In this document: piece by piece, positions 1 through 64,000 of the stretch | How the letters are laid out: each line of letters begins with the position of its first letter | Numbering within the stretch: position 1 is the stretch's first letter | Assembly (NCBI RefSeq): GCF_006874625.1 | Contig: NZ_CP030034.1 | Span: 3,286,001-3,350,000, forward strand | DNA: 64,000 nt | DNA from: Bdellovibrio sp. NC01 | Lineage (GTDB): Bacteria; Bdellovibrionota; Bdellovibrionia; Bdellovibrionales; Bdellovibrionaceae | Direction of reading: 5' to 3' | The notes under the pieces: generated by a model | The model's input: only the letters and a program-made list of their open reading frames with translations | What the model was told of the DNA's origin: nothing | Database searches by the model: none | Made by a program: the position numbers and the translations under genes

Positions 1-1235
1 GTGGTCACGAATATTCGGTCAGCGATGGTGACAATGCCTTTTACATCGTCACAAACAGCAATGCCAAAAATTTCCGTTTAATGACGACAGATCTTGCACA
101 CACTGACAGTAAATACTGGAAAGAAGTGATACCTCATCGTGACGATACCTATCTGCAAGATGTGACCGTCTTTAAAAAATATTTGATCCTGGATGAACGC
201 AAGAATGGACTGACGCAAATCCATGTGACCGATCGCCATGGCAATAATTCTTATTATATCCCATTTGCCGATCAAAGCTTCATGGCTGGCGTCGGTGATA
301 ATCGCGAATACGATAGCGAGACGCTACGTTTCGAGTATGAATCAATGCGTTTACCACCGTCGGTATTTGATATTAATTTGGTCACTCATAAACAAGAGCT
401 TAAAAAAACGCACGAAGTTCCGAACTATAATCCCGAGCACTATCGTACCGAGCGAATCTTCATCACAGCTCGCGACGGTGTGAAAGTTCCGGTGTCGCTC
501 ATCATGCGCAAAGACTTTCATAAAGACGGTACCGCACCCCTGTTGATTTATGGTTATGGTTCTTATGGCGCGAACATGGACCCATGGTTTAGCTCAGATG
601 TCTTCAGCCTTGTAGATCGCGGTTTTGTTTTTGCTCGCGCGCATATTCGTGGCGGTTCTGAAATGGGTCGTGACTGGTACGACACTGGCAGAACCTTACA
701 TAAGAAAAACACGTTCTTTGATTTTATCGACACAACGGATGCGCTGGTGAAAGAACGTTATGCGAATCCCAAAAAGCTTTATGCCATGGGTGGCAGTGCA
801 GGCGGTTTGTTGATGGGTGCGGTTATGAATCTTCGTCCCGATCTTTATCATGGCGTGGTCGCACAAGTGCCCTTCGTTGATGTCATCACAACGATGCTTG
901 ACGACTCTATTCCGCTGACAACGGGTGAATACGATGAATGGGGTAATCCGAATGAAAAGATGTATTACGATTACATCAAAACGTATTCGCCTTACGATAA
1001 CGTGGTCGATGCAAAATATCCGAATGTGCTAGTGACGACGGGCTTACACGATTCCCAAGTGCAATACTGGGAGCCCGCGAAATGGGTACCGAAGTTACGT
1101 GAACACAATAAGGGCAACAGCGTGATTCTGCTAAAAACCGATATGGATGCAGGACATGGTGGAGCTTCGGGACGCTTTGATCAGTTAAAAGAAACCGCAA
1201 CCGAATATGCTTTCATCTTGATGCTTGAGAAATAA
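1..1235 (+). CDS. ptrB: Oligopeptidase B (prolyl oligopeptidase family S9A), 3' part
   Basis: The gene runs off the left edge; the frame is open from base 3 and only the end of the beta-propeller plus the complete alpha/beta-hydrolase domain are present. The serine nucleophile motif GGSAGG (Ser codon at 795), an Asp in HDSQVQYWEPAKW (codon at 1050) and the His in AGHGGASGRFD (codon at 1155) form the expected catalytic triad. The segment GYGSYGANMDPWFSS and the R-G-G-S-E-M-G-R motif are typical of oligopeptidase B, which cleaves short peptides after basic residues. The family is usually about 680-700 residues. No signal peptide can be judged because the N-terminus lies outside the window. Confidence 0.9.
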   Translation, partial: GHEYSVSDGDNAFYIVTNSNAKNFRLMTTDLAHTDSKYWKEVIPHRDDTYLQDVTVFKKYLILDERKNGLTQIHVTDRHGNNSYYIPFADQSFMAGVGDNREYDSETLRFEYESMRLPPSVFDINLVTHKQELKKTHEVPNYNPEHYRTERIFITARDGVKVPVSLIMRKDFHKDGTAPLLIYGYGSYGANMDPWFSSDVFSLVDRGFVFARAHIRGGSEMGRDWYDTGRTLHKKNTFFDFIDTTDALVKERYANPKKLYAMGGSAGGLLMGAVMNLRPDLYHGVVAQVPFVDVITTMLDDSIPLTTGEYDEWGNPNEKMYYDYIKTYSPYDNVVDAKYPNVLVTTGLHDSQVQYWEPAKWVPKLREHNKGNSVILLKTDMDAGHGGASGRFDQLKETATEYAFILMLEK

Positions 1236-1237
1236 AA

Positions 1238-1271
1238 AAAGCCCTCTTCCGACAAAGAAGAGGGCTTTTTT
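1238..1271. terminator. Bidirectional intrinsic terminator between ptrB and acnA
   Basis: An 8-bp stem (1241-1248 with 1258-1265, GCCCTCTT/AAGAGGGC) has a 9-nt loop, an A-run on the left and a T-run on the right. It lies between two convergent genes and should serve both. Confidence 0.88.
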
Positions 1272-1288
1272 CTTTTTGAACAGTTTGA

Positions 1289-3967
1289 TTACATCAATTT
1301 GCGCAATACGTACTGAAGGATGCCACCGTTTTTGTAGTATTCCAACTCAACGGCTGTATCGATACGTGATCTTGCTTTGATTGTCTCTTTAGAGCCATTC
1401 GCACGAGTCACCACGACATTCAATTCTTCTTGCGGCTTCATTGTTTCAACACCTTGGATGTCGAAAGTTTCAGTGCCGTCGAAGTGCAAAGATTTTCTGT
1501 CTTGGCCGCCAGTGAATTGCAGCGGCAACACACCCATACCGACTAAGTTCGAACGATGGATACGTTCAAAACTTTCAGCCAATACGGCTTTCACGCCCAA
1601 TAGATTTGTACCTTTAGCTGCCCAGTCACGAGAAGAACCCGTGCCGTACTCTTTCCCTGCGATAACCACAAGCGGAGTATGATCTGCCTTGTACTTCATT
1701 GCAGCATCATAGATCGACATCGTCTCACCCGTTGGCGCATATTTCGTATTGCCACCTTCAGCACCACCCAACATTTCATTCTTAATACGGATGTTAGCGA
1801 AAGTACCACGCACCATCACTTCATCGTTACCACGGCGTGAACCGTACGAGTTGAAATCAATCGGTTGCACACCTTTTGAAATCAAGAAACGACCTGCAGG
1901 AGAATCTTTTTTAATACTGCCCGCTGGAGAGATATGGTCTGTCGTGATTGAATCGCCAAGAACCGCAAGAACTCTTGCGCCATTGATACCTTTCAATGCG
2001 CTTGGAGCTTTCTGCATGCCCGCAAAATACGGTGGATTCTTGATGTATGTACTTTCATCCCACGAATAAGTTTGTGACTCTGTTGTTTTGATTTTCTTCC
2101 AATCTTCAGTGCCATCGAATACGTTACCGTAACGAGACGTGAATTGGCGAACTTCAACCGCATGGTTCACAGCATCTTGGATTTCTTTATTTGTCGGCCA
2201 GATGTCTTTCAAATACACATCGTTGCCGTGGCTATCGTGTCCCAAAGAATCACGAGTGATATCAACCAGCATGCTACCCGCAATCGCGTGGGCAACCACC
2301 AACATTGGCGACGCCAAATAGTTGGCTTTTACATTCGGATTGATACGACCTTCGAAGTTACGGTTACCAGAAAGGACAGACGCCACAACCAAGTTGCCTT
2401 TTTCAACTGCATTAGCAATTGGTGTCGGAAGTGGACCCGAGTTACCGATACAAGTCGTGCAACCATAACCCACAAGGTTAAAGCCCAAATGATCAAGATA
2501 TTTTTGTACGCCTGATTTTTCCAAATAATCGCTAACAACTTGTGAGCCCGGAGCTAAAGACGTTTTGACCCAAGGTTTTACTTTCAAACCTTTTTCAACT
2601 GCCTTCTTCGCAACTAAACCGGCACCGATCATCACTGAAGGATTTGAAGTATTCGTACAGCTTGTGATCGCGGCGATTACAACATCACCGTGACCTACTT
2701 TGTAAGCTTCACCTTCGACAGTGGCAGCAGACGCCTCTTTAGAAGCTTTGCCTGCATCCACTGCAAAACCCGCAGTCAATTGTTTATGGAAATCATTTTT
2801 AGCATCCGTCAAAAGCACACGGTCTTGAGGACGCTTCGGCCCTGCAAGTGAAGGCACCACTTCAGACAAATTCAATTTCAATGTGTCAGAGAATGCGAAG
2901 TGTTCATCGTCGTCTGTGCGCCACATGCCGCACTCTTTAGCGTATGATTCTACGATGGAAACAGTTTCGTTATCACGGCCGCTTAATTTCAAGTACTTGA
3001 TTGTTTCTTCATCAATTGGGAAGAAACCGCAAGTTGCGCCGTACTCTGGAGCCATGTTGGCGATGGTTGCACGGTCAGCAAGCGAAAGGCCGGCAAGACC
3101 TGGGCCATAGAATTCTACGAACTTACCAACAACACCTTTTTTACGAAGCATTTGAGTCACAGTCAGAACCAAGTCGGTTGCTGTGGCACCTTCGTTGAGT
3201 TTGCCTTCCAAACGGAAGCCAATCACTTCAGGGATCAACATCGTCAACGGTTGACCTAACATCACCGCTTCCGCTTCGATACCACCGACACCCCAACCAA
3301 GAGCCGCCATACCGTTCACCATTGTCGTATGCGAATCCGTTCCGACAAGAGTATCTGGGAAGGCATAATCTCCAAGGTGACCTTTTGCGTGCCAGATTGT
3401 TTTTGCGATGTATTCAAGATTTACCTGATGGCAAATACCTGTGCCCGGAGGAACCACTTTGAAATTACGGAAAGCTTTCTGCCCCCATTTCAAAAAGTTG
3501 TAGCGTTCGTTATTTCTTTCGAACTCCATTTTCACGTTTTCTTCAAACGATGACGGAGAACCGAATGAATCCACCATCACCGAGTGGTCGATCACAAGAT
3601 CTACCGGTACAAGTGGATTGATTTTCGTTGGATCACCACCCAACGCTTTCATCGCGTCACGCATAGCTGCTAAGTCAACAACCGCTGGAACGCCGGTGAA
3701 GTCTTGCATCAAGACGCGCGCAGGGAAGAATGAAATTTCACGAGATAAAGAAGATTTGTCTAAGCTTAACAAAGAATCGATATCTTCTTTTGTTACGTGC
3801 ACACCGTCTTCGTGACGAAGCAAGTTTTCAAGAAGCACACGCAAAGACATCGGCAACTTTTTCAAGTTTGGATGCGATATCTTTTTCTGATTGAAGATGA
3901 TGTATTCTTTGGAACCGACTTTGAGTTTGTCTTTAGTTTTGAAACTATCTTTAGATTGAACCAACAT
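1289..3967 (-). CDS. acnA: Aconitate hydratase A
   Basis: Interconverts citrate and isocitrate in the TCA cycle. The protein is 892 residues, close to the usual AcnA/IRP1 length of about 890. The 4Fe-4S ligands are visible as SCTNTSNPS and [14 protein letters not shown], and the substrate-binding C-terminal swivel domain contains [11 protein letters not shown] chose the ATG at 3967 because GGAGG sits 5 nt upstream of it; an in-frame ATG eight codons upstream lacks such a site. With this start, 14 nt separate it from the upstream NUDIX gene, so the two probably share a transcript. Confidence 0.96.
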
Positions 3968-3981
3968 GAGAGCCTCCGCTC

Positions 3982-4530
3982 TCAATTCCACTCCCCACGA
4001 AGGAATTTATCAAGCCAAAAGGCAGCGATCTGGGTTTTCACATCCGTCACTTTTCCGTCACGCACCATTTGCATAAGGTCTTTGGGATCAACTTCGGTGA
4101 CCTCAAGAAATTCTCCGTGATCGAGCTTTTGTTCAACATGAGTTAAATTTTTCGCAAGGTACAAATCAATGTGTTCATCCGAATAGCCGATGACGGGATG
4201 AATCGTGGTCAAGAAGGTCCAATCTTTGGCTTCATAACCTGTTTCTTCCATTAGTTCGCGGCGTGCGGTCACGATACTTTCCTCGCCTTTATCGCGTTTT
4301 CCCGCAGGGAATTCCAAAAACACTTGCTTCAAAGCATGGCGATATTGATGCACCATCACCACTTTGCCATTCGGAAGAAGCGGAATCATCAACGCAGCCC
4401 CGGGATGCTTAATATATTCCCGAACATAGGTCCTGCCATCAGGAGCCTGCACTTCATCTTGTTCAACTTTAAGGAAACGGCCACGGAAAACTTGGCGAGT
4501 GGAAAGAACTTTTTCAAAAAGATGCTTCAT
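3982..4530 (-). CDS. NUDIX hydrolase, ADP-ribose pyrophosphatase type
   Basis: A cytoplasmic NUDIX hydrolase of 182 residues. The full Nudix box is present: G-KRDKG-E, seven residues, then REL-M-EE-T-GY, which fits G-x5-E-x7-REUxEExGU exactly. The upstream segment ([28 protein letters not shown], here given in short as HPGAA...HQYRHA) and the order of elements resemble NudF/ADP-ribose pyrophosphatase, which splits ADP-ribose into AMP and ribose-5-phosphate. Substrate assignment is from family resemblance only. It precedes acnA by 14 nt and is probably co-transcribed with it. Confidence 0.85.
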
Positions 4531-4698
4531 ATGTTTTCAGCGTCTCATAGGGATGTCGCTTTGTCGCATCTTAACTAAGGATGTAAATCTTAGTCTCGGC
4601 CTTCGTCCAAAGATGACATTTCACGATTGTCATTTGAGTCCGCACTCGCGGCCCGATAGTTATAACCGCTCGCATGTTGTCACTAATTAGGGGGATTG

Positions 4699-4995
4699 AT
4701 GAAAGCATTCATCACAGCACTATTTTTAACTTTAACGTCTTCACTTTCATTCGCAACGATTCCATGCACAGCAGAGGGCATCACTGAAGCCATGAGATCG
4801 TTCATTGATGAACAACCCATCTGCTTTTCACCTTGTGAAGCAGCGAAGGTTGAAAAAACTATTTATCAAGAAGGTCTAAGACTTTTAAACGAAAATTGCC
4901 CGATTGAAGATGCAAGTGCCTCTGAAGCCCGCACTGAACTTCTGCAACAAATTACAGAGACAGACGCAGCTTTGAATCGCATCTGCTCTCACTAA
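4699..4995 (+). CDS. Small secreted cysteine-containing protein, unknown function
   Basis: A 98-residue protein with a clear Sec signal peptide (MKAFITALFLTLTSSLSFA) and a mature part containing five cysteines (IPCTAEG, PICFSPCEAAK, NENCPIE, RICSH). AGGGGGA lies just upstream of the ATG at 4699; a TTG one codon earlier is less likely. The mature part looks helical and may be stabilised by disulfides in the periplasm. It is convergent with the histidine kinase gene, whose end is 1 nt away. I recognise no family. Confidence 0.7.
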   Translation: MKAFITALFLTLTSSLSFATIPCTAEGITEAMRSFIDEQPICFSPCEAAKVEKTIYQEGLRLLNENCPIEDASASEARTELLQQITETDAALNRICSH

Positions 4996-4996
4996 A

Positions 4997-6559
4997 TTAA
5001 GTCGTTTCAAACTTAGGAATTTTCACTCGAACGATTGTTCCGGAAACGCCATCGACTGACGCGCGATTTGCAACTTCAAGACTTCCACCGTGAAGCTCTG
5101 CAATCGTGCGCATGATGACTGAACCCAAGCCCAAAGAAAAATTCAGACCCTGGCTTTCTTCGCGACGTTTACGGCGCTCTTGACGTTTACCGAAGTTCGC
5201 CAGCGCATCTGCATCCATTCCCGGTCCATCATCTTTAATCGTGATCTGCACATATTCATCATTTGCCGTCAACGAAGCGTGAATGCCTTCCTTCGCATAG
5301 CGAGTGGCATTATCAAATGCATTTTTGAGTAAACGTAACAACAAGTACGAATCACCCAACACCATCGGCGGCTGACCGTGCATACCCTCGTCGTTAAATG
5401 TCCAACGGAATTGCGGAGCTGAACTTGAACGATAACGAACTTCCGAGCCGATCAATGTCGCCAAGTCCACAGCGTCGGTCGATTTTTTATAGTGGGGCTC
5501 ATCGAGTTCTGCGATCGTCATCAGTTTTTCTAGCAGCTCTTTGAAATATTCCACTTCTGCTGTGATCATCGTGAAAATTTCGTTGCGATCCGAGGGAGTC
5601 ATTTTATTGAAATGGAACTTCAAAGTTTCAAATGACGTCGTCAAACTTGTTAATGGCGTGCGCAAGTCATGGCCTAGTTCACTCAACAAGTTACTGCGCG
5701 CCATTTCTGTTTCACGCACACGATTCACCAGGCGTTCAATTTCATTGGCCATGCGATTGAAATCCAGAAGCAAGCCCCCGAATTCGTCGAAGGGTTTGAT
5801 ATCAAATCGTGCTTTCAAATCACCGCGCTCGAGGCTTAATAACACCGCACGCGCTTCGTCTGATTTTTTACGCAAATAATAGAATGTGATCGTCAATGCG
5901 AAGAACAGCGCAATCACAACAGTTGCGAAAGTAAAAATCCCTTGCGTGACAAACAATGGACCGCGGAATGGATTTCTTCTTTCATTCAGTACCAGATAGG
6001 CTTTTGTGCCTTCATGGTCTAAGCGCATGATCGTTGTGCGATCAAAGAAATTCCAGAACGTGTCTGACGAAGTTGTCGCATGTACTTCTTTTGGCAAATC
6101 CAACTTCGCAACTTCCGCTGGCAATTTACGAATTTTGTTATCAGAAATTACTTCACGCGTTTCAGAAATAATCCAAAACTCAGGTGCTTCACCGCCACCT
6201 GGAGGCGGAGGAGGAGGCCCCATGCGCGGACCACCAGGGCCACCCATCATACCTGGGCCCGGTGGAGGCGGAGGTGGAAAATTATCGCGAAATCCCTCTG
6301 CTGGAGGGCCGTGAGGCCCGTGGCCCCCTGGCATCCCCGGAGGCGGACCACCAGGACGTGGACCGAAAGGCATTTGTGGTAATGCCAAACCATTCGGATT
6401 ATTTTCAATCGAACGCGCGATGAAGAGCATCAGATTTTTGCGATGATCCCTAAACGCCAGATCAGAAAATTTAATAAGACACAAAAGCGAAATGGAACTT
6501 AATACAAGTGCTGCCGTAATACTCACAACGAAAACTTTTATATAAGTCCCACGCTTCAT
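4997..6559 (-). CDS. Membrane histidine kinase with Pro/Gly-rich periplasmic domain
   Basis: A 520-residue two-component sensor. TM1 is at about residues 10-32, then a periplasmic region containing an extraordinary Pro/Gly/Met/His-rich stretch (about 54-123) and a folded part, then TM2 (about 205-228), a HAMP linker, the HisKA H-box SELGHDLRTPLTSL, the N-box NAFDNATRYAKEG, the G1 box DDGPGMD and the G2 motif GLGSVIMRTIAELHGG. The catalytic residues appear intact. It follows its response regulator by 3 nt, so they are co-expressed and probably cognate. The ligand is unknown; the His/Met-rich low-complexity stretch could bind metal, but that is a guess. Confidence 0.9.
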   Translation of the reverse strand: MKRGTYIKVFVVSITAALVLSSISLLCLIKFSDLAFRDHRKNLMLFIARSIENNPNGLALPQMPFGPRPGGPPPGMPGGHGPHGPPAEGFRDNFPPPPPPGPGMMGGPGGPRMGPPPPPPGGGEAPEFWIISETREVISDNKIRKLPAEVAKLDLPKEVHATTSSDTFWNFFDRTTIMRLDHEGTKAYLVLNERRNPFRGPLFVTQGIFTFATVVIALFFALTITFYYLRKKSDEARAVLLSLERGDLKARFDIKPFDEFGGLLLDFNRMANEIERLVNRVRETEMARSNLLSELGHDLRTPLTSLTTSFETLKFHFNKMTPSDRNEIFTMITAEVEYFKELLEKLMTIAELDEPHYKKSTDAVDLATLIGSEVRYRSSSAPQFRWTFNDEGMHGQPPMVLGDSYLLLRLLKNAFDNATRYAKEGIHASLTANDEYVQITIKDDGPGMDADALANFGKRQERRKRREESQGLNFSLGLGSVIMRTIAELHGGSLEVANRASVDGVSGTIVRVKIPKFETT

Positions 6560-6562
6560 AAA

Positions 6563-7243
6563 TTAGTTCTGCTTCCATTGAAGACGATAACCAACACCAT
6601 ACACAGGCACGATTTGAATCGCATTACCTGCATCACGAAGTTTGATGCGCAGATGACTCATATGCGAATCGATCGTGCGATCAAAAAGATCCACGTTGTT
6701 ATCAAGTTGTAGAAGAATATTTTCACGTGTCACCACGTCGCCAGCTTTCTTAGCAAGAATCGCCAAGATATCGAACTGACGTTTCCCCAAGTTCAAAGGA
6801 TTACCACCTAAAAGAACCGTGCGTTTGCTGAAGTCCATCGTCAAAGGACCTACGGACAAAGAATTTTTCGCCGTCGCAGGTCCCTGGCGCTTCATCACTT
6901 TGTTCATACGAACTTTAAGCTCTTCCGTACCAAATGGTTTACGAAGATAATCGTCACCACCGATATTCATGCCTTTCACGACAGTTTCTTCATCAATGCG
7001 TGCACTCAAAAAGATAATTGGGACTTCTTTCCCTGCAGCACGAACTTTTTCGCAAAGCTCGATACCTGTGCCGTCAGGAAGATTCACGTCGAGCAGTAAA
7101 ATGTCGTAGGTCATCGAAGCCATCTTAGTCCACGCATCACCGATTGTTTCGGCAACCGCGACATCATAGTCACTATATTTAAGACTCATGCTGAGGCTTT
7201 TAGAAATCTGTGGATCATCTTCGACTAATAACACATTTAACAT
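6563..7243 (-). CDS. OmpR/PhoB-family response regulator
   Basis: 226 residues: a receiver domain (acidic pocket EDD near residue 8, phospho-acceptor Asp in ILLLDVNLPDG, switch Ser/Thr in FLSAR, conserved Lys in YLRKPF) followed by a winged-helix DNA-binding domain ending VYGVGYRL, diagnostic of the OmpR class. It is the first gene of an operon with the adjacent histidine kinase. A perfect tandem 11-bp direct repeat lies about 60 nt upstream of its start (7301-7322), which is the arrangement OmpR-class regulators bind, so autoregulation is likely. Target genes are unknown. Confidence 0.93.
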   Translation of the reverse strand: MLNVLLVEDDPQISKSLSMSLKYSDYDVAVAETIGDAWTKMASMTYDILLLDVNLPDGTGIELCEKVRAAGKEVPIIFLSARIDEETVVKGMNIGGDDYLRKPFGTEELKVRMNKVMKRQGPATAKNSLSVGPLTMDFSKRTVLLGGNPLNLGKRQFDILAILAKKAGDVVTRENILLQLDNNVDLFDRTIDSHMSHLRIKLRDAGNAIQIVPVYGVGYRLQWKQN

Positions 7244-7300
7244 TGTCCGCTCCTAACTGGGGCCTTTTCCATATTTTAACAAAGCCCTGCCCTGAGAGCG

Positions 7301-7322
7301 AATCCATAGTTAATCCATAGTT
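7301..7322. promoter_or_regulatory. Tandem 11-bp direct repeat, probable response-regulator box
   Basis: The unit AATCCATAGTT occurs twice with no spacer. OmpR/PhoB-class dimers bind head-to-tail on half-sites spaced 10-11 bp. The repeat is in the divergent region between the regulator gene and the L,D-transpeptidase-like gene and could control either or both. Confidence 0.6.
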
Positions 7323-7459
7323 TATGCAACTTTTGAGAAAGCATCTCAGAGTGAAACACTTTAAGCCCGCCCAATGTCTAGCTTCGACTTGGTACAGACG
7401 TGGATCACTTCTGACGAACTAGCCTTATATGTTGAAGAGCATTGAAGTAAATTGGAAAT

Positions 7460-8623
7460 ATGAGTCTACATAATATTGCGAAGATCGTTTTGCCGGTATT
7501 GATGAGTTCAACTGCATTTGCTGAAAGTGCATCTTATGAGGCCGTGTTGCCTGTGGGTGCGATTCGCAAAGACTCTACTATCACAGTGAAGAAAGTCGAA
7601 TCGACATCTTCATTTTTCAATCCAGCAGTAAAATCGACTACGACAGACACAGGATTTGAAACTCTCGATAATAATACTCTTTATAAAGTGCAATCGATTG
7701 AAAGTGCTGACACGTCTTCAGATACAGCGGATTTAAAGGCTCTTGCTAACAACAACCAACTTGTTGTGAATGAGTCCGACCTTTCCGCAAGCAATTCAAA
7801 TTGTGCAGCATCGGGCGGCTGTACTTTGAGCAATGATATTCCCGTTTATAAATCCGGTGGTTTTGATTTCATCAATTGGTTTTTAAATCTTTTCGGTCTT
7901 GGCGAAAAACCAAAATCGTTGGTCACTCCGATTGCTGCGAAAACAACTCCAAAAGAAGCGTCTGCTTTTGCGATGGAAAAAAAGGTTGAACAAGCCAATA
8001 CAATGCTGGGCCAACAAAAAGAGATGGTTCCAGCCTGCCAAAATGCTCTTCCAGATAATTTGAAAAACGATGCGAAGTTCAACTGTGGTTTACGTCAAGC
8101 TATGGAAGCTTTCAAAAAAGCGAAAGCCGATGGCAAAGTTGAAAAAGATGTTTTCATGTTCAATGACTTCTCTTCGGGTGGAGTCATGGGAAAAATGTAT
8201 TTCTTTAATTCGGATGGAACTCTTGCCAATGTGATTGATAAAAATCCTATTTGGGTTTCGCGTGGTGAAGGCGGTTTCGGTCAAGGTGTGGGATCTATGA
8301 AGACTCCGGATGGTGCGATTGCGACGAAAGCATATCGTCCACCTCGCGGTGGCAATATCCGTGACGGAATTGAACTTGTCGGTCTTGAAGCAGGTAATAA
8401 AGACATTTACGGTCGCGGCGTTCTTCTGCACGGCTGGGACCCCTACACTCCCACGCAAGGTTGCTTAGGAGTCGCCGGGACTATCGATACCATGAAACGC
8501 GGTCGCTCTGAACTTGGCGGTGAGCCACAATACTTAGATCAATTGAAACAAGGCCTTCTGAAAGATGGCGGCGTGATGATCTACAACTTCACACCCAATA
8601 AAGTTTCACAATGTTCTGGATAA
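7460..8623 (+). CDS. Secreted L,D-transpeptidase-like (YkuD_2-type) protein
   Basis: A 387-residue exported protein with signal peptide (MSLHNIAKIVLPVLMSSTAFA). The N-terminal half is Ser/Thr-rich and unrecognised. The C-terminal half (about 190-385) resembles the murein L,D-transpeptidase catalytic-domain family: a beta-rich start (GKMYFFNSDGT), a histidine in VLLHGWDP and the cysteine in TPTQGCLGV. L,D-transpeptidases make 3-3 peptidoglycan cross-links or attach proteins to the wall; the family usually shows Ser-x-Gly-Cys, and here Thr replaces Ser. The Cys nucleophile and His are kept, so activity is plausible. The ribosome-binding site is weak (GGAAAT just before ATG). Confidence 0.62.
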   Translation: MSLHNIAKIVLPVLMSSTAFAESASYEAVLPVGAIRKDSTITVKKVESTSSFFNPAVKSTTTDTGFETLDNNTLYKVQSIESADTSSDTADLKALANNNQLVVNESDLSASNSNCAASGGCTLSNDIPVYKSGGFDFINWFLNLFGLGEKPKSLVTPIAAKTTPKEASAFAMEKKVEQANTMLGQQKEMVPACQNALPDNLKNDAKFNCGLRQAMEAFKKAKADGKVEKDVFMFNDFSSGGVMGKMYFFNSDGTLANVIDKNPIWVSRGEGGFGQGVGSMKTPDGAIATKAYRPPRGGNIRDGIELVGLEAGNKDIYGRGVLLHGWDPYTPTQGCLGVAGTIDTMKRGRSELGGEPQYLDQLKQGLLKDGGVMIYNFTPNKVSQCSG

Positions 8624-8624
8624 T

Positions 8625-8655
8625 AAAAAAGCGAGAGTCACCTCTCGCTTTTTTT
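8625..8655. terminator. Bidirectional intrinsic terminator
   Basis: Stem GCGAGAG (8631-8637) pairs with CTCTCGC (8642-8648), with a 4-nt loop, preceded by A6 and followed by T7. It lies between the convergent L,D-transpeptidase-like and metallophosphoesterase genes. Confidence 0.88.
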
Positions 8656-9901
8656 ATTTAAAGATCTGACACGGAATCCCTGGTTCAGAAATCTGACAGA
8701 TAAAATCTGTTTCGCCATCATAAGATTTAATCGACGCCTTCCATTTTCCATTCACGTCTCTTTCGAGCAATGCATACCCGTGATCTGCTGGAAAAATAGT
8801 ATGTCCTGGTGGCACTAACTTCATAGCTTCAGGACTGAAGTAATCAAGGGCCGTACCGCTTTCACCAATGATCATCTCTGTAGGATGATTGCCTTGTGCG
8901 ATTTGGAATGCATGCACGTGACCTGCGTAAACCATCTTCACCTTTTTCGGCAATGGCAACTCGCGAGTGATGGCTTCCATATTGATATTGACCGGCGATA
9001 CTCCCGGGCCCGACCAACTTGGCGCTAAGCCCCAGATCGGGCGATGTGTGACCAGCCACACTTCTTTTTCTGGGCGAGCATTAATTGTCTCGACCATTTT
9101 TTTGTAGCGTTCACGCAAAGCTTTTCCTGCTTCTGATTTTGCCTCAACCGGTTTGTCATCCACAGTGGCATTATCGAAATTCACGATTAGGAAATCACCA
9201 AAGCTTGTGTAACGTGTCTCCTGGGCATCAACGCATTTTTCCTCACCTACCGGAGACAGAAGTTTATCGAAGCCTTCGTGGGCACGATTGCAATCTTCAT
9301 GATTACCGCGCACAAAGATCCAAGGTTTTTGACGAAGCACGTTTCCAGCAGGCGCTAAGAAGTCTGCTTCCCAAGGTTTATAGCCGTAACCCAAAGTGCC
9401 TTGAAAGTTTTTGCACTTAACTGGATCTGTGCATTCTTCACGGTAGTGATAATCGCCCACGTGAATGATCAGATCCGCATTTTCTTTTTCCGCTGAACGC
9501 ATCAGACGACTGAATGGCCATTCTTTTTCATCATCACAATTTTGGATGGGCCCTTTGCCATTTTTATTTTTAAGACGGCAGCCCGTATCGCCCATGATGA
9601 CAATTTTCTTTGGTGCTGTTGGAATATTGATCACGCCATTCGTACTTCTGACCACAGCTGCATCTTTTGGTAACGAAGCCTGGCACACCGTCGATTCATC
9701 AAACTTTAGCTTTTCCATTTGGATGCTTGAAAATTTTCTATCTGTTGATTCAACCGATACCGATTTGCACTCGACATCCTTCGCAGTCACCGTCTTAACA
9801 AATGATTGGCCTTCGTTCGCCATCCCCACATACGTCATAGAGTTGTGAGCACAAGACACAGATATAATCGCAATGGCCGCAACACCCAGCAGTTTTTTCA
9901 T
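8654..9901 (-). CDS. Secreted calcineurin-like metallophosphoesterase
   Basis: 415 residues with an N-terminal hydrophobic export signal ending near VSCAHNS, an imperfect lipobox, so it may be a lipoprotein. The two-metal phosphoesterase motifs follow in order: IMGDTGCR (GD), HVGDYHYRE (GDxH-like), VRGNHEDCNR (GNHE), THRPIWG and YAGHVHAFQ (GHxH). Such enzymes hydrolyse phosphomonoesters or diesters; the substrate is not predictable here. It faces a secreted tyrosine phosphatase across a 134-bp divergent region. Its end overlaps the terminator of the preceding gene by 2 nt. Confidence 0.85.
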   Translation of the reverse strand: MKKLLGVAAIAIISVSCAHNSMTYVGMANEGQSFVKTVTAKDVECKSVSVESTDRKFSSIQMEKLKFDESTVCQASLPKDAAVVRSTNGVINIPTAPKKIVIMGDTGCRLKNKNGKGPIQNCDDEKEWPFSRLMRSAEKENADLIIHVGDYHYREECTDPVKCKNFQGTLGYGYKPWEADFLAPAGNVLRQKPWIFVRGNHEDCNRAHEGFDKLLSPVGEEKCVDAQETRYTSFGDFLIVNFDNATVDDKPVEAKSEAGKALRERYKKMVETINARPEKEVWLVTHRPIWGLAPSWSGPGVSPVNINMEAITRELPLPKKVKMVYAGHVHAFQIAQGNHPTEMIIGESGTALDYFSPEAMKLVPPGHTIFPADHGYALLERDVNGKWKASIKSYDGETDFICQISEPGIPCQIFK

Positions 9902-9985
9902 AGAGAAAACCCTCTCTTTCCAGAGGAAACTTTAGAAAAGGGCCCACCTACGGTCAAATCATATGCAGTACAGGAATAATTAAAT

Positions 9986-10026
9986 TTGTACCCTGGATTT
10001 CTCTTTATCCATAAAGCTAGGTACAA
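9986..10026. promoter_or_regulatory. Inverted repeat in the divergent phosphatase promoter region
   Basis: TTGTACC (9986-9992) and GGTACAA (10020-10026) form perfect 7-bp arms separated by 27 bp, ending 9 nt before the tyrosine phosphatase start. It could be a regulator-binding site or mRNA leader structure; no regulator is identified. Confidence 0.35.
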
Positions 10027-10035
10027 CCCAGATCC

Positions 10036-10758
10036 ATGAAAACACTTACGCTTATCACACTGATTCTTTGGGTCTCTAATAGTTGGGCGGGCCGCCCTGA
10101 ACTTCCTGGCTCGGTTCCTGGTTTGAGCATTTCCAATTCCCACATCGTCACTGAATCAGGTGCGACAAAAGTGATTCGCGGGATGGCTCCAAAATCTGGC
10201 GCCCAAATTCAAGAGCTTAAGAAAATCGGCGTATCCGAAGTTTTAATCTTTAAGAATGAAACTAAAAACGAAGTCCAAAATGAAATCGCACAGCTTCAGA
10301 AAGCTGGCTTTGCCGCTGATGCGATCACCAACGTTCCATTCCCATGGAAAGATCTTCCTGATTTCAAAAGCACATGTCAGATGACGATTGAAGCCCTGCA
10401 GGTAATTGAAAATGCCACCAACCACGGTCGCAGCATTTATTTCCACTGCACTGTTGGCGAAGACCGTACCGGTTATCTTGCAAGCCTGTGGGAACTTTGG
10501 AGTGGTGCTGAATCTTCAATCAAAAATTCTTTCCAAGAGCAAATGTGTGCACGCGGTTACGAAGCAGGCAATCCTAACAAACCTTACCGTGATGTTGTTT
10601 TAAAAGTGCGCGAAGGTTTAACTCCGCTTTACTTGAAAATGCTTTCGGTTCTTGCGAATGCGCGCAACAACGGCCAACAATTATCGGCAGCATTGTGCGA
10701 TCAAGAACCGCAACTGCAATTTAAACCTCAAGATTTTTACTGTAAGAGTACTAAGTAA
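10036..10758 (+). CDS. Secreted protein tyrosine / dual-specificity phosphatase
   Basis: 240 residues with signal peptide MKTLTLITLILWVSNSWA. The P-loop HCTVGEDRTG matches the C-x5-R-(S/T) active site of cysteine-based phosphatases, and the preceding segment with a conserved Asp (PFPWKDLPDF) could supply the general acid. Bacterial relatives dephosphorylate tyrosine, serine/threonine or phosphoinositides; here the target would be periplasmic or outside the cell. Its last 8 nt overlap the end of the convergent lpxH-like gene. Confidence 0.8.
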   Translation: MKTLTLITLILWVSNSWAGRPELPGSVPGLSISNSHIVTESGATKVIRGMAPKSGAQIQELKKIGVSEVLIFKNETKNEVQNEIAQLQKAGFAADAITNVPFPWKDLPDFKSTCQMTIEALQVIENATNHGRSIYFHCTVGEDRTGYLASLWELWSGAESSIKNSFQEQMCARGYEAGNPNKPYRDVVLKVREGLTPLYLKMLSVLANARNNGQQLSAALCDQEPQLQFKPQDFYCKSTK

Positions 10759-11497
10759 GAGTGACCCACTCGCCCTGGCCGTCTTTGATACGGAAGACTT
10801 TAACTTGGTCTTCAAACCATGAACCCAGGTTGACTGAGCGAACTTCGTGACCTTTGATATTGACCTTATGGTCGTCAAAGACATGCATATGGCCTGAAAT
10901 AATATAATCAAACGGGCCTTCGCTGTACGCTCGATCCACGTGATTGCGAATCATCGTGATTAATTGAGCTTCATTGCGTGCACGGTATTCACCGCTTTTA
11001 TCACGGCTTTTTTTGCTTGCACGAGTGCCCGCCCAATTCCACAGCCAGCCTGGGAACAAATACAGTAGAAATTTATAACGAGGATTGCGAATGAAGGCGC
11101 GGTATTTTAAATACTTTTCGTCGTTCAGATTAATCAAATCACCGTGCTCAACACGGACCTTCACACCATCAAGATTGACGTACTGAGCTTCGACAAAAAC
11201 TTTTACGCCCAGTTTTTTTTCGAAGTACTTTTCGATGTGAACGTCGTGATTGCCTTCAATAAAGGTAACTTTACCGCCCGCTGTGACCAGATCTTTCAAC
11301 GCTTTCACGTGTTCGGGAAATTGACGTGCGAAGAATTCGCTAGGGCCAATCCACAAATCAAAGATATCACCTAACATGAACAGATGAACTTGCTTCGGAT
11401 CTTTGTCCTTCAAAGAACGCAAAAAGCGCAACAGGATTTGCCCATTGCGCTCTTCAGCGGTTTTTAAGTGAATGTCGGATATGAACCAGGCTTCCAC
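10751..11497 (-). CDS. lpxH: UDP-2,3-diacylglucosamine diphosphatase (LpxH-like)
   Basis: 248-residue cytoplasmic or membrane-peripheral calcineurin-like phosphoesterase. Motifs: SDIHLK, LGDIFDLWIG, IEGNHD, VEHGD and SGHMHVF. The DLWIG element following GDIF is characteristic of LpxH, which hydrolyses UDP-2,3-diacylglucosamine to lipid X in lipid A synthesis. The start is GTG and overlaps the ftsZ TAG stop by one base (TAGTG), so translation is probably coupled to ftsZ. A divergent phosphoesterase with another substrate is not excluded. Confidence 0.8.
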   Translation of the reverse strand: MEAWFISDIHLKTAEERNGQILLRFLRSLKDKDPKQVHLFMLGDIFDLWIGPSEFFARQFPEHVKALKDLVTAGGKVTFIEGNHDVHIEKYFEKKLGVKVFVEAQYVNLDGVKVRVEHGDLINLNDEKYLKYRAFIRNPRYKFLLYLFPGWLWNWAGTRASKKSRDKSGEYRARNEAQLITMIRNHVDRAYSEGPFDYIISGHMHVFDDHKVNIKGHEVRSVNLGSWFEDQVKVFRIKDGQGEWVTLT

Positions 11498-13134
11498 TAC
11501 TCTTTATTGTTCAGATCAAAACCTTGTTTCTTGCGGATGAACGCAGGAACTTCCAAGTTTTGGCTAGAGAATGGAGAGCTCAATACTTCGCGAGCCATGC
11601 GACGAGCTTCTTCCAAAGATTGTTGTTCATGATCAACGTTCATAGACAACTGCTCTGGAGAATTGTGGCGAGCTTTCAACTCTTGGCTTTCTTTGAAAGC
11701 GCGAGCTTTAGCTAGCAACATATCGCGAGGAGAAACACCGGCATCAGCTTGTGGCTGGATCGGAGTTGGAACCTCTTGTTGAACTTGCGGAGGTACCTGA
11801 GGCATTACGTTCTGAGCTGCTTGTTGTGCCACTTGTGGTGGAACGTTAGCAACTGGAGGAACGATAACAGTCTCAGTAATGTTTACCTGGGAACCCCCCG
11901 TGGACTGAGCCATATCTGGATGAGTGTAAGTCATCACTTGAGTTTGCACAGTCGCGATTGGTGGCAATTCAACTTGCGGCATTTGTGGCATTTGGAACTG
12001 AGGCATTTGCGGCATGCTTGGCATTTGTGGCATCGCCGGCATTTGAGGCATTTGCGGCATTTGGAATTGCGGCATTTGCGGCATGCTCATGTTCATGCTG
12101 TTGAATTGCGCTGTTTGTTGGTTCAAGAAATTTTGCATTTGATTTACTTGAGCCATGTCGTTCACAAGTTTCACATCGTGAGAATCGAAACCAGTCGCGA
12201 TAACAGTTACACGAACTGTCTCACCCATTGATTCATCGATAACTGCACCGAAGATGATTTCTGCATCTTCATGAGCCGCTTCAGTGATCAATGTTGTCGC
12301 TTCGTTCACTTCATACAATGAAAGATCCGCGCCACCAGTGATGTTTACGATGATACCAGTTGCACCGTCGATTTTTACGTTCTCTAGAAGAGGAGAAGAA
12401 ATCGCAGCTGTTGCAGCTTCTACTGCACGGTTTTCACCTTTAGCAGCGCCAGTACCCATGATCGCGATACCTTTAGAAGACATAACAGTACGGATATCTG
12501 CGAAGTCCAAGTTGATCAAACCACGGATGTTGATCAAATCAGAGATACCTTTCACAGCTTGCAACAACACTTCGTCAGCTTTTTTGAAAGTCTCAAGAAG
12601 TGGAGTTTTTTCAGCAGCGATAGAAAGAAGTTTTTGATTCGGGATCACGATCAACGTGTCTACGTTTTCTTTCAACTCTTGCAAACCAGCATCAGCGTGT
12701 TTGCCGCGTTTTTTACCTTCGAATTGGAATGGCTTAGTCACCACACCGATAGTCAATGCACCCAACTCACGAGCGATTTTCGCTACGATTGGAGCACCAC
12801 CTGTACCCGTACCGCCGCCCATACCAGCAGTTACGAATACCATGTCTGCGCCTTCAAGTTTTTCAACGATTTCGTTGTAAGACTCGATAGCAGCTCTACG
12901 GCCGACATCTGGATTTGCACCAGCGCCCAAACCTTTAGTTAGATCAAGACCCAATTGGATTTTGTTCGGTGACTTGTTTGCATTCAAAGCTTGAATGTCA
13001 GTATTTGCTACGATGAATTCTACACCGCTCATTTCTGAAGCGATCATTGTAGAAACCGCGTTGCTACCGCCGCCGCCTACACCAACAACTTTAATATTAG
13101 CGCCGATATTAATATTCTCTTCTAGTTCAAACAT
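11497..13134 (-). CDS. ftsZ: Cell division protein FtsZ with long Met/Pro/Gln linker
   Basis: The tubulin-like GTPase that forms the Z-ring. The GTP-binding motif [10 protein letters not shown] is intact, as are the N-terminal GGGGSNAV and the synergy-loop region NFADIRTVM (here [11 protein letters not shown]). 545 residues is long for FtsZ (usually 350-450) because of a disordered linker starting near residue 330 that includes tandem MPQ repeats. The conserved C-terminal peptide [11 protein letters not shown], which binds FtsA, is present. I chose ATG at 13134 because GGGAGGGACC precedes it. It follows ftsA by 86 nt and leads into the lpxH-like gene. Confidence 0.97.
11976..12095 (-). repeat. 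In-frame MPQ-coding repeats in the ftsZ linker
   Basis: About 40 codons built from short repeats of Met-Pro-Gln with Phe, Ala or Ser variations (units like [11 protein letters not shown] occur twice). The DNA repeats are imperfect 9-bp units, so copy number could change by slippage while keeping the frame. The antisense strand shows a spurious long ORF here. Confidence 0.85.
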
Positions 13135-13220
13135 GGTCCCTCCCGACATATTTGTTAGCGGTAAAACTATCCGCATTTTTCTATAAGGGCCTCCAGCCCC
13201 GACTGTGATAAAAACTTAAA

Positions 13221-14477
13221 CTAAAAAACTTTTTCTAACATTTCTTTGAGCTTCTTAGTGATACCGTTAAGTGATTCACCAAGATTGATCTCTGTCTCTT
13301 GCTGATTTTGTGTCAGCAAATCTTTTCTTTGACTCAATCCGTACAATAACAAACCAGTCGCCGCAGAAAACTCACCTGACTTCACAACGTCAGTCAAACC
13401 GCCGATGTGTTGAGGCACTCCTCTACGAACTGGAATATCAAAAATGAACTCGCCCATTTCAATCAAACCATCAAGTTGGCTTGCACCACCTGTCAGTACG
13501 ATACCCGCACCTAACATTGGCATCACGCCACTCATGCGGATATCATTCGCGATCAAGTTCAAAGTTTCCTCTGCTCTTGCTTCGATAACATCTGCCAAGT
13601 CTTTACGAGGAATCACGCGAGCCTTACGACCGCCAACACCTTCAACTTCGATAGTTTCATTTTCATTCACCATGGAAGCCATTGCACAACCATGTTTTTT
13701 CTTCGCTTCTTCAGCCGCAAATTGCGGAGTACGAAGACCAACAGCAACGTCATGAGTAAAGTGCTGACCACCAACTGGAATTGTTGATGAGTGCGCCACT
13801 GAACCATTTACGAAATATAAAGCGTTGCTTGCGCCACCACCCATATCGACAACAACAACACCAAGGTTTTTTTCGTCGTTAGAGATAACAGCTGTTGCAG
13901 AAGCCAATTGTCCAAGTACAAGGCCAGCGATTTTCAAACCAGCACGCTCAACACATTTTACTGAGTTGTTAATCGCGCTTTGGCTGCCAGTTACGATATG
14001 AACATTTGCTTCTAAACGAATACCAGACATGCCCACTGGATCAGTGATACCGTCTTGACCGTCGACTTTAAATTCACGAGGAAGAATATGCAGAACTGTA
14101 CGATCTGCAGGAACCGCAACTGCTTTCGCAGCTTCAATCACACGATCAATTTCTGATGGAGTGACTTCGCGGTTTTTAATGGCAACCATGCCTTTAGAAT
14201 CAAATGAAGAAATATGCGTACCAGAAACGCCAACCCACACTTCTGAAATAGTGTAGCCAGACATCAACTCTGCTTCTTCTTTTGCTTTTTTAATTGAATC
14301 AGTTGTCGCTTCGATATTAACGACAACACCTTGGCGAATGCCTGTGTTTGGAGCAGTTCCTACGCCCGCGACTTCAATTTTGCCCTCTTGATTGACTGTT
14401 CCGATAACGAAACAAACTTTGGTAGAACCAATATCTAATCCAGCCAATACAGGAGCTTTTGGTTTTGCTGTACTCAT
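13221..14477 (-). CDS. ftsA: Cell division protein FtsA
   Basis: Actin-fold ATPase that tethers FtsZ to the membrane and recruits later divisome proteins. 418 residues, the usual length. Phosphate-1 motif GLDIGSTKVC, the phosphate-2 motif VVVDMGGGASN and the adenosine motif IVLTGGASQLDG are present, and the C-terminus ends in an amphipathic helix (KKLKEMLEKVF) suitable for membrane binding. GAGG lies 7 nt before the ATG. It is separated from ftsQ by a 169-bp gap, so it may have its own promoter. Confidence 0.96.
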   Translation of the reverse strand: MSTAKPKAPVLAGLDIGSTKVCFVIGTVNQEGKIEVAGVGTAPNTGIRQGVVVNIEATTDSIKKAKEEAELMSGYTISEVWVGVSGTHISSFDSKGMVAIKNREVTPSEIDRVIEAAKAVAVPADRTVLHILPREFKVDGQDGITDPVGMSGIRLEANVHIVTGSQSAINNSVKCVERAGLKIAGLVLGQLASATAVISNDEKNLGVVVVDMGGGASNALYFVNGSVAHSSTIPVGGQHFTHDVAVGLRTPQFAAEEAKKKHGCAMASMVNENETIEVEGVGGRKARVIPRKDLADVIEARAEETLNLIANDIRMSGVMPMLGAGIVLTGGASQLDGLIEMGEFIFDIPVRRGVPQHIGGLTDVVKSGEFSAATGLLLYGLSQRKDLLTQNQQETEINLGESLNGITKKLKEMLEKVF

Positions 14478-14492
14478 CCTTAAGCCTCACAT

Positions 14493-14506
14493 CGCGAAGT
14501 TTCGCG
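14493..14506. promoter_or_regulatory. Small hairpin just upstream of the ftsA ribosome-binding site
   Basis: CGCGAA/TTCGCG arms with a 2-bp centre lie 16 nt before the ftsA start, within a 169-bp non-coding stretch (14478-14646). The stretch also contains a perfect CAGATCTG palindrome. No convincing promoter could be read. Confidence 0.35.
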
Positions 14507-14646
14507 GGTGCCTTAACTAAAAGCAGTTAACTTCTTGTTGAGGAAAACCACTGCAAAATCATTTCGCAGTTTCGACCAAAGATCAGTTCATAACAGATCT
14601 GAGAAGATAAATAGACCCGACTTTGATCGGTCTTCCAGACTTAAGC

Positions 14647-15393
14647 TTAGGGATCCTTACGCAACCTGACAAGGACTTTCTTTGACAGATTCGCGTCTAT
14701 GACGCGCGCGTCAAATTGGCGAGTTTCGAGATAATCGACGACCTGACTTACACGAGCAGCCTTTAGAGACACTTGATCTTCGCCGATTTTCACACGCACA
14801 CCGGTCTTAATCATCGTCATCCAAAAACCTTCTTTATCGTCGAATCGAATTTCAGAAATTGTTTTTTTGCTGAACGATCCTTCAGCAGGAATTTGCTCAA
14901 GCACATCAACTGCTTTTTTTCTGAGCTCTGGTTTCTTCACGAAACTTTCGCCATCAAGAAGTGCAACATCAGGTGCTTGTTTTGCTTCAACCGGATTCAA
15001 GAACGATCCGTCTTTAATAATAGGAAGAAGTTTGCCGTTCTTACCCATGAACAAAAGTTTCACTTCGTACGGTCTTACTTTGATCGACAACGTCGCAGGC
15101 CAGCTTCTTGTGATCATCGAGTTTTCGATCCACTCAAACTTCGCAACATCTTTGGACATCGCTTTAAGCTTCACGTTCCACAACGAGACACCTTTGTACT
15201 TTGCAAGAGCCGCTTCCAACTCGTCCACTTGTGGCTTCAAGAATTGTTCTTGGCCAGGAACTGGATGGTCCAACACCACTTCAATTTTTTGAATGTTAAA
15301 GAAACCGTTTTTATTCAAATAGAAAAGTGTGCCCGCGAGTGCGCCAGGAAGAATAACGAATGCAACGATGAGTTTTAGAATTAATTTCTTCAC
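14647..15393 (-). CDS. ftsQ: Cell division protein FtsQ
   Basis: Bitopic divisome protein: a short cytoplasmic N-terminus (KKLILK), one TM segment (about residues 6-26), a POTRA domain beginning NIQKIEVVLDHPV and the beta domain. Length 248 is normal. I favour the GTG at 15393 (AGG 8 nt upstream, positively charged start) over a TTG five codons earlier. It is the last gene before the embedded chemoreceptor gene and is separated from ftsA by 169 nt. Sequence conservation of FtsQ is low; position between murC and ftsA supports the call. Confidence 0.88.
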   Translation of the reverse strand: MKKLILKLIVAFVILPGALAGTLFYLNKNGFFNIQKIEVVLDHPVPGQEQFLKPQVDELEAALAKYKGVSLWNVKLKAMSKDVAKFEWIENSMITRSWPATLSIKVRPYEVKLLFMGKNGKLLPIIKDGSFLNPVEAKQAPDVALLDGESFVKKPELRKKAVDVLEQIPAEGSFSKKTISEIRFDDKEGFWMTMIKTGVRVKIGEDQVSLKAARVSQVVDYLETRQFDARVIDANLSKKVLVRLRKDP

Positions 15394-15493
15394 TGTGATG
15401 ACCTGCAAATCCTTAGCTGTCGTGTCTTACAGATCTTAGACTAACAAACATCAAGTCGCGTGCGAAACAGTTCAAACACAACCAGACCTAGGT

Positions 15494-15519
15494 CGATTGC
15501 GACAGAGTCGTCGCAATCG
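15494..15519. promoter_or_regulatory. Perfect 10-bp inverted repeat between ftsQ and the chemoreceptor
   Basis: CGATTGCGAC and its exact complement GTCGCAATCG are separated by 6 bp in the divergent region. There is no T-run, so it is not a terminator; it may be an operator. Confidence 0.45.
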
Positions 15520-15663
15520 TCTCCACCCCTGGGTTGGAAAAGCTTTGAATGCGATTGCATGTCTATATTGTAAGAAATCTAACTACCGATGAGTTACTGC
15601 TTCCAATTTCGCCTCGATCTCGGGAACGGAATTTTTCGAAAACAATGTTCATTTGGAGTGGGC

Positions 15664-17196
15664 ATGAAATTAGGTACGAAGATTATCATTAATATAGCTG
15701 TCTCAATTGCGATCTGCACTATTGCCGCAGTTGGAATCTCCTCTTCCAAGATTCACAAGCAAGGTCGCGAACAGTTGATCGAAAAATCTCGTGCAATTCT
15801 GTCTCGTCTTGAAGCAATTCGCTCTTATGTGGCAACTCAAGGCGGACTTGAAACCGAGGTTCAACATGCAATCACGGCATTCCCTTCTGGCAACCTGAGC
15901 GAAGAAATTCAGACGCGTATCTTAAGAAAAGTTCCTGTCTTCGCATCCATCAAAGTTGGTTTTGAAGGCGCTGAAAAAGACGATTATAAATTCCGCGTCT
16001 TTTCAGATGAACCGCGCCGAAAAGAAAATCTTGCGACGGTTTCTGAAATGGAGATTTTAAAACGCTTCGAAGCCGATCCTCAGTTACCAGAGATCGTTGA
16101 AGATCATGACAACACAGTCGTCGTCTATCGCCCCGTGCGCTTATCCGAAGCACAAGGCTGTTTGTTGTGTCATGGTGATCCTGCGACTTCTCCGTGGAAG
16201 AATGGCAAAGACATCCTGGGTTTTCAAATGGAAAACTGGAAAGACAATAAACTTCATGGTGTCTTCGCTGTGATTTCTTCTGTGGATAAAGTTTCCGCTG
16301 CTGCAAACAATGCCAGTATGTCGATCTTGATGTGGACCGCGATTATTTCTTTGGCGATTTTGGTGATTTCATTCTTCCTGATCAATCGCAATCTTTCGGG
16401 CTTGTTCGCTGCCATTCGCAAACTAAATTCGGCGGGTGACCAGGTATCAAATGCCAGCCAAGAAATTCTGCAATCAAGTCAAAGCTTAACAAACTCATCC
16501 GTTCAAGCTGCGGCGTCTATCGAAGAAACCTCCGCTTCGACGGAAGAAATTTCTAGCATGGTTCGACGTAATGCTGAACACGCAGCGAAAGCCAAAGACC
16601 TTGCACAGTCGGCTTCTGAAAAAGCTCACAAGGGTGAACAGGAAGTAAGTAAACTGACAACATCGATGGATGAGATCTCTGCAAGCTCTAAGAAGATTGA
16701 AGAGATCATCACAGTGATTGACGACATCGCCTTCCAAACAAATTTATTAGCCTTGAATGCATCGGTTGAAGCTGCGCGCGCGGGCGATCATGGTAAGGGC
16801 TTCGCGGTCGTCGCCGAAGCCGTCCGCAGCTTGGCGCAAAGAAGTGCGACTTCTGCCAAAGAGATTTCGCAATTGATCTCTGAAAGCGCTGAAAAAGTTG
16901 AACGTGGACATCAGGTCGTAAAATCCAGTGAAGCTTCTTTAAAAGAAATCGTTTCGACGATTGAAAAGCTTGAAAGCCTCAACACCGAAATCAGCTCTGC
17001 CAGTGCCGAGCAAGAACAGGGCATCGTGCAGATCAATCAAGCTTTAAGTGGAATGGAAAAAATCACCCAAGCGAACTCCGCGTCTGCTGAAGAATGTTCA
17101 GCCGCCAGCGAGGAACTGAATAATCAATCATTAGTAATGAAGTCCGTGGTAACTCAACTCACAACATTCGTGACAGGAAAGTCCGAAGCATCCTAA
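15664..17196 (+). CDS. Methyl-accepting chemotaxis protein with CxxCH (Tll0287/DUF3365-like) sensor
   Basis: 510 residues: TM1 (about 5-27), a periplasmic sensor domain with [16 protein letters not shown]-type start (residues about 45-60) and CLLCHGDP, a CxxCH heme-binding motif, TM2 (about 217-239), then a cytoplasmic coiled coil with the conserved signalling hairpin [20 protein letters not shown]. The sensor layout matches DUF3365 (Tll0287-like) domains, which bind c-type heme and are thought to sense redox or gas ligands. Start ATG 15664 follows GGAG; an in-frame ATG 25 codons upstream lacks a site. No obvious HAMP. It is on the opposite strand to the surrounding ftsQ and murC. Confidence 0.88.
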
Positions 17197-17239
17197 CTCC
17201 GGACTAACGCAGATCGGTTGTAAAAAAGAAGCAGGCACC

Positions 17240-18601
17240 CTAGATTTTTTCTAGGACGTCGAGGCCTAGTTTCCAGCCGTCGCCTGCTCCCAATGTGATG
17301 AAGACGTCGCCGTCTTTTAGCATTGAGATGATTTTTTGCGAAGACTTGTCGTCGCGTTGGAAGTACTGAGCGTTTTCGTGCTTCATTTCTGTTGCAAGCT
17401 TTTCGCTGTTGACCCCTGGGATTGGTGACTCGCCCGCTGGGTAAATGTCAGTCAATAACAAGTGATCTGCTTCCATGAACGCTGTCGTGAAATCGTGCCA
17501 GCAGTGTTGCGTGCGCGAAAAACGATGCGGTTGGAAGAATACCACCAAACGATTCTTAGGATATTTTTCGCGGAAGGCTTGCAGAACTGCGCGCACTTCT
17601 GTCGGATGATGTCCGTAGTCGTCGTAAATTTTGATGCCTTTTTTCTCGCCTTTGAAATGGAATCTGCGATCCACACCTTCGAAGCGTTGCAAACCTGCAG
17701 CGCACGTTTGGAATGGGATTCCAGCAGCGACACCTGCACAGATCGCTGCCACAGCATTCAAGGCATTGTGACGACCTGACACTTTCAATTCAAAGTTACC
17801 CACTAAGTGACGAGTGCCAAGCAAACGATCACTGCGGTACAAAGAGTACTTACCTTGCTCCCCGCTCAACACGAGATCATTTTTCTCGTCAAAGCCATAG
17901 AACAAAATACGTTTTGGGAAGTTTTCGAAAATTTGACGAACGATTGGATCATCACCACACGCAATGACTTTTCCATAGAATGGAACCTTCAATGCGAAGT
18001 CATAGAAACTCTTTTGCAAGTTTTCAAAAGTTTTGTAGTGATCCAAGTGATCGGAGTCGATATTTGTGATGATTGCGATTTCCGGAGACAACTTATGGAA
18101 GCTGCCATCTGATTCATCGGCTTCAGCCACCAACCACTCGCCCGTACCAAGCAAGGCTGTAGATTTGATCAATTCGAAACGACCACCGACAACGATTGAA
18201 GGACTCATACCGCTTTCAAGAAAGATCGCTGATGTCATTGAAGTTGTCGTCGTTTTACCGTGAGTCCCCGCAACCGCGATACCACGTTTTAAGCGCATGA
18301 TTTCAGCCAAAGCCTCTGCACGAGGAATCAATGGAATCTGACGAGCACGCGCTTCAGAAATTTCAGGATTACCGTATTGGATCGCGCTCGAGTAAACCAC
18401 AACGTCAGCATCACCAACGTTTGAAGAAGTGTGACCTTTATAGATCTTCACTCCCATTTCTTTAAGACGATCTGTATTTGCGTTTTCAGAGATGTCACTG
18501 CCAGAAACTTTTGCTCCGATATTGTGGAGAAGTTCCGCTAGACCGCACATACCGATGCCACCAACACCTACGAAATGAAACTTAGCGCTTTGTAATTTCA
18601 T
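17240..18601 (-). CDS. murC: UDP-N-acetylmuramate--L-alanine ligase
   Basis: First amino-acid ligase of the peptidoglycan precursor pathway; adds L-alanine to UDP-MurNAc using ATP. 453 residues. The N-terminal UDP-binding motif FVGVGGIGMCGLAE, the P-loop GTHGKTTTTSM and the central-domain NIDSDHLDHY are all clear. Its start overlaps the end of murG by 4 nt (ATGA type), so the two are co-translated. Its end is 43 nt from the convergent chemoreceptor gene. Confidence 0.97.
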   Translation of the reverse strand: MKLQSAKFHFVGVGGIGMCGLAELLHNIGAKVSGSDISENANTDRLKEMGVKIYKGHTSSNVGDADVVVYSSAIQYGNPEISEARARQIPLIPRAEALAEIMRLKRGIAVAGTHGKTTTTSMTSAIFLESGMSPSIVVGGRFELIKSTALLGTGEWLVAEADESDGSFHKLSPEIAIITNIDSDHLDHYKTFENLQKSFYDFALKVPFYGKVIACGDDPIVRQIFENFPKRILFYGFDEKNDLVLSGEQGKYSLYRSDRLLGTRHLVGNFELKVSGRHNALNAVAAICAGVAAGIPFQTCAAGLQRFEGVDRRFHFKGEKKGIKIYDDYGHHPTEVRAVLQAFREKYPKNRLVVFFQPHRFSRTQHCWHDFTTAFMEADHLLLTDIYPAGESPIPGVNSEKLATEMKHENAQYFQRDDKSSQKIISMLKDGDVFITLGAGDGWKLGLDVLEKI

Positions 18602-19668
18602 TGCAAGATTTCCTTTGCGATTGTGCTCGCCGCTTGAGGGATATAAAGAGACTTTATATTCCTAACCATCTGTTCTCGCAACGCTTTATCTTGTCTTAAA
18701 GATTGTACTTCTGAAATCAAACGTTCTGGTGTCAGATCTTTTTGCAAAATCATGCGGCCTGCATTTTTTGCGACAACAGTTTCAGCATTCTTCTGTTGAT
18801 GGTCATCCGCCGCTGGCAATGGAACGATAATAGGAATGATTCCAAACGCCGCAGCCTCCGCGATAGAGCTTGCGCCCCCACGGCTGACAATTATGTCGGC
18901 CCACTTATAATATTTGGGCATATCAAAAATAAATTCATGAACCTGCACTTCACAAGGTGCCGATTGGTATTTCGCAGAAACCTCTTGGAAATCAAACTTG
19001 CCCAATTGATGAACGACAGAAAGATCCTTCGTCCACTCGCCACCTTTTAAGACAGCGTCGTTCAGGCAGTAATTGATCACGCGGCTTCCTTGGCTGCCAC
19101 CGAACGCAAGCAAATGGAATTTTTCATCCTTATGCGTTTCGTGAACGGCCTCTTCAATCTCTTGGCGAACTGGCATGCCCGCTTTGATCACTGAATTATT
19201 CTTTAAGAATTTCTTCGCGTCGTCGAACACAACAAAACATTTATCGACGAAACGAGACAACAAACGGTTCGCCATTCCTGGCATCGCATTCGGTTCCCAG
19301 ATCGCCGTATTAAAACCAATCAAACTTGCGGCAAGTACGAACGGACCTGAAGCATAGCCACCAACACCGATCACATAAAGCGGTTTTAGTTGCATCAACA
19401 AGCGCACCGATTGCCAAAGACCGTAAGGGATCTTCGCAAGAGTTTTTAATTTTTTAATCGGGCTTTTAACGTTGAGTTGACCGGATTCAATCAGATGAAG
19501 AGGAAAACCTTCGCGCGGAACGATTTTAGATTCCATACCCAAAGCTGTACCGACGAAATGAATCTGCACAGTAGGGTCCATTTTTTGGATCGCACGGGCA
19601 ATTGCGATCCCAGGATAGATGTGACCGCCTGTACCACCGCCAGCGATCACAATATTTCTAGTACTCAT
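18598..19668 (-). CDS. murG: UDP-GlcNAc:lipid I N-acetylglucosaminyltransferase
   Basis: Converts lipid I to lipid II at the inner face of the cytoplasmic membrane. 356 residues. The glycine-rich acceptor loop GGGTGGHIYPG, the GGYASGPFVLAA region and the donor-site SRGGASSIAEAAAFG are typical. I chose ATG 19668, which shares its A with the ftsW TAA stop (TAATG) and has GAAGG about 8 nt upstream; a TTG eight codons earlier is less likely. Confidence 0.97.
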   Translation of the reverse strand: MSTRNIVIAGGGTGGHIYPGIAIARAIQKMDPTVQIHFVGTALGMESKIVPREGFPLHLIESGQLNVKSPIKKLKTLAKIPYGLWQSVRLLMQLKPLYVIGVGGYASGPFVLAASLIGFNTAIWEPNAMPGMANRLLSRFVDKCFVVFDDAKKFLKNNSVIKAGMPVRQEIEEAVHETHKDEKFHLLAFGGSQGSRVINYCLNDAVLKGGEWTKDLSVVHQLGKFDFQEVSAKYQSAPCEVQVHEFIFDMPKYYKWADIIVSRGGASSIAEAAAFGIIPIIVPLPAADDHQQKNAETVVAKNAGRMILQKDLTPERLISEVQSLRQDKALREQMVRNIKSLYIPQAASTIAKEILQ

Positions 19669-20822
19669 TATTTTACCTTCGAACTTTTCCAACGATTTTG
19701 CCCTGTAGATTGTCCGAAGCGACGAGAGAACGTGTCCTCTTCAAACGAGTTTTCAATGTTCAGAATTAAACCGAACATAAAACATAATGCCACAAGGGAG
19801 CTACCACCGTAACTCAAGAATGGAAGAGTTAGGCCTTTCGTTGGCAACAATCCCATCACTACGCCTGAATTAATAAATACACTCAGGGCAAAAGTCACGC
19901 TCAGACCCAGCGCAAGAGCGCGCTTGAAAGGTTCCTCAGCTTTGACGGCGATTTGGATACCACGGAAGACCACGAAACCATAAAGAGCCAAGATGGCCAC
20001 AAAACCGACAAAACCCATCTCTTCCCCGAACACCGCTAACGTAAAGTCCGTGTGAGCTTCAGGAAGGAAGAACAGCTTTCCTTGTCCCTGCCCCAGACCC
20101 GCGCCAGTCAGACCTCCCGAGTGGAAACTGAGCATACTTTGAATGACCTGGAAACCTTTTTGCGCTGGATCTGACCACGGGTCCAAAAACGCAAGGACAC
20201 GGGCGCGACGATAAGGGACCAACATCACCAAGAAATAAAATGCAGGAAGCAAAACCGCTAAAGCACCGGCGATATATTTCCATTGCAAACCGAACGCAAA
20301 AAGCAATGCCACACCCACCATCATGATGATCGCAAAGCTTCCGAAGTCAGGCTGTTTTAAAAGTAACAACAACGGAATGATCAAGCCGATGATCAACCAA
20401 TGCCATTTCACTTTGCCAAGCGAGTTGTCCTTACGACACATCAAACTTGCAAACCAGATCGAAAAAGAAATTTTCAAAAGCTCTGCCGGCTCAAAGCGAA
20501 TACCTAGAGGCAACTGAATCCAACGGATCGCACCACCCACACGCACGCCCAAGCCAGGAACGAATGTCGCAAGCACACCAACCGCTGCCGCAAACCACAA
20601 CGCCCAACCGTATTTTTCGATGTAACGGAATGGAATGTGAATTGTTCCGATTAAAACCGCGACCGCGATGATTGCGAAAATTAATTGTCGTTTGAAAAAG
20701 AACAGACCGTCGCCATAAGACTCGATCGCGAAGATAAAACTAGATGAATAAACTTGAACAAGACCGATACCCAAAAGAGTAATGATCGCAAGAAACAAGC
20801 TGCTGGATAAATATCTCAACAT
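19668..20822 (-). CDS. ftsW: Septal peptidoglycan glycosyltransferase FtsW
   Basis: SEDS-family polytopic membrane protein (384 residues, about 10 TM segments) that polymerises lipid II at the septum with FtsI. The family signature PTKGLTLPFLSYGGSSLVA is present near residue 335, and the catalytic-Asp region following ATFVPGLGVRVGGA fits the SEDS pattern. It overlaps murG by one base. Upstream, a small lipoprotein gene separates it from murD. Confidence 0.96.
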   Translation of the reverse strand: MLRYLSSSLFLAIITLLGIGLVQVYSSSFIFAIESYGDGLFFFKRQLIFAIIAVAVLIGTIHIPFRYIEKYGWALWFAAAVGVLATFVPGLGVRVGGAIRWIQLPLGIRFEPAELLKISFSIWFASLMCRKDNSLGKVKWHWLIIGLIIPLLLLLKQPDFGSFAIIMMVGVALLFAFGLQWKYIAGALAVLLPAFYFLVMLVPYRRARVLAFLDPWSDPAQKGFQVIQSMLSFHSGGLTGAGLGQGQGKLFFLPEAHTDFTLAVFGEEMGFVGFVAILALYGFVVFRGIQIAVKAEEPFKRALALGLSVTFALSVFINSGVVMGLLPTKGLTLPFLSYGGSSLVALCFMFGLILNIENSFEEDTFSRRFGQSTGQNRWKSSKVK

Positions 20823-20893
20823 GATGTGGACTCCTGACCTTTAGCTTAATCAGAAGTCCAATCAACGTCTAGGCTTGCAGAAAAACTGGACCC

Positions 20894-21310
20894 TTACTCT
20901 GGCAGAACTTCTTCAGTCGAAGTTTCAGCAGGAGCTGCCGGAGTTGCAGTTGCTGGAGCCGGTTTCGCAGCGATTGGCGCTGGAGCTACTTGGCGCGGTT
21001 CACGACGATTTGCAGCGACACGGCCACCGTTTTTGTCTGGCATTGCGCAGCAGTAAACGACACCGATTTGGTCCGACGCATTTTTGTAATTGATGATTGA
21101 GAAATTACGGCTGGCATCACAACGACGCGCCATTTGCATATTTAATTCAACGTCCACGTCAGGATGTTGATCACCATTAACGAACTCGCAGTACAAACCT
21201 GCAGAGGTAGCTAATTTTTCGCGCTGTTCTTGACGTGCTTTAAATGTTCCAGAGGCACAGGCAGAAAGAAGGAATAAAGACGATAATGCGATTGAACAGA
21301 CACGAAACAC
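20894..21310 (-). CDS. Small lipoprotein embedded in the dcw cluster, unknown function
   Basis: 138 residues with a lipoprotein signal (lipobox LSAC, Cys at about 18), a central part with five further cysteines (LYCEFV, ARRCDAS, VVYCCAMP) and an Ala/Pro-rich C-terminal tail. It starts at GTG with AGGAGGG 7 nt upstream. It lies between murD and ftsW in the same direction, 71 nt before ftsW. The strong terminator 20 nt upstream of its start would limit read-through from murD. I recognise no family. Confidence 0.72.
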   Translation of the reverse strand: MFRVCSIALSSLFLLSACASGTFKARQEQREKLATSAGLYCEFVNGDQHPDVDVELNMQMARRCDASRNFSIINYKNASDQIGVVYCCAMPDKNGGRVAANRREPRQVAPAPIAAKPAPATATPAAPAETSTEEVLPE

Positions 21311-21331
21311 AAAGCCCTCCTAGCTTTAACG

Positions 21332-21362
21332 AAAAAAAAGCTCTCCATCTTGGAGAGCTTTT
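21332..21362 (-). terminator. Intrinsic terminator after murD, inside the dcw cluster
   Basis: AGCTCTCC (21339-21346) pairs with GGAGAGCT (21352-21359), loop 5 nt; on the minus strand it is followed by eight U. It lies between the murD stop and the lipoprotein GTG and should separate the mraY-murD transcript from lipoprotein-ftsW-murG-murC, unless it acts as an attenuator. Confidence 0.85.
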
Positions 21363-21405
21363 CGATGTTTCTTATCAGAGAAGTGCCAACTGCTTGGCAC
21401 TCGTA

Positions 21406-22794
21406 TCAATGAAACTTTCTTACGATCTCTTTAAAATATTCGCCGCGTTCTTCAAAACTGTCAAACATGTCAAAAGATGAACAACCCGGAGACAATAGAA
21501 CCACGTCACCAATTCTCGACTTTTGATAAGCGATCAAAACCGCCTCCTCAAACGTACCGATCAAGAAGGTTTCAGAGAAGTCACCAAGGTCGCGATTAAT
21601 TCTTTCTTTCGCTTCCCCGACCAAAATCAAGGTCTTTACTTTTCTTTTCACCACAGAACGAAGAGGTTCATAGTTCAAGTTCGTGTCTTTACCACCCGCG
21701 ATCAAAATAACGTTTTCATCGAAAGTATCAAGAGCACGAAGAACCGCATGAACGTTTGTCGCTTTCGAGTCATTGTAGAATTGAACGCCACCCACTTTAC
21801 GAACGTATTCGATACGGTGAGGAAGGCTACCGAACGACTCGATCACTCTTTGCACAGCTTCACGAGTTGCACCATGTTCGCGTGATGCCAAGATCGCCGC
21901 CATGATGTTTTCAATAGAGTGCTTACCGCGCATTTTCATGTTTTTGATCGAGAACGTTTCGATCTCTGGACCTGTGCGCACGCGAATTTCGTCGCCGATA
22001 TTCACAGCACCACCGATGTTCATGATTTGTGGTTCCAAAGCTGGTTTACGAGAGAAGTAGAAAATACGTCCACGTTGAACCGCTGGATCACGAGCCAACT
22101 CAACAACCGCGTTGTCATCGGCATTCAAAATGCTCGTCGTGGCTTGGTTTGTGTTTTTGAAAATACGACGTTTGGCGTTTACGTATTCTTCCATTGAGCG
22201 ATAACGATCGAGGTGATTTTCAGCCAAGTTCGTGAATACCACGTTACCTGGATTGAAAGTCTCGCAATGCTCAAGCATGAAGCTTGAAACTTCCGCGATA
22301 ACAACTTGTGCTTTTTCGTCAGAGCGCAAGTAATCAACCAATGGTTTTTCATTTGCTCCGCCCACCCAAGTTTTAACACCTGATTCGCGCAGGATGGCTT
22401 CTGTCAAACGTGCAACTGTCGTTTTACCGTTTGTACCAGTCAAACCAATGATCGGTTCTTTGATGAAACCTGCAGAGAACTCGAACTCACCTGTGATCTT
22501 GATACCTTGAGATCTTGCGTAATCGAAGATCTTCAAGTTCGAAGGAACACCCGGAGACAAGATCACTAGATCTTGTGCGATGAAAGTTTTCGGACTGTGA
22601 CCGCCCAATTCAAATTTGATTGGAAGATCGCCCAATTGTTCCAACTGAACTGACAACTCTGGCTTAGATTTGTGGTCCGTTACTGTGACTTGAGCACCGT
22701 ACTTCGTCAGGAAGTGCGCAAGGGAAGCACCTGTTTTACCAAGGCCGACAACCAAAATTCTTTTATCTTTTAATTCACTAAACTCTTTATACAT
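21406..22794 (-). CDS. murD: UDP-N-acetylmuramoylalanine--D-glutamate ligase
   Basis: Adds D-glutamate to UDP-MurNAc-L-Ala. 462 residues. N-terminal VVGLGKTGASLAHFL, P-loop GLTGTNGKTTVARL, NLAENHLDRY and the C-terminal VLLSPGCSSFDMFDSFEERGEYF signature are clear; the last is diagnostic of MurD. It follows mraY by 4 nt and is closed by the terminator at 21332-21362. Confidence 0.97.
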   Translation of the reverse strand: MYKEFSELKDKRILVVGLGKTGASLAHFLTKYGAQVTVTDHKSKPELSVQLEQLGDLPIKFELGGHSPKTFIAQDLVILSPGVPSNLKIFDYARSQGIKITGEFEFSAGFIKEPIIGLTGTNGKTTVARLTEAILRESGVKTWVGGANEKPLVDYLRSDEKAQVVIAEVSSFMLEHCETFNPGNVVFTNLAENHLDRYRSMEEYVNAKRRIFKNTNQATTSILNADDNAVVELARDPAVQRGRIFYFSRKPALEPQIMNIGGAVNIGDEIRVRTGPEIETFSIKNMKMRGKHSIENIMAAILASREHGATREAVQRVIESFGSLPHRIEYVRKVGGVQFYNDSKATNVHAVLRALDTFDENVILIAGGKDTNLNYEPLRSVVKRKVKTLILVGEAKERINRDLGDFSETFLIGTFEEAVLIAYQKSRIGDVVLLSPGCSSFDMFDSFEERGEYFKEIVRKFH

Positions 22795-22798
22795 TTTC

Positions 22799-23875
22799 TT
22801 ACCTCAATTTCAGGGTCGCCAAACTTAATACAGCCAATAAAATAGAAATGATCCAGAAACGCACGATGATCTTCGTCTCTGTTAGGCCGCCCAATTCAAA
22901 GTGATGATGAATCGGAGCCATTTTGAAAACTCGCTTCCCTGTGAGTTTAAAAGAAATAACCTGTGTGATAACTGACAACGCTTCAACAACGAAGACACCG
23001 CCAAGAACAACCATCAATAATTCGTTCTGTGTGATCACGGCCATCGAGCCCAAGAAACCACCCAAAGACAACGAACCAACGTCACCCATGAAGACTTGTG
23101 CTGGATACGCATTGAACCACAAGAAGCCCATGCCTGCGGCAACGATTGTTGCAGCGACTGGCGCCAGCTCTCCGGCACCAACAACGTGGTGAATTTGCAA
23201 ATAGCTTGCGATCGAATAGTGACCACAAACGTAAGCAAACAATCCCAATGTCGCTGCGGAAATCATCACAGGCACAATCGCCAAACCGTCAAGACCGTCC
23301 GTCAAGTTCACGGCATTCGCTGTACCTGCCACAACCAATGCTGCAAACAAGATATAGAAATAACCAAGATCGAAAGACAAAGACTTCACGAATGGAATTG
23401 TCACTGAAGTGCTTAGGCCGTGATATTGAACCAAGTACCACACAACCGCACCACTGATTAAGAACTCGCCAGCCAAACGGATTTTTCCAGAAAGACCTTT
23501 TGAATTCTTTTTGCTTACTTTCAACCAGTCATCCATGTAACCGATGAAACCGAAGCCCCATGTGATGATCAACACCGCCCATACCAGCGGGTTCATCATA
23601 TCCACCCACAACAAGCACGGAATCAAAGTTGAAAGAAGAATCAAGCCACCACCCATTGTTGGCGTGCCTGCTTTTTTCTTATGTGATTGAGGACCGTCGT
23701 CGCGAATCGCTTGCCCGAAATGTTTTAACTGCAAACGTTTGATGAAATAAGGGCCCCACATCCAGCACAACAAAAACGAAGTAAAGAATGCGATGAAAGT
23801 TCTGACGGTGATATATCTGAAAACATTCAACGGCGAGAAGTGATCTGCCATCGAATAGAGCCATTGATAAAGCAT
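22799..23875 (-). CDS. mraY: Phospho-N-acetylmuramoyl-pentapeptide transferase
   Basis: Polytopic membrane enzyme (358 residues, about 10 TM) that attaches phospho-MurNAc-pentapeptide to undecaprenyl phosphate, forming lipid I. Signatures: [14 protein letters not shown], the catalytic [13 protein letters not shown], the [15 protein letters not shown] motif and [12 protein letters not shown]. It is first in a two-gene block with murD; a long non-coding region upstream probably carries its promoter. Confidence 0.97.
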
Positions 23876-24240
23876 GTTGAGCGAATCCCCTTAATCCTTG
23901 GAAATTTTGAAATGACTAGGAACTTTAAGGGTTTAGCACAACTAGACCTTTCATTACAATAGTTATTTTGTAAGTTACTGTAATCACAAGAGAATGTGCA
24001 TTTTTATTGGTTCGCCAATAGTTTGCGATTTTGTATTGTTCGAACAGAAACTGTGGTCCCACAGAAGATTTCAAAATGCGACGACAAAGATTTTTGCAAG
24101 CACTGCCCTAGGTTGTCGCTTTCTCAAAACAACACAGGATGCCCGAACTCCTAAGTCATCTAAAACAACTTTAGGTGGCGCATCGGTTGCATCCCTAACT
24201 ATCAACACGAAAAACAAAAACCAATTAAGGAGAATCATTC
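23876..24240. other. 365-bp divergent non-coding region between mraY and an outer-membrane gene
   Basis: AT-rich, with no convincing gene on either strand. It contains ATTACA/TGTAAT arms 20 bp apart (23953-23984), a TTACTGTAA palindrome at its right end and a 6-bp stem with a TTCG loop (24005-24020). AAGGAG at 24228-24232 serves the rightward gene. It presumably holds both divergent promoters, but I could not place -35/-10 pairs with confidence. Confidence 0.5.
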
Positions 24241-24936
24241 ATGATGAAAATCGTATTCAAAACACTTGTTGTTATGGCCTTCACTACAACGGCTTTCGCA
24301 CAAGCACCGCGTGTAAACGAAAACACAACGGCAGCATCACGCCCTGAACAGAATCAATTTTCAACATGGGTTATGAACGGCTGGAGCACAGGTCTTGAAT
24401 ACGCAGGCATGAATGGAGATATGAAAATCAAAGTTAGCAGCGGATCAGCATCAGCCACTTTGTCATCGAATACCAACACTGCTGCAGGAGCATTGGGTGC
24501 TTCCATCAACTACAGCCAGTTACCACGATCACGCGCAGGATTTTCAGTGGGCTTAGGTGTTATTAATAAAATTGAAAACGACAAGGACGAAACTAATTCC
24601 TTAAAGTCTTCAAAATCATTCACGCAAATCCGCCCAGAAGCCAACGTTGGCTACGCTTTGAATAACGGTCTGTATGGAATGGTTGGCGCACATCTTTCTT
24701 ATATCACCGGTGGAAACATGACAGATGCCATTCAGGCATTCGGCGGTGGTTTGCAAGCAAGCCTAGGATTGGTAGCTACTCGCAATCTTGGTTTTGATGT
24801 AGGATATTATTATTCTCGTCACGGTATTGCTGACAAAGTTATCGACCAAGCCAAAGCAGAAGGACTTGATGTGAATAAAGACGACTCGTACCTGGCATTC
24901 ACGCAACTTCGTGGTCGCGTCACTTATTACTTCTAA
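24241..24936 (+). CDS. Outer-membrane beta-barrel protein, unknown role
   Basis: 231 residues with signal peptide (ending TTAFAQA near residue 21), alternating polar/hydrophobic strands and a C-terminal Tyr-Tyr-Phe, the terminal aromatic typical of BAM substrates. Eight strands can be guessed, as in small OmpA/OmpW-type barrels. A GGAG site lies 8 nt before the first of two adjacent ATGs. It stands alone between mraY and murF on the opposite strand. Substrate or partner is unknown. Confidence 0.75.
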   Translation: MMKIVFKTLVVMAFTTTAFAQAPRVNENTTAASRPEQNQFSTWVMNGWSTGLEYAGMNGDMKIKVSSGSASATLSSNTNTAAGALGASINYSQLPRSRAGFSVGLGVINKIENDKDETNSLKSSKSFTQIRPEANVGYALNNGLYGMVGAHLSYITGGNMTDAIQAFGGGLQASLGLVATRNLGFDVGYYYSRHGIADKVIDQAKAEGLDVNKDDSYLAFTQLRGRVTYYF

Positions 24937-24973
24937 AATTTTTGCATTATTGAAGAAACAATATCTTGAAACT

Positions 24974-25009
24974 AAAAACCCGTAGCAATGTACTTGTTAC
25001 GGGTTTTTT
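24974..25009. terminator. Bidirectional intrinsic terminator
   Basis: CCCGTAGCAA (24979-24988) pairs with TTGTTACGGG (24994-25003) with one G-U pair and a 5-nt loop, flanked by an A-run and T6. It lies between the convergent outer-membrane gene and murF. Confidence 0.88.
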
Positions 25010-25016
25010 CTTGTCA

Positions 25017-26438
25017 TTAGTCTTTTTCAGAAAAATCTAGCGGTTCACACGGATACACGAAGCGTTCAAGCTTCGTTCCCCGCGACGCTTTCACAACGGC
25101 GATGTCGCCATTCTTTAAGTTTTGCGCCAGATCTTTTCCTGCCTCATCCGTGTAGTCTTTTTGAATGCTTGTTGGATTTTTATAACTCGTGCTTTTTAAA
25201 CCTTGCGTGAACGCTTCAGCGTCATCACCGACGAAGTACACTTTATCAAAACCAGCAGAGCCCACGCGTTCACCCAACTCGCGGTGCAGTTCTGCCGAGG
25301 CTGAACCCATTTCGCGCATTTGACCGAAGACCCCAATTTTTTTACCCGGCACTGTAAGTAAGCTGACGTTATCAATCAACGCTTTCATACTGTCAGGGTT
25401 CGCGTTGTAGGCATCAAAGATCATTTGTGCACCCGATTTCAAATGCACAAGCTGATTACGGCCCCAGTTCGTTTTGCATTCCGGAAGCCCCGCCCACACT
25501 TGTTGCGGCGTCATTCCAACGGATAAACCCAGCGCCGCTGCTGCCATCAAGTTTGTTAAGTTCTGTGCACCAAAGACTTGCACGCGAGCGGTTCCGTCAA
25601 CACCACCGATGCGACCTTTGACTGCGATTTCACTCATGTTCATGCTGCTGATCATAAGATGAACGTCGGCACGTGGATCTTCACTTGAAAAAGTTAACAT
25701 CTTTGCTTGTGGGAATTTTTCTTTCCCACGCACGTACATGTTGTGAGTTTGCTTATTATCTAAATTGTAAATACGAATCGCATTGTCTGAAGCCGCATTG
25801 TAGATTTCTTCTTTTGCTTCCGCGATTTTTTCAATTGTACCGAAGAATTCAACGTGGGCACGACCGACCATTGTACACACCACAACATCGGGTTCCGCGA
25901 TATGCACAAGTTCTGTCAATTCACCCGCGTGATTCATACCCATTTCCACAACGGCCACTTCTTTATTGGGATCCAGTTGCAACAACGTGAACGGAACACC
26001 CCAGTGATTATTGAAGCTGCCTTTATTGAAATGCACGGACTTCGCAGAACCGATCAACGCTGCAGTAAATTCTTTTGTCGTTGTTTTACCGTTAGAACCC
26101 GTGATCGCAACGATCTTCGCCTTTGCTTGACGACGTGCCCAAGTTCCCAATTGCTGAAGAGCTTTCAAAGTATCAGGCACTAAAAGGACCGTGATTTTTT
26201 TCTCTAATGCTTTGGTTTGTTCGTTTTCTTCGTGAACTAAAATACCAGCCGCACCTTGAGCTGCCGCTTTATCTAGAAATTTATGAGCATCGAAAGCTTC
26301 GCCCTTTAAGGCAATGAACAACTGACCATTAAGATCCTGGCGAGTGTCCGTGCCGATACCAGAAAAAGAAGTGGCGCTCTGACCAAGTACTTTCGCACCT
26401 GTTGCTTTTACGATTGTTTGCACATCCATGGCTCTCAT
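25017..26438 (-). CDS. murF: UDP-MurNAc-tripeptide--D-alanyl-D-alanine ligase
   Basis: Adds D-Ala-D-Ala to complete the pentapeptide precursor. 473 residues; P-loop ITGSNGKTTTKEF, NHWGVPFTLL, VVEMGMNHAGE and the FDAYNANPDSMKA motif are diagnostic of MurF. GGAG lies 8 nt before the ATG at 26438. It follows murE by 16 nt and forms a two-gene operon with it, ended by the terminator at about 25 kb. Confidence 0.97.
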   Translation of the reverse strand: MRAMDVQTIVKATGAKVLGQSATSFSGIGTDTRQDLNGQLFIALKGEAFDAHKFLDKAAAQGAAGILVHEENEQTKALEKKITVLLVPDTLKALQQLGTWARRQAKAKIVAITGSNGKTTTKEFTAALIGSAKSVHFNKGSFNNHWGVPFTLLQLDPNKEVAVVEMGMNHAGELTELVHIAEPDVVVCTMVGRAHVEFFGTIEKIAEAKEEIYNAASDNAIRIYNLDNKQTHNMYVRGKEKFPQAKMLTFSSEDPRADVHLMISSMNMSEIAVKGRIGGVDGTARVQVFGAQNLTNLMAAAALGLSVGMTPQQVWAGLPECKTNWGRNQLVHLKSGAQMIFDAYNANPDSMKALIDNVSLLTVPGKKIGVFGQMREMGSASAELHRELGERVGSAGFDKVYFVGDDAEAFTQGLKSTSYKNPTSIQKDYTDEAGKDLAQNLKNGDIAVVKASRGTKLERFVYPCEPLDFSEKD

Positions 26439-26454
26439 CTACAAGTCTCCTCTA

Positions 26455-27942
26455 CTAAGCCCTTTGCTTTAACGCTTGATCGGCAATGATCACATCGCTA
26501 AACGGAAATTTTTCTGTTCCAATGATTTGGTAGTCTTCATGACCTTTACCGGCGATCAGAACAACGTCGCCTTCTTGAACTTTTGCTATAGTATCGTAGA
26601 TCGCTTCTTTACGATCGACGATCACAGTCGACTTCGACTTGTCGTGAACTCCGGCAAGAATGTCGTTGATGATTGCTTGCGGATCTTCTGTGCGTGGATT
26701 GTCTGAAGTGATAATCACGTGATCAGAATATTTAAGCGCCATTTCAGCCATCAAAGGACGTTTGCCTTTATCGCGATCACCACCGCAACCAAAGATCGTC
26801 CAAATGCGTGACTTCGTTTGCAGACTTTCACGAACGCGAGTCAACGCTGTTAAAACATTCTCAAGTGCATCAGGAGTATGAGCATAATCGACAAAGACCG
26901 CCACATTCTTAGAATTCGGCACGGATTGCAGACGCCCCGGCACACCTGTGAAGTTTGATAAAGCATCACAACACATTTGCAGCGGCATGCCCGCCGACAT
27001 ACCCGCAGCCAAAGCCGCCAAAGAGTTCATCACGTTATGTACGCCCGACATCGGCAGATGAATTTCACCTTCGCCAATCGGCGTTTCCACATGGAAGTGT
27101 GTCAGGGCAAAATCCATTCTTCTGATTTTGTATCTGAAGTCAGCGTCTTTAGAACCATAAGTCCACAGCACTGCCGGATCTGCCACTTTCAAACGACGAC
27201 CTAATTTATCATCGGTGTTGATAATCGCAAATGAGGGATTCTTACTTGTCTTCCACAACAGATCCGTGAAGAGCTTTTGTTTCGCCTCAAAATAGTTTTC
27301 CATCGTTTGGTGATAATCCAAATGATCACGAGTTAAATTTGTGAAGATCGCCGTATTGAACTGTACACTATCGACACGATGTTGATCCAAGGCGTGCGAC
27401 GAAACCTCCATCGCGACAGCTTTCGCACCTTCATCACGGAATTCACGCAGACGTTTTTGCAAGAAGATAGGATCTGGAGTCGTCATATCTGAGGGCCACA
27501 CTTTATCGCCTAAATGATGATTCACAGTGCCGATCACGCCTGTAGGAATTTTTCCGAAATTTAAAATCGCTTCTGTCATGTAGGTGACAGAAGTTTTGCC
27601 GTTGGTACCTGTGACACCGATACAAAAAAGTTCTTCAGCAGGTTCAGCGTAAAAACGCGCGGCTAAGATATCTAAAGCCTCGCGCGTATTCGGTACAGCT
27701 AGAACCACTCCTTGGAAATGAGCCGGAACTTTTGCTTTATCTTGAACGACAAGTGCCGTAGCACCTTTAGCGATCGCATCGGGAATGAAGCTGTGACCAT
27801 CCACTTTCACACCAGGAATCGCAACGAAAATAGAACCAGGAGTGACCTTACGTGCGTCGTTATAAAGACCCGTAACGTCTAAGTGAGAAAAAACATTTTC
27901 TGGAACTCCTGCTAACGCAGAAAAAAGGTGCTGTAGATTCAT
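26455..27942 (-). CDS. murE: UDP-MurNAc-L-Ala-D-Glu--diaminopimelate ligase
   Basis: Adds the third residue, normally meso-diaminopimelate, to the precursor. 495 residues. P-loop GVTGTNGKTSVTYM, EVSSHALDQHRVD, NLTRDHLDYH and the meso-DAP specificity motif DNPRTEDP are present (DNPR marks DAP rather than lysine enzymes). No Shine-Dalgarno is visible before the ATG; a TATACT lies about 11 nt upstream, so the transcript could be nearly leaderless. Only 26 bp separate it from the divergent esterase. Confidence 0.97.
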   Translation of the reverse strand: MNLQHLFSALAGVPENVFSHLDVTGLYNDARKVTPGSIFVAIPGVKVDGHSFIPDAIAKGATALVVQDKAKVPAHFQGVVLAVPNTREALDILAARFYAEPAEELFCIGVTGTNGKTSVTYMTEAILNFGKIPTGVIGTVNHHLGDKVWPSDMTTPDPIFLQKRLREFRDEGAKAVAMEVSSHALDQHRVDSVQFNTAIFTNLTRDHLDYHQTMENYFEAKQKLFTDLLWKTSKNPSFAIINTDDKLGRRLKVADPAVLWTYGSKDADFRYKIRRMDFALTHFHVETPIGEGEIHLPMSGVHNVMNSLAALAAGMSAGMPLQMCCDALSNFTGVPGRLQSVPNSKNVAVFVDYAHTPDALENVLTALTRVRESLQTKSRIWTIFGCGGDRDKGKRPLMAEMALKYSDHVIITSDNPRTEDPQAIINDILAGVHDKSKSTVIVDRKEAIYDTIAKVQEGDVVLIAGKGHEDYQIIGTEKFPFSDVIIADQALKQRA

Positions 27943-27968
27943 AAAGGTAAGTATAGTATGAAGCCACT

Positions 27969-28649
27969 ATGAGACAACTCGGAAAACTACATTGCCAAGA
28001 AATTAATCAAGACGATAATGCGCCGTGGGTCATCTTCTTCCACGGTTACGGAGCAGATGCCAACGATCTGTTTTCATTAGGTGACATGATTTCAACTAAG
28101 AAAACTTATAACTGGCTTTTTCCGAATGGGCCGCTCGAAGTGCCAATTGGTCCGGCGTGGACAGGACGCGCTTGGTGGAATATCGACATGATGGAAATTC
28201 AACGCGCGATGGAAGCGGGAACTCACCGTGATTTCAGTCAAGATGTACCAAAAGGTTTTGATAAAGCCCGCGACATGGCAATGGAAGCAATTCGTCAATT
28301 GAAAGTCCCTTGGAATCAAATCATTTTGGGTGGATTCAGTCAGGGAGCAATGCTTGCGACCGAGTTGTATCTGCGCGCGCCAGAGACACCAAAGGGTTTA
28401 GTGATTATGTCAGGAACTTTGGTCAGCCAGGAAGAGTGGAAGAAATTGATCCCGGCTCGTGCTGGTCAAAAGTTTTTCCAAAGTCATGGGGAAATGGATC
28501 AAGTGTTGGGCTTTAAACAGGCACAAAAATTAGAAACCCTTCTAACCCAAAACGGGATGAAGGGTTCCCTCAGTGGTTTCCGTGGGGGACACGAGATTCC
28601 ACAACAAACAATTCTAAAAATCGGTCAGTACATCAACGAACTGGGGTAA
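27969..28649 (+). CDS. Alpha/beta-hydrolase, carboxylesterase/phospholipase family
   Basis: 226-residue cytoplasmic serine hydrolase of the YpfH/acyl-protein-thioesterase-like group: oxyanion segment FFHGYGADANDLFSL, nucleophile elbow GGFSQGAML (Ser around residue 125), Asp in GEMDQVLGF and His in GGHEIPQQ. Such enzymes cleave short acyl esters or lysophospholipids. It is transcribed away from murE and ends at a palindromic element with its TAA inside the stem. Confidence 0.87.
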   Translation: MRQLGKLHCQEINQDDNAPWVIFFHGYGADANDLFSLGDMISTKKTYNWLFPNGPLEVPIGPAWTGRAWWNIDMMEIQRAMEAGTHRDFSQDVPKGFDKARDMAMEAIRQLKVPWNQIILGGFSQGAMLATELYLRAPETPKGLVIMSGTLVSQEEWKKLIPARAGQKFFQSHGEMDQVLGFKQAQKLETLLTQNGMKGSLSGFRGGHEIPQQTILKIGQYINELG

Positions 28650-28686
28650 GCCTACTCCGACGGAGTCGGAGCGCAGACCGGCTTAC
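28646..28686. repeat. REP-like double palindrome spanning two convergent stop codons
   Basis: Outer stem GTAAGCC (28646-28652)/GGCTTAC (28680-28686) encloses inner hairpin CTCCGAC (28655-28661)/GTCGGAG (28665-28671). The esterase TAA and the barstar-like TAA lie in the outer arms. Related palindromes occur at 36082, 47287 and 56881. Confidence 0.75.
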
Positions 28687-29108
28687 TGCCAGTACATAGC
28701 GGACATATGCATTGGGTCCGCTTCTTGAGCGTCGTTCATCACATCAAGCAACTTACGAACGTTCTTCGCGCCGATATTTTGTTTCAAATATTCGCCGCTG
28801 ATCACAGTCAGATCGATCCTTTTAGACACAACACTTGGATCAGTTAAAACGTCATACAACGCATCGAAGTTTGCGCCATAAGTGCTTGGCAAGTGCAGAC
28901 CTTGCGCAATGATACTGTGAAGTTGTTTTAAAGATTTCACATCGTAACCTTCAATCATGATGATGACCGAATCGTCGTACTCTGTGATTGTCGCACCAGG
29001 AATCATCGTTTGTTCTGGTGCCGAAGCTGGTTCCCACCAATAACGTGCGTGAGCGTTTACTGAAGCAAATGTAAGTGCTGCAAGAACAAGGGTTACTAAG
29101 GCTTTCAT
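28683..29108 (-). CDS. Secreted barstar-family (RNase-inhibitor fold) protein
   Basis: 141 residues: signal peptide MKALVTLVLAALTFASVNAHA, then a domain resembling barstar (PF01337): a strand ending IEGYDV, helix SLKQLHSIIAQGL, and the hallmark TYGANFDALYDVLTD, which corresponds to the yGxNwDALwD signature of barstar. Classical barstar is a cytoplasmic inhibitor of barnase-like RNases; an exported member is unexpected. No barnase-like gene is adjacent. ATG 29108 has AAAGGAG upstream; an in-frame start 13 codons earlier is rejected because it would hide the signal peptide. Confidence 0.72.
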   Translation of the reverse strand: MKALVTLVLAALTFASVNAHARYWWEPASAPEQTMIPGATITEYDDSVIIMIEGYDVKSLKQLHSIIAQGLHLPSTYGANFDALYDVLTDPSVVSKRIDLTVISGEYLKQNIGAKNVRKLLDVMNDAQEADPMHMSAMYWQ

Positions 29109-29224
29109 GAAAGCTCCTTTAAAAGATGCAGCACTATAGCATAGCAACCTTCACAAAAGAGCCTGTTAGAATTTTAGACAGTAATAGTTGCAGGAAGGAG
29201 ATTCCTGGGAATCTCCTCTGTGGT

Positions 29225-31228
29225 TTATTTCAAAATGACTGTAATGTTTTTGTCTTCAGGAACAGCAGAGCCTACTCCTGGAATGACTTCGCCAACAACA
29301 CCTTGGCCAACAAATTTTACTTTTAGATCCTGACCGTTAATGCGGCGAAGGACTTCACGAGTCGTCATATTCATCAAATTCGGAATCGTTTCACCCGTCT
29401 TCACGACTGTGGCTTGATCCAACTCTTGCGCCGTCAAGACTGGTTTCGGCGCAACACGCGGAGCTTCCGCTTTGATTTGTTTCGCTGCTGAAGCCGCTGC
29501 AATCGCACGTTTTGTATTTGGATTCACCGTGCGAGCATCACCCAACATCAATGGCGCGATACCTTCTTTACGAACCGCATACGATGCAATTCTTGCGAAC
29601 AATGGCGCCGCCACCGTCGCACCGTAATAAGCTTTACGCGGAGAATCCACTGCAACGTAAATCACAAATTTTGGATCGTTCGCTGGAATAAATCCCGCGA
29701 ATGATGAAACGTAAGCACCACGAATATAACCGCGCCCGTTTGGATTTACTTTTTGCGCTGTTCCCGTTTTGCCAGCAACCATGAAACCATCAACGCGTGC
29801 ATTCTTACCTGAACCGATCGGCAATGTCGTCACACCCAAAAGCATCGCGCGCATTTGTGCGGCTTGCTCAGTTGTCAGAACTCGGCGAATTGGTTTTACT
29901 TTTGTTTCAGTAACTTCACCTGTGTCACCGTCGCGAACCGATTGCACGATGAACGGCGTATTCAATACACCGCCATTCGCAATCGCTGCGTAAGCATTCG
30001 CCATCTGAAGCGGAGTCGCTGAAACACCGTGACCGAAAGAAATATTACTTAATAAGTGTGGACGCCATGGCAATGCTTGCACCATACCGCGCGCTTCACC
30101 TGGGAAATCGACACCAATTTTTTGTCCGAAACCAAAATCCAAAAGACCTTGGCGCAGACGTTCTTGACCCATTTTGAAGGCAATCTTTGTTGAACCGATA
30201 TTCGAAGACACCGCAAGGATTTCACCCACCGTCATGTCGCCGAACTTTTCTTTTGCTTCAGCTTCTTTAATGATTTTATCGCCAACTCTAAAGCTGCCGT
30301 TTTCACAGAAGAACTTTGTATTCGGCTGAACCACACCATCACGCAACGCTGAGGCGATAAGGATCGTCTTCATTGTTGAACCAGGTTCAAAACTATCTGT
30401 GATCACTTTGTTACGGCGATAATTTGCTGCCGTCGACATCGCTTTGTTCACATCATATGACGGAGCAGACGACATCGCTAAGATCGCAGAAGTTTTTGCA
30501 TCAAGAACAACAGCGACAGCGTGATCCGCTTCAAAAGTTGAAACGACACTTTGCAGTTCACTTTCAAGCGAGTACTGAAGATCCGCATCGACAGTCAAAC
30601 GAAGTTCGTTACCATCTGGATTTTCCGTGAACATCAAACCATCATTGATCAACGGTCTGCCGCGCGCATCACGTTTCACCATAACCTTCTTTTGATTTCC
30701 CAAAAGTGCTTGGTTGTAACCAAGTTCAAGTCCTTCAAGGCCTTGTCCTTCGCTACCCATGAAACCCAAAGTTTGCGCCAGTAACGTTTCATTTGGATAA
30801 ACACGACGCCATTCTTCTACGAACGATAAACCACGCAGATCCATAGCTTTGATTTCGTCTGCTTTGTCTTGTTCAAGCATACGTTGAATCCATACGAAGC
30901 GTTTCGAACCGTCTTTAATTTTTGCGTAAACGGCATCGGGGTTTTGTCCTAAGATTTTACCAAGCTTCTTTGCAACAGCTTTGCGATTTTCCAAAAGTTT
31001 GGGATCGGCATACAAAGAATATGCAGTCGCCGACATCGCAAGATCACGACCATTACGATCTACGATCGCACCACGGCGCGCTTGCAATGTTACTTTCGTT
31101 TGGAATTGACGGTTTTGAAGAGCGTTCAAACGATCATTCGGCAAGAACTGTAGATAAGCCGCACGCATTACCAACATCGACCACAACGCAAGAATACCAA
31201 CAAAGATAAAGACAATACGTGATTTCAA
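29225..31228 (-). CDS. ftsI: Septal transpeptidase FtsI / PBP3 with C-terminal PASTA domain
   Basis: 667-residue bitopic class B penicillin-binding protein that cross-links septal peptidoglycan with FtsW. TM at about 4-24, dimerisation domain with RRGAIVDRNGRDLA, transpeptidase motifs STMK (about 282), SSN (about 339) and KTGTAQK (about 485), and a C-terminal PASTA-like domain (about 610-667, starting IPNLMNMTTREVLRRI). PASTA in FtsI is common in Gram-positives and known in some deltaproteobacterial lineages. The start is TTG with AAAGGA 8 nt upstream, just after the ftsL stop. Confidence 0.95.
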   Translation of the reverse strand: MKSRIVFIFVGILALWSMLVMRAAYLQFLPNDRLNALQNRQFQTKVTLQARRGAIVDRNGRDLAMSATAYSLYADPKLLENRKAVAKKLGKILGQNPDAVYAKIKDGSKRFVWIQRMLEQDKADEIKAMDLRGLSFVEEWRRVYPNETLLAQTLGFMGSEGQGLEGLELGYNQALLGNQKKVMVKRDARGRPLINDGLMFTENPDGNELRLTVDADLQYSLESELQSVVSTFEADHAVAVVLDAKTSAILAMSSAPSYDVNKAMSTAANYRRNKVITDSFEPGSTMKTILIASALRDGVVQPNTKFFCENGSFRVGDKIIKEAEAKEKFGDMTVGEILAVSSNIGSTKIAFKMGQERLRQGLLDFGFGQKIGVDFPGEARGMVQALPWRPHLLSNISFGHGVSATPLQMANAYAAIANGGVLNTPFIVQSVRDGDTGEVTETKVKPIRRVLTTEQAAQMRAMLLGVTTLPIGSGKNARVDGFMVAGKTGTAQKVNPNGRGYIRGAYVSSFAGFIPANDPKFVIYVAVDSPRKAYYGATVAAPLFARIASYAVRKEGIAPLMLGDARTVNPNTKRAIAAASAAKQIKAEAPRVAPKPVLTAQELDQATVVKTGETIPNLMNMTTREVLRRINGQDLKVKFVGQGVVGEVIPGVGSAVPEDKNITVILK

Positions 31229-31229
31229 A

Positions 31230-31580
31230 TTACAAATCCTTTTTAGCCACTTTATTCACAGGATTCACAACCGCTTTTTCATCGACTTTCACAGGCGCTT
31301 CAACACCAGTTAAGTGAATGATTTGGTTTGCTTGCACTTTTTTAAGTGTGAACTTTTGCTGAGCCATGTGATCCAAAAGTTGTGGACGAGTGATCTTCGC
31401 TAAAGAGATCTCTTTCACTCTTTTTTCTTCCAGAACTTTTTTATATTCGCGTGTCAGCTTCAAAACAGAATAACCCATGCGGCGCTCTTCCATTTGCAAG
31501 AACACGATGGCAAATAAAGTAGAAATGATAAGTAAGATGCTAAAGAAAGGTTTTAGTTGTCTAAAGTTCTCTGAGCTCAT
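31230..31580 (-). CDS. ftsL: Cell division protein FtsL
   Basis: Small bitopic divisome protein (116 residues) with one TM (about 14-30), followed by a coiled coil (RMGYSVLKLTREYKKVLEEK region) and a poorly conserved tail. It sits between rsmH and ftsI, the standard place for ftsL; sequence alone would be too weak. ATG 31580 overlaps the rsmH end by 20 nt and has GGAG 8 nt upstream. FtsL forms a complex with FtsQ and FtsB. Confidence 0.82.
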   Translation of the reverse strand: MSSENFRQLKPFFSILLIISTLFAIVFLQMEERRMGYSVLKLTREYKKVLEEKRVKEISLAKITRPQLLDHMAQQKFTLKKVQANQIIHLTGVEAPVKVDEKAVVNPVNKVAKKDL

Positions 31581-32547
31581 CCTGAGCACTCCTCTCGAAA
31601 ACTCTCAACTTCGCTGAACGCGAGCGAGAATTTATATCCAACTCTTCCTGAGATGGGACGACTACTTTTTTGTACACTGGTCTGCCAAGCGCTTCTGCAT
31701 CTCGGAAGATATTTTTCACAATACGATCTTCAAGCGAATGGAACGTGATCACTGCCAAACGACCGCCAGGCTTTAAGGCCTTCATCATTTTTGGTAGCGT
31801 TTCACCGACGACTTCCAGCTCTGAATTCACTGCTAAACGCAGAGCCATGAAATACTTCGTCGCTGGATGATGACCTTTCACCTGCCATCCATCCACGCGT
31901 TCAATCAAACTTGCAAGTTGATGAGTCGACTGGAATGCCTTGGTTTTACGATCGTTCACGATCGCACGTACAACACGAGAAGGACGATAAACTTCGCCAT
32001 ACTCTTTAAAGATTCGAATGAGATCTTCCTCTGTTGCCGTATTCACAAGCACCTCAGCCGTCAAACCTTGCTGCTGATTCATTCGCATATCTAGTGGACC
32101 ATCGTTATAAAAACTAAAGCCTCGCTCCGCCTGGTCTAACTGCGGAGAACTCACACCTAGATCTAAGAGCATCATATCAAAGTTTTGCAGATTGTGATCT
32201 GAAAACTGCGAGAAATTTCCATGAATTACCTCTAACTCGCCTTTCTCGACTTCCGTCTTGAAGCGCTCTTTGGCGTAAGCGATCGCAGCTAGATCTTGGT
32301 CCATGACCACGGCTTTCATCTGGGGAACCGTGTATTTCACTGACATGTAGTGACCGCCCCGGCCGAAAGTCCCGTCGAAATATTTTACGTCACTCTTTTC
32401 ACGGTAGGGATAAAACGCTGCCAACACTTCTTGCAACATCACCGGATAATGTTCAGGAGAAAACTGAATTGGAAGCTCGACCTTTGGCGGGATGATCTCT
32501 TCGTGATGTTCAATTCGTTCGCCTGATTTCGGCTTGTACTTTTTCAT
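31561..32547 (-). CDS. rsmH: 16S rRNA (cytosine-1402-N4)-methyltransferase
   Basis: SAM-dependent methyltransferase (RsmH/MraW), 328 residues. Motifs: HYPVMLQEVLAAF, DGTFGRGGHY (SAM-binding), DLGVSSPQLDQAERGFSF, GPLDMRM and VITFHSLEDRIVK. It has an N-terminal extension of about 30 residues relative to the core family. It heads the rsmH-ftsL-ftsI block; mraZ, which normally precedes rsmH, is not next to it. The ribosome-binding site (AGG 12 nt from ATG) is weak, so the start is less certain than the gene. Confidence 0.95.
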   Translation of the reverse strand: MKKYKPKSGERIEHHEEIIPPKVELPIQFSPEHYPVMLQEVLAAFYPYREKSDVKYFDGTFGRGGHYMSVKYTVPQMKAVVMDQDLAAIAYAKERFKTEVEKGELEVIHGNFSQFSDHNLQNFDMMLLDLGVSSPQLDQAERGFSFYNDGPLDMRMNQQQGLTAEVLVNTATEEDLIRIFKEYGEVYRPSRVVRAIVNDRKTKAFQSTHQLASLIERVDGWQVKGHHPATKYFMALRLAVNSELEVVGETLPKMMKALKPGGRLAVITFHSLEDRIVKNIFRDAEALGRPVYKKVVVPSQEELDINSRSRSAKLRVFERSAQDELREL

Positions 32548-32688
32548 TGCGAGTCTTTACCTGTGAGTGGTCAGTGTGAAAATTTCCTAGAGAATTCCAA
32601 GGTATGAATAATTCTATTGTGGGTCAAGTCGCTTTGCCTTAACCTAGAATGAGCGACTAATCGAATATTTAAAAGGATTTGAATTTCG

Positions 32689-33738
32689 ATGCTTATTAAG
32701 TGCCCCAAATGTGGCTTTCAACAACCTATCGATAGATACTGCGCCCAATGCGGTGTCGACATGGAAAGCTTTCGCCCGCCGGCACAGCCATTCTTTAAAA
32801 AAGTCGTTGGCAATCCCCTTGTTCAATTAAGCGTGTTAGTTGTCACAGCCAGTGGCGTTGGTTACTACATCTATCAACGTGGCCAAGAGACTCTGCAACA
32901 ACGGGTGACGTATTTGAAATCGACAGTGCAAATTAATTCTGCGTCGTCGCAATTAAATCCTCCTCCTCCACCGCCGCCGGAAGTCGCTGGATTTCAAGGT
33001 CAAGAAGGCGTGACTGACGCTCAAGATCTGGCCTCGCAACAAGCTGGTGGTGAAAGCGCTGCTGTTACAAACGCAAGTGCTGCGGCTTCGACAAAATCTC
33101 CTGCATCGACTGACGATGCGAAATCTTTGACTGATAAAGATAAAAAAGACGGCAAAGATGCGGCGAAAGTTTCTGCTCCGCACTTAGTGGTTTATTATGC
33201 GGAAGTCAGTCGCGGAACTTTGAATAGTGTTTTCGAAGCCAGCCAGGGAACGGGTCAGTTTATGTCTTTCAAAGACTATACGGCCGGCATTCTTCCAGGC
33301 GTTGATAAACGCATCAAAGGTGCTGGTGTTTTACTTCTTCATAAAGAAGATCGCCCGATTGATTCATCTAAAACTTTACAATGGTTTTACGGTTTAAAAG
33401 ATCGCAGAAATCCATCCGTTGAAATCGGCTTCACAACGTTTTTTGAATTGAACGATGTTGATGAAAACGGCAATCTTCGCGGTAATTTGGAAATCCAAAG
33501 AACATGGCGCGAAGGTCCTCCGGGCTCTTCTGACGTGCAACGCAAATCCTTCCCTGCTATTTTTGAAATCGGTTCGGGCACGGGCTTTTTCATGTCAGGC
33601 GTTATGCCAACTCAATCAAATCTAGAGAATGAAGACGAACTGACTTCTATTGACGTCTATAAGATCTTGCACTCACCGCGTTTCAGAGCGGGCGACAGCG
33701 AATTCGTGATCTTTATCGAATTTGTAAAAGGCAACTAA
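32689..33738 (+). CDS. Zinc-ribbon, single-TM protein with periplasmic domain, unknown function
   Basis: 349 residues. N-terminal zinc ribbon with paired cysteines C5-x2-C8 and C18-x2-C21 (KCPKC, YCAQCG), one TM at about 45-65 (LSVLVVTASGVGYYIY), a Pro-rich then Ala/Ser/Asp/Lys-rich linker (about 90-165), and a C-terminal globular domain (about 170-349). The topology puts the ribbon in the cytoplasm. It diverges from rsmH across 141 bp. I do not recognise the C-terminal domain. Confidence 0.75.
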   Translation: MLIKCPKCGFQQPIDRYCAQCGVDMESFRPPAQPFFKKVVGNPLVQLSVLVVTASGVGYYIYQRGQETLQQRVTYLKSTVQINSASSQLNPPPPPPPEVAGFQGQEGVTDAQDLASQQAGGESAAVTNASAAASTKSPASTDDAKSLTDKDKKDGKDAAKVSAPHLVVYYAEVSRGTLNSVFEASQGTGQFMSFKDYTAGILPGVDKRIKGAGVLLLHKEDRPIDSSKTLQWFYGLKDRRNPSVEIGFTTFFELNDVDENGNLRGNLEIQRTWREGPPGSSDVQRKSFPAIFEIGSGTGFFMSGVMPTQSNLENEDELTSIDVYKILHSPRFRAGDSEFVIFIEFVKGN

Positions 33739-33809
33739 GACCTTTCAAACTTCCTTGCTTGCCTGACCGTCCTGGGCTAACTAAGATGGCTCCAACGCAA
33801 GGAAATCAT

Positions 33810-34601
33810 ATGGCACAATTTCAACAAGAACTTAGCCATCATTATGGCCCCCAAGTTCATATTATCGATAGCCCCTTCTTGAATGGTTTATTAGCAAAAG
33901 TTTGCCACCCTGATTGCTTTCAACCTGAAATCAATCGCATCGTTGAAGTGCTTTATACTCACCTCATTTCTTTAACGATGAATAATGAATTCGATCGTGA
34001 GCAGTTCACGCAGGAAACGCGCATGACTGCGATGCATCCCGAGCAAAAACTCCATGGCCATCGCCTGTCACAAAATCAAAAAGCCGTGAGCGTGAATTTG
34101 GCTCGCGCCGGAACTTATCCAAGTCACATCTGTTACAACTTCTTGCATTACTCTTTGGCGGCACAAAATGTTCGCCAGGACCACATCTTTGCGGCCCGTA
34201 TGACAGACAACAAGGATCATGTGACAGGCGCCAACCTAGGTGGGATGAAAATCGGTGGCGACGTCAAGAATGCGCATGTGATCTTCCCAGATCCAATGGG
34301 GGCCACTGGGAACACAATGGTGACCGCCATTAATCACTATAAGCAGCATATTGAAGGTCCCGCTAAGAAATTCATCTGTTTAAATCTTATTGTAACACCA
34401 GAGTATTTGAAGAATGTTCTCGGGGCGCATCCAGAGGTCGTAATCTATGCCTTAAGACTTGACCGCGGGCTTTCCCCTAAGGCAGTTTTAGAGGCAACTC
34501 CAGGCCAATATTGGGATCAAGAACGCGGGTTGAACGACAAGCAATACATCGTTCCCGGTGGCGGCGGTTTCGGCGAGATCATGAATAACTCTTTCGTGTA
34601 A
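33810..34601 (+). CDS. Uracil phosphoribosyltransferase-like protein
   Basis: 263 residues, longer than the usual UPRT of about 208. The PRPP-binding motif appears as FPDPMGATGNTM (compare LDPMLATGGT) and the uracil-binding C-terminal motif as YIVPGGGGFGEIMNN (compare YIVPGLGDAGDR). UPRT makes UMP from uracil and PRPP. The N-terminal part is divergent, so a different base specificity is possible. ATG 33810 has AAGGAA 7-8 nt upstream. It precedes hpt by 13 nt, suggesting a nucleobase-salvage operon. Confidence 0.75.
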   Translation: MAQFQQELSHHYGPQVHIIDSPFLNGLLAKVCHPDCFQPEINRIVEVLYTHLISLTMNNEFDREQFTQETRMTAMHPEQKLHGHRLSQNQKAVSVNLARAGTYPSHICYNFLHYSLAAQNVRQDHIFAARMTDNKDHVTGANLGGMKIGGDVKNAHVIFPDPMGATGNTMVTAINHYKQHIEGPAKKFICLNLIVTPEYLKNVLGAHPEVVIYALRLDRGLSPKAVLEATPGQYWDQERGLNDKQYIVPGGGGFGEIMNNSFV

Positions 34602-34614
34602 GGGAAGGCTTCGA

Positions 34615-35145
34615 ATGACAAACTTAACTCTTAAACCGTATATCACTGAAGAAAAGCTTCAAGCTAAAGTAAAAGAGTTGGGTGCGACTCTGACTAAGAA
34701 ATTCAAAGGCGAAAAAGTTGTCGCTGTTTGCGTTTTGAAGGGCTCGTTCATGTTCTACTCTGATTTGATTCGCAACATGGAAACTGACATCACTTGCGAA
34801 TTCTTCGGTGTTGCTAGCTACCACGGTGGCACTTCATCTTCTGGCGAAGTGAAAGTGACTTTGGATCTTGCAAGCCCGGTTGAAGGTGTTCACGTTATCC
34901 TGGTTGAAGACATCGTTGATACTGGTTTGACAATGAATTACCTGAAAAACGCGATCCTTTCACGCAAACCAAAATCTTTAACGACTGTTGCGTTGCTTGA
35001 AAAGCCAGAAGCTTTGAAAGTGAAATGCGACCTTGATTACGTTGGTTTCAAAATTCCAAATGATTTCGTAGTTGGTTACGGCTTGGATTACCAAGGTTAC
35101 TACCGCAACCTTCCATACATCGCACAAGTTCAAAACTTCCAATAA
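34615..35145 (+). CDS. hpt: Hypoxanthine phosphoribosyltransferase
   Basis: 176 residues. PRPP-binding motif VILVEDIVDTGLTMNYL is present, as are the KGSFMFYSDLIRN segment and the purine-binding VGFKIPNDFVVGYGLDY motif. It converts hypoxanthine or guanine to IMP or GMP. The upstream UPRT-like gene is 13 nt away and AAGGGAAGG precedes the ATG. Purine salvage would fit a predator that feeds on prey nucleic acids, but the enzyme is general. Confidence 0.95.
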   Translation: MTNLTLKPYITEEKLQAKVKELGATLTKKFKGEKVVAVCVLKGSFMFYSDLIRNMETDITCEFFGVASYHGGTSSSGEVKVTLDLASPVEGVHVILVEDIVDTGLTMNYLKNAILSRKPKSLTTVALLEKPEALKVKCDLDYVGFKIPNDFVVGYGLDYQGYYRNLPYIAQVQNFQ

Positions 35146-35167
35146 TCCGGAAGCACATTTGAAAAAG

Positions 35168-35196
35168 AAAAAGGGAGCTTACAAGCTCCCTTTTTT
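35168..35196. terminator. Bidirectional intrinsic terminator after hpt
   Basis: AAGGGAGCTT (35171-35180) pairs with AAGCTCCC (35183-35190) and is followed by T6. It lies between hpt and a convergent small gene. Confidence 0.88.
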
Positions 35197-35219
35197 ATTT
35201 GTCTCGGTTTTGGTTTGAA

Positions 35220-35468
35220 CTATTTCGTTCGAACGATGACCAGATTTTTGAATTCAGACTTCGGGAAAGCGATTGTCACCACTTCGCCGACTGCATATTT
35301 AGCACCCGCGAACTTTTTCGGAATCTGCACTTTGCCTTCTTCCGTTTTCAAAGTCAGAGTTTTCTCTTCCAACGAAATCACTTTGCCTGTGATCGCCATC
35401 GTATCCGTCGCTGTTGCGTGCGCCTGTCCACTCACCGCTAATGCCGTCGCAAGAAATAGTGCTTTCAT
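35220..35468 (-). CDS. Small secreted protein, unknown function
   Basis: 82 residues: signal peptide MKALFLATALAVSGQAHA, then a short all-beta sequence (ITGKVISLEEKTLTLKTEEG) resembling an OB/SH3-like small barrel, no cysteines. Its ATG overlaps the TAA of the upstream gene (TAATG), so the two are translated together. No family recognised. Confidence 0.65.
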   Translation of the reverse strand: MKALFLATALAVSGQAHATATDTMAITGKVISLEEKTLTLKTEEGKVQIPKKFAGAKYAVGEVVTIAFPKSEFKNLVIVRTK

Positions 35469-35980
35469 TATTGAACTCCTCGGCCTGTCGTAGCGTCACG
35501 ACCTGTTTTTTGCTCTGGCGTCCTTGGTGCTGGTGCTGCGGGTTTGCCGCGACTGCCACCCTGCTGTCTGTCGATTTTTAATTGGCCTTCCGTTTTACCG
35601 GCGCTGCAATCGCAAGTCTTAGAATCGTCACCGTCTGTTGAACCCGTGCTTTTAATCGGACCAACACTATCGCCTGTATATTTAGGCAAAATCATCGGTG
35701 CCTGCGATGGATCGATTTTCTTTTCAGAATAACAAGCATCAGCCGCAGGGCATGCGTTTGATTTATCTAGCATGCAATACACTGTTTGCTGATTCTTCGT
35801 TGTTTCATCTGGATTATTCAAAGGATAATGATCACACGTTACGTTCAGCACGCAGATCTCTTTACCGAACAAGACCCCACGAATCTCTTTATCGGTTTTA
35901 CAGTTCTTATCACCATATCCCAATGCGTCTGCATGAACTTTGAAACTAAATAACAACGCTAGAATAAACAGAGTTTTCAT
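35468..35980 (-). CDS. Secreted cysteine-rich protein, unknown function
   Basis: 170 residues with signal peptide (MKTLFILALLFSFKVHA). The mature part has cysteines in KNCKTD, EICVLNVTCDHY, VYCMLD, NACPAADACYSE and TCDCSAGK, followed by a basic Gly/Pro/Arg-rich tail (GGSRGKPAAPAPRTPEQK). The Cys-rich half probably forms disulfides. It is the first gene of a two-gene unit with the following small secreted protein. I recognise no family. Confidence 0.7.
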   Translation of the reverse strand: MKTLFILALLFSFKVHADALGYGDKNCKTDKEIRGVLFGKEICVLNVTCDHYPLNNPDETTKNQQTVYCMLDKSNACPAADACYSEKKIDPSQAPMILPKYTGDSVGPIKSTGSTDGDDSKTCDCSAGKTEGQLKIDRQQGGSRGKPAAPAPRTPEQKTGRDATTGRGVQ

Positions 35981-36081
35981 AGGACCCTTTGATTTAGGTT
36001 TATCTGTTTATGGTAGCATTGCTTGCAGCTGAGCTAGATTATAAAGCCCAATGGCGCAGCAAATTAGGAAATTCGTCCAGG

Positions 36082-36106
36082 CTCCGGCGAAGCCGGAGTG
36101 TAGACA
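36082..36106. repeat. REP-like palindrome
   Basis: CTCCGGC (36082-36088)/GCCGGAG (36092-36098) with a GAA loop, followed by TGTAGAC. A 22-bp core (36083-36104) is identical to the reverse complement of 47287-47308. Confidence 0.75.
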
Positions 36107-36112
36107 GACCAG

Positions 36113-36814
36113 CTAGTGAAGATCGAAGAACAGGAACTCGGTCTCTTTATTGGCTTTCATTTTCAGAAGGCTTTCATCTTGAATGGCCATGCCGTCGCCC
36201 GACTTCAAAATCTCGCCGTTGATTTCAAGCTCCCCTTCGGCCAATTGCACCCATACGGCTCGTTCAGGTCGCAATTTGAATTCCAAAGTTTTACCCGGCT
36301 CTAAAATCGAAGCATAAAGGTCGACGTCTTGATGAATCTTCTGACTGTCTTCACGACCATTTTTAGAAACCATCAAACGCATCGTATTTAATTTTTCTTC
36401 ACGACGAAAAGATTGCTGCGTATATCCTGGTGCCACCCCATTAGTATCGGGCATGATCCAAATTTGGAACAGCTGCAGGTCATCAGTTTTTGAAGGATTG
36501 TATTCGGCATGGCGAACGCCTGTGCCCGCGTGCATGGTTTGGATTTCACCGGCGTGAATTGTGCCGACGTTACCAAGGCTGTCGCGATGTTCAACGCTGC
36601 CTTTTAAAACGTAAGTGATGATTTCCATGTCTTTATGGGGATGAGCGGGAAAGCCCGAGTCCTTACCGATCCAATCTTGATTGATCACGCGCAAATCACG
36701 GAAGCCCATGAAGCGCGGATCGTAATAATCACTAAAAGAGAAGGTATGATACGACTTCAGCCAACCACCGAATTCAGCAAAACCGCGATCATCGGAAGGA
36801 CGTTTGAGCATCAT
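36113..36814 (-). CDS. Pirin-family bicupin protein
   Basis: 233 residues, the usual length of YhaK-type pirins. Iron ligands in the N-terminal cupin appear as HPHKDME and HAEYN with a following Glu; the motif GFRDLRVIN and FPAHPHKDMEIITYVLKG are family hallmarks. Some pirins have quercetinase activity or act as redox-sensing cofactors; the role here is unknown. It is downstream of a DoxX-like gene (26 nt) in a unit divergent from a LysR regulator, a common arrangement for pirins. Confidence 0.9.
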   Translation of the reverse strand: MMLKRPSDDRGFAEFGGWLKSYHTFSFSDYYDPRFMGFRDLRVINQDWIGKDSGFPAHPHKDMEIITYVLKGSVEHRDSLGNVGTIHAGEIQTMHAGTGVRHAEYNPSKTDDLQLFQIWIMPDTNGVAPGYTQQSFRREEKLNTMRLMVSKNGREDSQKIHQDVDLYASILEPGKTLEFKLRPERAVWVQLAEGELEINGEILKSGDGMAIQDESLLKMKANKETEFLFFDLH

Positions 36815-36840
36815 ACCAATCTCCTTGTTATGATTTAAGA

Positions 36841-37218
36841 CTACACCTTTTTGAACAAAGGCTTAAAGCTGTTCAGATAAGCGATGCCGAGGAACAGATT
36901 CAAAGCCGTCATAACAATGGCAAGTGCCGCACCCGACGGATCCAAAATCGTGTGATACAAAAGAATCTGGATCACAACTGGTGAAATCACTACCAAAGCC
37001 AATGGGACAGCGATGTTAGCTAGCAACATCAAACCCACAACAATTTCCGTTACTTTCAAAAGTGGGAAGAAGTAAGGGGCTGCCATAAGGCCGCTTAAGA
37101 ATTTCAAACCTGCTTCTGGTGGCGGTGGTTGTGGCAAAAAGTGGAAAAAGAAATTCAATCCAAAGATGACCCACAATAAACCAAAAATAATTCGCGCTGC
37201 AAGAGCTGCTTTTTTCAT
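36841..37218 (-). CDS. DoxX-family small membrane protein
   Basis: 125 residues with four predicted TM segments (about 5-24, 45-65, 70-90, 97-117), the DoxX/DoxD-like layout, with a Pro-rich periplasmic loop (PQPPPPEAGL). The function of the family is unclear; members have been linked to redox stress. It is first in a unit with the pirin gene and diverges from the LysR gene, which probably controls it. Confidence 0.8.
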   Translation of the reverse strand: MKKAALAARIIFGLLWVIFGLNFFFHFLPQPPPPEAGLKFLSGLMAAPYFFPLLKVTEIVVGLMLLANIAVPLALVVISPVVIQILLYHTILDPSGAALAIVMTALNLFLGIAYLNSFKPLFKKV

Positions 37219-37278
37219 AGAGACGTTCTCCTTTTTCGTTAAAAACGACAGATCTATTATGGTCCAGGAAATGATCTA

Positions 37279-37321
37279 AAAAAATTATAATTTTTTGATT
37301 AACATGATCTAATTTTTAGAT
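37279..37321. promoter_or_regulatory. Probable LysR operator region
   Basis: Two palindromes lie in the 116-bp divergent region: an 18-bp perfect AT palindrome (37279-37296) and ATCTAA-N3-TTAGAT (37307-37321), which fits the T-N11-A LysR box. ATGATCTAA occurs at both ends. TATAAT follows at 37321-37326. Confidence 0.6.
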
Positions 37322-37334
37322 ATAATGATTTTCG

Positions 37335-38207
37335 ATGACATTGGATCAACTGCAAGTTCTTCAAACAATCGTTCGCACTGGAAGCTTTCGCGCAGCTTCA
37401 CAGGAACTGCATCGCGCACAAAGTGCCGTCAGCTATGCGGTTCGCACTCTTGAAGACGAGTTGGGTTTTCCAATTTTTAATCGCGATAACTATCGCCCCG
37501 AACTGACTTTGCAAGGCCGCGCGTTCTTGAAGAAGTCTGACGACTTGATCGTCCAATTCGATCAAGTCAAAGAAACCGCTGAATTTTTAAAACGTGGATA
37601 CGAACCACAAATCCGAATTGCTGTCAGTGTGCTATGGCCCCTCCCGAAACTCATAGCCATGCTGAAAGAGTTCACGCTTAAGTTTCCGCAAACGGAAATC
37701 AAAATCATCAACGACGTTTTAAGTCTTGATGAACAATTGACTGACGATCATGCGGATATCGCGCTTGGCGATGTCTTCAACGACAAAGGACTTTTGCAAT
37801 CCGAACCGCTGTTCACCGTGAACATGGTGCCAGTGTGCTCTGCCTCTCATCCCTTGGCGAAATTGAAAAAGCCTAAGGATGAACAATTCGGTCAATATCC
37901 ACAGGTGATTCTTTCAAGTACATTGAAAGGGTCCGATCGTTCTGGGGGCATCGTGAACCCTCACAAAGTGATCGCTGTTCAGGATTTCCTAACTAAAAAA
38001 AGCTTTCTTGAGGCCGGTTTAGGTTGGGGTCTTATGCCAGATCATTTGGTTAAGGAAGAAATCAAGAAGAAAAGCTTAGTCCAACTCGTCGCAAAACCGG
38101 CGGTTGCCCAATTATCACTCGTTCGTCACTCTGCGAAAGAGTTAGGCCCCTGCGGCAAATTCGTATGGAACTACTTTTCGAATAGACAAAAAAAAGCGAC
38201 GAAATAA
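37335..38207 (+). CDS. LysR-family transcriptional regulator
   Basis: 290 residues: N-terminal winged helix (TLDQLQVLQTIVRTGSFRAAS onward, residues about 2-60) and a substrate-binding effector domain (about 90-285). It diverges from the doxX-pirin pair, the usual target layout. No Shine-Dalgarno is visible; TATAAT sits only 9-14 nt before the ATG, so the transcript may be leaderless. The effector is unknown. Confidence 0.93.
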   Translation: MTLDQLQVLQTIVRTGSFRAASQELHRAQSAVSYAVRTLEDELGFPIFNRDNYRPELTLQGRAFLKKSDDLIVQFDQVKETAEFLKRGYEPQIRIAVSVLWPLPKLIAMLKEFTLKFPQTEIKIINDVLSLDEQLTDDHADIALGDVFNDKGLLQSEPLFTVNMVPVCSASHPLAKLKKPKDEQFGQYPQVILSSTLKGSDRSGGIVNPHKVIAVQDFLTKKSFLEAGLGWGLMPDHLVKEEIKKKSLVQLVAKPAVAQLSLVRHSAKELGPCGKFVWNYFSNRQKKATK

Positions 38208-38232
38208 ACTGAATCTATGAGCGCCAAGGTCC

Positions 38233-38250
38233 TTCACTCTGTCGAGTGAA
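38233..38250. promoter_or_regulatory. Hairpin in the thyA leader
   Basis: TTCACTC/GAGTGAA with a TGTC loop, enclosed by CGCC (38222-38225)/GGCG (38255-38258), 30 nt before thyA. No T-run follows. It could end the LysR transcript weakly or act in the leader. Confidence 0.4.
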
Positions 38251-38279
38251 TCCAGGCGACTACTCCCGGAGGTTCCTCG

Positions 38280-39074
38280 ATGAAGCAATATCATGATCTC
38301 ATTAAATTCGTTCTAGAAAACGGCAACAAAAAATCAGACCGTACAGGTACTGGCACCGTTTCTGTTTTCGGTTATCAAATGCGCTACAACCTTGAAGAAG
38401 GTTTTCCGCTAGTAACAACGAAGAAGCTTCACACGCGCTCGATCTTTCACGAACTTTTGTGGTTCTTAAAGGGCGACACAAACATCAGCTATCTAAAAGA
38501 AAACAAAGTTTCTATCTGGGACGAATGGGCTGATGAAAACGGCAACTTGGGCCCGGTGTATGGTAAACAATGGCGTTCGTGGGAAACTGCTGATGGCAGA
38601 ACGATTGACCAAATCACAAACGTGATTGAACAAATCAAAAAGAATCCAGATTCACGCCGCCTTTTGGTTGTGGCGTTCAATCCGGGTGACGTTGATAAGA
38701 TGGCTTTGCCTCCATGTCATGCGTTCTTCCAATTCTACGTGGCGAACGGAAAACTTTCTTGCCAGCTTTATCAACGTAGCGCCGACATCTTTTTGGGCGT
38801 GCCGTTCAATATTGCAAGCTACGCTTTGCTGACTCATATGATTGCACAAGTTTGCGGTTTAGGTGTTGGCGATTTCGTTCACACGTTGGGTGATGCGCAT
38901 TTGTATTCAAATCACTTGGAACAAGCGCAGTTGCAATTGACTCGTGATTTCCGTCCGCTTCCACAATTGAAATTGAATCCAAATATTAAAAATATTTTCG
39001 ACTTCACTTACGAAGATATCGAAATCGTAGGTTACGATCCGCACCCTGCTATCAAAGCTGAGGTGGCAGTATGA
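38280..39074 (+). CDS. thyA: Thymidylate synthase
   Basis: 264 residues, the same as E. coli ThyA. It methylates dUMP to dTMP using methylene-tetrahydrofolate. SDRTGTGT near the N-terminus, the active Cys in [32 protein letters not shown] and HLYSNHLEQ are all conserved. GGAGG lies 8 nt upstream. The stop overlaps the folA start by 4 nt, linking it with the enzyme that regenerates tetrahydrofolate. Confidence 0.98.
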
Positions 39075-39589
39075 TTTTGACCCATGTTGTAGCATGTTCT
39101 GAAAACCGTGTTATCGGTGCCGCTGGTGATATTCCACCGTGGCATCTTGATGAAGACATGAAGTTTTTCAGAGACACTACAAAGGGTCACATCATGATCA
39201 TGGGTCGCAAGACTTTTGATTCTTTCAAAGGCAAAGCCTTACCTAATCGCTACCACATCGTCATCACTCGTGATCCATCACAGAAGCATTTCGCCTCAAC
39301 TGAAAAAAGCCCTGTGGTTTTTGTCGCAAGTCTGGAAGAGGCGGTTGAACACGCGAAACTTCACACTGATAAATGGGGCGACGAAGTCTTCATCATCGGT
39401 GGCGGAGAGATTTACAAGCAAGCTCTAGAGAAGGGTTTAACCGACAAAATCCTTCTAACACTTGTGCATCGTCATTTTGAAGGCGATACCTTTTATCCGC
39501 AAATCGACGAAAAAGTTTTCAGACAGGTTGCACGTCGAGATGTCCAAACGCCTATTCCTTTTTCGTTTCTGACGTACATCAAAAACTAA
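39071..39589 (+). CDS. folA: Dihydrofolate reductase
   Basis: 172 residues. It reduces dihydrofolate produced by ThyA. N-terminal [26 protein letters not shown] (given in part as [13 protein letters not shown]), MGRKTFDSF and [13 protein letters not shown] are conserved; the catalytic acidic residue is in the HLDEDM segment. Overlaps thyA by ATGA, so the pair is translationally coupled. The D/E at the active site and the NADPH motif appear intact. Confidence 0.96.
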
Positions 39590-39667
39590 GGTCTAGAACT
39601 CGATCTCATTTTGAGAATCATACTTTTTTAACTCAGAGAATCCGAAAAATTTTCCGAGAATATCAGT

Positions 39668-39988
39668 ATGAGCAATGAGGCCATCAACTCTGCCAAGAGA
39701 TTTACGACGAAAGAGAAAGCCGATATCGAAGTGTACGGACACATCGGTAAGCTTGGTGCTCAGCTTCGCAATCTGTCTGAAACTGGGGCCTTCCTTGAAG
39801 TTTCTAGCGGCGATTACGTTCCGCAAAAAGGCGACCTGCTTAACCTTACAGTGACGTTAGATTCCCTAAAGAAAACCTACAATCTAGCGGCGGAAGTTGT
39901 GTGGTCAAAAGGCATGGGCATGGGAATCTGCTTTATTAACAAAGAAGAAGTATTAGAAAGAATGATGGCCAAAGCCGGAGCGTTCTAA
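39668..39988 (+). CDS. PilZ-domain protein
   Basis: 106 residues, a single PilZ domain. The c-di-GMP motif (D/N)xSxxG is present as NLSETG; the N-terminal RxxxR motif is changed to R-x3-K (RFTTK), so nucleotide binding may be weakened. Bdellovibrio species encode many PilZ proteins, and c-di-GMP controls their predatory cycle. It lies alone between folA and murB. Confidence 0.8.
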   Translation: MSNEAINSAKRFTTKEKADIEVYGHIGKLGAQLRNLSETGAFLEVSSGDYVPQKGDLLNLTVTLDSLKKTYNLAAEVVWSKGMGMGICFINKEEVLERMMAKAGAF

Positions 39989-40002
39989 TATAGTCTGCAG
40001 TC

Positions 40003-41016
40003 ATGCAACTGCACACCAACGTCGATCTTAGCCAGTACAATACTTTGGGGCTTCGCTCTTCTGCGAAACTTTTCACCGAGCTTCATAACATCATCGACTT
40101 GCATGGTCTGATCAACGACGAATCCATTAAAAATCTCAAATGGCATGTGCTAGGTGGCGGCAGCAATCTTGTGCTCCCCCACAATGTGGAAGGCCTTGTG
40201 ATCAAAGTTGCCAACACGGGCAAACAACTTCTGCATGAGGAAGCGGATCATTACTTTGTTAAAGCTGCGGCCGGCGAAGTGTGGGACGAGTTTGTGCAAT
40301 GGACTTTGCAACATGGTTACTATGGTCTTGAAAACCTCTCGTTGATTCCTGGCACTGTGGGTGCGGCTCCGATTCAAAATATTGGTGCTTATGGTGTGGA
40401 AGTGAAAGACTTTCTTCATGAAGTTACGGCCGTTGATTTAAAGACGGGCGAGCTTAAAACATTCAACAATCAAGAATGCTGCTTTTCCTATCGCGACAGT
40501 TATTTCAAACAAGGCGGTGCCGGTAAATATTTGATCTGGGAAGTAACCTTCCGTCTGCCTAAACGCGTGCACCTGAATTTAGACTACGGTGACATTCGTA
40601 AAGAATTAGATCGTCAGGGCCTTACTGAAACAGCTCCGAATGTTTCAAAAGCGGTTATTGCTATTCGTACAAGCAAACTTCCTGATCCAAAAGTGATCGG
40701 CAATGCGGGCAGCTTCTTTAAGAACCCGATTGTTGCATCGTCATTGCGTGATGATCTTCTAAAAAAATATCCCAACCTTGTAAGCTTCCCTGCGACGGAA
40801 GGAAAACACAAATTGGCTGCTGGCTGGTTGATTGATCAATGTGGTTGGAAAGGTAAAAAGCTTGGTCCCGTTGGGATGTTTGAAAAACAAGCTTTGGTCC
40901 TTGTAAATCACGGCGGCGCAAATGCTGATGATGTTTGGAAATTAGCGGCGCAAGTCTGTGACGATGTAAGGTCCCGATTCGGTGTTGAAATCGAACCGGA
41001 ACCCGTGCGTTGGTAG
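40003..41016 (+). CDS. murB: UDP-N-acetylenolpyruvoylglucosamine reductase
   Basis: FAD enzyme (337 residues) that completes UDP-MurNAc. LGGGSNLVL, the FAD-binding IPGTVGAAPIQNIGAYGVEV and the YRDSYFK active-site serine motif place it in the E. coli-like type I MurB group. In many bacteria it sits in the dcw cluster between murC and ftsQ; here it is 21 kb away, 14 nt after a PilZ gene. Confidence 0.96.
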   Translation: MQLHTNVDLSQYNTLGLRSSAKLFTELHNIIDLHGLINDESIKNLKWHVLGGGSNLVLPHNVEGLVIKVANTGKQLLHEEADHYFVKAAAGEVWDEFVQWTLQHGYYGLENLSLIPGTVGAAPIQNIGAYGVEVKDFLHEVTAVDLKTGELKTFNNQECCFSYRDSYFKQGGAGKYLIWEVTFRLPKRVHLNLDYGDIRKELDRQGLTETAPNVSKAVIAIRTSKLPDPKVIGNAGSFFKNPIVASSLRDDLLKKYPNLVSFPATEGKHKLAAGWLIDQCGWKGKKLGPVGMFEKQALVLVNHGGANADDVWKLAAQVCDDVRSRFGVEIEPEPVRW

Positions 41017-41042
41017 CTTGCCCCGAGGGTAGTCAGGGCAAG
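41017..41042. terminator. Possible terminator-like stem between murB and a lipoprotein
   Basis: CTTGCCC (41017-41023) pairs with GGGCAAG (41036-41042), loop 12 nt, at a convergent junction. There is no clear T-run, so it may only protect the 3' ends. Confidence 0.4.
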
Positions 41043-41055
41043 AAATCTTAAAAGA

Positions 41056-41820
41056 CTACTTAAATTTGATTTTTGCTTTTTTCACGTTCAAGTCGATCAA
41101 CTTTTTCGTGAACATTTTTTGTTTCACTTCTGACGTGTGGTCAGCGAAAACAATTTTCTTCGTAACAACTGGAGAGAACGTTGGGTTCAAAGCAGTCAAT
41201 ACGCTGCTAACATCAGCAAATACTGCAAGACCGCTTGTACCTGGAGTTGTACCGCTGAATACACCACCGTAACCAGTCACACCGTTCGCATTAAATACAG
41301 AGAAGATGTTCGCAACGATACCAGCACTCAAGCTGTCTGAAGTTAACGCGTAACCAACGATTGATTTTTGCGCGGTCCAATCGATGTTCACATACAACTT
41401 AGATGTTTTGCTGTTGTTCAAAGGAAGTGAATACCATTTCGCTGTCGTATTCCATACCGGGAATGAAGTACCGTTTGGCAAAGTTGTTTCTGGAGTCAAA
41501 ACCGGAAGTTTCGCTACCGCAGATAAGTTCAAACCCAAAGCGATATCAGTAATACCAGGAGCTGACGTGTTGATGTTGATCAAACCCAATTGCTCTGCTG
41601 GATTATTTGGATTCATGATTGGCAATTGCGCTGCCAAGATCTGAACGTTGTTTGAATCAAGGTGTGTCGTCAAATTAATATAGATATCACCGTTTGATTG
41701 AGCTTCTGCTTTAAGATCCGCACCTTTAATAACTTGAGTTGAACCCGGAGAACACGCAGCCAATCCCATCATTGCAGTTGCTGCCAGAATTAGAGTCTTC
41801 ACTTTAGTTGTTGAAAACAT
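41056..41820 (-). CDS. Lipoprotein, unknown function
   Basis: 254 residues. Signal peptide with lipobox LAAC (FSTTKVKTLILAATAMMG then LAAC) and a mature part rich in Asn, Thr and Ser with no further recognisable domain (beta-rich by eye), ending in a Lys-rich tail (KKAKIKFK). I chose ATG 41820 (GAGG 6 nt upstream); a longer ORF to 41997 has no signal peptide at its start and overlaps the divergent gene. Not recognised. Confidence 0.75.
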   Translation of the reverse strand: MFSTTKVKTLILAATAMMGLAACSPGSTQVIKGADLKAEAQSNGDIYINLTTHLDSNNVQILAAQLPIMNPNNPAEQLGLININTSAPGITDIALGLNLSAVAKLPVLTPETTLPNGTSFPVWNTTAKWYSLPLNNSKTSKLYVNIDWTAQKSIVGYALTSDSLSAGIVANIFSVFNANGVTGYGGVFSGTTPGTSGLAVFADVSSVLTALNPTFSPVVTKKIVFADHTSEVKQKMFTKKLIDLNVKKAKIKFK

Positions 41821-42076
41821 GTTGTACCTCATTGTTGATTGTTTGTGTTGAGCGCACTCATTTTCGGTGACGGAAAAAAAAGCTGAAGACCTCCCAACGA
41901 AATCTTGAAAAAAAATGTTCTCCGCGTTCAACTCTTTGCCGCAGGAACAGGACGCGTGCGCAAGATGCCTTGAACGGCGAAGTATGTTCTCTGTCAAAAA
42001 GCTCTACAGGGCACTTGGTCTCAAATTGAAATTAGGGTACTTTTGCGGGGTTTTCGTTTTGCACAATGGGGATACG

Positions 42077-42556
42077 ATGGGTACACGTTGGTTACATATA
42101 GTATTAGTAGTCTTGGCGATGATGACGGTAGCAAATGCTTTCGCGCAGGCTCCCCGTTCGTCTTCATCTTCTGCCACTTGTGCGGTTTCTAAGAACAGCA
42201 AACTTGCGATGGATCAAAGAGACGATGCACGCATGGCTTGTTTGAAGCAGAAAAAAGCGCAGCTTTCGGTTGCTCAATGTTTGGGTGTTGCGGCTTCTAT
42301 GGAGTACACAACAAACGGCGATGAAGCGCGCATGGTTTGTCTTTATGATTTAGGTTCACGCGTTTCTGCAAAAGAGTGCTTAGCAATTACTAAAGCCATC
42401 GAATATCCTGATTCGGGTGACGAAGCTCGTTGGGAATGTATTCGTCGTTTCAATAAATCCTTGTCGACAAAACAGTGCCGCGTATTTGCGAAAGCGATGT
42501 CTTATCCAGCGAACGCACAACGTGCGGAACAATACTGCTCGGGCGAACTTCAATAG
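42077..42556 (+). CDS. Secreted protein with three Cys-containing tandem repeats
   Basis: 159 residues with a signal peptide (MGTRWLHIVLVVLAMMTVANAFA). The mature protein has three repeats of about 36 residues, each with the pattern (D/G)-E-A-R-x2-C, then S-x3-C and a short A..M/I-E/Y-P motif (DDARMACLKQ..SVAQC; DEARMVCLYD..SAKEC; DEARWECIRR..STKQC), followed by a final C. I chose ATG 42077 with GGGGAT upstream; an earlier in-frame ATG would hide the signal peptide. No family recognised. Confidence 0.72.
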   Translation: MGTRWLHIVLVVLAMMTVANAFAQAPRSSSSSATCAVSKNSKLAMDQRDDARMACLKQKKAQLSVAQCLGVAASMEYTTNGDEARMVCLYDLGSRVSAKECLAITKAIEYPDSGDEARWECIRRFNKSLSTKQCRVFAKAMSYPANAQRAEQYCSGELQ

Positions 42557-42705
42557 CTTCAAATTCCTGTGCGGCTAGGCCAAGGTCTAGCTGTAATGTT
42601 CATTACAACTTTGCAAAAAACCAGACTTGCGTACATGTCCTGCGAGGCCTAATCTGTCCTCATGGGGCCTCGTATAATTCCCAAGGAAAGGGAGAATCAC
42701 TCAAC

Positions 42706-43380
42706 ATGATTCAGTCTATGGAAAAAGAAAAAGCGAAAAAAACTAAGATTATTGTTAAAGCACCAACTCAGGAACGTTCCCGTCAAACTGTCTCTACAAT
42801 TTTAGACGCTTGTTCTCGCCTGTTGGTTTCGGAAGGTTTTTATTCAATCACTACAGACAAGATTGCAAAGGAAGCCGGCGTTTCTATCGGTTCTTTGTAT
42901 CAATTCTTTGGTAACAAAGAGTCCGTTGTTCAAGCCGTAGTTAAAAACTTAATGGAAGAAGACAAGCGCATCATGACAGAGAAAATGCGTGCGATCTCTC
43001 CACTTCCTCCAGAGCAACGTGTGAAAGCAATGATCGAACTTGCTTTCGAAATTTGCCGTCGTAACTATGAATTGCGCGCGAAGCTTACAACGATTCAGTA
43101 CTACGTAGCAGAGGCTGCTTACATTTCTGAATTCATCCGCTTCTTCCAAGAAGTTGTTCGTTACAATCTTCCTCCAATCCCAGGAAAAGATATGGAGAAA
43201 GTGTCGTACTTGCTAGTGAATGCATTCATCGGCCTTGTAAACACAATGGCAATCGATAATCCAAACTACATTAACGACAACACATTGCTTGCAGAGATCA
43301 CACAAATGTTCTTCAAGTACTTGGACATCAATCCAAACGCCGAAACAAAACACAACCCATCAAAAGGCGACTTCATCTAA
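42706..43380 (+). CDS. TetR/AcrR-family transcriptional regulator
   Basis: 225 residues. Lys-rich N-terminus, then the TetR helix-turn-helix (about 30-75: ILDACSRLLVSEGF, ITTDKIAKEAGVSIGSLYQFFGNKESV) and an all-helical ligand domain. ATG 42706 follows GGAG 11 nt upstream; a second ATG 12 nt later is also possible. The longer ORF reading back to 42475 overlaps the preceding gene and is rejected. Target and ligand are unknown. Ends at an inverted-repeat element. Confidence 0.9.
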   Translation: MIQSMEKEKAKKTKIIVKAPTQERSRQTVSTILDACSRLLVSEGFYSITTDKIAKEAGVSIGSLYQFFGNKESVVQAVVKNLMEEDKRIMTEKMRAISPLPPEQRVKAMIELAFEICRRNYELRAKLTTIQYYVAEAAYISEFIRFFQEVVRYNLPPIPGKDMEKVSYLLVNAFIGLVNTMAIDNPNYINDNTLLAEITQMFFKYLDINPNAETKHNPSKGDFI

Positions 43381-43382
43381 AA

Positions 43383-43504
43383 GGTGTCTGTCACTTTTTT
43401 GGGTCCATAGTGCGTTAGTAGCATTATGGAAAATAAAAAAGCCCGCTGTTGAAGCGGGCTTTTTGTTTTTAACGCGATGTAGACCCAAAAAAACGACAGA
43501 CACC
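43383..43504. repeat. Inverted repeat flanking a terminator, MITE/REP-like
   Basis: The 23-bp arms 43383-43405 and 43482-43504 (complement) agree at 21 positions; the shared outer end is GGTGTCTGTC and the inner end GGGTC, around an A/T-run. A terminator hairpin lies between them. The element fills the junction of two convergent genes. Confidence 0.7.
43435..43465. terminator. Bidirectional intrinsic terminator
   Basis: AGCCCGCT (43440-43447)/AGCGGGCT (43453-43460), 5-nt loop, with A6 before and T5 after. Located inside the inverted-repeat element. Confidence 0.88.
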
Positions 43505-43506
43505 CT

Positions 43507-44781
43507 TTATCTTGTGCGTTTGTCGTCTGCTGCTATTGAGCGGTCTTTGTGCGCTAGAGTGATAAGGGCGATGTTGTATTTGTCTTTTGGTACTGCAATC
43601 ACTGTGTGAGCTGGGATTGCGTAGCCTCTTCTTGTTACTAGAGACGTCAAATGTGGGTTAAACATTTGGGCCTTATCTGTGTCACCATCGAACCACTTTA
43701 CTAGGTCTTTGTATTTCACTGACACTGGCAATTTTAAATCTTGGGCTTCCAATGGTTTTGACCAAACCACTGAACCGAAGTAAACATTCGCGTTCTTTTC
43801 AACTTCAAGTGCCGCTAAGAAACAGGCATAGAAGTTTCTTGAAGCAAAACCGAAGCTCTTTCTTGAATCGACGTTTTCAATCAAGTGAGCCAAATCTTTC
43901 GTTTTGTACTCATTCGACATTTTCTTCACGCCTGTTGGACCGTGATTGTAACCAGTCACAGCCAATGGCCATGATTCGAGCATTGTATAGTTTTGACGAA
44001 GCAACTTCGCCGCAAGCTTTGTCGCTTCCAACGGATGATTGCGTTTATCAACACTCGCAGAAATCATTTTATAAGGACGAGCTGTGTACGGCATGATCTG
44101 CCAGATACCACTCGCACCTACTTTAGAGCGCGCCATGATATTGAAAGAAGATTCAACAAAAGCCAAACGAGTCAGCTCTGTTGGAACTTTTGCATCACGG
44201 AAGATTTTTTCCATGTCTTCAATATAACGACCTGAATAGAAGATCGCTGCTTGCATACGGTCTTTTTGACCAAGTTGGAAACGCAAACGGCCTTCTTGCT
44301 CTTTATTCAATTTCAATTTCGCTGCGATTTCTTTTTTCACCGCATCGATTTTCTTTTGTTTTTCGCGGTCCGTTTTGAAGTCTTTCAAATCAACAACTTC
44401 ATAAACAATACCGACGTCATCCATATCGTGGATCACACCTTGAGTTGTTGAATACTTTGAATAAACATCAACCCAGAACTGCACTTGTTTTTCCATTCCT
44501 TTAGGAACAGCAAACGCACCTTCTGAATAACCTAAGAAATTCTTTTGATCTTTAAAGTTCGGTTGACGCCAAAGACGACTCTCTGCCGTTAAGACAGGAG
44601 CTACTTGTGGCACAACTGTCGATACAACAGGTGCAGCTTCTAACACAGGAGCTGGGGCTGCCGGCGCAGCGACCACCGCCGGCGCGGCTGCCGTGTTAGT
44701 CGTAGTTGCAACTTCAGCTGAATTAGCAGCAAAAGAAGTAAGCAAAGAAATGCTTAATACTGAGACACTCATTACTTTCAT
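43507..44781 (-). CDS. Exported lytic transglycosylase, MltD-like
   Basis: 424 residues with a signal peptide (ending SFAANSA), an Ala/Pro/Val-rich linker, then an SLT (goose-lysozyme-like) domain: catalytic Glu in LAFVESSFN, then GASGIWQIMPYTARPY, and the closing AVTGYNHGPTGV. Cleaves the MurNAc-GlcNAc bond to anhydro-MurNAc. The part after the SLT domain (about 340-424) contains AHTVIAVPK but is not a clear LysM. ATG 44781 follows TAGGAG. Same direction and 33 nt downstream of dacB. Confidence 0.88.
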   Translation of the reverse strand: MKVMSVSVLSISLLTSFAANSAEVATTTNTAAAPAVVAAPAAPAPVLEAAPVVSTVVPQVAPVLTAESRLWRQPNFKDQKNFLGYSEGAFAVPKGMEKQVQFWVDVYSKYSTTQGVIHDMDDVGIVYEVVDLKDFKTDREKQKKIDAVKKEIAAKLKLNKEQEGRLRFQLGQKDRMQAAIFYSGRYIEDMEKIFRDAKVPTELTRLAFVESSFNIMARSKVGASGIWQIMPYTARPYKMISASVDKRNHPLEATKLAAKLLRQNYTMLESWPLAVTGYNHGPTGVKKMSNEYKTKDLAHLIENVDSRKSFGFASRNFYACFLAALEVEKNANVYFGSVVWSKPLEAQDLKLPVSVKYKDLVKWFDGDTDKAQMFNPHLTSLVTRRGYAIPAHTVIAVPKDKYNIALITLAHKDRSIAADDKRTR

Positions 44782-44813
44782 CGAACGTGCTCCTATCATG
44801 GATCTCATTCGGC

Positions 44814-46235
44814 TTATTTTACTAAGAAGATAAGCAATTTATCAAAAAATTGGCGAACCTTTGTTTCATCTGTAGAACCATTGTAAACAAAACTAAAAGT
44901 TACCACGCGACCATCTGCCAAACCCGCATAGCCAGCCAAAGACACGACGTTATTGATATATCCCGTTTTAGCACGGACCCAACGCTCGGCCTCAGAATCT
45001 TTCATGCGCTTTTTGAGTGTCCCATCAATACCCGCGATTGGTAAAGAGCTGAGGAACTCTGGCTGGACTCTAAAGTCATTGCGCAGATGTTGCAGCACTC
45101 GCCACATCACATATGAGGACATCTTGTTTTCTCGAGTTAAGCCAGACGGACTCTCGATATGATACTGATCTTCGGGAAGGGCTAGACTTTTCAAGTGTTC
45201 ATTGATCAGCACCACACCATCTGCCAAGCTTGCACCTTTTGGTTTTTTGAACGTGCCCAAATTTTTTGTCAGCATTTCTGCCACGTAGTTGTTCGAGAAC
45301 TTGTTCATGTCGGCAAGAATTTGTTCAATCGCTTTACTTTCTGATTCGGCCATCACCTCCGCACTCTCTGGTGTGACACCGGTTTTGATTGAACCGGTTA
45401 CTTGAACACCACGTTGTGCAAGAAATGATTTCAAATTGTATCCAGACCAAAGATCTGGCTGAGTGATATTTTTGAAGATCGCAATTTCTTTGTTACCGCG
45501 ACCGATACTGCCACCGACGTGAATGACATCACCATCAAACTTCGAGTCCTCTTTACGATCGGCAAGAAGTTTGTTTTCGTTTCCACTTGTGGTTTTTGCT
45601 TTGGCGACTAGACGGATATAGTCATTTTCTGGATCTGAAAAGACTTTCGCTTCTTCACCAACCTTGCCCGGGCGAACAAAAATATTTGCCGAGTTCCAAT
45701 TGAATGACATCGCACCCACTGGAGCATCGTAAGCGCGATCAACACGCTCTTTTTGGCGACTAACGTCGTAACGCATTTTATCAAATAACGAATCATCGAC
45801 AACGATATCGCCTTCGATCTTTTTTACTTGGTTTCTTAGGAACGCATTAACCAAGAACCACATGTTTTCAGAAACAAACGACGGGTCACCGCCGCCTTTA
45901 AGATAGATGTTACCTTTCAACACGCCGTTTTTAATATCGCCGCTGCCAAGAAGCTGCGTTTTAAATTTATGACCCGGAGGAAAATTCGCCAAAACTGCTG
46001 AAGCTGTCACCACTTTTGTGATCGAAGCAGGCGTCATTCTGATCTTACCGTTCACGTCGATGATGGTTCTAAGACTTTCCCCTTCACCAGATGTTGCATA
46101 CATTCCCACATCTTTTAACTGGACCCCGTGCTTTTTCGCCAAGCTTTCTAATTCGCTTTCGACCGCTTTCGGTTCGATATTGGCGTGAGCATTGAACATC
46201 CAAAGAATTGCTGTCGTAAGAACTAGAAATCTCAT
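44814..46235 (-). CDS. dacB: D-alanyl-D-alanine carboxypeptidase/endopeptidase (PBP4 family)
   Basis: 473-residue exported class C penicillin-binding protein with a signal peptide (MRFLVLTTAILWMFNAHA). Catalytic motifs: SITK (about residue 70), SNN in KFSNNYVAEM (about 313) and KTG (about 421). DacB/PBP4 trims pentapeptides and cuts 4-3 cross-links; in Bdellovibrio, PBP4 homologues de-crosslink prey peptidoglycan so the prey rounds up. Whether this one is a predatory or a housekeeping copy cannot be told from sequence. Confidence 0.92.
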   Translation of the reverse strand: MRFLVLTTAILWMFNAHANIEPKAVESELESLAKKHGVQLKDVGMYATSGEGESLRTIIDVNGKIRMTPASITKVVTASAVLANFPPGHKFKTQLLGSGDIKNGVLKGNIYLKGGGDPSFVSENMWFLVNAFLRNQVKKIEGDIVVDDSLFDKMRYDVSRQKERVDRAYDAPVGAMSFNWNSANIFVRPGKVGEEAKVFSDPENDYIRLVAKAKTTSGNENKLLADRKEDSKFDGDVIHVGGSIGRGNKEIAIFKNITQPDLWSGYNLKSFLAQRGVQVTGSIKTGVTPESAEVMAESESKAIEQILADMNKFSNNYVAEMLTKNLGTFKKPKGASLADGVVLINEHLKSLALPEDQYHIESPSGLTRENKMSSYVMWRVLQHLRNDFRVQPEFLSSLPIAGIDGTLKKRMKDSEAERWVRAKTGYINNVVSLAGYAGLADGRVVTFSFVYNGSTDETKVRQFFDKLLIFLVK

Positions 46236-46318
46236 CCTGAAAAAACCTCCGTCTGGACGATAGTAGCGATCAAAAATTCAGTTCGCAACAGAAGGTGCCC
46301 CTTGATAGACTTTAGAGC

Positions 46319-47275
46319 ATGAAAAAACGCGAATGGCTGATCGTGATTCTTCCTCTTCTGGCAACTTGGTTCGTGGACCGCGTCACCAAAATGTGGGCAG
46401 CAGATCTAAAACAAATTTTATCTTTTGGCCCACTTCATTTTGTATTGCACCACAATCACGGTGCAATGCTAGGCCTGTTTTCAGATTTACCATCCGTGTT
46501 GAGAATTGTGTCGCTTTCAACAGGTGGTGCTTTTCTTCTGTGCACGTATGCATTGATTCAATATTTATTGCCGATTAAATCTCTGACATTACGTTCGGGT
46601 TTGTCGATTCTGATTGGCGGTATCATCGGTAACGTCACGGATCGTATCTTGTGGGGTTATGTTGTCGACTTCATCGTGATTGGAACTCCATCATTGTCGT
46701 CACCCGCTTTCAATATGGCCGATGCGTTACAATGGGTCGGTTATGGTTTAATTGTCTACGCCATCATTCGCGAAGGTGAATTGTTGTGGCCTGAAAACAA
46801 TGTGCGCAAACAATACTGGGTCAACATGTCATTCCAATTGAAATATTGTTTCATGTTGATGGCAGTTGGTTTGAGTTTAACTGTGATCAGCATGGTTTTT
46901 TCGTACACTTATTTGCGTGTGACGATTCAAGAACTGGTTGGTAACAATCAATTCCTGATGAACAAATTCTTAGTCCCGTTCATTATCACCTTCAGCGTAA
47001 TTTGTGTCGCTTTCTGTGCGATTTTATTCGCGGTTGGTAGACTGATTTCTCATCGCATTGCGGGTCCGTTGTATGCGTTTGAAAGATTTCTGGATGAAGC
47101 CTTGGCCGGTGTTGCGAAGCCTTTGAAATTACGCACGGGCGATGAGTTCCGTCATCTTGAAGAGTTGGCTGAACAAATCAATGGGCGCCTGAATGAAATC
47201 AAACGTGAACGCACTGTGAACGTTGTTGAGTTTTCAGAGACGTCTGAAGATAAGAAAAAAGGCTCTGCAGAGTAG
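46319..47275 (+). CDS. lspA: Signal peptidase II fused to TM-HAMP module
   Basis: 318 residues, about twice the usual 160. N-terminal half is LspA: DRVTK (about 20-24), HNHGAMLGLF, GGIIGNVTDR (catalytic Asp 108) and FNMAD (catalytic Asp 135), which cleaves prolipoprotein signal peptides. Residues 170-240 add two further TM segments, then a HAMP domain (SHRIAGPLYAFERFL...RTGDEFRHLEELA, about 245-305). The last part is charged. The fusion is continuous, with no frameshift or internal start evident. Diverges from dacB across 83 bp. Confidence 0.85.
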   Translation: MKKREWLIVILPLLATWFVDRVTKMWAADLKQILSFGPLHFVLHHNHGAMLGLFSDLPSVLRIVSLSTGGAFLLCTYALIQYLLPIKSLTLRSGLSILIGGIIGNVTDRILWGYVVDFIVIGTPSLSSPAFNMADALQWVGYGLIVYAIIREGELLWPENNVRKQYWVNMSFQLKYCFMLMAVGLSLTVISMVFSYTYLRVTIQELVGNNQFLMNKFLVPFIITFSVICVAFCAILFAVGRLISHRIAGPLYAFERFLDEALAGVAKPLKLRTGDEFRHLEELAEQINGRLNEIKRERTVNVVEFSETSEDKKKGSAE

Positions 47276-47325
47276 GTCCAGTCCGTTCTACACTCCGGCT
47301 TCGCCGGAATAAGCTTGGAACCTAC
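47272..47325. repeat. REP-like palindrome
   Basis: The 22-bp core at 47287-47308 is the exact reverse complement of 36083-36104. An outer imperfect stem GTAGGT/ACCTAC (47272-47277 and 47320-47325) encloses it. It lies after lspA. Confidence 0.7.
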
Positions 47326-47431
47326 CGCTCTGGCAAGGTTCCCGTCTCATCCAGAGACATTCCAGCAATTACTAAACATTTTCTGATCTAAAATCATCGA
47401 GCTTTCGTAGTAAATTTCCGAAAAGTTAAAC

Positions 47432-50400
47432 ATGCTTAAGGGGAGTTTTGCTAGCACGTTGTTCACTGTGATCGTTTTGGTCACAGGTTTGGCGCTTGTC
47501 GGTTGTACCGATGTGGTGCCACAGGTTGCTATGCTTCGTGAAATTCCCACGGTTTCAAACAAAGTCATTTTTGATTCTTTCGTTCCCGCGCAAAATCCCA
47601 CAAACAGCGTTGATGACATTTCGATAACAGCGTATGGCTCGGGCTTTTCTGCTTACAAGATGACTTTGGAGTCTTCACTACAAAACTGCGCCAACGCTGA
47701 TTTTTCCAAAGCAACAGAAAACACTTCCGGCAATTTTACATTCCCGGCCCCATCGGAAGGCTCGTGGGTTGTGTGTGCTCTTGCCCGAGTTGCTGCCACA
47801 GGAACCTGGCAAGATGCTTCAGAAGCGTCCACTTCAAAAATTCTGCAAGTCGACAGAACTGCGCCCGAGAATAATTCATTGGTCATTAATCACGACATCG
47901 GTTGGACAACCGGCGTGTCGGTGCAAGTCGATTTAACATCGACGGGAGCATCCGAAGTTTATATCACGCAAACCGATGACACGTGCAGCACGGGTGGCAC
48001 ATGGGAAACTTTCACTCAATCAAAGCAAATCACTTTGCAGCACGAAAATGCGATGAACACGGTTTACGCCAAATTCCGTGATGCCGCTTTGAATGAAACG
48101 GACTGCATGGCGCGGAATATTTTGCACGACAACATTCCGCCCATGATTCCGATGGTGACCTCGCCACCGGCGGGAACTGTTTATAATGCCGCGACGACAA
48201 GTACAGTCATCAATTTTTCATGTGAAAGCGGAAGTACTCTAACACTTCAGGATGGCTCGGCCTCTTGGGATTTTAGTTGCGCAAATTCGGTTGCGGCGTA
48301 CACGCTCGATTTAACGAAATACAGTAACGGTGGCGTCCTGACCATCTTCGCGAAAGATCAAGTTGGAAATGTTTCTTCGAACATTCAGTACAACTTCATT
48401 CGCGATACTGTGCCACCTGATGCCGTGGTTGTCACTTCGCCTGCAAACAACAGTTACATCAATGCTGCAAAATTACCGTCTATGCTTTTTTCGGGAACCT
48501 GCGAATCTGGAGCGACAGTCTACTTCAGTGGGCAGTCCACGACTTGCGTGAACAGTGCGTGGTCCCTTTCTGTTTCTGTCAGCTCGTTTGCTGAGGGCAC
48601 AGTTACTCTGAATGCTTATCAAGTCGATGCTGCTGGGAATACGGGACCAACAACAACGACGACTTTAATTAAAGACACAATTGCCCCTGCAAGCATTGGT
48701 TCTTTGACATTCGCATCAAGTTGGATCAACTCATACAATCAAAGCGCATTTAATCTAAGTGGCACCTGCGAAACTGGTGCGACGATCACTTATAAATTCG
48801 GAAGTTTTGTTGGAACTCTTTCGTGCTCGGGTGGAGCTTTCAATAACTATGTCGATTTAACTTCGCTACCAGAAGGCAATCTTGCTTTTGAAATTTATCA
48901 AACGGATCCTGCGGGTAATCAATCCACTTCAACAAGCACTGGCTTAAATAAAGATACGATCGCACCAACAATCGTTGCCACGGGCCTTCCGGCTGCGAAC
49001 TCTATTTCAAATTTAAATTCCATTAACATCGCCGTTAACGCTGGTGACGCCGTTTATTACTCTTATAAACTAGGCCCTGCCGGTTCTACGGTTTGTAACA
49101 ATGCTTCTGGTTATGGCGCATGGATTGCTGTCGGCACAACAACCCCTGTCTCCTTAGGCTCCGATGGCAAGATCACTCTTTGTGTTGTCGGTAAAGACAA
49201 TGCCGGCAATATTGACTACACTAAATCTGTTAGCTCGACATGGTGGAAAGATACGGTCCTTTCGACTTTACGTTTTGAAAGTGTTGAACAAACCGTCAAT
49301 ACCGGTGCAGGTGTGCAATACGTGAACGTCATATTAACACCGGCGAAAGCCTATCCGGTTTCCTTCTTAATGGATGTCGGTGGTGACACTATCTATAATG
49401 TCGACCATGGCTATTCTTCATCAGCAATTCAAACCATAAATGCGGGTACAACTTCATCCTTGATCGGCGTCAATATTTTGCAGAATAACTCGCGCACGGG
49501 CCTTGGCCTTTTAAGTTTTGTTTTGAATGGCTCCCCATTCCCTAGCGGCGGCCTTCTGCAAATTGATCCAAGTTTCGATAGCTCTTCGATGTTGATCCGT
49601 TATGCAGGCACACAACCTGTCGTCAGTTCCATCGCTGCCGGAGGCCAGCATACGTGTGCCGTTCTTAACACCGGTGCACTGAAATGCTGGGGCGCGAACG
49701 ACTTCAATCAGTCGACAACGACAACAGAGAAAATCACTGCCGTCGCAACCGCTCCGATAGCTGCGAATTTCAGTAAGGTCACGGCTGGACAAAAACATAC
49801 CTGTGGTATCACAACGGGTGGCGTTGCTTATTGCTGGGGTTCTAACGAAAGCGGACAGTTAGGCTCAACTAATCTTTCAAACACCCAGGTCGCAGTCGAT
49901 AGCGGTACGATTTTATACTCTTCTATTTCTGCGGGCCCAAGTGCCACATGCGGTATCACGACAGCGGGAATACTTCGCTGTTGGGGTTTAATTTCTTCAG
50001 TCGTTGCGCCAGCGGTCCTTGATTCTGGTACGAATTATTCATCGGTATCTGTTGGTGCAAATCATATCTGCGGCATCACGACATCAAATATTTTAAAATG
50101 CATGGGCACTAACGACAAAGGCCAGCTTGGTAATGGTTCAACAGTAAATTCATCAACCTTTGTCACAATTGACGGCGGCATTGCTTATTCGGCAGTTGCG
50201 GCAGGCAATGGCTTCACATGCGGTATCGTAGCCAATAGCAAATATCTGAAATGTTGGGGGCAAAATGATTACGGACAAGTCGGAAATAATTCGACGGCAA
50301 ACGTAACCACGCCAACGGTCATTGACGGTAGCAATCCGTATTTAAGCGTTTTTGTCGGACCTAACTTCGCCTGCGGTCTGACTAATTCTAATAATTTGAA

Positions 50401-51715
50401 ATGTTGGGGCTCAAACTCAGACGGACAATTTGGTGACGGCACTGTTGATAAAAAAATAATTCCAACTCAAGTCAATTCAAACACGTATGCGGCGGGCTCT
50501 GCAGGTGGTGCCCATGTCTGTATGGTCACTGCAACTGGCGAATTAAGCTGTGCTGGTAGTAACTCGTCAGCACAAATGGGTAACATCAATTGGACGTACA
50601 AGCGAGCACCAACATCTGTGCTTGGGACGATGACATACACCTCTATCACATCTGGTTTTGGTCACATGTGTGCGTTGAACACTAGCAATAGTGCCATGTC
50701 TTGTTCCGGTTACAATACGTTTGGACAATTTGGTAACAATGATTCGGTATCTGTCGCGGGTCTTCAGTATGTGCAAAAAACTTCCGCTTACTCGAGCATC
50801 GCCAGTGGACAGTTCCACATGTGCGGTATTTTGACTTCTTCGGGACAACTTAGATGTTGGGGAAAAAATGATTCGGGTCAGGTATCTTTAGATCCAACAA
50901 CTTACCCACAAATGCTGTCTCCAACTATAGTCGATTCAGGTGTCAGTTATTCTCAAGTACGCCCTGGTTTCAATCACACTTGCGCGATCACTTCTTCGAA
51001 CATCGTTCGATGCTGGGGCAACAATATCTATGGCGCTGTTGGCAATGGCGGTTCAGGTGCAAACGTCATTACGCCGACTTCGGTTTCTGACGGCAACACG
51101 TACAAATCTGTTTCGGCCGGTTACTTGTTCTCTTGCGGTGTTACGACGTCAGGTATTTTAAAATGCTGGGGTGACAGTGCCGACGGTAAATTGGGTAACA
51201 ATGATAACGGCACATCGGATTCTTACGTTCCACTGCAAATCGATACAGCGGATACATTCATTAAAGTCAGCTCGGGCTTACGCTCTTCGTGCGCAATCAC
51301 TTCAAACAATTATTTGAAGTGTTGGGGCGCAAACGATTCAGGACAACTAGGTACCGGCGACAACACAGGTCGCATTGTTCCTACGTATGTCGATGGCTCA
51401 ACGAAATATAATTACATCGCTATGGGCACAACCCATTCATGCGGCATTACCACAGCCGGCGCATTGAAATGCTGGGGTGGAAATACTTCCGGACAATTAG
51501 GCAACGGCGCCTTGACTGGCAGCTCATCACCGATCGTTGTCGATGGTGCGAATGTTTATATCGATGTCACTGTCGGAAATGATTTTTCGTGCGGCTTACT
51601 ACAAAACGGCAAAATCAACTGTTGGGGTGGCAACCGCTACGGTCAAACTGCGAACGTTCGTGATTCGTCGTTCTGGCATGTGTTCGTGAATGCTCTGCGC
51701 ACTCTTGCACAATAA
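47432..51715 (+). CDS. Giant surface lipoprotein: Ig-like domains and 14 RCC1-type repeats
   Basis: 1427 residues. Signal peptide with lipobox LVGC (Cys 25). Residues about 130-600 hold several bacterial Ig-like domains (recurrent DT(I/V)xP start, AxDxAGN motif). Residues about 730-1420 hold 14 RCC1-like repeats, each with H/F-x-C-x(~9)-C-W-G-x-N-x-x-G-Q, so two Cys per repeat. Fourteen repeats would fit two seven-bladed propellers. RCC1 propellers bind proteins or carbohydrates. The start ATG 47432 has no good Shine-Dalgarno. Function unknown; surface binding or adhesion is an inference. Confidence 0.85.
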   Translation: MLKGSFASTLFTVIVLVTGLALVGCTDVVPQVAMLREIPTVSNKVIFDSFVPAQNPTNSVDDISITAYGSGFSAYKMTLESSLQNCANADFSKATENTSGNFTFPAPSEGSWVVCALARVAATGTWQDASEASTSKILQVDRTAPENNSLVINHDIGWTTGVSVQVDLTSTGASEVYITQTDDTCSTGGTWETFTQSKQITLQHENAMNTVYAKFRDAALNETDCMARNILHDNIPPMIPMVTSPPAGTVYNAATTSTVINFSCESGSTLTLQDGSASWDFSCANSVAAYTLDLTKYSNGGVLTIFAKDQVGNVSSNIQYNFIRDTVPPDAVVVTSPANNSYINAAKLPSMLFSGTCESGATVYFSGQSTTCVNSAWSLSVSVSSFAEGTVTLNAYQVDAAGNTGPTTTTTLIKDTIAPASIGSLTFASSWINSYNQSAFNLSGTCETGATITYKFGSFVGTLSCSGGAFNNYVDLTSLPEGNLAFEIYQTDPAGNQSTSTSTGLNKDTIAPTIVATGLPAANSISNLNSINIAVNAGDAVYYSYKLGPAGSTVCNNASGYGAWIAVGTTTPVSLGSDGKITLCVVGKDNAGNIDYTKSVSSTWWKDTVLSTLRFESVEQTVNTGAGVQYVNVILTPAKAYPVSFLMDVGGDTIYNVDHGYSSSAIQTINAGTTSSLIGVNILQNNSRTGLGLLSFVLNGSPFPSGGLLQIDPSFDSSSMLIRYAGTQPVVSSIAAGGQHTCAVLNTGALKCWGANDFNQSTTTTEKITAVATAPIAANFSKVTAGQKHTCGITTGGVAYCWGSNESGQLGSTNLSNTQVAVDSGTILYSSISAGPSATCGITTAGILRCWGLISSVVAPAVLDSGTNYSSVSVGANHICGITTSNILKCMGTNDKGQLGNGSTVNSSTFVTIDGGIAYSAVAAGNGFTCGIVANSKYLKCWGQNDYGQVGNNSTANVTTPTVIDGSNPYLSVFVGPNFACGLTNSNNLKCWGSNSDGQFGDGTVDKKIIPTQVNSNTYAAGSAGGAHVCMVTATGELSCAGSNSSAQMGNINWTYKRAPTSVLGTMTYTSITSGFGHMCALNTSNSAMSCSGYNTFGQFGNNDSVSVAGLQYVQKTSAYSSIASGQFHMCGILTSSGQLRCWGKNDSGQVSLDPTTYPQMLSPTIVDSGVSYSQVRPGFNHTCAITSSNIVRCWGNNIYGAVGNGGSGANVITPTSVSDGNTYKSVSAGYLFSCGVTTSGILKCWGDSADGKLGNNDNGTSDSYVPLQIDTADTFIKVSSGLRSSCAITSNNYLKCWGANDSGQLGTGDNTGRIVPTYVDGSTKYNYIAMGTTHSCGITTAGALKCWGGNTSGQLGNGALTGSSSPIVVDGANVYIDVTVGNDFSCGLLQNGKINCWGGNRYGQTANVRDSSFWHVFVNALRTLAQ
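49624..51690 (+). repeat. Fourteen RCC1-like coding repeats
   Basis: Coding repeats with a conserved C-W-G core (two variants lack the Trp, one lacks the N). DNA identity among repeats is modest, so they are old rather than freshly amplified. Confidence 0.8.
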
Positions 51716-51744
51716 AAAAAGCCAGGCATTTCTACCTGGCTTTT
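51714..51744 (+). terminator. Intrinsic terminator after the RCC1 lipoprotein
   Basis: AAGCCAGG/CCTGGCTT stem around a CATTTCTA loop, followed by a short T-run, immediately after the stop codon. Confidence 0.8.
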
Positions 51745-51755
51745 CGGGAAGGGAA

Positions 51756-51775
51756 CTCCGGAGGGAAAACCGGAG
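51756..51775. repeat. Diverged REP-like hairpin before lon
   Basis: CTCCGG (51756-51761)/CCGGAG (51770-51775) with an 8-nt purine loop, in the convergent junction with lon. Related in sense to the REP-like family but not matching its loop or tail. Confidence 0.45.
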
Positions 51776-51787
51776 CAGGAGTCAAAG

Positions 51788-54166
51788 TTAGTTTACTGCA
51801 CCTGAAGCGAATGGAGTTGAATTTCCGTAACTCGTTTTCGCAAAATCTGGAAGATCAACATCAAGAACAAGTTTCAGTACTTCATTGACGTTTTCCACAA
51901 AGTGGAATTCCAAATCTTTTTTAATTTCTTCAGGGACCTCTCTAAGATCCTTCTGATTTTTCTTACACAAGATGATCTCGCGAACACCTGCTCTGTGAGC
52001 GGCGATTACTTTTTCTTTGATACCGCCCACTGGAAGGACGCTACCTCTTAAAGAAATTTCTCCGGTCATGGCCAACTTAGGACTGACTGGTTTCTTCAAA
52101 AGTTTCGAAGCAATCGAACTCAACATCGTGACACCTGCGGAAGGACCATCTTTAGGGATCGCGCCCGCTGGCACGTGCACATGCAGTTCTTTTTTCGAGA
52201 AATCAATGCTTGGATCAAGAAGCGGCAATCTTGCACGAAGCAAACTTAATGCAATCTTCGCTGATTCTTTCATCACGTCACCCAATTGACCCGTCAATTG
52301 CAGTTGACCTGTACCAGGCATTTCTTCTGTTTCAATGAATAAGATGTCACCACCGACTGGAGTCCAAGCAAGGCCTGTCACTACTCCTGGAGGCAAGACA
52401 CTTTCAATCATGTCAGCAGAGAATCTTTCTGCACCAAAGATATCGTCAAGATCTGCAATCGTAACTGTTAATTTCTGACCTTGAGCTTTAACGATCTTCA
52501 AGGACATAAATTTACAAACTGTCGCAATCTTACGCTGCAATTCACGTACACCCGCTTCACGAGTATAATCCGTTAAGATTTTCGTTAAAGCTTCGTCAGT
52601 GATTTCCAACTGCGATTCTTCGATACCATGTTCTTTTAATTGCTTAGGCCACAAGTGGCGACGAGCAATTTGTTTTTTCTCTTCAACCGTATATCCCGTA
52701 AGCTCGATCACTTCCATACGATCTAACAACGGACCTGGAATTGTTTCCAAGCTGTTGGCTGTCGCAATGAACAACACTTTCGAAAGATCGAACGGTGTAT
52801 CCAAGTAATGATCTTGGAAACTGTTGTTTTGCTCTGGATCTAAAGTTTCAAGCAACGCACTGGCAGGATCGCCATTGTAGCTGCGAGAAAGTTTATCGAT
52901 CTCGTCCAGGATGAACACAGGATCGTTTTCGCCTGCTTTCTTAATTCCTGAAATAATTCGACCAGGCAAGGCACCAATATATGTTCTTCTGTGACCACGG
53001 ATTTCCGCATCGTCACGCACACCACCTAAGGCAGCACGAACATATTTTTTACCAAGCGCACGAGCGATACTCTTACCAAGAGATGTTTTACCAACCCCTG
53101 GCGGACCCACGAACAACAAGATTGAACCTTGATGCGACTTACGCAGTTTCATCACGGCCAAATGTTGCAGAATACGTTTTTTAATTTTATCCATGCCGAA
53201 ATGATCTTCGTTCAGAATTCTTTCAGCAGCATCCAAATCGATCTCTTGCTCTTCGGAAGATTTATTCCAAGGCAAGCCCACCATTAAATCCAAGTGAGTA
53301 CGAATGATTTGATATTCTGGCGAAGCCGAATTCATACTTTCCAAACGACGTAACTGGCTTGTTGCCAATTCCAACGCTTCTTGGGGCATTCCAGCGGCTT
53401 TAATTTTTTCTTCATACTGTTCGACGATACCTTTTGAATCATCATCACCCAACTGTTCACGAATCACGCGCATTTGTTCGCGCAAGATGCTTTCACGTTG
53501 GCTTTGATTGATGTTTTCGCTAAGTTTATCGCGAATACCAATTTGAATTTTTAGACGCTCTTTTTGTTCATTCAAAAGTTCCAAAATTTTCAGAGCACGT
53601 TCTTTGATGTCCGTCGTCTCTAATAAATTTTGTTTTTCTGTTAATGAAAAATCAGCGTGAGCCGCACAAACGTTTGTGAGCAAACTTAAATCGTCGATTG
53701 CGGCGATCCATTCTTTTACTCGGCGCATGTGACGACCGATCAGATCCAGAGTTTCGAATGAAACCTGTTTCAAGCTCGTCAACAAAGCTTCCTGAGTTTT
53801 TGGATCCATTTGCGCGTTATCTTCCAAGCCTTCAGTTAAAGCTTCGAAAACACCGTCTTGATTTTGCATTGTCACGACGCGCACACGTTGATGTGCATTG
53901 ACGAAAATGCTGAAACTTCCGTCTTCTTCCTTCTTATAAGATTCAATCTTACAAAGAGTTCCGATAGTAGGAAGATCCTCAGCCTTATCCACATTAGCGT
54001 CTGGGTTTTTCTGAGTTAAAAGAACAATCCATTTAGATCCGTTCAATGCTTTCTGCAAAGCTTGAACACTTTTTTCACGCCCAACACGCAAAGGCATGCT
54101 AATGCCTGGAAATAAAACTGCGTTTCTTAAAGGAATGATTGGTATGAAACCAGATACGAAAGACAT
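51788..54166 (-). CDS. lon: ATP-dependent protease Lon
   Basis: 792 residues. N-terminal substrate domain (from PIIPLRNAVLFPG), AAA+ module with Walker A GPPGVGKTS (about 350) and Walker B FILDEIDKL, and the Ser-Lys protease domain with the active Ser in PKDGPSAGVTM and Lys in LCKKNQKDL. It degrades misfolded and regulatory proteins. ATG 54166 has AAAGGTG upstream. It is convergent with the RCC1 lipoprotein gene. Confidence 0.97.
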   Translation of the reverse strand: MSFVSGFIPIIPLRNAVLFPGISMPLRVGREKSVQALQKALNGSKWIVLLTQKNPDANVDKAEDLPTIGTLCKIESYKKEEDGSFSIFVNAHQRVRVVTMQNQDGVFEALTEGLEDNAQMDPKTQEALLTSLKQVSFETLDLIGRHMRRVKEWIAAIDDLSLLTNVCAAHADFSLTEKQNLLETTDIKERALKILELLNEQKERLKIQIGIRDKLSENINQSQRESILREQMRVIREQLGDDDSKGIVEQYEEKIKAAGMPQEALELATSQLRRLESMNSASPEYQIIRTHLDLMVGLPWNKSSEEQEIDLDAAERILNEDHFGMDKIKKRILQHLAVMKLRKSHQGSILLFVGPPGVGKTSLGKSIARALGKKYVRAALGGVRDDAEIRGHRRTYIGALPGRIISGIKKAGENDPVFILDEIDKLSRSYNGDPASALLETLDPEQNNSFQDHYLDTPFDLSKVLFIATANSLETIPGPLLDRMEVIELTGYTVEEKKQIARRHLWPKQLKEHGIEESQLEITDEALTKILTDYTREAGVRELQRKIATVCKFMSLKIVKAQGQKLTVTIADLDDIFGAERFSADMIESVLPPGVVTGLAWTPVGGDILFIETEEMPGTGQLQLTGQLGDVMKESAKIALSLLRARLPLLDPSIDFSKKELHVHVPAGAIPKDGPSAGVTMLSSIASKLLKKPVSPKLAMTGEISLRGSVLPVGGIKEKVIAAHRAGVREIILCKKNQKDLREVPEEIKKDLEFHFVENVNEVLKLVLDVDLPDFAKTSYGNSTPFASGAVN

Positions 54167-54206
54167 GCTTCACCTTTCCCCCATCCCACAGATGAGGTTC
54201 TAACTA

Positions 54207-54235
54207 AAGCATGTATCCGTTTTAAATTTCGTCAA
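54207..54235 (-). promoter_or_regulatory. Candidate lon promoter
   Basis: On the minus strand a TTGACG (54230-54235) is followed by 17 nt and ATGCTT (54207-54212), about 40 nt before the lon start. The -35 is good, the -10 poor; CTTGAC also resembles a heat-shock -35. Weak evidence. Confidence 0.35.
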
Positions 54236-54293
54236 GGTCAGCAAAAATGAACTCGCATGTAGCGCATAACAGAGCGCTTCTTCGGAGTGCAAA

Positions 54294-55118
54294 CTAGAAC
54301 ACAGTCGTAGCGTCTTTGATACGTGACAAGTAGTAGCGTTTCGCCGTCTGGTCCTTAAGACAGAAGGCTTGCAAGTAATCCCCGTCAGGATTTCGCACGA
54401 TACCAATAGGTTTCACGCGGCGAGTTTCACCTTTATTGGATCCGCCATCATAGATCATATCTATATCGCGCTTTGTATTTATAGAATCAATCAATGTGCG
54501 CAAAATTGGATCGCGACCTGATAAAGAATAATCTTTCCACCACAATTGTTTGCCTTGGCTTTTGATTGCAGCGGCTAAAGTCGCTTCTTCGCCTAATTTT
54601 TTGAAGCATTCGACAGCTACCAACAGACATGACTTCGCATCATCGTAGGCACGATGTGCTTGACCGCCATCAATGTTCAAATGCTTCACCAAAGTTTGTA
54701 GCTTGTGATTTTCTACGCCGTGAATAAGTTTACGTGAAAGAAGACTTGTGCACAGTGCGGGTTCAGTCGGTAAAGGCAAACCTGCTTTTTCAAATTCAAG
54801 AGTCAGGAAACCCAAATCAAAGGGACAGTGATGGGCCAGCACGATGCAGCCTTTGAAAAACTCATGAATTTCAACGATCTTGCTTGCGATGCTTGGCGCA
54901 TCGGCCACCATTTCGTTGGTGATGCCGTGAATACCGATAATAAAATCGCTCATGGTTTCACGGGGCTTTAATAAGAACTGCAAGCGCCCGATTTCTTCGC
55001 CCTTGTAGTATTTTACCGCGCCGAACTCGACGATATCGAACCCGACTGGGTAAGCTCCGCTTGTTTCGGTATCAAAGGCTATATAAGTGTATTCGCTTAA
55101 AGGCAGATCTAAATTCAT
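54294..55118 (-). CDS. DEDDh 3'-5' exonuclease fused to a WYL-like domain
   Basis: 274 residues. N-terminal DnaQ-like exonuclease (about 10-175) with ExoI DTE (FDTETSG), ExoII motif AHHCPFDLGF and ExoIII HRAYDDAK, all consistent with DEDDh. A linker (about 176-215) leads to a C-terminal WYL-like domain (IDMIYDGG..RRVKPIG..YLQAF..RYYLSRI). WYL domains bind nucleic acid or act in regulation of defence genes. Together the layout suggests a repair or processing nuclease. It lies upstream of lon (127 bp) in the same direction. Confidence 0.78.
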   Translation of the reverse strand: MNLDLPLSEYTYIAFDTETSGAYPVGFDIVEFGAVKYYKGEEIGRLQFLLKPRETMSDFIIGIHGITNEMVADAPSIASKIVEIHEFFKGCIVLAHHCPFDLGFLTLEFEKAGLPLPTEPALCTSLLSRKLIHGVENHKLQTLVKHLNIDGGQAHRAYDDAKSCLLVAVECFKKLGEEATLAAAIKSQGKQLWWKDYSLSGRDPILRTLIDSINTKRDIDMIYDGGSNKGETRRVKPIGIVRNPDGDYLQAFCLKDQTAKRYYLSRIKDATTVF

Positions 55119-55228
55119 AGGCCGCTCAGACTACCCTATCTTCCCGCTTTTGGTCCAGCTCCCTGTCAGATGTAGAGCTGATTTCTTTCTTTTACACACT
55201 CGTTGAGTCAGAATGAAACGAACTATCT

Positions 55229-55909
55229 ATGCGAAGACACTTTGCTTTTATCATTATTCTTTTAGGTCTCTCGAGCGCTCACGCGGCTGAGAATAATTCA
55301 CCGACTTTCAAAATGACGGGCGACGTAAGCTTGCTTTCGCATTATGTAGAGTACGGTTTATCACAATCGGATAAATCCCCTGCATTGCAAGGATCTTTCT
55401 GGTTTAACTTCGGCCCACAATTTCGTTTAGGTTTGTGGGGCTCGAATACAAATTTCGAACACAGCGACGATCATTTTAACTTACGTATTAACGGCGATAT
55501 TAAAATCGATTTCTCGCAAGCGAATAATGCCGTGATTTATTATAGTGAAAGTCAGTACTTCAAAGCCGGTGATCGCAATGGAAATCTTTTTGGTCTGCAT
55601 TTAAATTTCAGCGACTTCAAAGTTCTTTATGATCACATGAGTAACTGGGAAGGCACGAAGCATTCTTCAGTTCGTTACGGTTTGGGTCTTGATTTGCATG
55701 TTTGGAATTCATGGATCTGGGTGAATGAAGTTGGCTACAACACACCGGATGTAACAACTGTAGATCCTTACTTCGATTTCAAAACGGGGCTTGGAACTAA
55801 ATGGGGACCGGTCTTCGTTGAAGGCTCTGTGACCGGAACTTCTGCAAGTTCCGATCTTGATGGCCAAGGGGATTTCTTCTTTATTCTGTCAGCGAAGACG
55901 GAGTTTTAA
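55229..55909 (+). CDS. Outer-membrane protein of the Gcw_chp / TorF family
   Basis: 226 residues with a signal peptide (ending SSAHA), a start like [24 protein letters not shown] that matches the family pattern (S.Y..RG.SQS..P..QG), short amphipathic strands and a C-terminal phenylalanine (KTEF). Members are predicted barrels of unknown substrate. The 3' end overlaps the end of the convergent motB by 29 nt. Transcription is divergent from the exonuclease gene. Confidence 0.8.
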
Positions 55910-56840
55910 GTTCGTCTTTTAGATCTTCGTCAACTTGCTCTTTCAAAGATTTCTTAGAGCGCTCTTCGGCTTTACGACGAGTGCTAATCTGATGAACGAA
56001 GTTATCGTAAACTGACATATCAACACGCGCATCACCGAACAAGTTTTCAAGCTTACGCGGTTTATGACCGTCTGAAGTGATCTCTTTTTGTGAGATCTTC
56101 ACGCGAATGAAGCCGATCAATTTCTTCGGATCTACTTCACCACGTTTTTCTTTTACATTGATACCACCGCTGACAGTCACTGAACTGTTTTCAAGCGAAG
56201 CAAGAATTTTATTTCTAACAACGTCGAAACGTTGCGAGGCCACGCGATTTGCAGTCATCAAACTTGCATCAGGCACAGATTGCACAAAAAGACCCGAAGT
56301 CAGTTTGATATCTGCATCTTTCAAACCTGTCGTGATACCTTTGATTTTATCCATCACATTCACGAAGTTCGCATTCGGCTGTGAAGTCCCACGTTCGAAC
56401 AACATGTAATCTGGGATATCGAAATCAAAACCTTCTGGAGTCACTTGCACGTTCTTCGCAACGTCGTTCATTTGATCAGCCAAATAAGCTGCAACGACTT
56501 TCGTAGAACCCATATCCAAAAGATTTGGAGTTTTATCCATTGGCTCCATGAAACTTTGGAATGCTTTTAGTGGCTCATTTAAGATATCCAAGAAAAGTTT
56601 TTCCAATGTGACTTCCGCACCGAAGTTTTGGAAGTTGTATTCAATAACTGAAGGCGTAGAGAAATAATCTGAAACGGCTTTTTTCGTTTGGTCTGATTGA
56701 CCAACGATCCACATAACCAGGAAGAACGCCATCAAGGCGGTCATGAAGTCCGCAAGGGCAACCTTCCAGGAACCCCCGTGACCACCACCACCTTGGACGA
56801 TGATTTTCTTGATTACTATCGTCTGTTTCTTCTCTGCCAT
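55881..56840 (-). CDS. motB: Flagellar motor stator protein MotB
   Basis: 319 residues. Short charged N-terminus, one TM segment (about 32-50) with the proton-binding Asp in [19 protein letters not shown], the plug region and the OmpA-like peptidoglycan-binding domain in the periplasm ([11 protein letters not shown]..., about 200-260). The C-terminus is basic/acidic. It forms the stator with MotA. The start lacks a strong Shine-Dalgarno (GGAATAAG). Confidence 0.92.
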
Positions 56841-56880
56841 AATTCTTATTCCAGTTTCTCACCCAATCATTGGATGGAAT

Positions 56881-56919
56881 ACTCCGACAAAGTCGGAGTG
56901 TAAGCAGCCTAGGCTGCTT
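56881..56919. repeat. REP-like palindrome plus second palindrome between motA and motB
   Basis: ACTCCGAC (56881-56888)/GTCGGAGT (56892-56899) with an AAA loop and a following TGTAAGC resembles the other REP-like copies. It abuts an 18-bp perfect palindrome AAGCAGCCTAGGCTGCTT (56902-56919) that contains the motA TAG stop. Confidence 0.75.
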
Positions 56920-57775
56920 TTTTGATCTCTTTCGTCGCTTTATCTACTTCAGCAAATGTTGGACGCTCTTCTGGCATGATCGAACGACGCGCGTACTCGA
57001 CACACACGATTGGAGGAGCACCACGTTGCAATGCCACAAGGGCCGCTTTGATACATTGTAAGTAACGACCTTCTGCTTCGATATCCGCTGCCATTTTTGT
57101 CGCCGTCGGTTCAATCAAACCGTAGGCGCAAAATACCCCAAGCATCGTACCAACCAGGGCATGGGCTACGTACTCACCGATCACTTCTGTACCGGCAGTC
57201 AAGACACCCATGGTTTTAACGATACCAAGAACGGCGGCAACGATCCCTAGACCCGGGAAACCACCGGCAACTGCTGCAACAGCATGTTGCGCTAGATGTT
57301 CTTCGGCGTGGATACCTTTGATATCCGCATCCAACAAATCATCAACGTCATAAGGAGAAAGTTCGGCTGACAAAGTGACTTTCATCGTATCGCACAGGAA
57401 ATCTACCGCATGGTGATTGTGCATGAAGCTTGGATACGCTTTAAAGATGTCAGACTTTTCTGGTTCCTCGATGTGCTTCTCGATACCTTGAGGTCCTTCT
57501 TTTCTAAATACTTGGAAAAGTTGGAACAGCATCTGCATCAATTCGACATAGTCTTTTTTCTGAGGACCTTTCGCAGTCATCGCTTTAATGGATAGCTTAA
57601 TACCCATTTTAACGATCTTCATTGGATTGGCGATGACGTAACCACCGAAGGCAGCACCACCGATGATAACCAATTCTAGCGTCGCAGCTTCAAGGATAAC
57701 GCCCATTTTACCGTGACCGGCAATGTAGCCCCCGAAGACTGTGGCAAATACGATTAATACACCTACAAAACCCAT
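56909..57775 (-). CDS. motA: Flagellar motor stator protein MotA
   Basis: 288 residues with four TM segments (about 2-22, 34-52, 170-190, 200-220). The conserved cytoplasmic loop contains the Arg/Glu residues used for torque (LLDADIKGIHAEE) and the TM3/TM4 region has GLGIVAAVLGIVKTMG and GTMLGVFCAYG. With motB it forms the stator unit that drives the flagellum by proton flow. GAGG precedes the ATG. Bdellovibrio species carry several mot pairs. Confidence 0.94.
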   Translation of the reverse strand: MGFVGVLIVFATVFGGYIAGHGKMGVILEAATLELVIIGGAAFGGYVIANPMKIVKMGIKLSIKAMTAKGPQKKDYVELMQMLFQLFQVFRKEGPQGIEKHIEEPEKSDIFKAYPSFMHNHHAVDFLCDTMKVTLSAELSPYDVDDLLDADIKGIHAEEHLAQHAVAAVAGGFPGLGIVAAVLGIVKTMGVLTAGTEVIGEYVAHALVGTMLGVFCAYGLIEPTATKMAADIEAEGRYLQCIKAALVALQRGAPPIVCVEYARRSIMPEERPTFAEVDKATKEIKKAA

Positions 57776-57877
57776 ATGTTATGACCTCGCAGTTTCTCTA
57801 TCGGATTGATACGTGTTAGAATTGAGTCATCGGCAAATAAACTTGCCCATGGTCGAGAGAGGGACTAAGAAAAAGAT

Positions 57878-59686
57878 ATGAAAGCTATCTGCAATATCCT
57901 TATATTGATGCTGTTCGTTGTCCTTGCAGGTCCTAGGTCTTGGGCGCAAGCCAATCCTAATGACACGGATCCAATGATCGCGACTGCGAAAGTTGTTCCG
58001 TACGAATGGAATCCAGGCCAAGGTGGCTCGATCGAAATCAAAATGAAATTACCTCCAGAATATCACGCCTACGAAGACAAATTCAGCATCGTGATTCTTG
58101 AGCCGGATGGTTTCAAAGTAGCGCCACTGAGTGTGGAACCGATCACAACTTGGTTTGATAAGTTTTCGAAAAAAGATCGTCGCGGTATGAAAGGCGAAGC
58201 AACTCTGTCTGCCCGCCTGGAAGCTCCGGATCGTTTTTTAAAACGTCACGACAAAATGAAATTAGAATTGATCTATCAAGCTTGTAGCGATCAGTTCTGT
58301 TTATTCCCCACAACAAAAATGATCGAAGTCCCGATTGTGACTCCGATGGTGGAAGGTGAAGCGGCGTTATCGACACCATCACCAACTTCGGGTGAAGCAA
58401 GCGCCGGCAGTTTCTTTGATACTCACAATTTCAACAAGTACTTGGGTTCAAGTATTTTTGCGGGATTGTTGTTCGTCTTCCTTGCCGGAGTTTTCACAAG
58501 CTTCACTCCGTGCATCTTCCCGATGATTCCGATCACGCTTGCCGTATTGGGAAATCATTCAGAAAACAAAACACGTTTGCAAAACTTCATCACAAGTTTG
58601 GTTTACGTTCATGGTATCGCAACGACCTATTCGGTTTTAGGTTTGGTCGCGGCTTCAAGCGGTAGCGTTTTTGGAGCAAGCCTTGGCAATCCATATGTTT
58701 TGGGTGTTGTGTGCGTGATCTTCTTGGCCATGGCTTTGAGCATGTACGGCCTTTATGATTTGCAAGTTCCTGCGGTGATTCGCAACAAGCTTGCGAATGG
58801 TAAATTTGGTAACGGCCTTGGTGGCGCTTACTTAACTGGTTTGTTCGCGGGTATCGTTGCAAGTCCGTGTGTGGGCCCGGTGTTAGTTGCGATTCTGACT
58901 TACGTTGCTTCGACCCAAAACAAATTGATCGGTTTCTTATTCTTATTCACGTACGCGATGGGTTTAGGTTTGATCTTCATCGCTTTGGGTTTGTCGAATC
59001 AGTTGGTGAAAGCGTTGCCACGTTCAGGCGTTTGGATGAATGCATTTAAGTTCATCTTAGGCTCATTGATGCTTTCAGCATTCTATTACTATTTGAATTT
59101 ACTTTTGCCAGATCGCGCATTCGACGGCGCTTTGGGTATTGGTCTTGTGATTGTCGCAAGCGTTTACGGTGCTTTCTTAAACGTGAAAGGCAAAGGACCG
59201 ACAAGCATGGTGCAAAAAGGCCTGATGCAAGCAACCCTGATCGTGGGTATCGGTTACTTGTGCCTTTCTGTGTTTGATCTGCGCCCTTACATCCGCGGCA
59301 GAATCATGGCTGATAACTCTATCAACCAAATTAAAGAAATGAATTGGCAGCCTTATTCCGACGAGGCGTTAGCACAAGCAACCAAAGATCGCAAACCCGT
59401 GATCATCGATTTCTGGGCCGAGTGGTGTGCCGCTTGTCACGAGTTGGCTGAACAAACCTTCACGGACGTACGTGTGCGCGCCATGGGCGGCAATTACACG
59501 TTGTTGAAATTCGATGCGACCAAAGACAGTGATCAATTGCGTGCTTTGAAAAAGCGTTACAACATCCAAGGTTTGCCGACTGTGATTTTCATTAATCCAA
59601 ACGGTGTGTGGATTGATGCGTTGACGCTGACTCAGTTTGAAAAAGCCGATGCGTTCTTAGTGCGTATGGAAAAAGGTTCGAAATAA
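57878..59686 (+). CDS. dsbD: Thiol:disulfide interchange protein DsbD
   Basis: 602 residues. Signal peptide, nDsbD-like domain with the Cys pair in YQACSDQFCLFP, a central membrane domain (about eight TMs) with FTPCIFPMIPITL and ASPCVGPVLVAIL, and a C-terminal thioredoxin domain with WAEWCAACHEL. It carries electrons from cytoplasmic thioredoxin to the periplasm to reduce DsbC and cytochrome c maturation proteins. The abundance of Cys-rich secreted proteins in this window fits a need for it. Confidence 0.94.
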   Translation: MKAICNILILMLFVVLAGPRSWAQANPNDTDPMIATAKVVPYEWNPGQGGSIEIKMKLPPEYHAYEDKFSIVILEPDGFKVAPLSVEPITTWFDKFSKKDRRGMKGEATLSARLEAPDRFLKRHDKMKLELIYQACSDQFCLFPTTKMIEVPIVTPMVEGEAALSTPSPTSGEASAGSFFDTHNFNKYLGSSIFAGLLFVFLAGVFTSFTPCIFPMIPITLAVLGNHSENKTRLQNFITSLVYVHGIATTYSVLGLVAASSGSVFGASLGNPYVLGVVCVIFLAMALSMYGLYDLQVPAVIRNKLANGKFGNGLGGAYLTGLFAGIVASPCVGPVLVAILTYVASTQNKLIGFLFLFTYAMGLGLIFIALGLSNQLVKALPRSGVWMNAFKFILGSLMLSAFYYYLNLLLPDRAFDGALGIGLVIVASVYGAFLNVKGKGPTSMVQKGLMQATLIVGIGYLCLSVFDLRPYIRGRIMADNSINQIKEMNWQPYSDEALAQATKDRKPVIIDFWAEWCAACHELAEQTFTDVRVRAMGGNYTLLKFDATKDSDQLRALKKRYNIQGLPTVIFINPNGVWIDALTLTQFEKADAFLVRMEKGSK

Positions 59687-59690
59687 TTTT

Positions 59691-60311
59691 ATGAAAAAGA
59701 TCATCGTCATCTTAGTTCTCGCAAGCTTGATTATCGTGGGCGCCATGATCCACCTTTTAAAAGATGGCGTCAGCTTGCGAGCTGCGACGTTGATTTCTCC
59801 CTCTGTTGTAAGCGATGGCGATATTAATGTTGCTCACGGTGTGGCTTACCGTCTGTTCCCCGAGTTTCAACGCTATGACATGATTTTGGTGGGAGTTGAT
59901 GAAGCGGATTCACGTCTGCAAGCTTTGTCTGAACAAATCGCTATTGAAGCGGAAAAACTTTTAGGTCAGCCTTTGCATCGCGCTTCAGACAAAATGAATT
60001 TAAAAGACTGCACCAAGCTTTGCTGGGTCAAAGTTAAACCAGAAGAATCGCAAGAGCTTGAACCAAACAGCTACATTGCCAATATAATTAAGCCTTTGGC
60101 TAAAGAGTACTTCACTTTGAACTTGATTCAATTCGCCGATCTTGACGAGTCCGCTTTAGCAAATTGCGAACAAGAAAAGCGCCTTGATATGAAATGCCTG
60201 ATTACTCTTTCAGTACGGGAAGCAAAACGTAAGATGAAAGATCCCAGCAAGCGTTACTTCTTTATGAAACGCTACGAAGACCGCGGCAATTACTTGATGT
60301 TGCAGAAATAA
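59691..60311 (+). CDS. Membrane-anchored or exported protein, unknown function
   Basis: 206 residues with an N-terminal hydrophobic segment (about 3-23) and no clear cleavage site. The rest looks globular, with Cys in KDCTKLC and DMKCLIT. It begins 4 nt after dsbD and is probably co-transcribed. I recognise no family; a redox-related role can only be guessed from its neighbour. Confidence 0.7.
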   Translation: MKKIIVILVLASLIIVGAMIHLLKDGVSLRAATLISPSVVSDGDINVAHGVAYRLFPEFQRYDMILVGVDEADSRLQALSEQIAIEAEKLLGQPLHRASDKMNLKDCTKLCWVKVKPEESQELEPNSYIANIIKPLAKEYFTLNLIQFADLDESALANCEQEKRLDMKCLITLSVREAKRKMKDPSKRYFFMKRYEDRGNYLMLQK

Positions 60312-60340
60312 AAAAGGGAGCTACAAAGCTCCCTTTTTCT
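60311..60340. terminator. Bidirectional intrinsic terminator
   Basis: GGGAGCT (60317-60323)/AGCTCCC (60328-60334), 4-nt loop, A6 before and T5 after. It lies between convergent genes. Confidence 0.88.
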
Positions 60341-61804
60341 TTATGACGCCCCTAAGACCGTATGACTTAAGATGTCCATTTGTTGTTTCATTTCAACCGC
60401 ACGACGGTCGATTTCCGTCGATGTCGCAGCAATTTCTTCAGAAGAAGCGGCGTTCGATTGCGATGCCTGATCTAAGTGATTCATCGCTTTACTGATTTGC
60501 TGAATACCTTGAGTTTGTTCATAGCTTGCCTGCGAAATTTCTTTATTCAAAGTTGCGACCTTATTGATCGAATTCACAATTCGTCCCAACACTTGTCCAG
60601 AGCGATCCGCTGATTCGCGACCCACATTCGTCCTTGAAACGCTGGCTTTAATTAAATCTGAAATCTCTTTAGCAGCTGACGCCGATCTTTGCGCTAAGGC
60701 ACGCACAGCTTCTGCAACGACAGCAAAGCCTTTGCCTTGCTCTCCAGCACGGGCGGCCTCGACCGCCGCGTTTAGCGCCAATAAATTTGTTTGGAAAGCG
60801 ATATCGTCGATAACGCTAATGATCTCTTCAATTTTTTTCGAGTCCTGGGAAATCGCATGCATCGATTCAATCAAAGATTTGATTTCTGATTCACCTTCAT
60901 TCGCAACCGTCGAAGATTCATCAGCAAGATTCGAAGCCTCTTTCGCATTTTCAGAATTGCGATTCACCATGGAAGTTAATTCTTCCAAGGATGCCACAGT
61001 TTCTTCCAACGAAGCGGCTGCTTCTGTTGATGCCGTTGATAAAGCCTGCCCTGCTGCCGACAATTGATTGATAGAACCCGTTACATGCTCTCCGATATCG
61101 GAAAGATTATGAACAACAGTGCCCACCGAACCAGCCACACGATTTGCGATTAAGAAGATCACAAGAATCAACGTGATTGATGCGCCAACCGCGACCGCCA
61201 AAATCAAAGTAGCGTTGCGTGAGCGTTCACCTTTTTGAAATTCATTATTTTTTTTGCTGATTTCGGTGTATTTGCCGTAGATATCAGTAATGGTTGTATC
61301 GACTTCAATTTGCAGAACCTGCCACGGACCGCCTTTATCAATCGTGCTAACAACGAATTGATAATCCGCCGGTGTTCCATGCAACAACGCTTCACGTACT
61401 TGCGCTGTGTATTCCAAATACTTTGGATAATGCTCTTTCATTTTTTTGAAAGCTTCTTCTTCGCCAGGAATGTAGCTTTGTTTCAAATACTCTTCCACCG
61501 CGGCTTTATAATCTTTGACTGAACGATCTAACAAACCCACAAAGACTTTGCGATTGGCTTCATCTTCTTTATTTGCTAATGCCGCGAAGGCAAAATAACC
61601 GATGTTCGCGCGGTTTAAGTTGATCTGCCCAAGCAAGCGAATATTCGGAACATAGACTTCATAAGACTCGTTCAACAAATTTCCGATGGAAGAAAACCCT
61701 TTAAATGCGATACCCGTCGTTAATGCCAAGGCGATTAACGGCAAAATAGCAATACTTAGAAGACGACCTTTTAAACCTGCTGTCTGTTTTCCTAAAAAGC
61801 TCAT
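60341..61804 (-). CDS. Methyl-accepting chemotaxis protein, four-helix-bundle type
   Basis: 487 residues. TM1 (about 14-36), a periplasmic helical sensor (about 37-193) of the 4HB_MCP type, TM2 (about 196-218) and the signalling hairpin [20 protein letters not shown], similar to that of the other chemoreceptor in this window. I chose the second ATG (61804) because AGGA is 7 nt before it; the first is only 2 nt from the same site. Ligand unknown. Confidence 0.92.
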
Positions 61805-61818
61805 TTGCATTTCCTATC

Positions 61819-62550
61819 TTAAAAAATCCAAACTAGTTTTGCTTGGGGCAAGCTTTCCGTTAAACCTTTGATGCCATATTTGTTTTGCCAGTACTGCCAC
61901 TCGACGCCGACCTTCAAAGGAATCTTGCCAGAAGATCTTCTTGAGGCATCGTAAAGCAACGAAGGTTGTGTCTGTAGATTGTCGGAAATGTCGCCCTCTT
62001 GCCCTGCCCAGTCCAAGAATCCAGAAAATTCAAAGGGCCACGCCTCAGTACCAAATTTTTTCAACCACACTAACGTCAACTGACCGGTGTGACCGTCACC
62101 ACCGAATGAATCGCGATAAAGAAATTGTGTCGCAAAATAATCAAAGCCAATATTCCACTCGAAAGTCAGACCACCCAGCACCGCACGTTTCGCCGGACCT
62201 TGCGGCATTTCCCAGTTTCCTTGAATCGCAACGTCACGAAGAACACCTTGAGGTTTTTCGATCAAACCCATTTTGCTAAGACTGAATGCCGGAGAAAACT
62301 CTCCATAATAAGAGGCATTGGCATCAGAATCTGGATTCGAGATATCTATAAAAAAGTAGTTACTGCCGTAAGCCCACGAGTCGACGTGTTCTAGGGTGAC
62401 AATCATTTGCGAAACGGATTTATCGTCAAACGTCCGATAATCAGAGCCATGTAGAAACTGAATATTCGTTTCTTGCCAGTCCGCTGCATGGGACAATAAA
62501 GGTGATGAGATCAGGGCGAATAAAGAGATTGCGAGATTTTTTTTTAACAT
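61819..62550 (-). CDS. Nucleoside-specific channel (Tsx-like) outer-membrane protein
   Basis: 243 residues: signal peptide (ending SHAAD) and amphipathic strands. The sequence ADWQETNIQFLHG, IVTLEHVDSWAYGSNYFFID and the C-terminal WIF fit the Tsx-like/DUF5020 family, whose E. coli member takes up nucleosides. It is upstream of the chemoreceptor by 15 nt and probably in one unit. A predator digesting prey nucleic acids would benefit, but this is inference. Confidence 0.78.
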   Translation of the reverse strand: MLKKNLAISLFALISSPLLSHAADWQETNIQFLHGSDYRTFDDKSVSQMIVTLEHVDSWAYGSNYFFIDISNPDSDANASYYGEFSPAFSLSKMGLIEKPQGVLRDVAIQGNWEMPQGPAKRAVLGGLTFEWNIGFDYFATQFLYRDSFGGDGHTGQLTLVWLKKFGTEAWPFEFSGFLDWAGQEGDISDNLQTQPSLLYDASRRSSGKIPLKVGVEWQYWQNKYGIKGLTESLPQAKLVWIF

Positions 62551-62611
62551 GCGATAAGCAGGCTATAAAAAAAATGAGTCGCTTATTACTCGCATTTGGC
62601 AAAACTAATCT

Positions 62612-63214
62612 TTAGTCCACCTCGGTGGGATTAATGAAGAAGTCCGTGCGAGCCAGACCGCGCTCCCGTAAAAATGGTGTCGCAAAAACTAAAATTCCAT
62701 AGATGATGATCATCGCTTCGACACAATCGATGGCGGTGATGATCAAATACTGTCGCCAGAACATCGCCGATCCATAAGCACCCGTCTGAACGTACGCTGA
62801 TAGGAATAAAAAATTACCGACAAGATTCTGAATCAATACTCCCCATGCAAAGAATTTCAAAAATCCTTGCAGTGATTTCAAAGCAACTTTAGTTCCCGCA
62901 ATTTGGCGATAGATCAAATAGCCCATATAAACTTTTGAAGCATTGGCCAAAGCGTAAAACAGAATGACCATCCAGTCGTTAAGGCCCGTCATACTTCCCG
63001 TAGCCATTTCCGCAAGAACATGTTGTGGAAAGACACGCGATCCCCACCAGAAATACATCGGCATTGAAATCAAATACGGTAAATACAACACCTGAAGATG
63101 ACCATAAGACAGATAATGAAAACTAATAACTTTTGAAATCGCTAAAACTAAAAACGGCGCCCAGTAAGTGAATGCAGGAAGATCTTCTTTTAATGGAACG
63201 GACTCTTTTTCCAC
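62612..63214 (-). CDS. MASE1-like integral membrane protein (paralogue 2)
   Basis: 200 residues with about six TM segments and no cytoplasmic domain. LYLPYLISMPMYFWWGSRVFP resembles the MASE1 sensory-domain pattern (PP-x-G-x-ALWWGxR), usually found fused to kinases or cyclases. GTG 63214 has AGGG 9 nt upstream; it overlaps the end of the upstream paralogue by 25 nt. Confidence 0.6.
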   Translation of the reverse strand: MEKESVPLKEDLPAFTYWAPFLVLAISKVISFHYLSYGHLQVLYLPYLISMPMYFWWGSRVFPQHVLAEMATGSMTGLNDWMVILFYALANASKVYMGYLIYRQIAGTKVALKSLQGFLKFFAWGVLIQNLVGNFLFLSAYVQTGAYGSAMFWRQYLIITAIDCVEAMIIIYGILVFATPFLRERGLARTDFFINPTEVD

Positions 63215-63795
63215 TGCGACCAACCCTTTTGTACAAAAATATGATTCAAGAAAATGAACAATGGAAAGCTTATAAATAAGCCCATCGCTGTGTCTATTAA
63301 ACTTACTTTAAGATATTGGAACCAAAAAGTGTTTTGTGGATATACACCCTGCAAAGTTAAAACCGCGACCACCGCGTAACTGCCAAAGATGTTCGGTAAA
63401 GCAAAACAGCTTAACCAGCACAGGAATAACTGCCTCGTCCCACGCAGGTCGCGCTTGTGGAATTTCAACAGCCACCACATCGCCCAACCCATAGCAACTT
63501 TCGAAGTTTCAGAAAATGCTAAGAAGAAAGTCAATGCTCCGCCGACTCCGGCCAGATGTGCACCCACTGCGCTCGCGATAAACACGGCGATGAACACTCG
63601 AGGTCCCCACCACAATGCCATCGGTACGCCGGTTATATAAGGAAAGTAGAAAAGATAAACACCAGGAGAAATGGTGACAAGAGTGCTTAAAAAACGTCCA
63701 CTTAATTGTATGAACAACGGGGCAACCCAGGTCCACCAGGGAAGGGAGTTCGAAGACTCCCCTTCTGTGATGCGAGCCGGATTGTGTGTTTCCAA
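63190..63795 (-). CDS. MASE1-like integral membrane protein (paralogue 1)
   Basis: 201 residues, about six TM segments, with VYLFYFPYITGVPMALWWGPRVF matching the other paralogue's YLPYLISMPMYFWWGSRVF. The start is read as TTG immediately after the upstream gene's TAG, with no good Shine-Dalgarno, so it is uncertain. As in its neighbour, only the membrane domain is present. Function unknown. Confidence 0.6.
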   Translation of the reverse strand: METHNPARITEGESSNSLPWWTWVAPLFIQLSGRFLSTLVTISPGVYLFYFPYITGVPMALWWGPRVFIAVFIASAVGAHLAGVGGALTFFLAFSETSKVAMGWAMWWLLKFHKRDLRGTRQLFLCWLSCFALPNIFGSYAVVAVLTLQGVYPQNTFWFQYLKVSLIDTAMGLFISFPLFIFLNHIFVQKGWSQWKKSPFH

Positions 63796-64000
63796 CTACA
63801 GACGCTTCAATCTCGCGATTTCCATTTTTGCTTCATTCAAAGCAGCTTGGCAGGAAATCATTTGGGCTTCTTTTTCAGCCAAAAGTTTTTGCAGGTGGTT
63901 CATACGAACTTCGAAACTTTTGATTACGTTGTTGTGGCGATCAACCATCTCTTGAACTTTCAAATCCAAAGATTTGCGTTCGTTCACACGCTGAGAAAGT
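63796..64000 (-). CDS. Coiled-coil protein, C-terminal end (gene continues beyond window)
   Basis: The reading frame is open from the right edge to the TAG at 63796-63798, at least 68 residues. The visible part is a heptad-type helix (VQEMVDRHNNVIKSFEVRMNHLQKLLAEK...), suggesting a coiled coil. Its partner gene lies directly downstream with a TTG start. The family cannot be named from this end. Confidence 0.55.
   Translation of the reverse strand, partial: LSQRVNERKSLDLKVQEMVDRHNNVIKSFEVRMNHLQKLLAEKEAQMISCQAALNEAKMEIARLKRL

Follow-up and report, generated by a model that had tools for sequence, protein, structure and literature searches.

In the 64,000-nucleotide stretch of Bdellovibrio sp. 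NC01 DNA analysed here (the window), a single gene encodes a signal peptidase II (LspA) domain that continues into two additional transmembrane (TM) helices and a HAMP-like domain. We interpret this fused gene as an ancient second signal peptidase II for a minor class of lipoproteins with a [FY]x[HNQT]C lipobox, its TM-HAMP tail most likely dimerising or gating the enzyme, and assign this reading a probability of roughly 0.55. That lipoproteins would in consequence mature along two parallel routes, with the HAMP-bearing LspA serving [FY]x[HNQT]C boxes that the canonical LspA cannot cut, is in our estimate an even bet. A separate peptidase for special lipoproteins is probable because the fused gene is linked to genes with unusual lipoboxes in several families.

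The reading frame is uninterrupted from ATG to stop, and its position and continuity agree exactly with the original prediction (Table 1). Pfam finds one domain in the 318-aa protein, PF01252 at residues 14-150 (E 1.7e-22; 80.6 bits, far above the cut-off of 25), which confirms the predicted peptidase, and the same profile matches 48/48 fused members scanned. The protein misses the TIGR00077 equivalog cut-off (47.3 vs 73.95 bits) and is a member of the LspA family whose equivalog status is not confirmed by that model. When the whole AlphaFold model (mean pLDDT 87.8, with 48 natural sequences as input) was searched with Foldseek, the LspA fold was retrieved (6ryp, E 3.3e-7, TMt 0.73; 5dir, E 2.2e-6), its four helices spanning residues 3-28, 59-83, 89-112 and 133-156. 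The core LspA motifs are complete, and D20, K24, N46, N105, D108, D117, N132, A134 and D135 are kept in 82/82 fused proteins. Asp 108 and Asp 135 had been proposed as the catalytic residues; alignment with solved LspA structures retains D135 and moves the partner to D117, so that the dyad corresponds to Asp118/Asp136 of S. aureus LspA (PMC6952399). D108 (GNVTDR, the Asp of GNxxDR) is invariant yet distinct from the catalytic pair. As judged from these residues, the active site of the fused LspA is intact, and cleavage of diacylglyceryl-modified prolipoproteins is predicted.

Table 1 Features of the fused gene and its conserved neighbours (window coordinates).
Feature	Position	Strand	Remarks
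Lytic transglycosylase	43507..44808	-	PF01464 E 2.9e-22; homologues in 25 loci
PBP4/DacB-type D-Ala-D-Ala carboxypeptidase	44814..46235	-	PF02113 E 2.1e-85, TIGR00666; divergent conserved neighbour
Fused gene	46319..47275	+	318 aa: LspA domain + TM5/TM6 + HAMP-like domain
LspA (Peptidase_A8) domain	46319..46789	+	Residues 1-157; PF01252 and Foldseek matches
Catalytic Asp D117 (VVDF)	46667..46669	+	Invariant in 82/82 fused proteins; aligns with VVDF Asp of solved LspA (S. aureus D118)
Catalytic Asp D135 (FNMAD)	46721..46723	+	Invariant in 82/82; aligns with NxAD Asp of solved LspA (S. aureus D136)
Helix 170-207 (extra TM5)	46826..46939	+	AlphaFold; hydropathy peak 177-195; FQLKY motif at start; Q173 invariant
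Helix 211-262 (extra TM6 into HAMP helix AS1)	46949..47104	+	AlphaFold; hydropathy peak 221-239
HAMP-like domain, residues 241-298	47039..47212	+	AS1 (G249-P250 invariant) and AS2 (D275 invariant) linked by a connector
DEDD 3'-5' exonuclease fused to WYL domain	54297..55130	-	PF00929, PF13280; homologues in 28 loci

Beyond the LspA body, the model continues with the two long helices listed in Table 1, after which a connector (263-278) leads to the final helix (279-300). Two additional TM spans and a cytoplasmic tail fit the hydropathy and charge of this region, in agreement with the extra TM segments noticed earlier. The HAMP assignment fared less uniformly. In Pfam, PF00672 gave no hit to the fused protein even at E <= 10, nor was it among the families listed at E <= 1 for any relative in the set of 48, and the C-terminal part matched nothing in Pfam and NCBIfam. 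The assignment was upheld by hhalign against HAMP domains of the same genome, in which the TM helix, the AS1 Pro and the AS2 Asp fall in register (score 34.0, Prob 78.5; highest score 22.8 in 100 runs with permuted HAMP columns), and by a tail profile search of this genome, which hit a large kinase-like protein (E 1.8e-6) in its HAMP, at a place where PF00672 itself scores 34.3 bits. Because the whole model finds LspA alone in Foldseek, the tail was also folded separately (pLDDT 92). Its top superposition was on the TM-TM-HAMP of WalK (Z 9.0, 2.3 A over 130 residues), a Z that is modest for long helices, and MCPs were also among the structural matches; the WalK and MCP entries matched are integrative models. 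All 82 fused proteins have P250 and D275, at the positions of the AS1 Pro and the acidic AS2 start after a TM helix, and SHRIAGP and LRxGDEF are distinctive motifs of the tail. Since Pfam gathering is not reached, we file the domain as HAMP-like; the profile-profile and structural evidence supports a divergent HAMP-like domain after TM-TM. No sensor or output domain (no kinase, MCP or cyclase) accompanies it, and TM5 and TM6 are joined by a very short extracytoplasmic loop.

The tail profile additionally finds two small two-TM proteins in the same genome (E 7e-10 and 1.7e-5). These stand-alone 2TM-HAMP-like proteins, at G000:C1:2689715-2690089 (+, 191-aa frame) and G000:C1:649456-649836 (-, 243-aa frame), carry no output domain and are missed by Pfam. 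A Y[IV]NxxFQxKYC stretch ahead of TM1 is common to the fused tail and one small two-TM protein (L137), and this shared stretch suggests that the tail was captured from a small gene.

Among 291 genomes of the phylum surveyed, the full-length fused architecture occurs in >100 independent genomes, both throughout Bdellovibrionales and in several further families, with identity falling to about 25-30%; the C-terminal half, the lack of which in relatives was, together with a missing HAMP match, to count as refutation, is kept across the order and outside it. Nearly every Bdellovibrionales genome encodes two PF01252 proteins, a canonical one scoring 130-150 bits and a fused one scoring about 85-95 bits, and a survey of LspA length, as had been suggested, found forms of about 170 aa and about 310-330 aa together in nearly all genomes of the order. 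In small genomes, for example G177 and G225, the canonical LspA is the only one. The genome of the window contains the separate normal-length copy that the original prediction had proposed to look for (G000:C1:3465834-3466265; 172-aa frame, 134.5 bits). A plasmid search returned no match. In a tree of 104 LspA domains, 48 fused and 56 canonical domains were split with support of 100/99, which is consistent with the origin of the fused clade in a single ancient fusion. Residues conserved in the canonical clade have changed across the fused one: A102 (49/56 canonical) is I in 42/48 fused domains, I138 (55/56), three residues or one helical turn after the catalytic D135, is Q in 43/48, and A50 (50/56) is M or I. 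With the core residues kept and these three positions changed, the comparison suggests that the fused clade has retained catalysis and altered its pocket, a location that is itself deduced from sequence.

In L073:3422-4882 (-), the fused LspA-HAMP frame is extended by an AhpC/TSA domain (peroxiredoxin-like, E 9e-10), and the upstream neighbour of this gene combines an LQNC box with a DUF4331 domain. The 655-aa frames of the L082 type were set aside as domain evidence: they probably read through into a neighbouring CxxCH gene, because both parts are separate in relatives.

To describe the neighbours of the fused gene, we read the flanks of 40 fused lspA loci outside Bdellovibrionales (neighbours within 4 genes). 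Many of the products start with positively charged residues, followed by a hydrophobic segment and an atypical box, [FY]-x-[HNQT]-C, where a canonical one would read [LVI][AST][GAS]C; the published consensus is [LV][ASTVI][GAS]C (PMC8689077). Near the fused gene there were 42 atypical boxes, distributed over 25/40 loci, and 6 canonical ones, the atypical variants including YNHC, YNQC, FNQC, FTHC and FQNC. When only immediate same-strand neighbours with a lipobox-like start were considered, 19/20 belonged to the atypical class and the remaining one had LQNC. The same detector applied to 2.0 Mb from three genomes gave 1 atypical versus 61 canonical boxes (1 vs 46 in 1.2 Mb of the window's own genome, 0 vs 4 in 400 kb of G008 and 0 vs 11 in 400 kb of G082), an enrichment at the loci with a Fisher p of about 1e-22 that ignores phylogeny. 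The flanks of canonical lspA genes (183 kb) yielded one doubtful atypical case. Since Asn at -1 is tolerated in the lipoboxes of Leptospira, an odd residue at this position is by itself not unique. The neighbours bearing atypical boxes have no type in common (NHL-repeat, DUF4331, unknown and, below the cut-off, weakly cytochrome c-like), and the linkage is seen in at least three families. Many loci of family f17 share one operon and are thus not independent; in f20 and f16, however, the arrangement differs and the partners are different ones, with FQNC, while at the f12 locus the partner's box is LQNC.

Across genomes, the presence of two mutually unrelated partners goes with that of the fused gene. 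The cytochrome-like f17 partner (L076:4881-6200) was found at E <1e-70 in 29 genomes, 28 of them with the fused gene, which within f17 amounts to 28/44 fused-positive versus 1/52 fused-negative genomes (p 7e-12, ignoring phylogeny; positives delimited at an E-value of about 1e-15, with two borderline genomes counted as positive). Partner and fused gene are gained or lost together within genera: in g61, G082 has both and G008, G055, G063 and G181 have neither, and g110 is alike. For the f20 partner, of NHL type, the count is 3/291 genomes, each with the fused gene. Operon co-transfer partly accounts for this co-occurrence. At L070:5126-6550 (+), a neighbour of the fused gene starts with ...GVLFTAFQNFTDV, an atypical box with Phe in place of Cys. 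The two atypical-lipobox genes of f17 loci such as L075, L076, L080 and L081 flank a conserved gene whose product begins with a twin-arginine-like stretch (RRDFL); the one such protein tested had no Pfam match. Given the CxxCH proteins nearby, the f17 operon may represent a surface redox system.

Within Bdellovibrionales, the fused gene sits in a different, conserved block with genes for PBP4/DacB (adjoining it in 30 loci), a lytic transglycosylase and the DEDD-WYL exonuclease. Atypical-lipobox lipoproteins are absent beside the fused gene there, the window included, and only one related locus (L042) has an FQNC box nearby. In the window, a gene for a 1427-aa protein with Ig-like and RCC1 repeats and a canonical LVGC lipobox (47432-51715, +) is an insertion that separates the fused lspA from its otherwise conserved exonuclease neighbour. 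We dismissed this RCC1-repeat lipoprotein as a dedicated substrate, because its box is canonical and a homologue was found in one of 52 related loci. In the 1.2 Mb sampled from this genome, one lipoprotein-like protein has an FQNC box (G000:C1:521036-521575, MFRNWALIIIGCLILGFQNCGRNGFAPDSSSSS; it bears ...CLILGFQNCGRNGFA). Over the whole genome the [FY]QNC pattern has 19 sites; strongly hydrophobic residues come before 9 of them, against an expectation of about 3.3 (p 0.003). Taken together, the one protein and the 19 sites indicate that the atypical class is present in Bdellovibrio, though dispersed and uncommon.

The peptidoglycan enzymes PBP4 and SLT, conserved as neighbours in Bdellovibrionales, the intact catalytic residues and the TM-TM-HAMP architecture would also suit a general second LspA of ordinary lipobox specificity, in which HAMP tunes lipoprotein processing to an envelope or membrane signal. 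We regard this as unlikely, since it leaves unexplained both the [FY]x[HNQT]C linkage in at least three families and the clade-wide changes at residues conserved in canonical LspA, and since the short TM5-TM6 loop offers no sensor domain for such a signal. Less likely still is a globomycin- or myxovirescin-tolerant paralogue that backs up an inhibited canonical enzyme, comparable to the lspA paralogues of M. xanthus, an inhibitor producer. Inhibitor producers with multiple lspA copies are known (PMC8689077), and the conserved residues do differ from the canonical clade; the gene is, however, vertically inherited and near-universal in Bdellovibrionales, its conserved neighbours include no antibiotic cluster, and tolerance does not predict the lipobox linkage. 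An equally poor prospect, in our judgement, is that the protein derives from a peptidase but binds atypical lipoproteins without cleaving them, for inner-membrane retention or sorting, with HAMP oligomerising it. Such a role would fit the linkage to atypical lipoproteins and the divergence apparent from the lower PF01252 scores, but retention of all catalytic-core residues in 82/82 sequences suggests selection for catalysis. An artefactual frameshift or assembly join of lspA and a neighbouring gene, which the original prediction had listed as a refuting outcome, is rejected: nothing was found in its favour, and the full-length architecture recurs phylum-wide in independent genomes and forms one clade.

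In the favoured reading, that of a dedicated second signal peptidase II, one ancient event would have fused an lspA paralogue to a small two-TM HAMP-like protein. Lgt would lipidate prolipoproteins with a [FY]x[HNQT]C box at its Cys, and the fused LspA would then cut ahead of the lipidated Cys by means of the D117/D135 dyad, a specificity that would extend to the window's protein; the canonical LspA would handle the ordinary majority with [LVI][AST][GAS]C boxes. The TM5-TM6-HAMP-like cytoplasmic tail would either dimerise the enzyme or convey conformational input to the peptidase, the most likely roles because no output domain is attached. The earlier interpretation holds for a conserved fusion of LspA with a TM-TM-HAMP-type module next to a separate canonical LspA. 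Nothing supports the role it proposed in the attack-to-growth switch, and the gene context outside Bdellovibrionales suggests a peptidase with dedicated substrates instead; HAMP may in addition regulate processing.

Signal peptidase II is commonly regarded as a single general enzyme acting on a single lipobox. To our knowledge, no other LspA carries a signalling-type module, and the fused LspA would be the first. If the dedicated-peptidase reading is correct, lipobox predictors miss a class of lipoproteins in predatory bacteria, and the two enzymes form a natural LspA pair for work on cleavage specificity and inhibitor selectivity; if there are indeed two routes, surface lipoproteins could be regulated or sorted differently. 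In the open-access literature searched, neither the fused protein nor the atypical box turned up, and a paper on the Bdellovibrio MIDAS adhesin discusses lipobox proteins and does not mention a signal peptidase. M. xanthus, likewise a predator, offers a parallel in having multiple lspA genes, lspA1-4 (PMC8689077). They differ in that lspA1 and lspA2 belong to an operon that also contains lgt, in a species that produces the LspA inhibitor myxovirescin, and a HAMP fusion is not mentioned in the review of these paralogues (PMC8689077). Like HAMP (PF00672), the tail domain follows a TM helix, has the invariant AS1 Pro, the connector and a D(E) at the AS2 start, and superposes on WalK TM-TM-HAMP, whereas it is without a Pfam match, has its own SHRIAGP and LRxGDEF motifs and leads to no output domain. 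The stand-alone 2TM-HAMP-like proteins encoded elsewhere in this genome are similar to the tail, yet are unfused to LspA and have no family name. With signal peptidase II itself (PF01252; TIGR00077), the fused protein shares the four-TM aspartyl peptidase fold, the core motifs and the catalytic dyad; it differs in forming a separate clade, in A102I, I138Q and A50M, in its TM-TM-HAMP extension and in its atypical-lipobox neighbours in related families.
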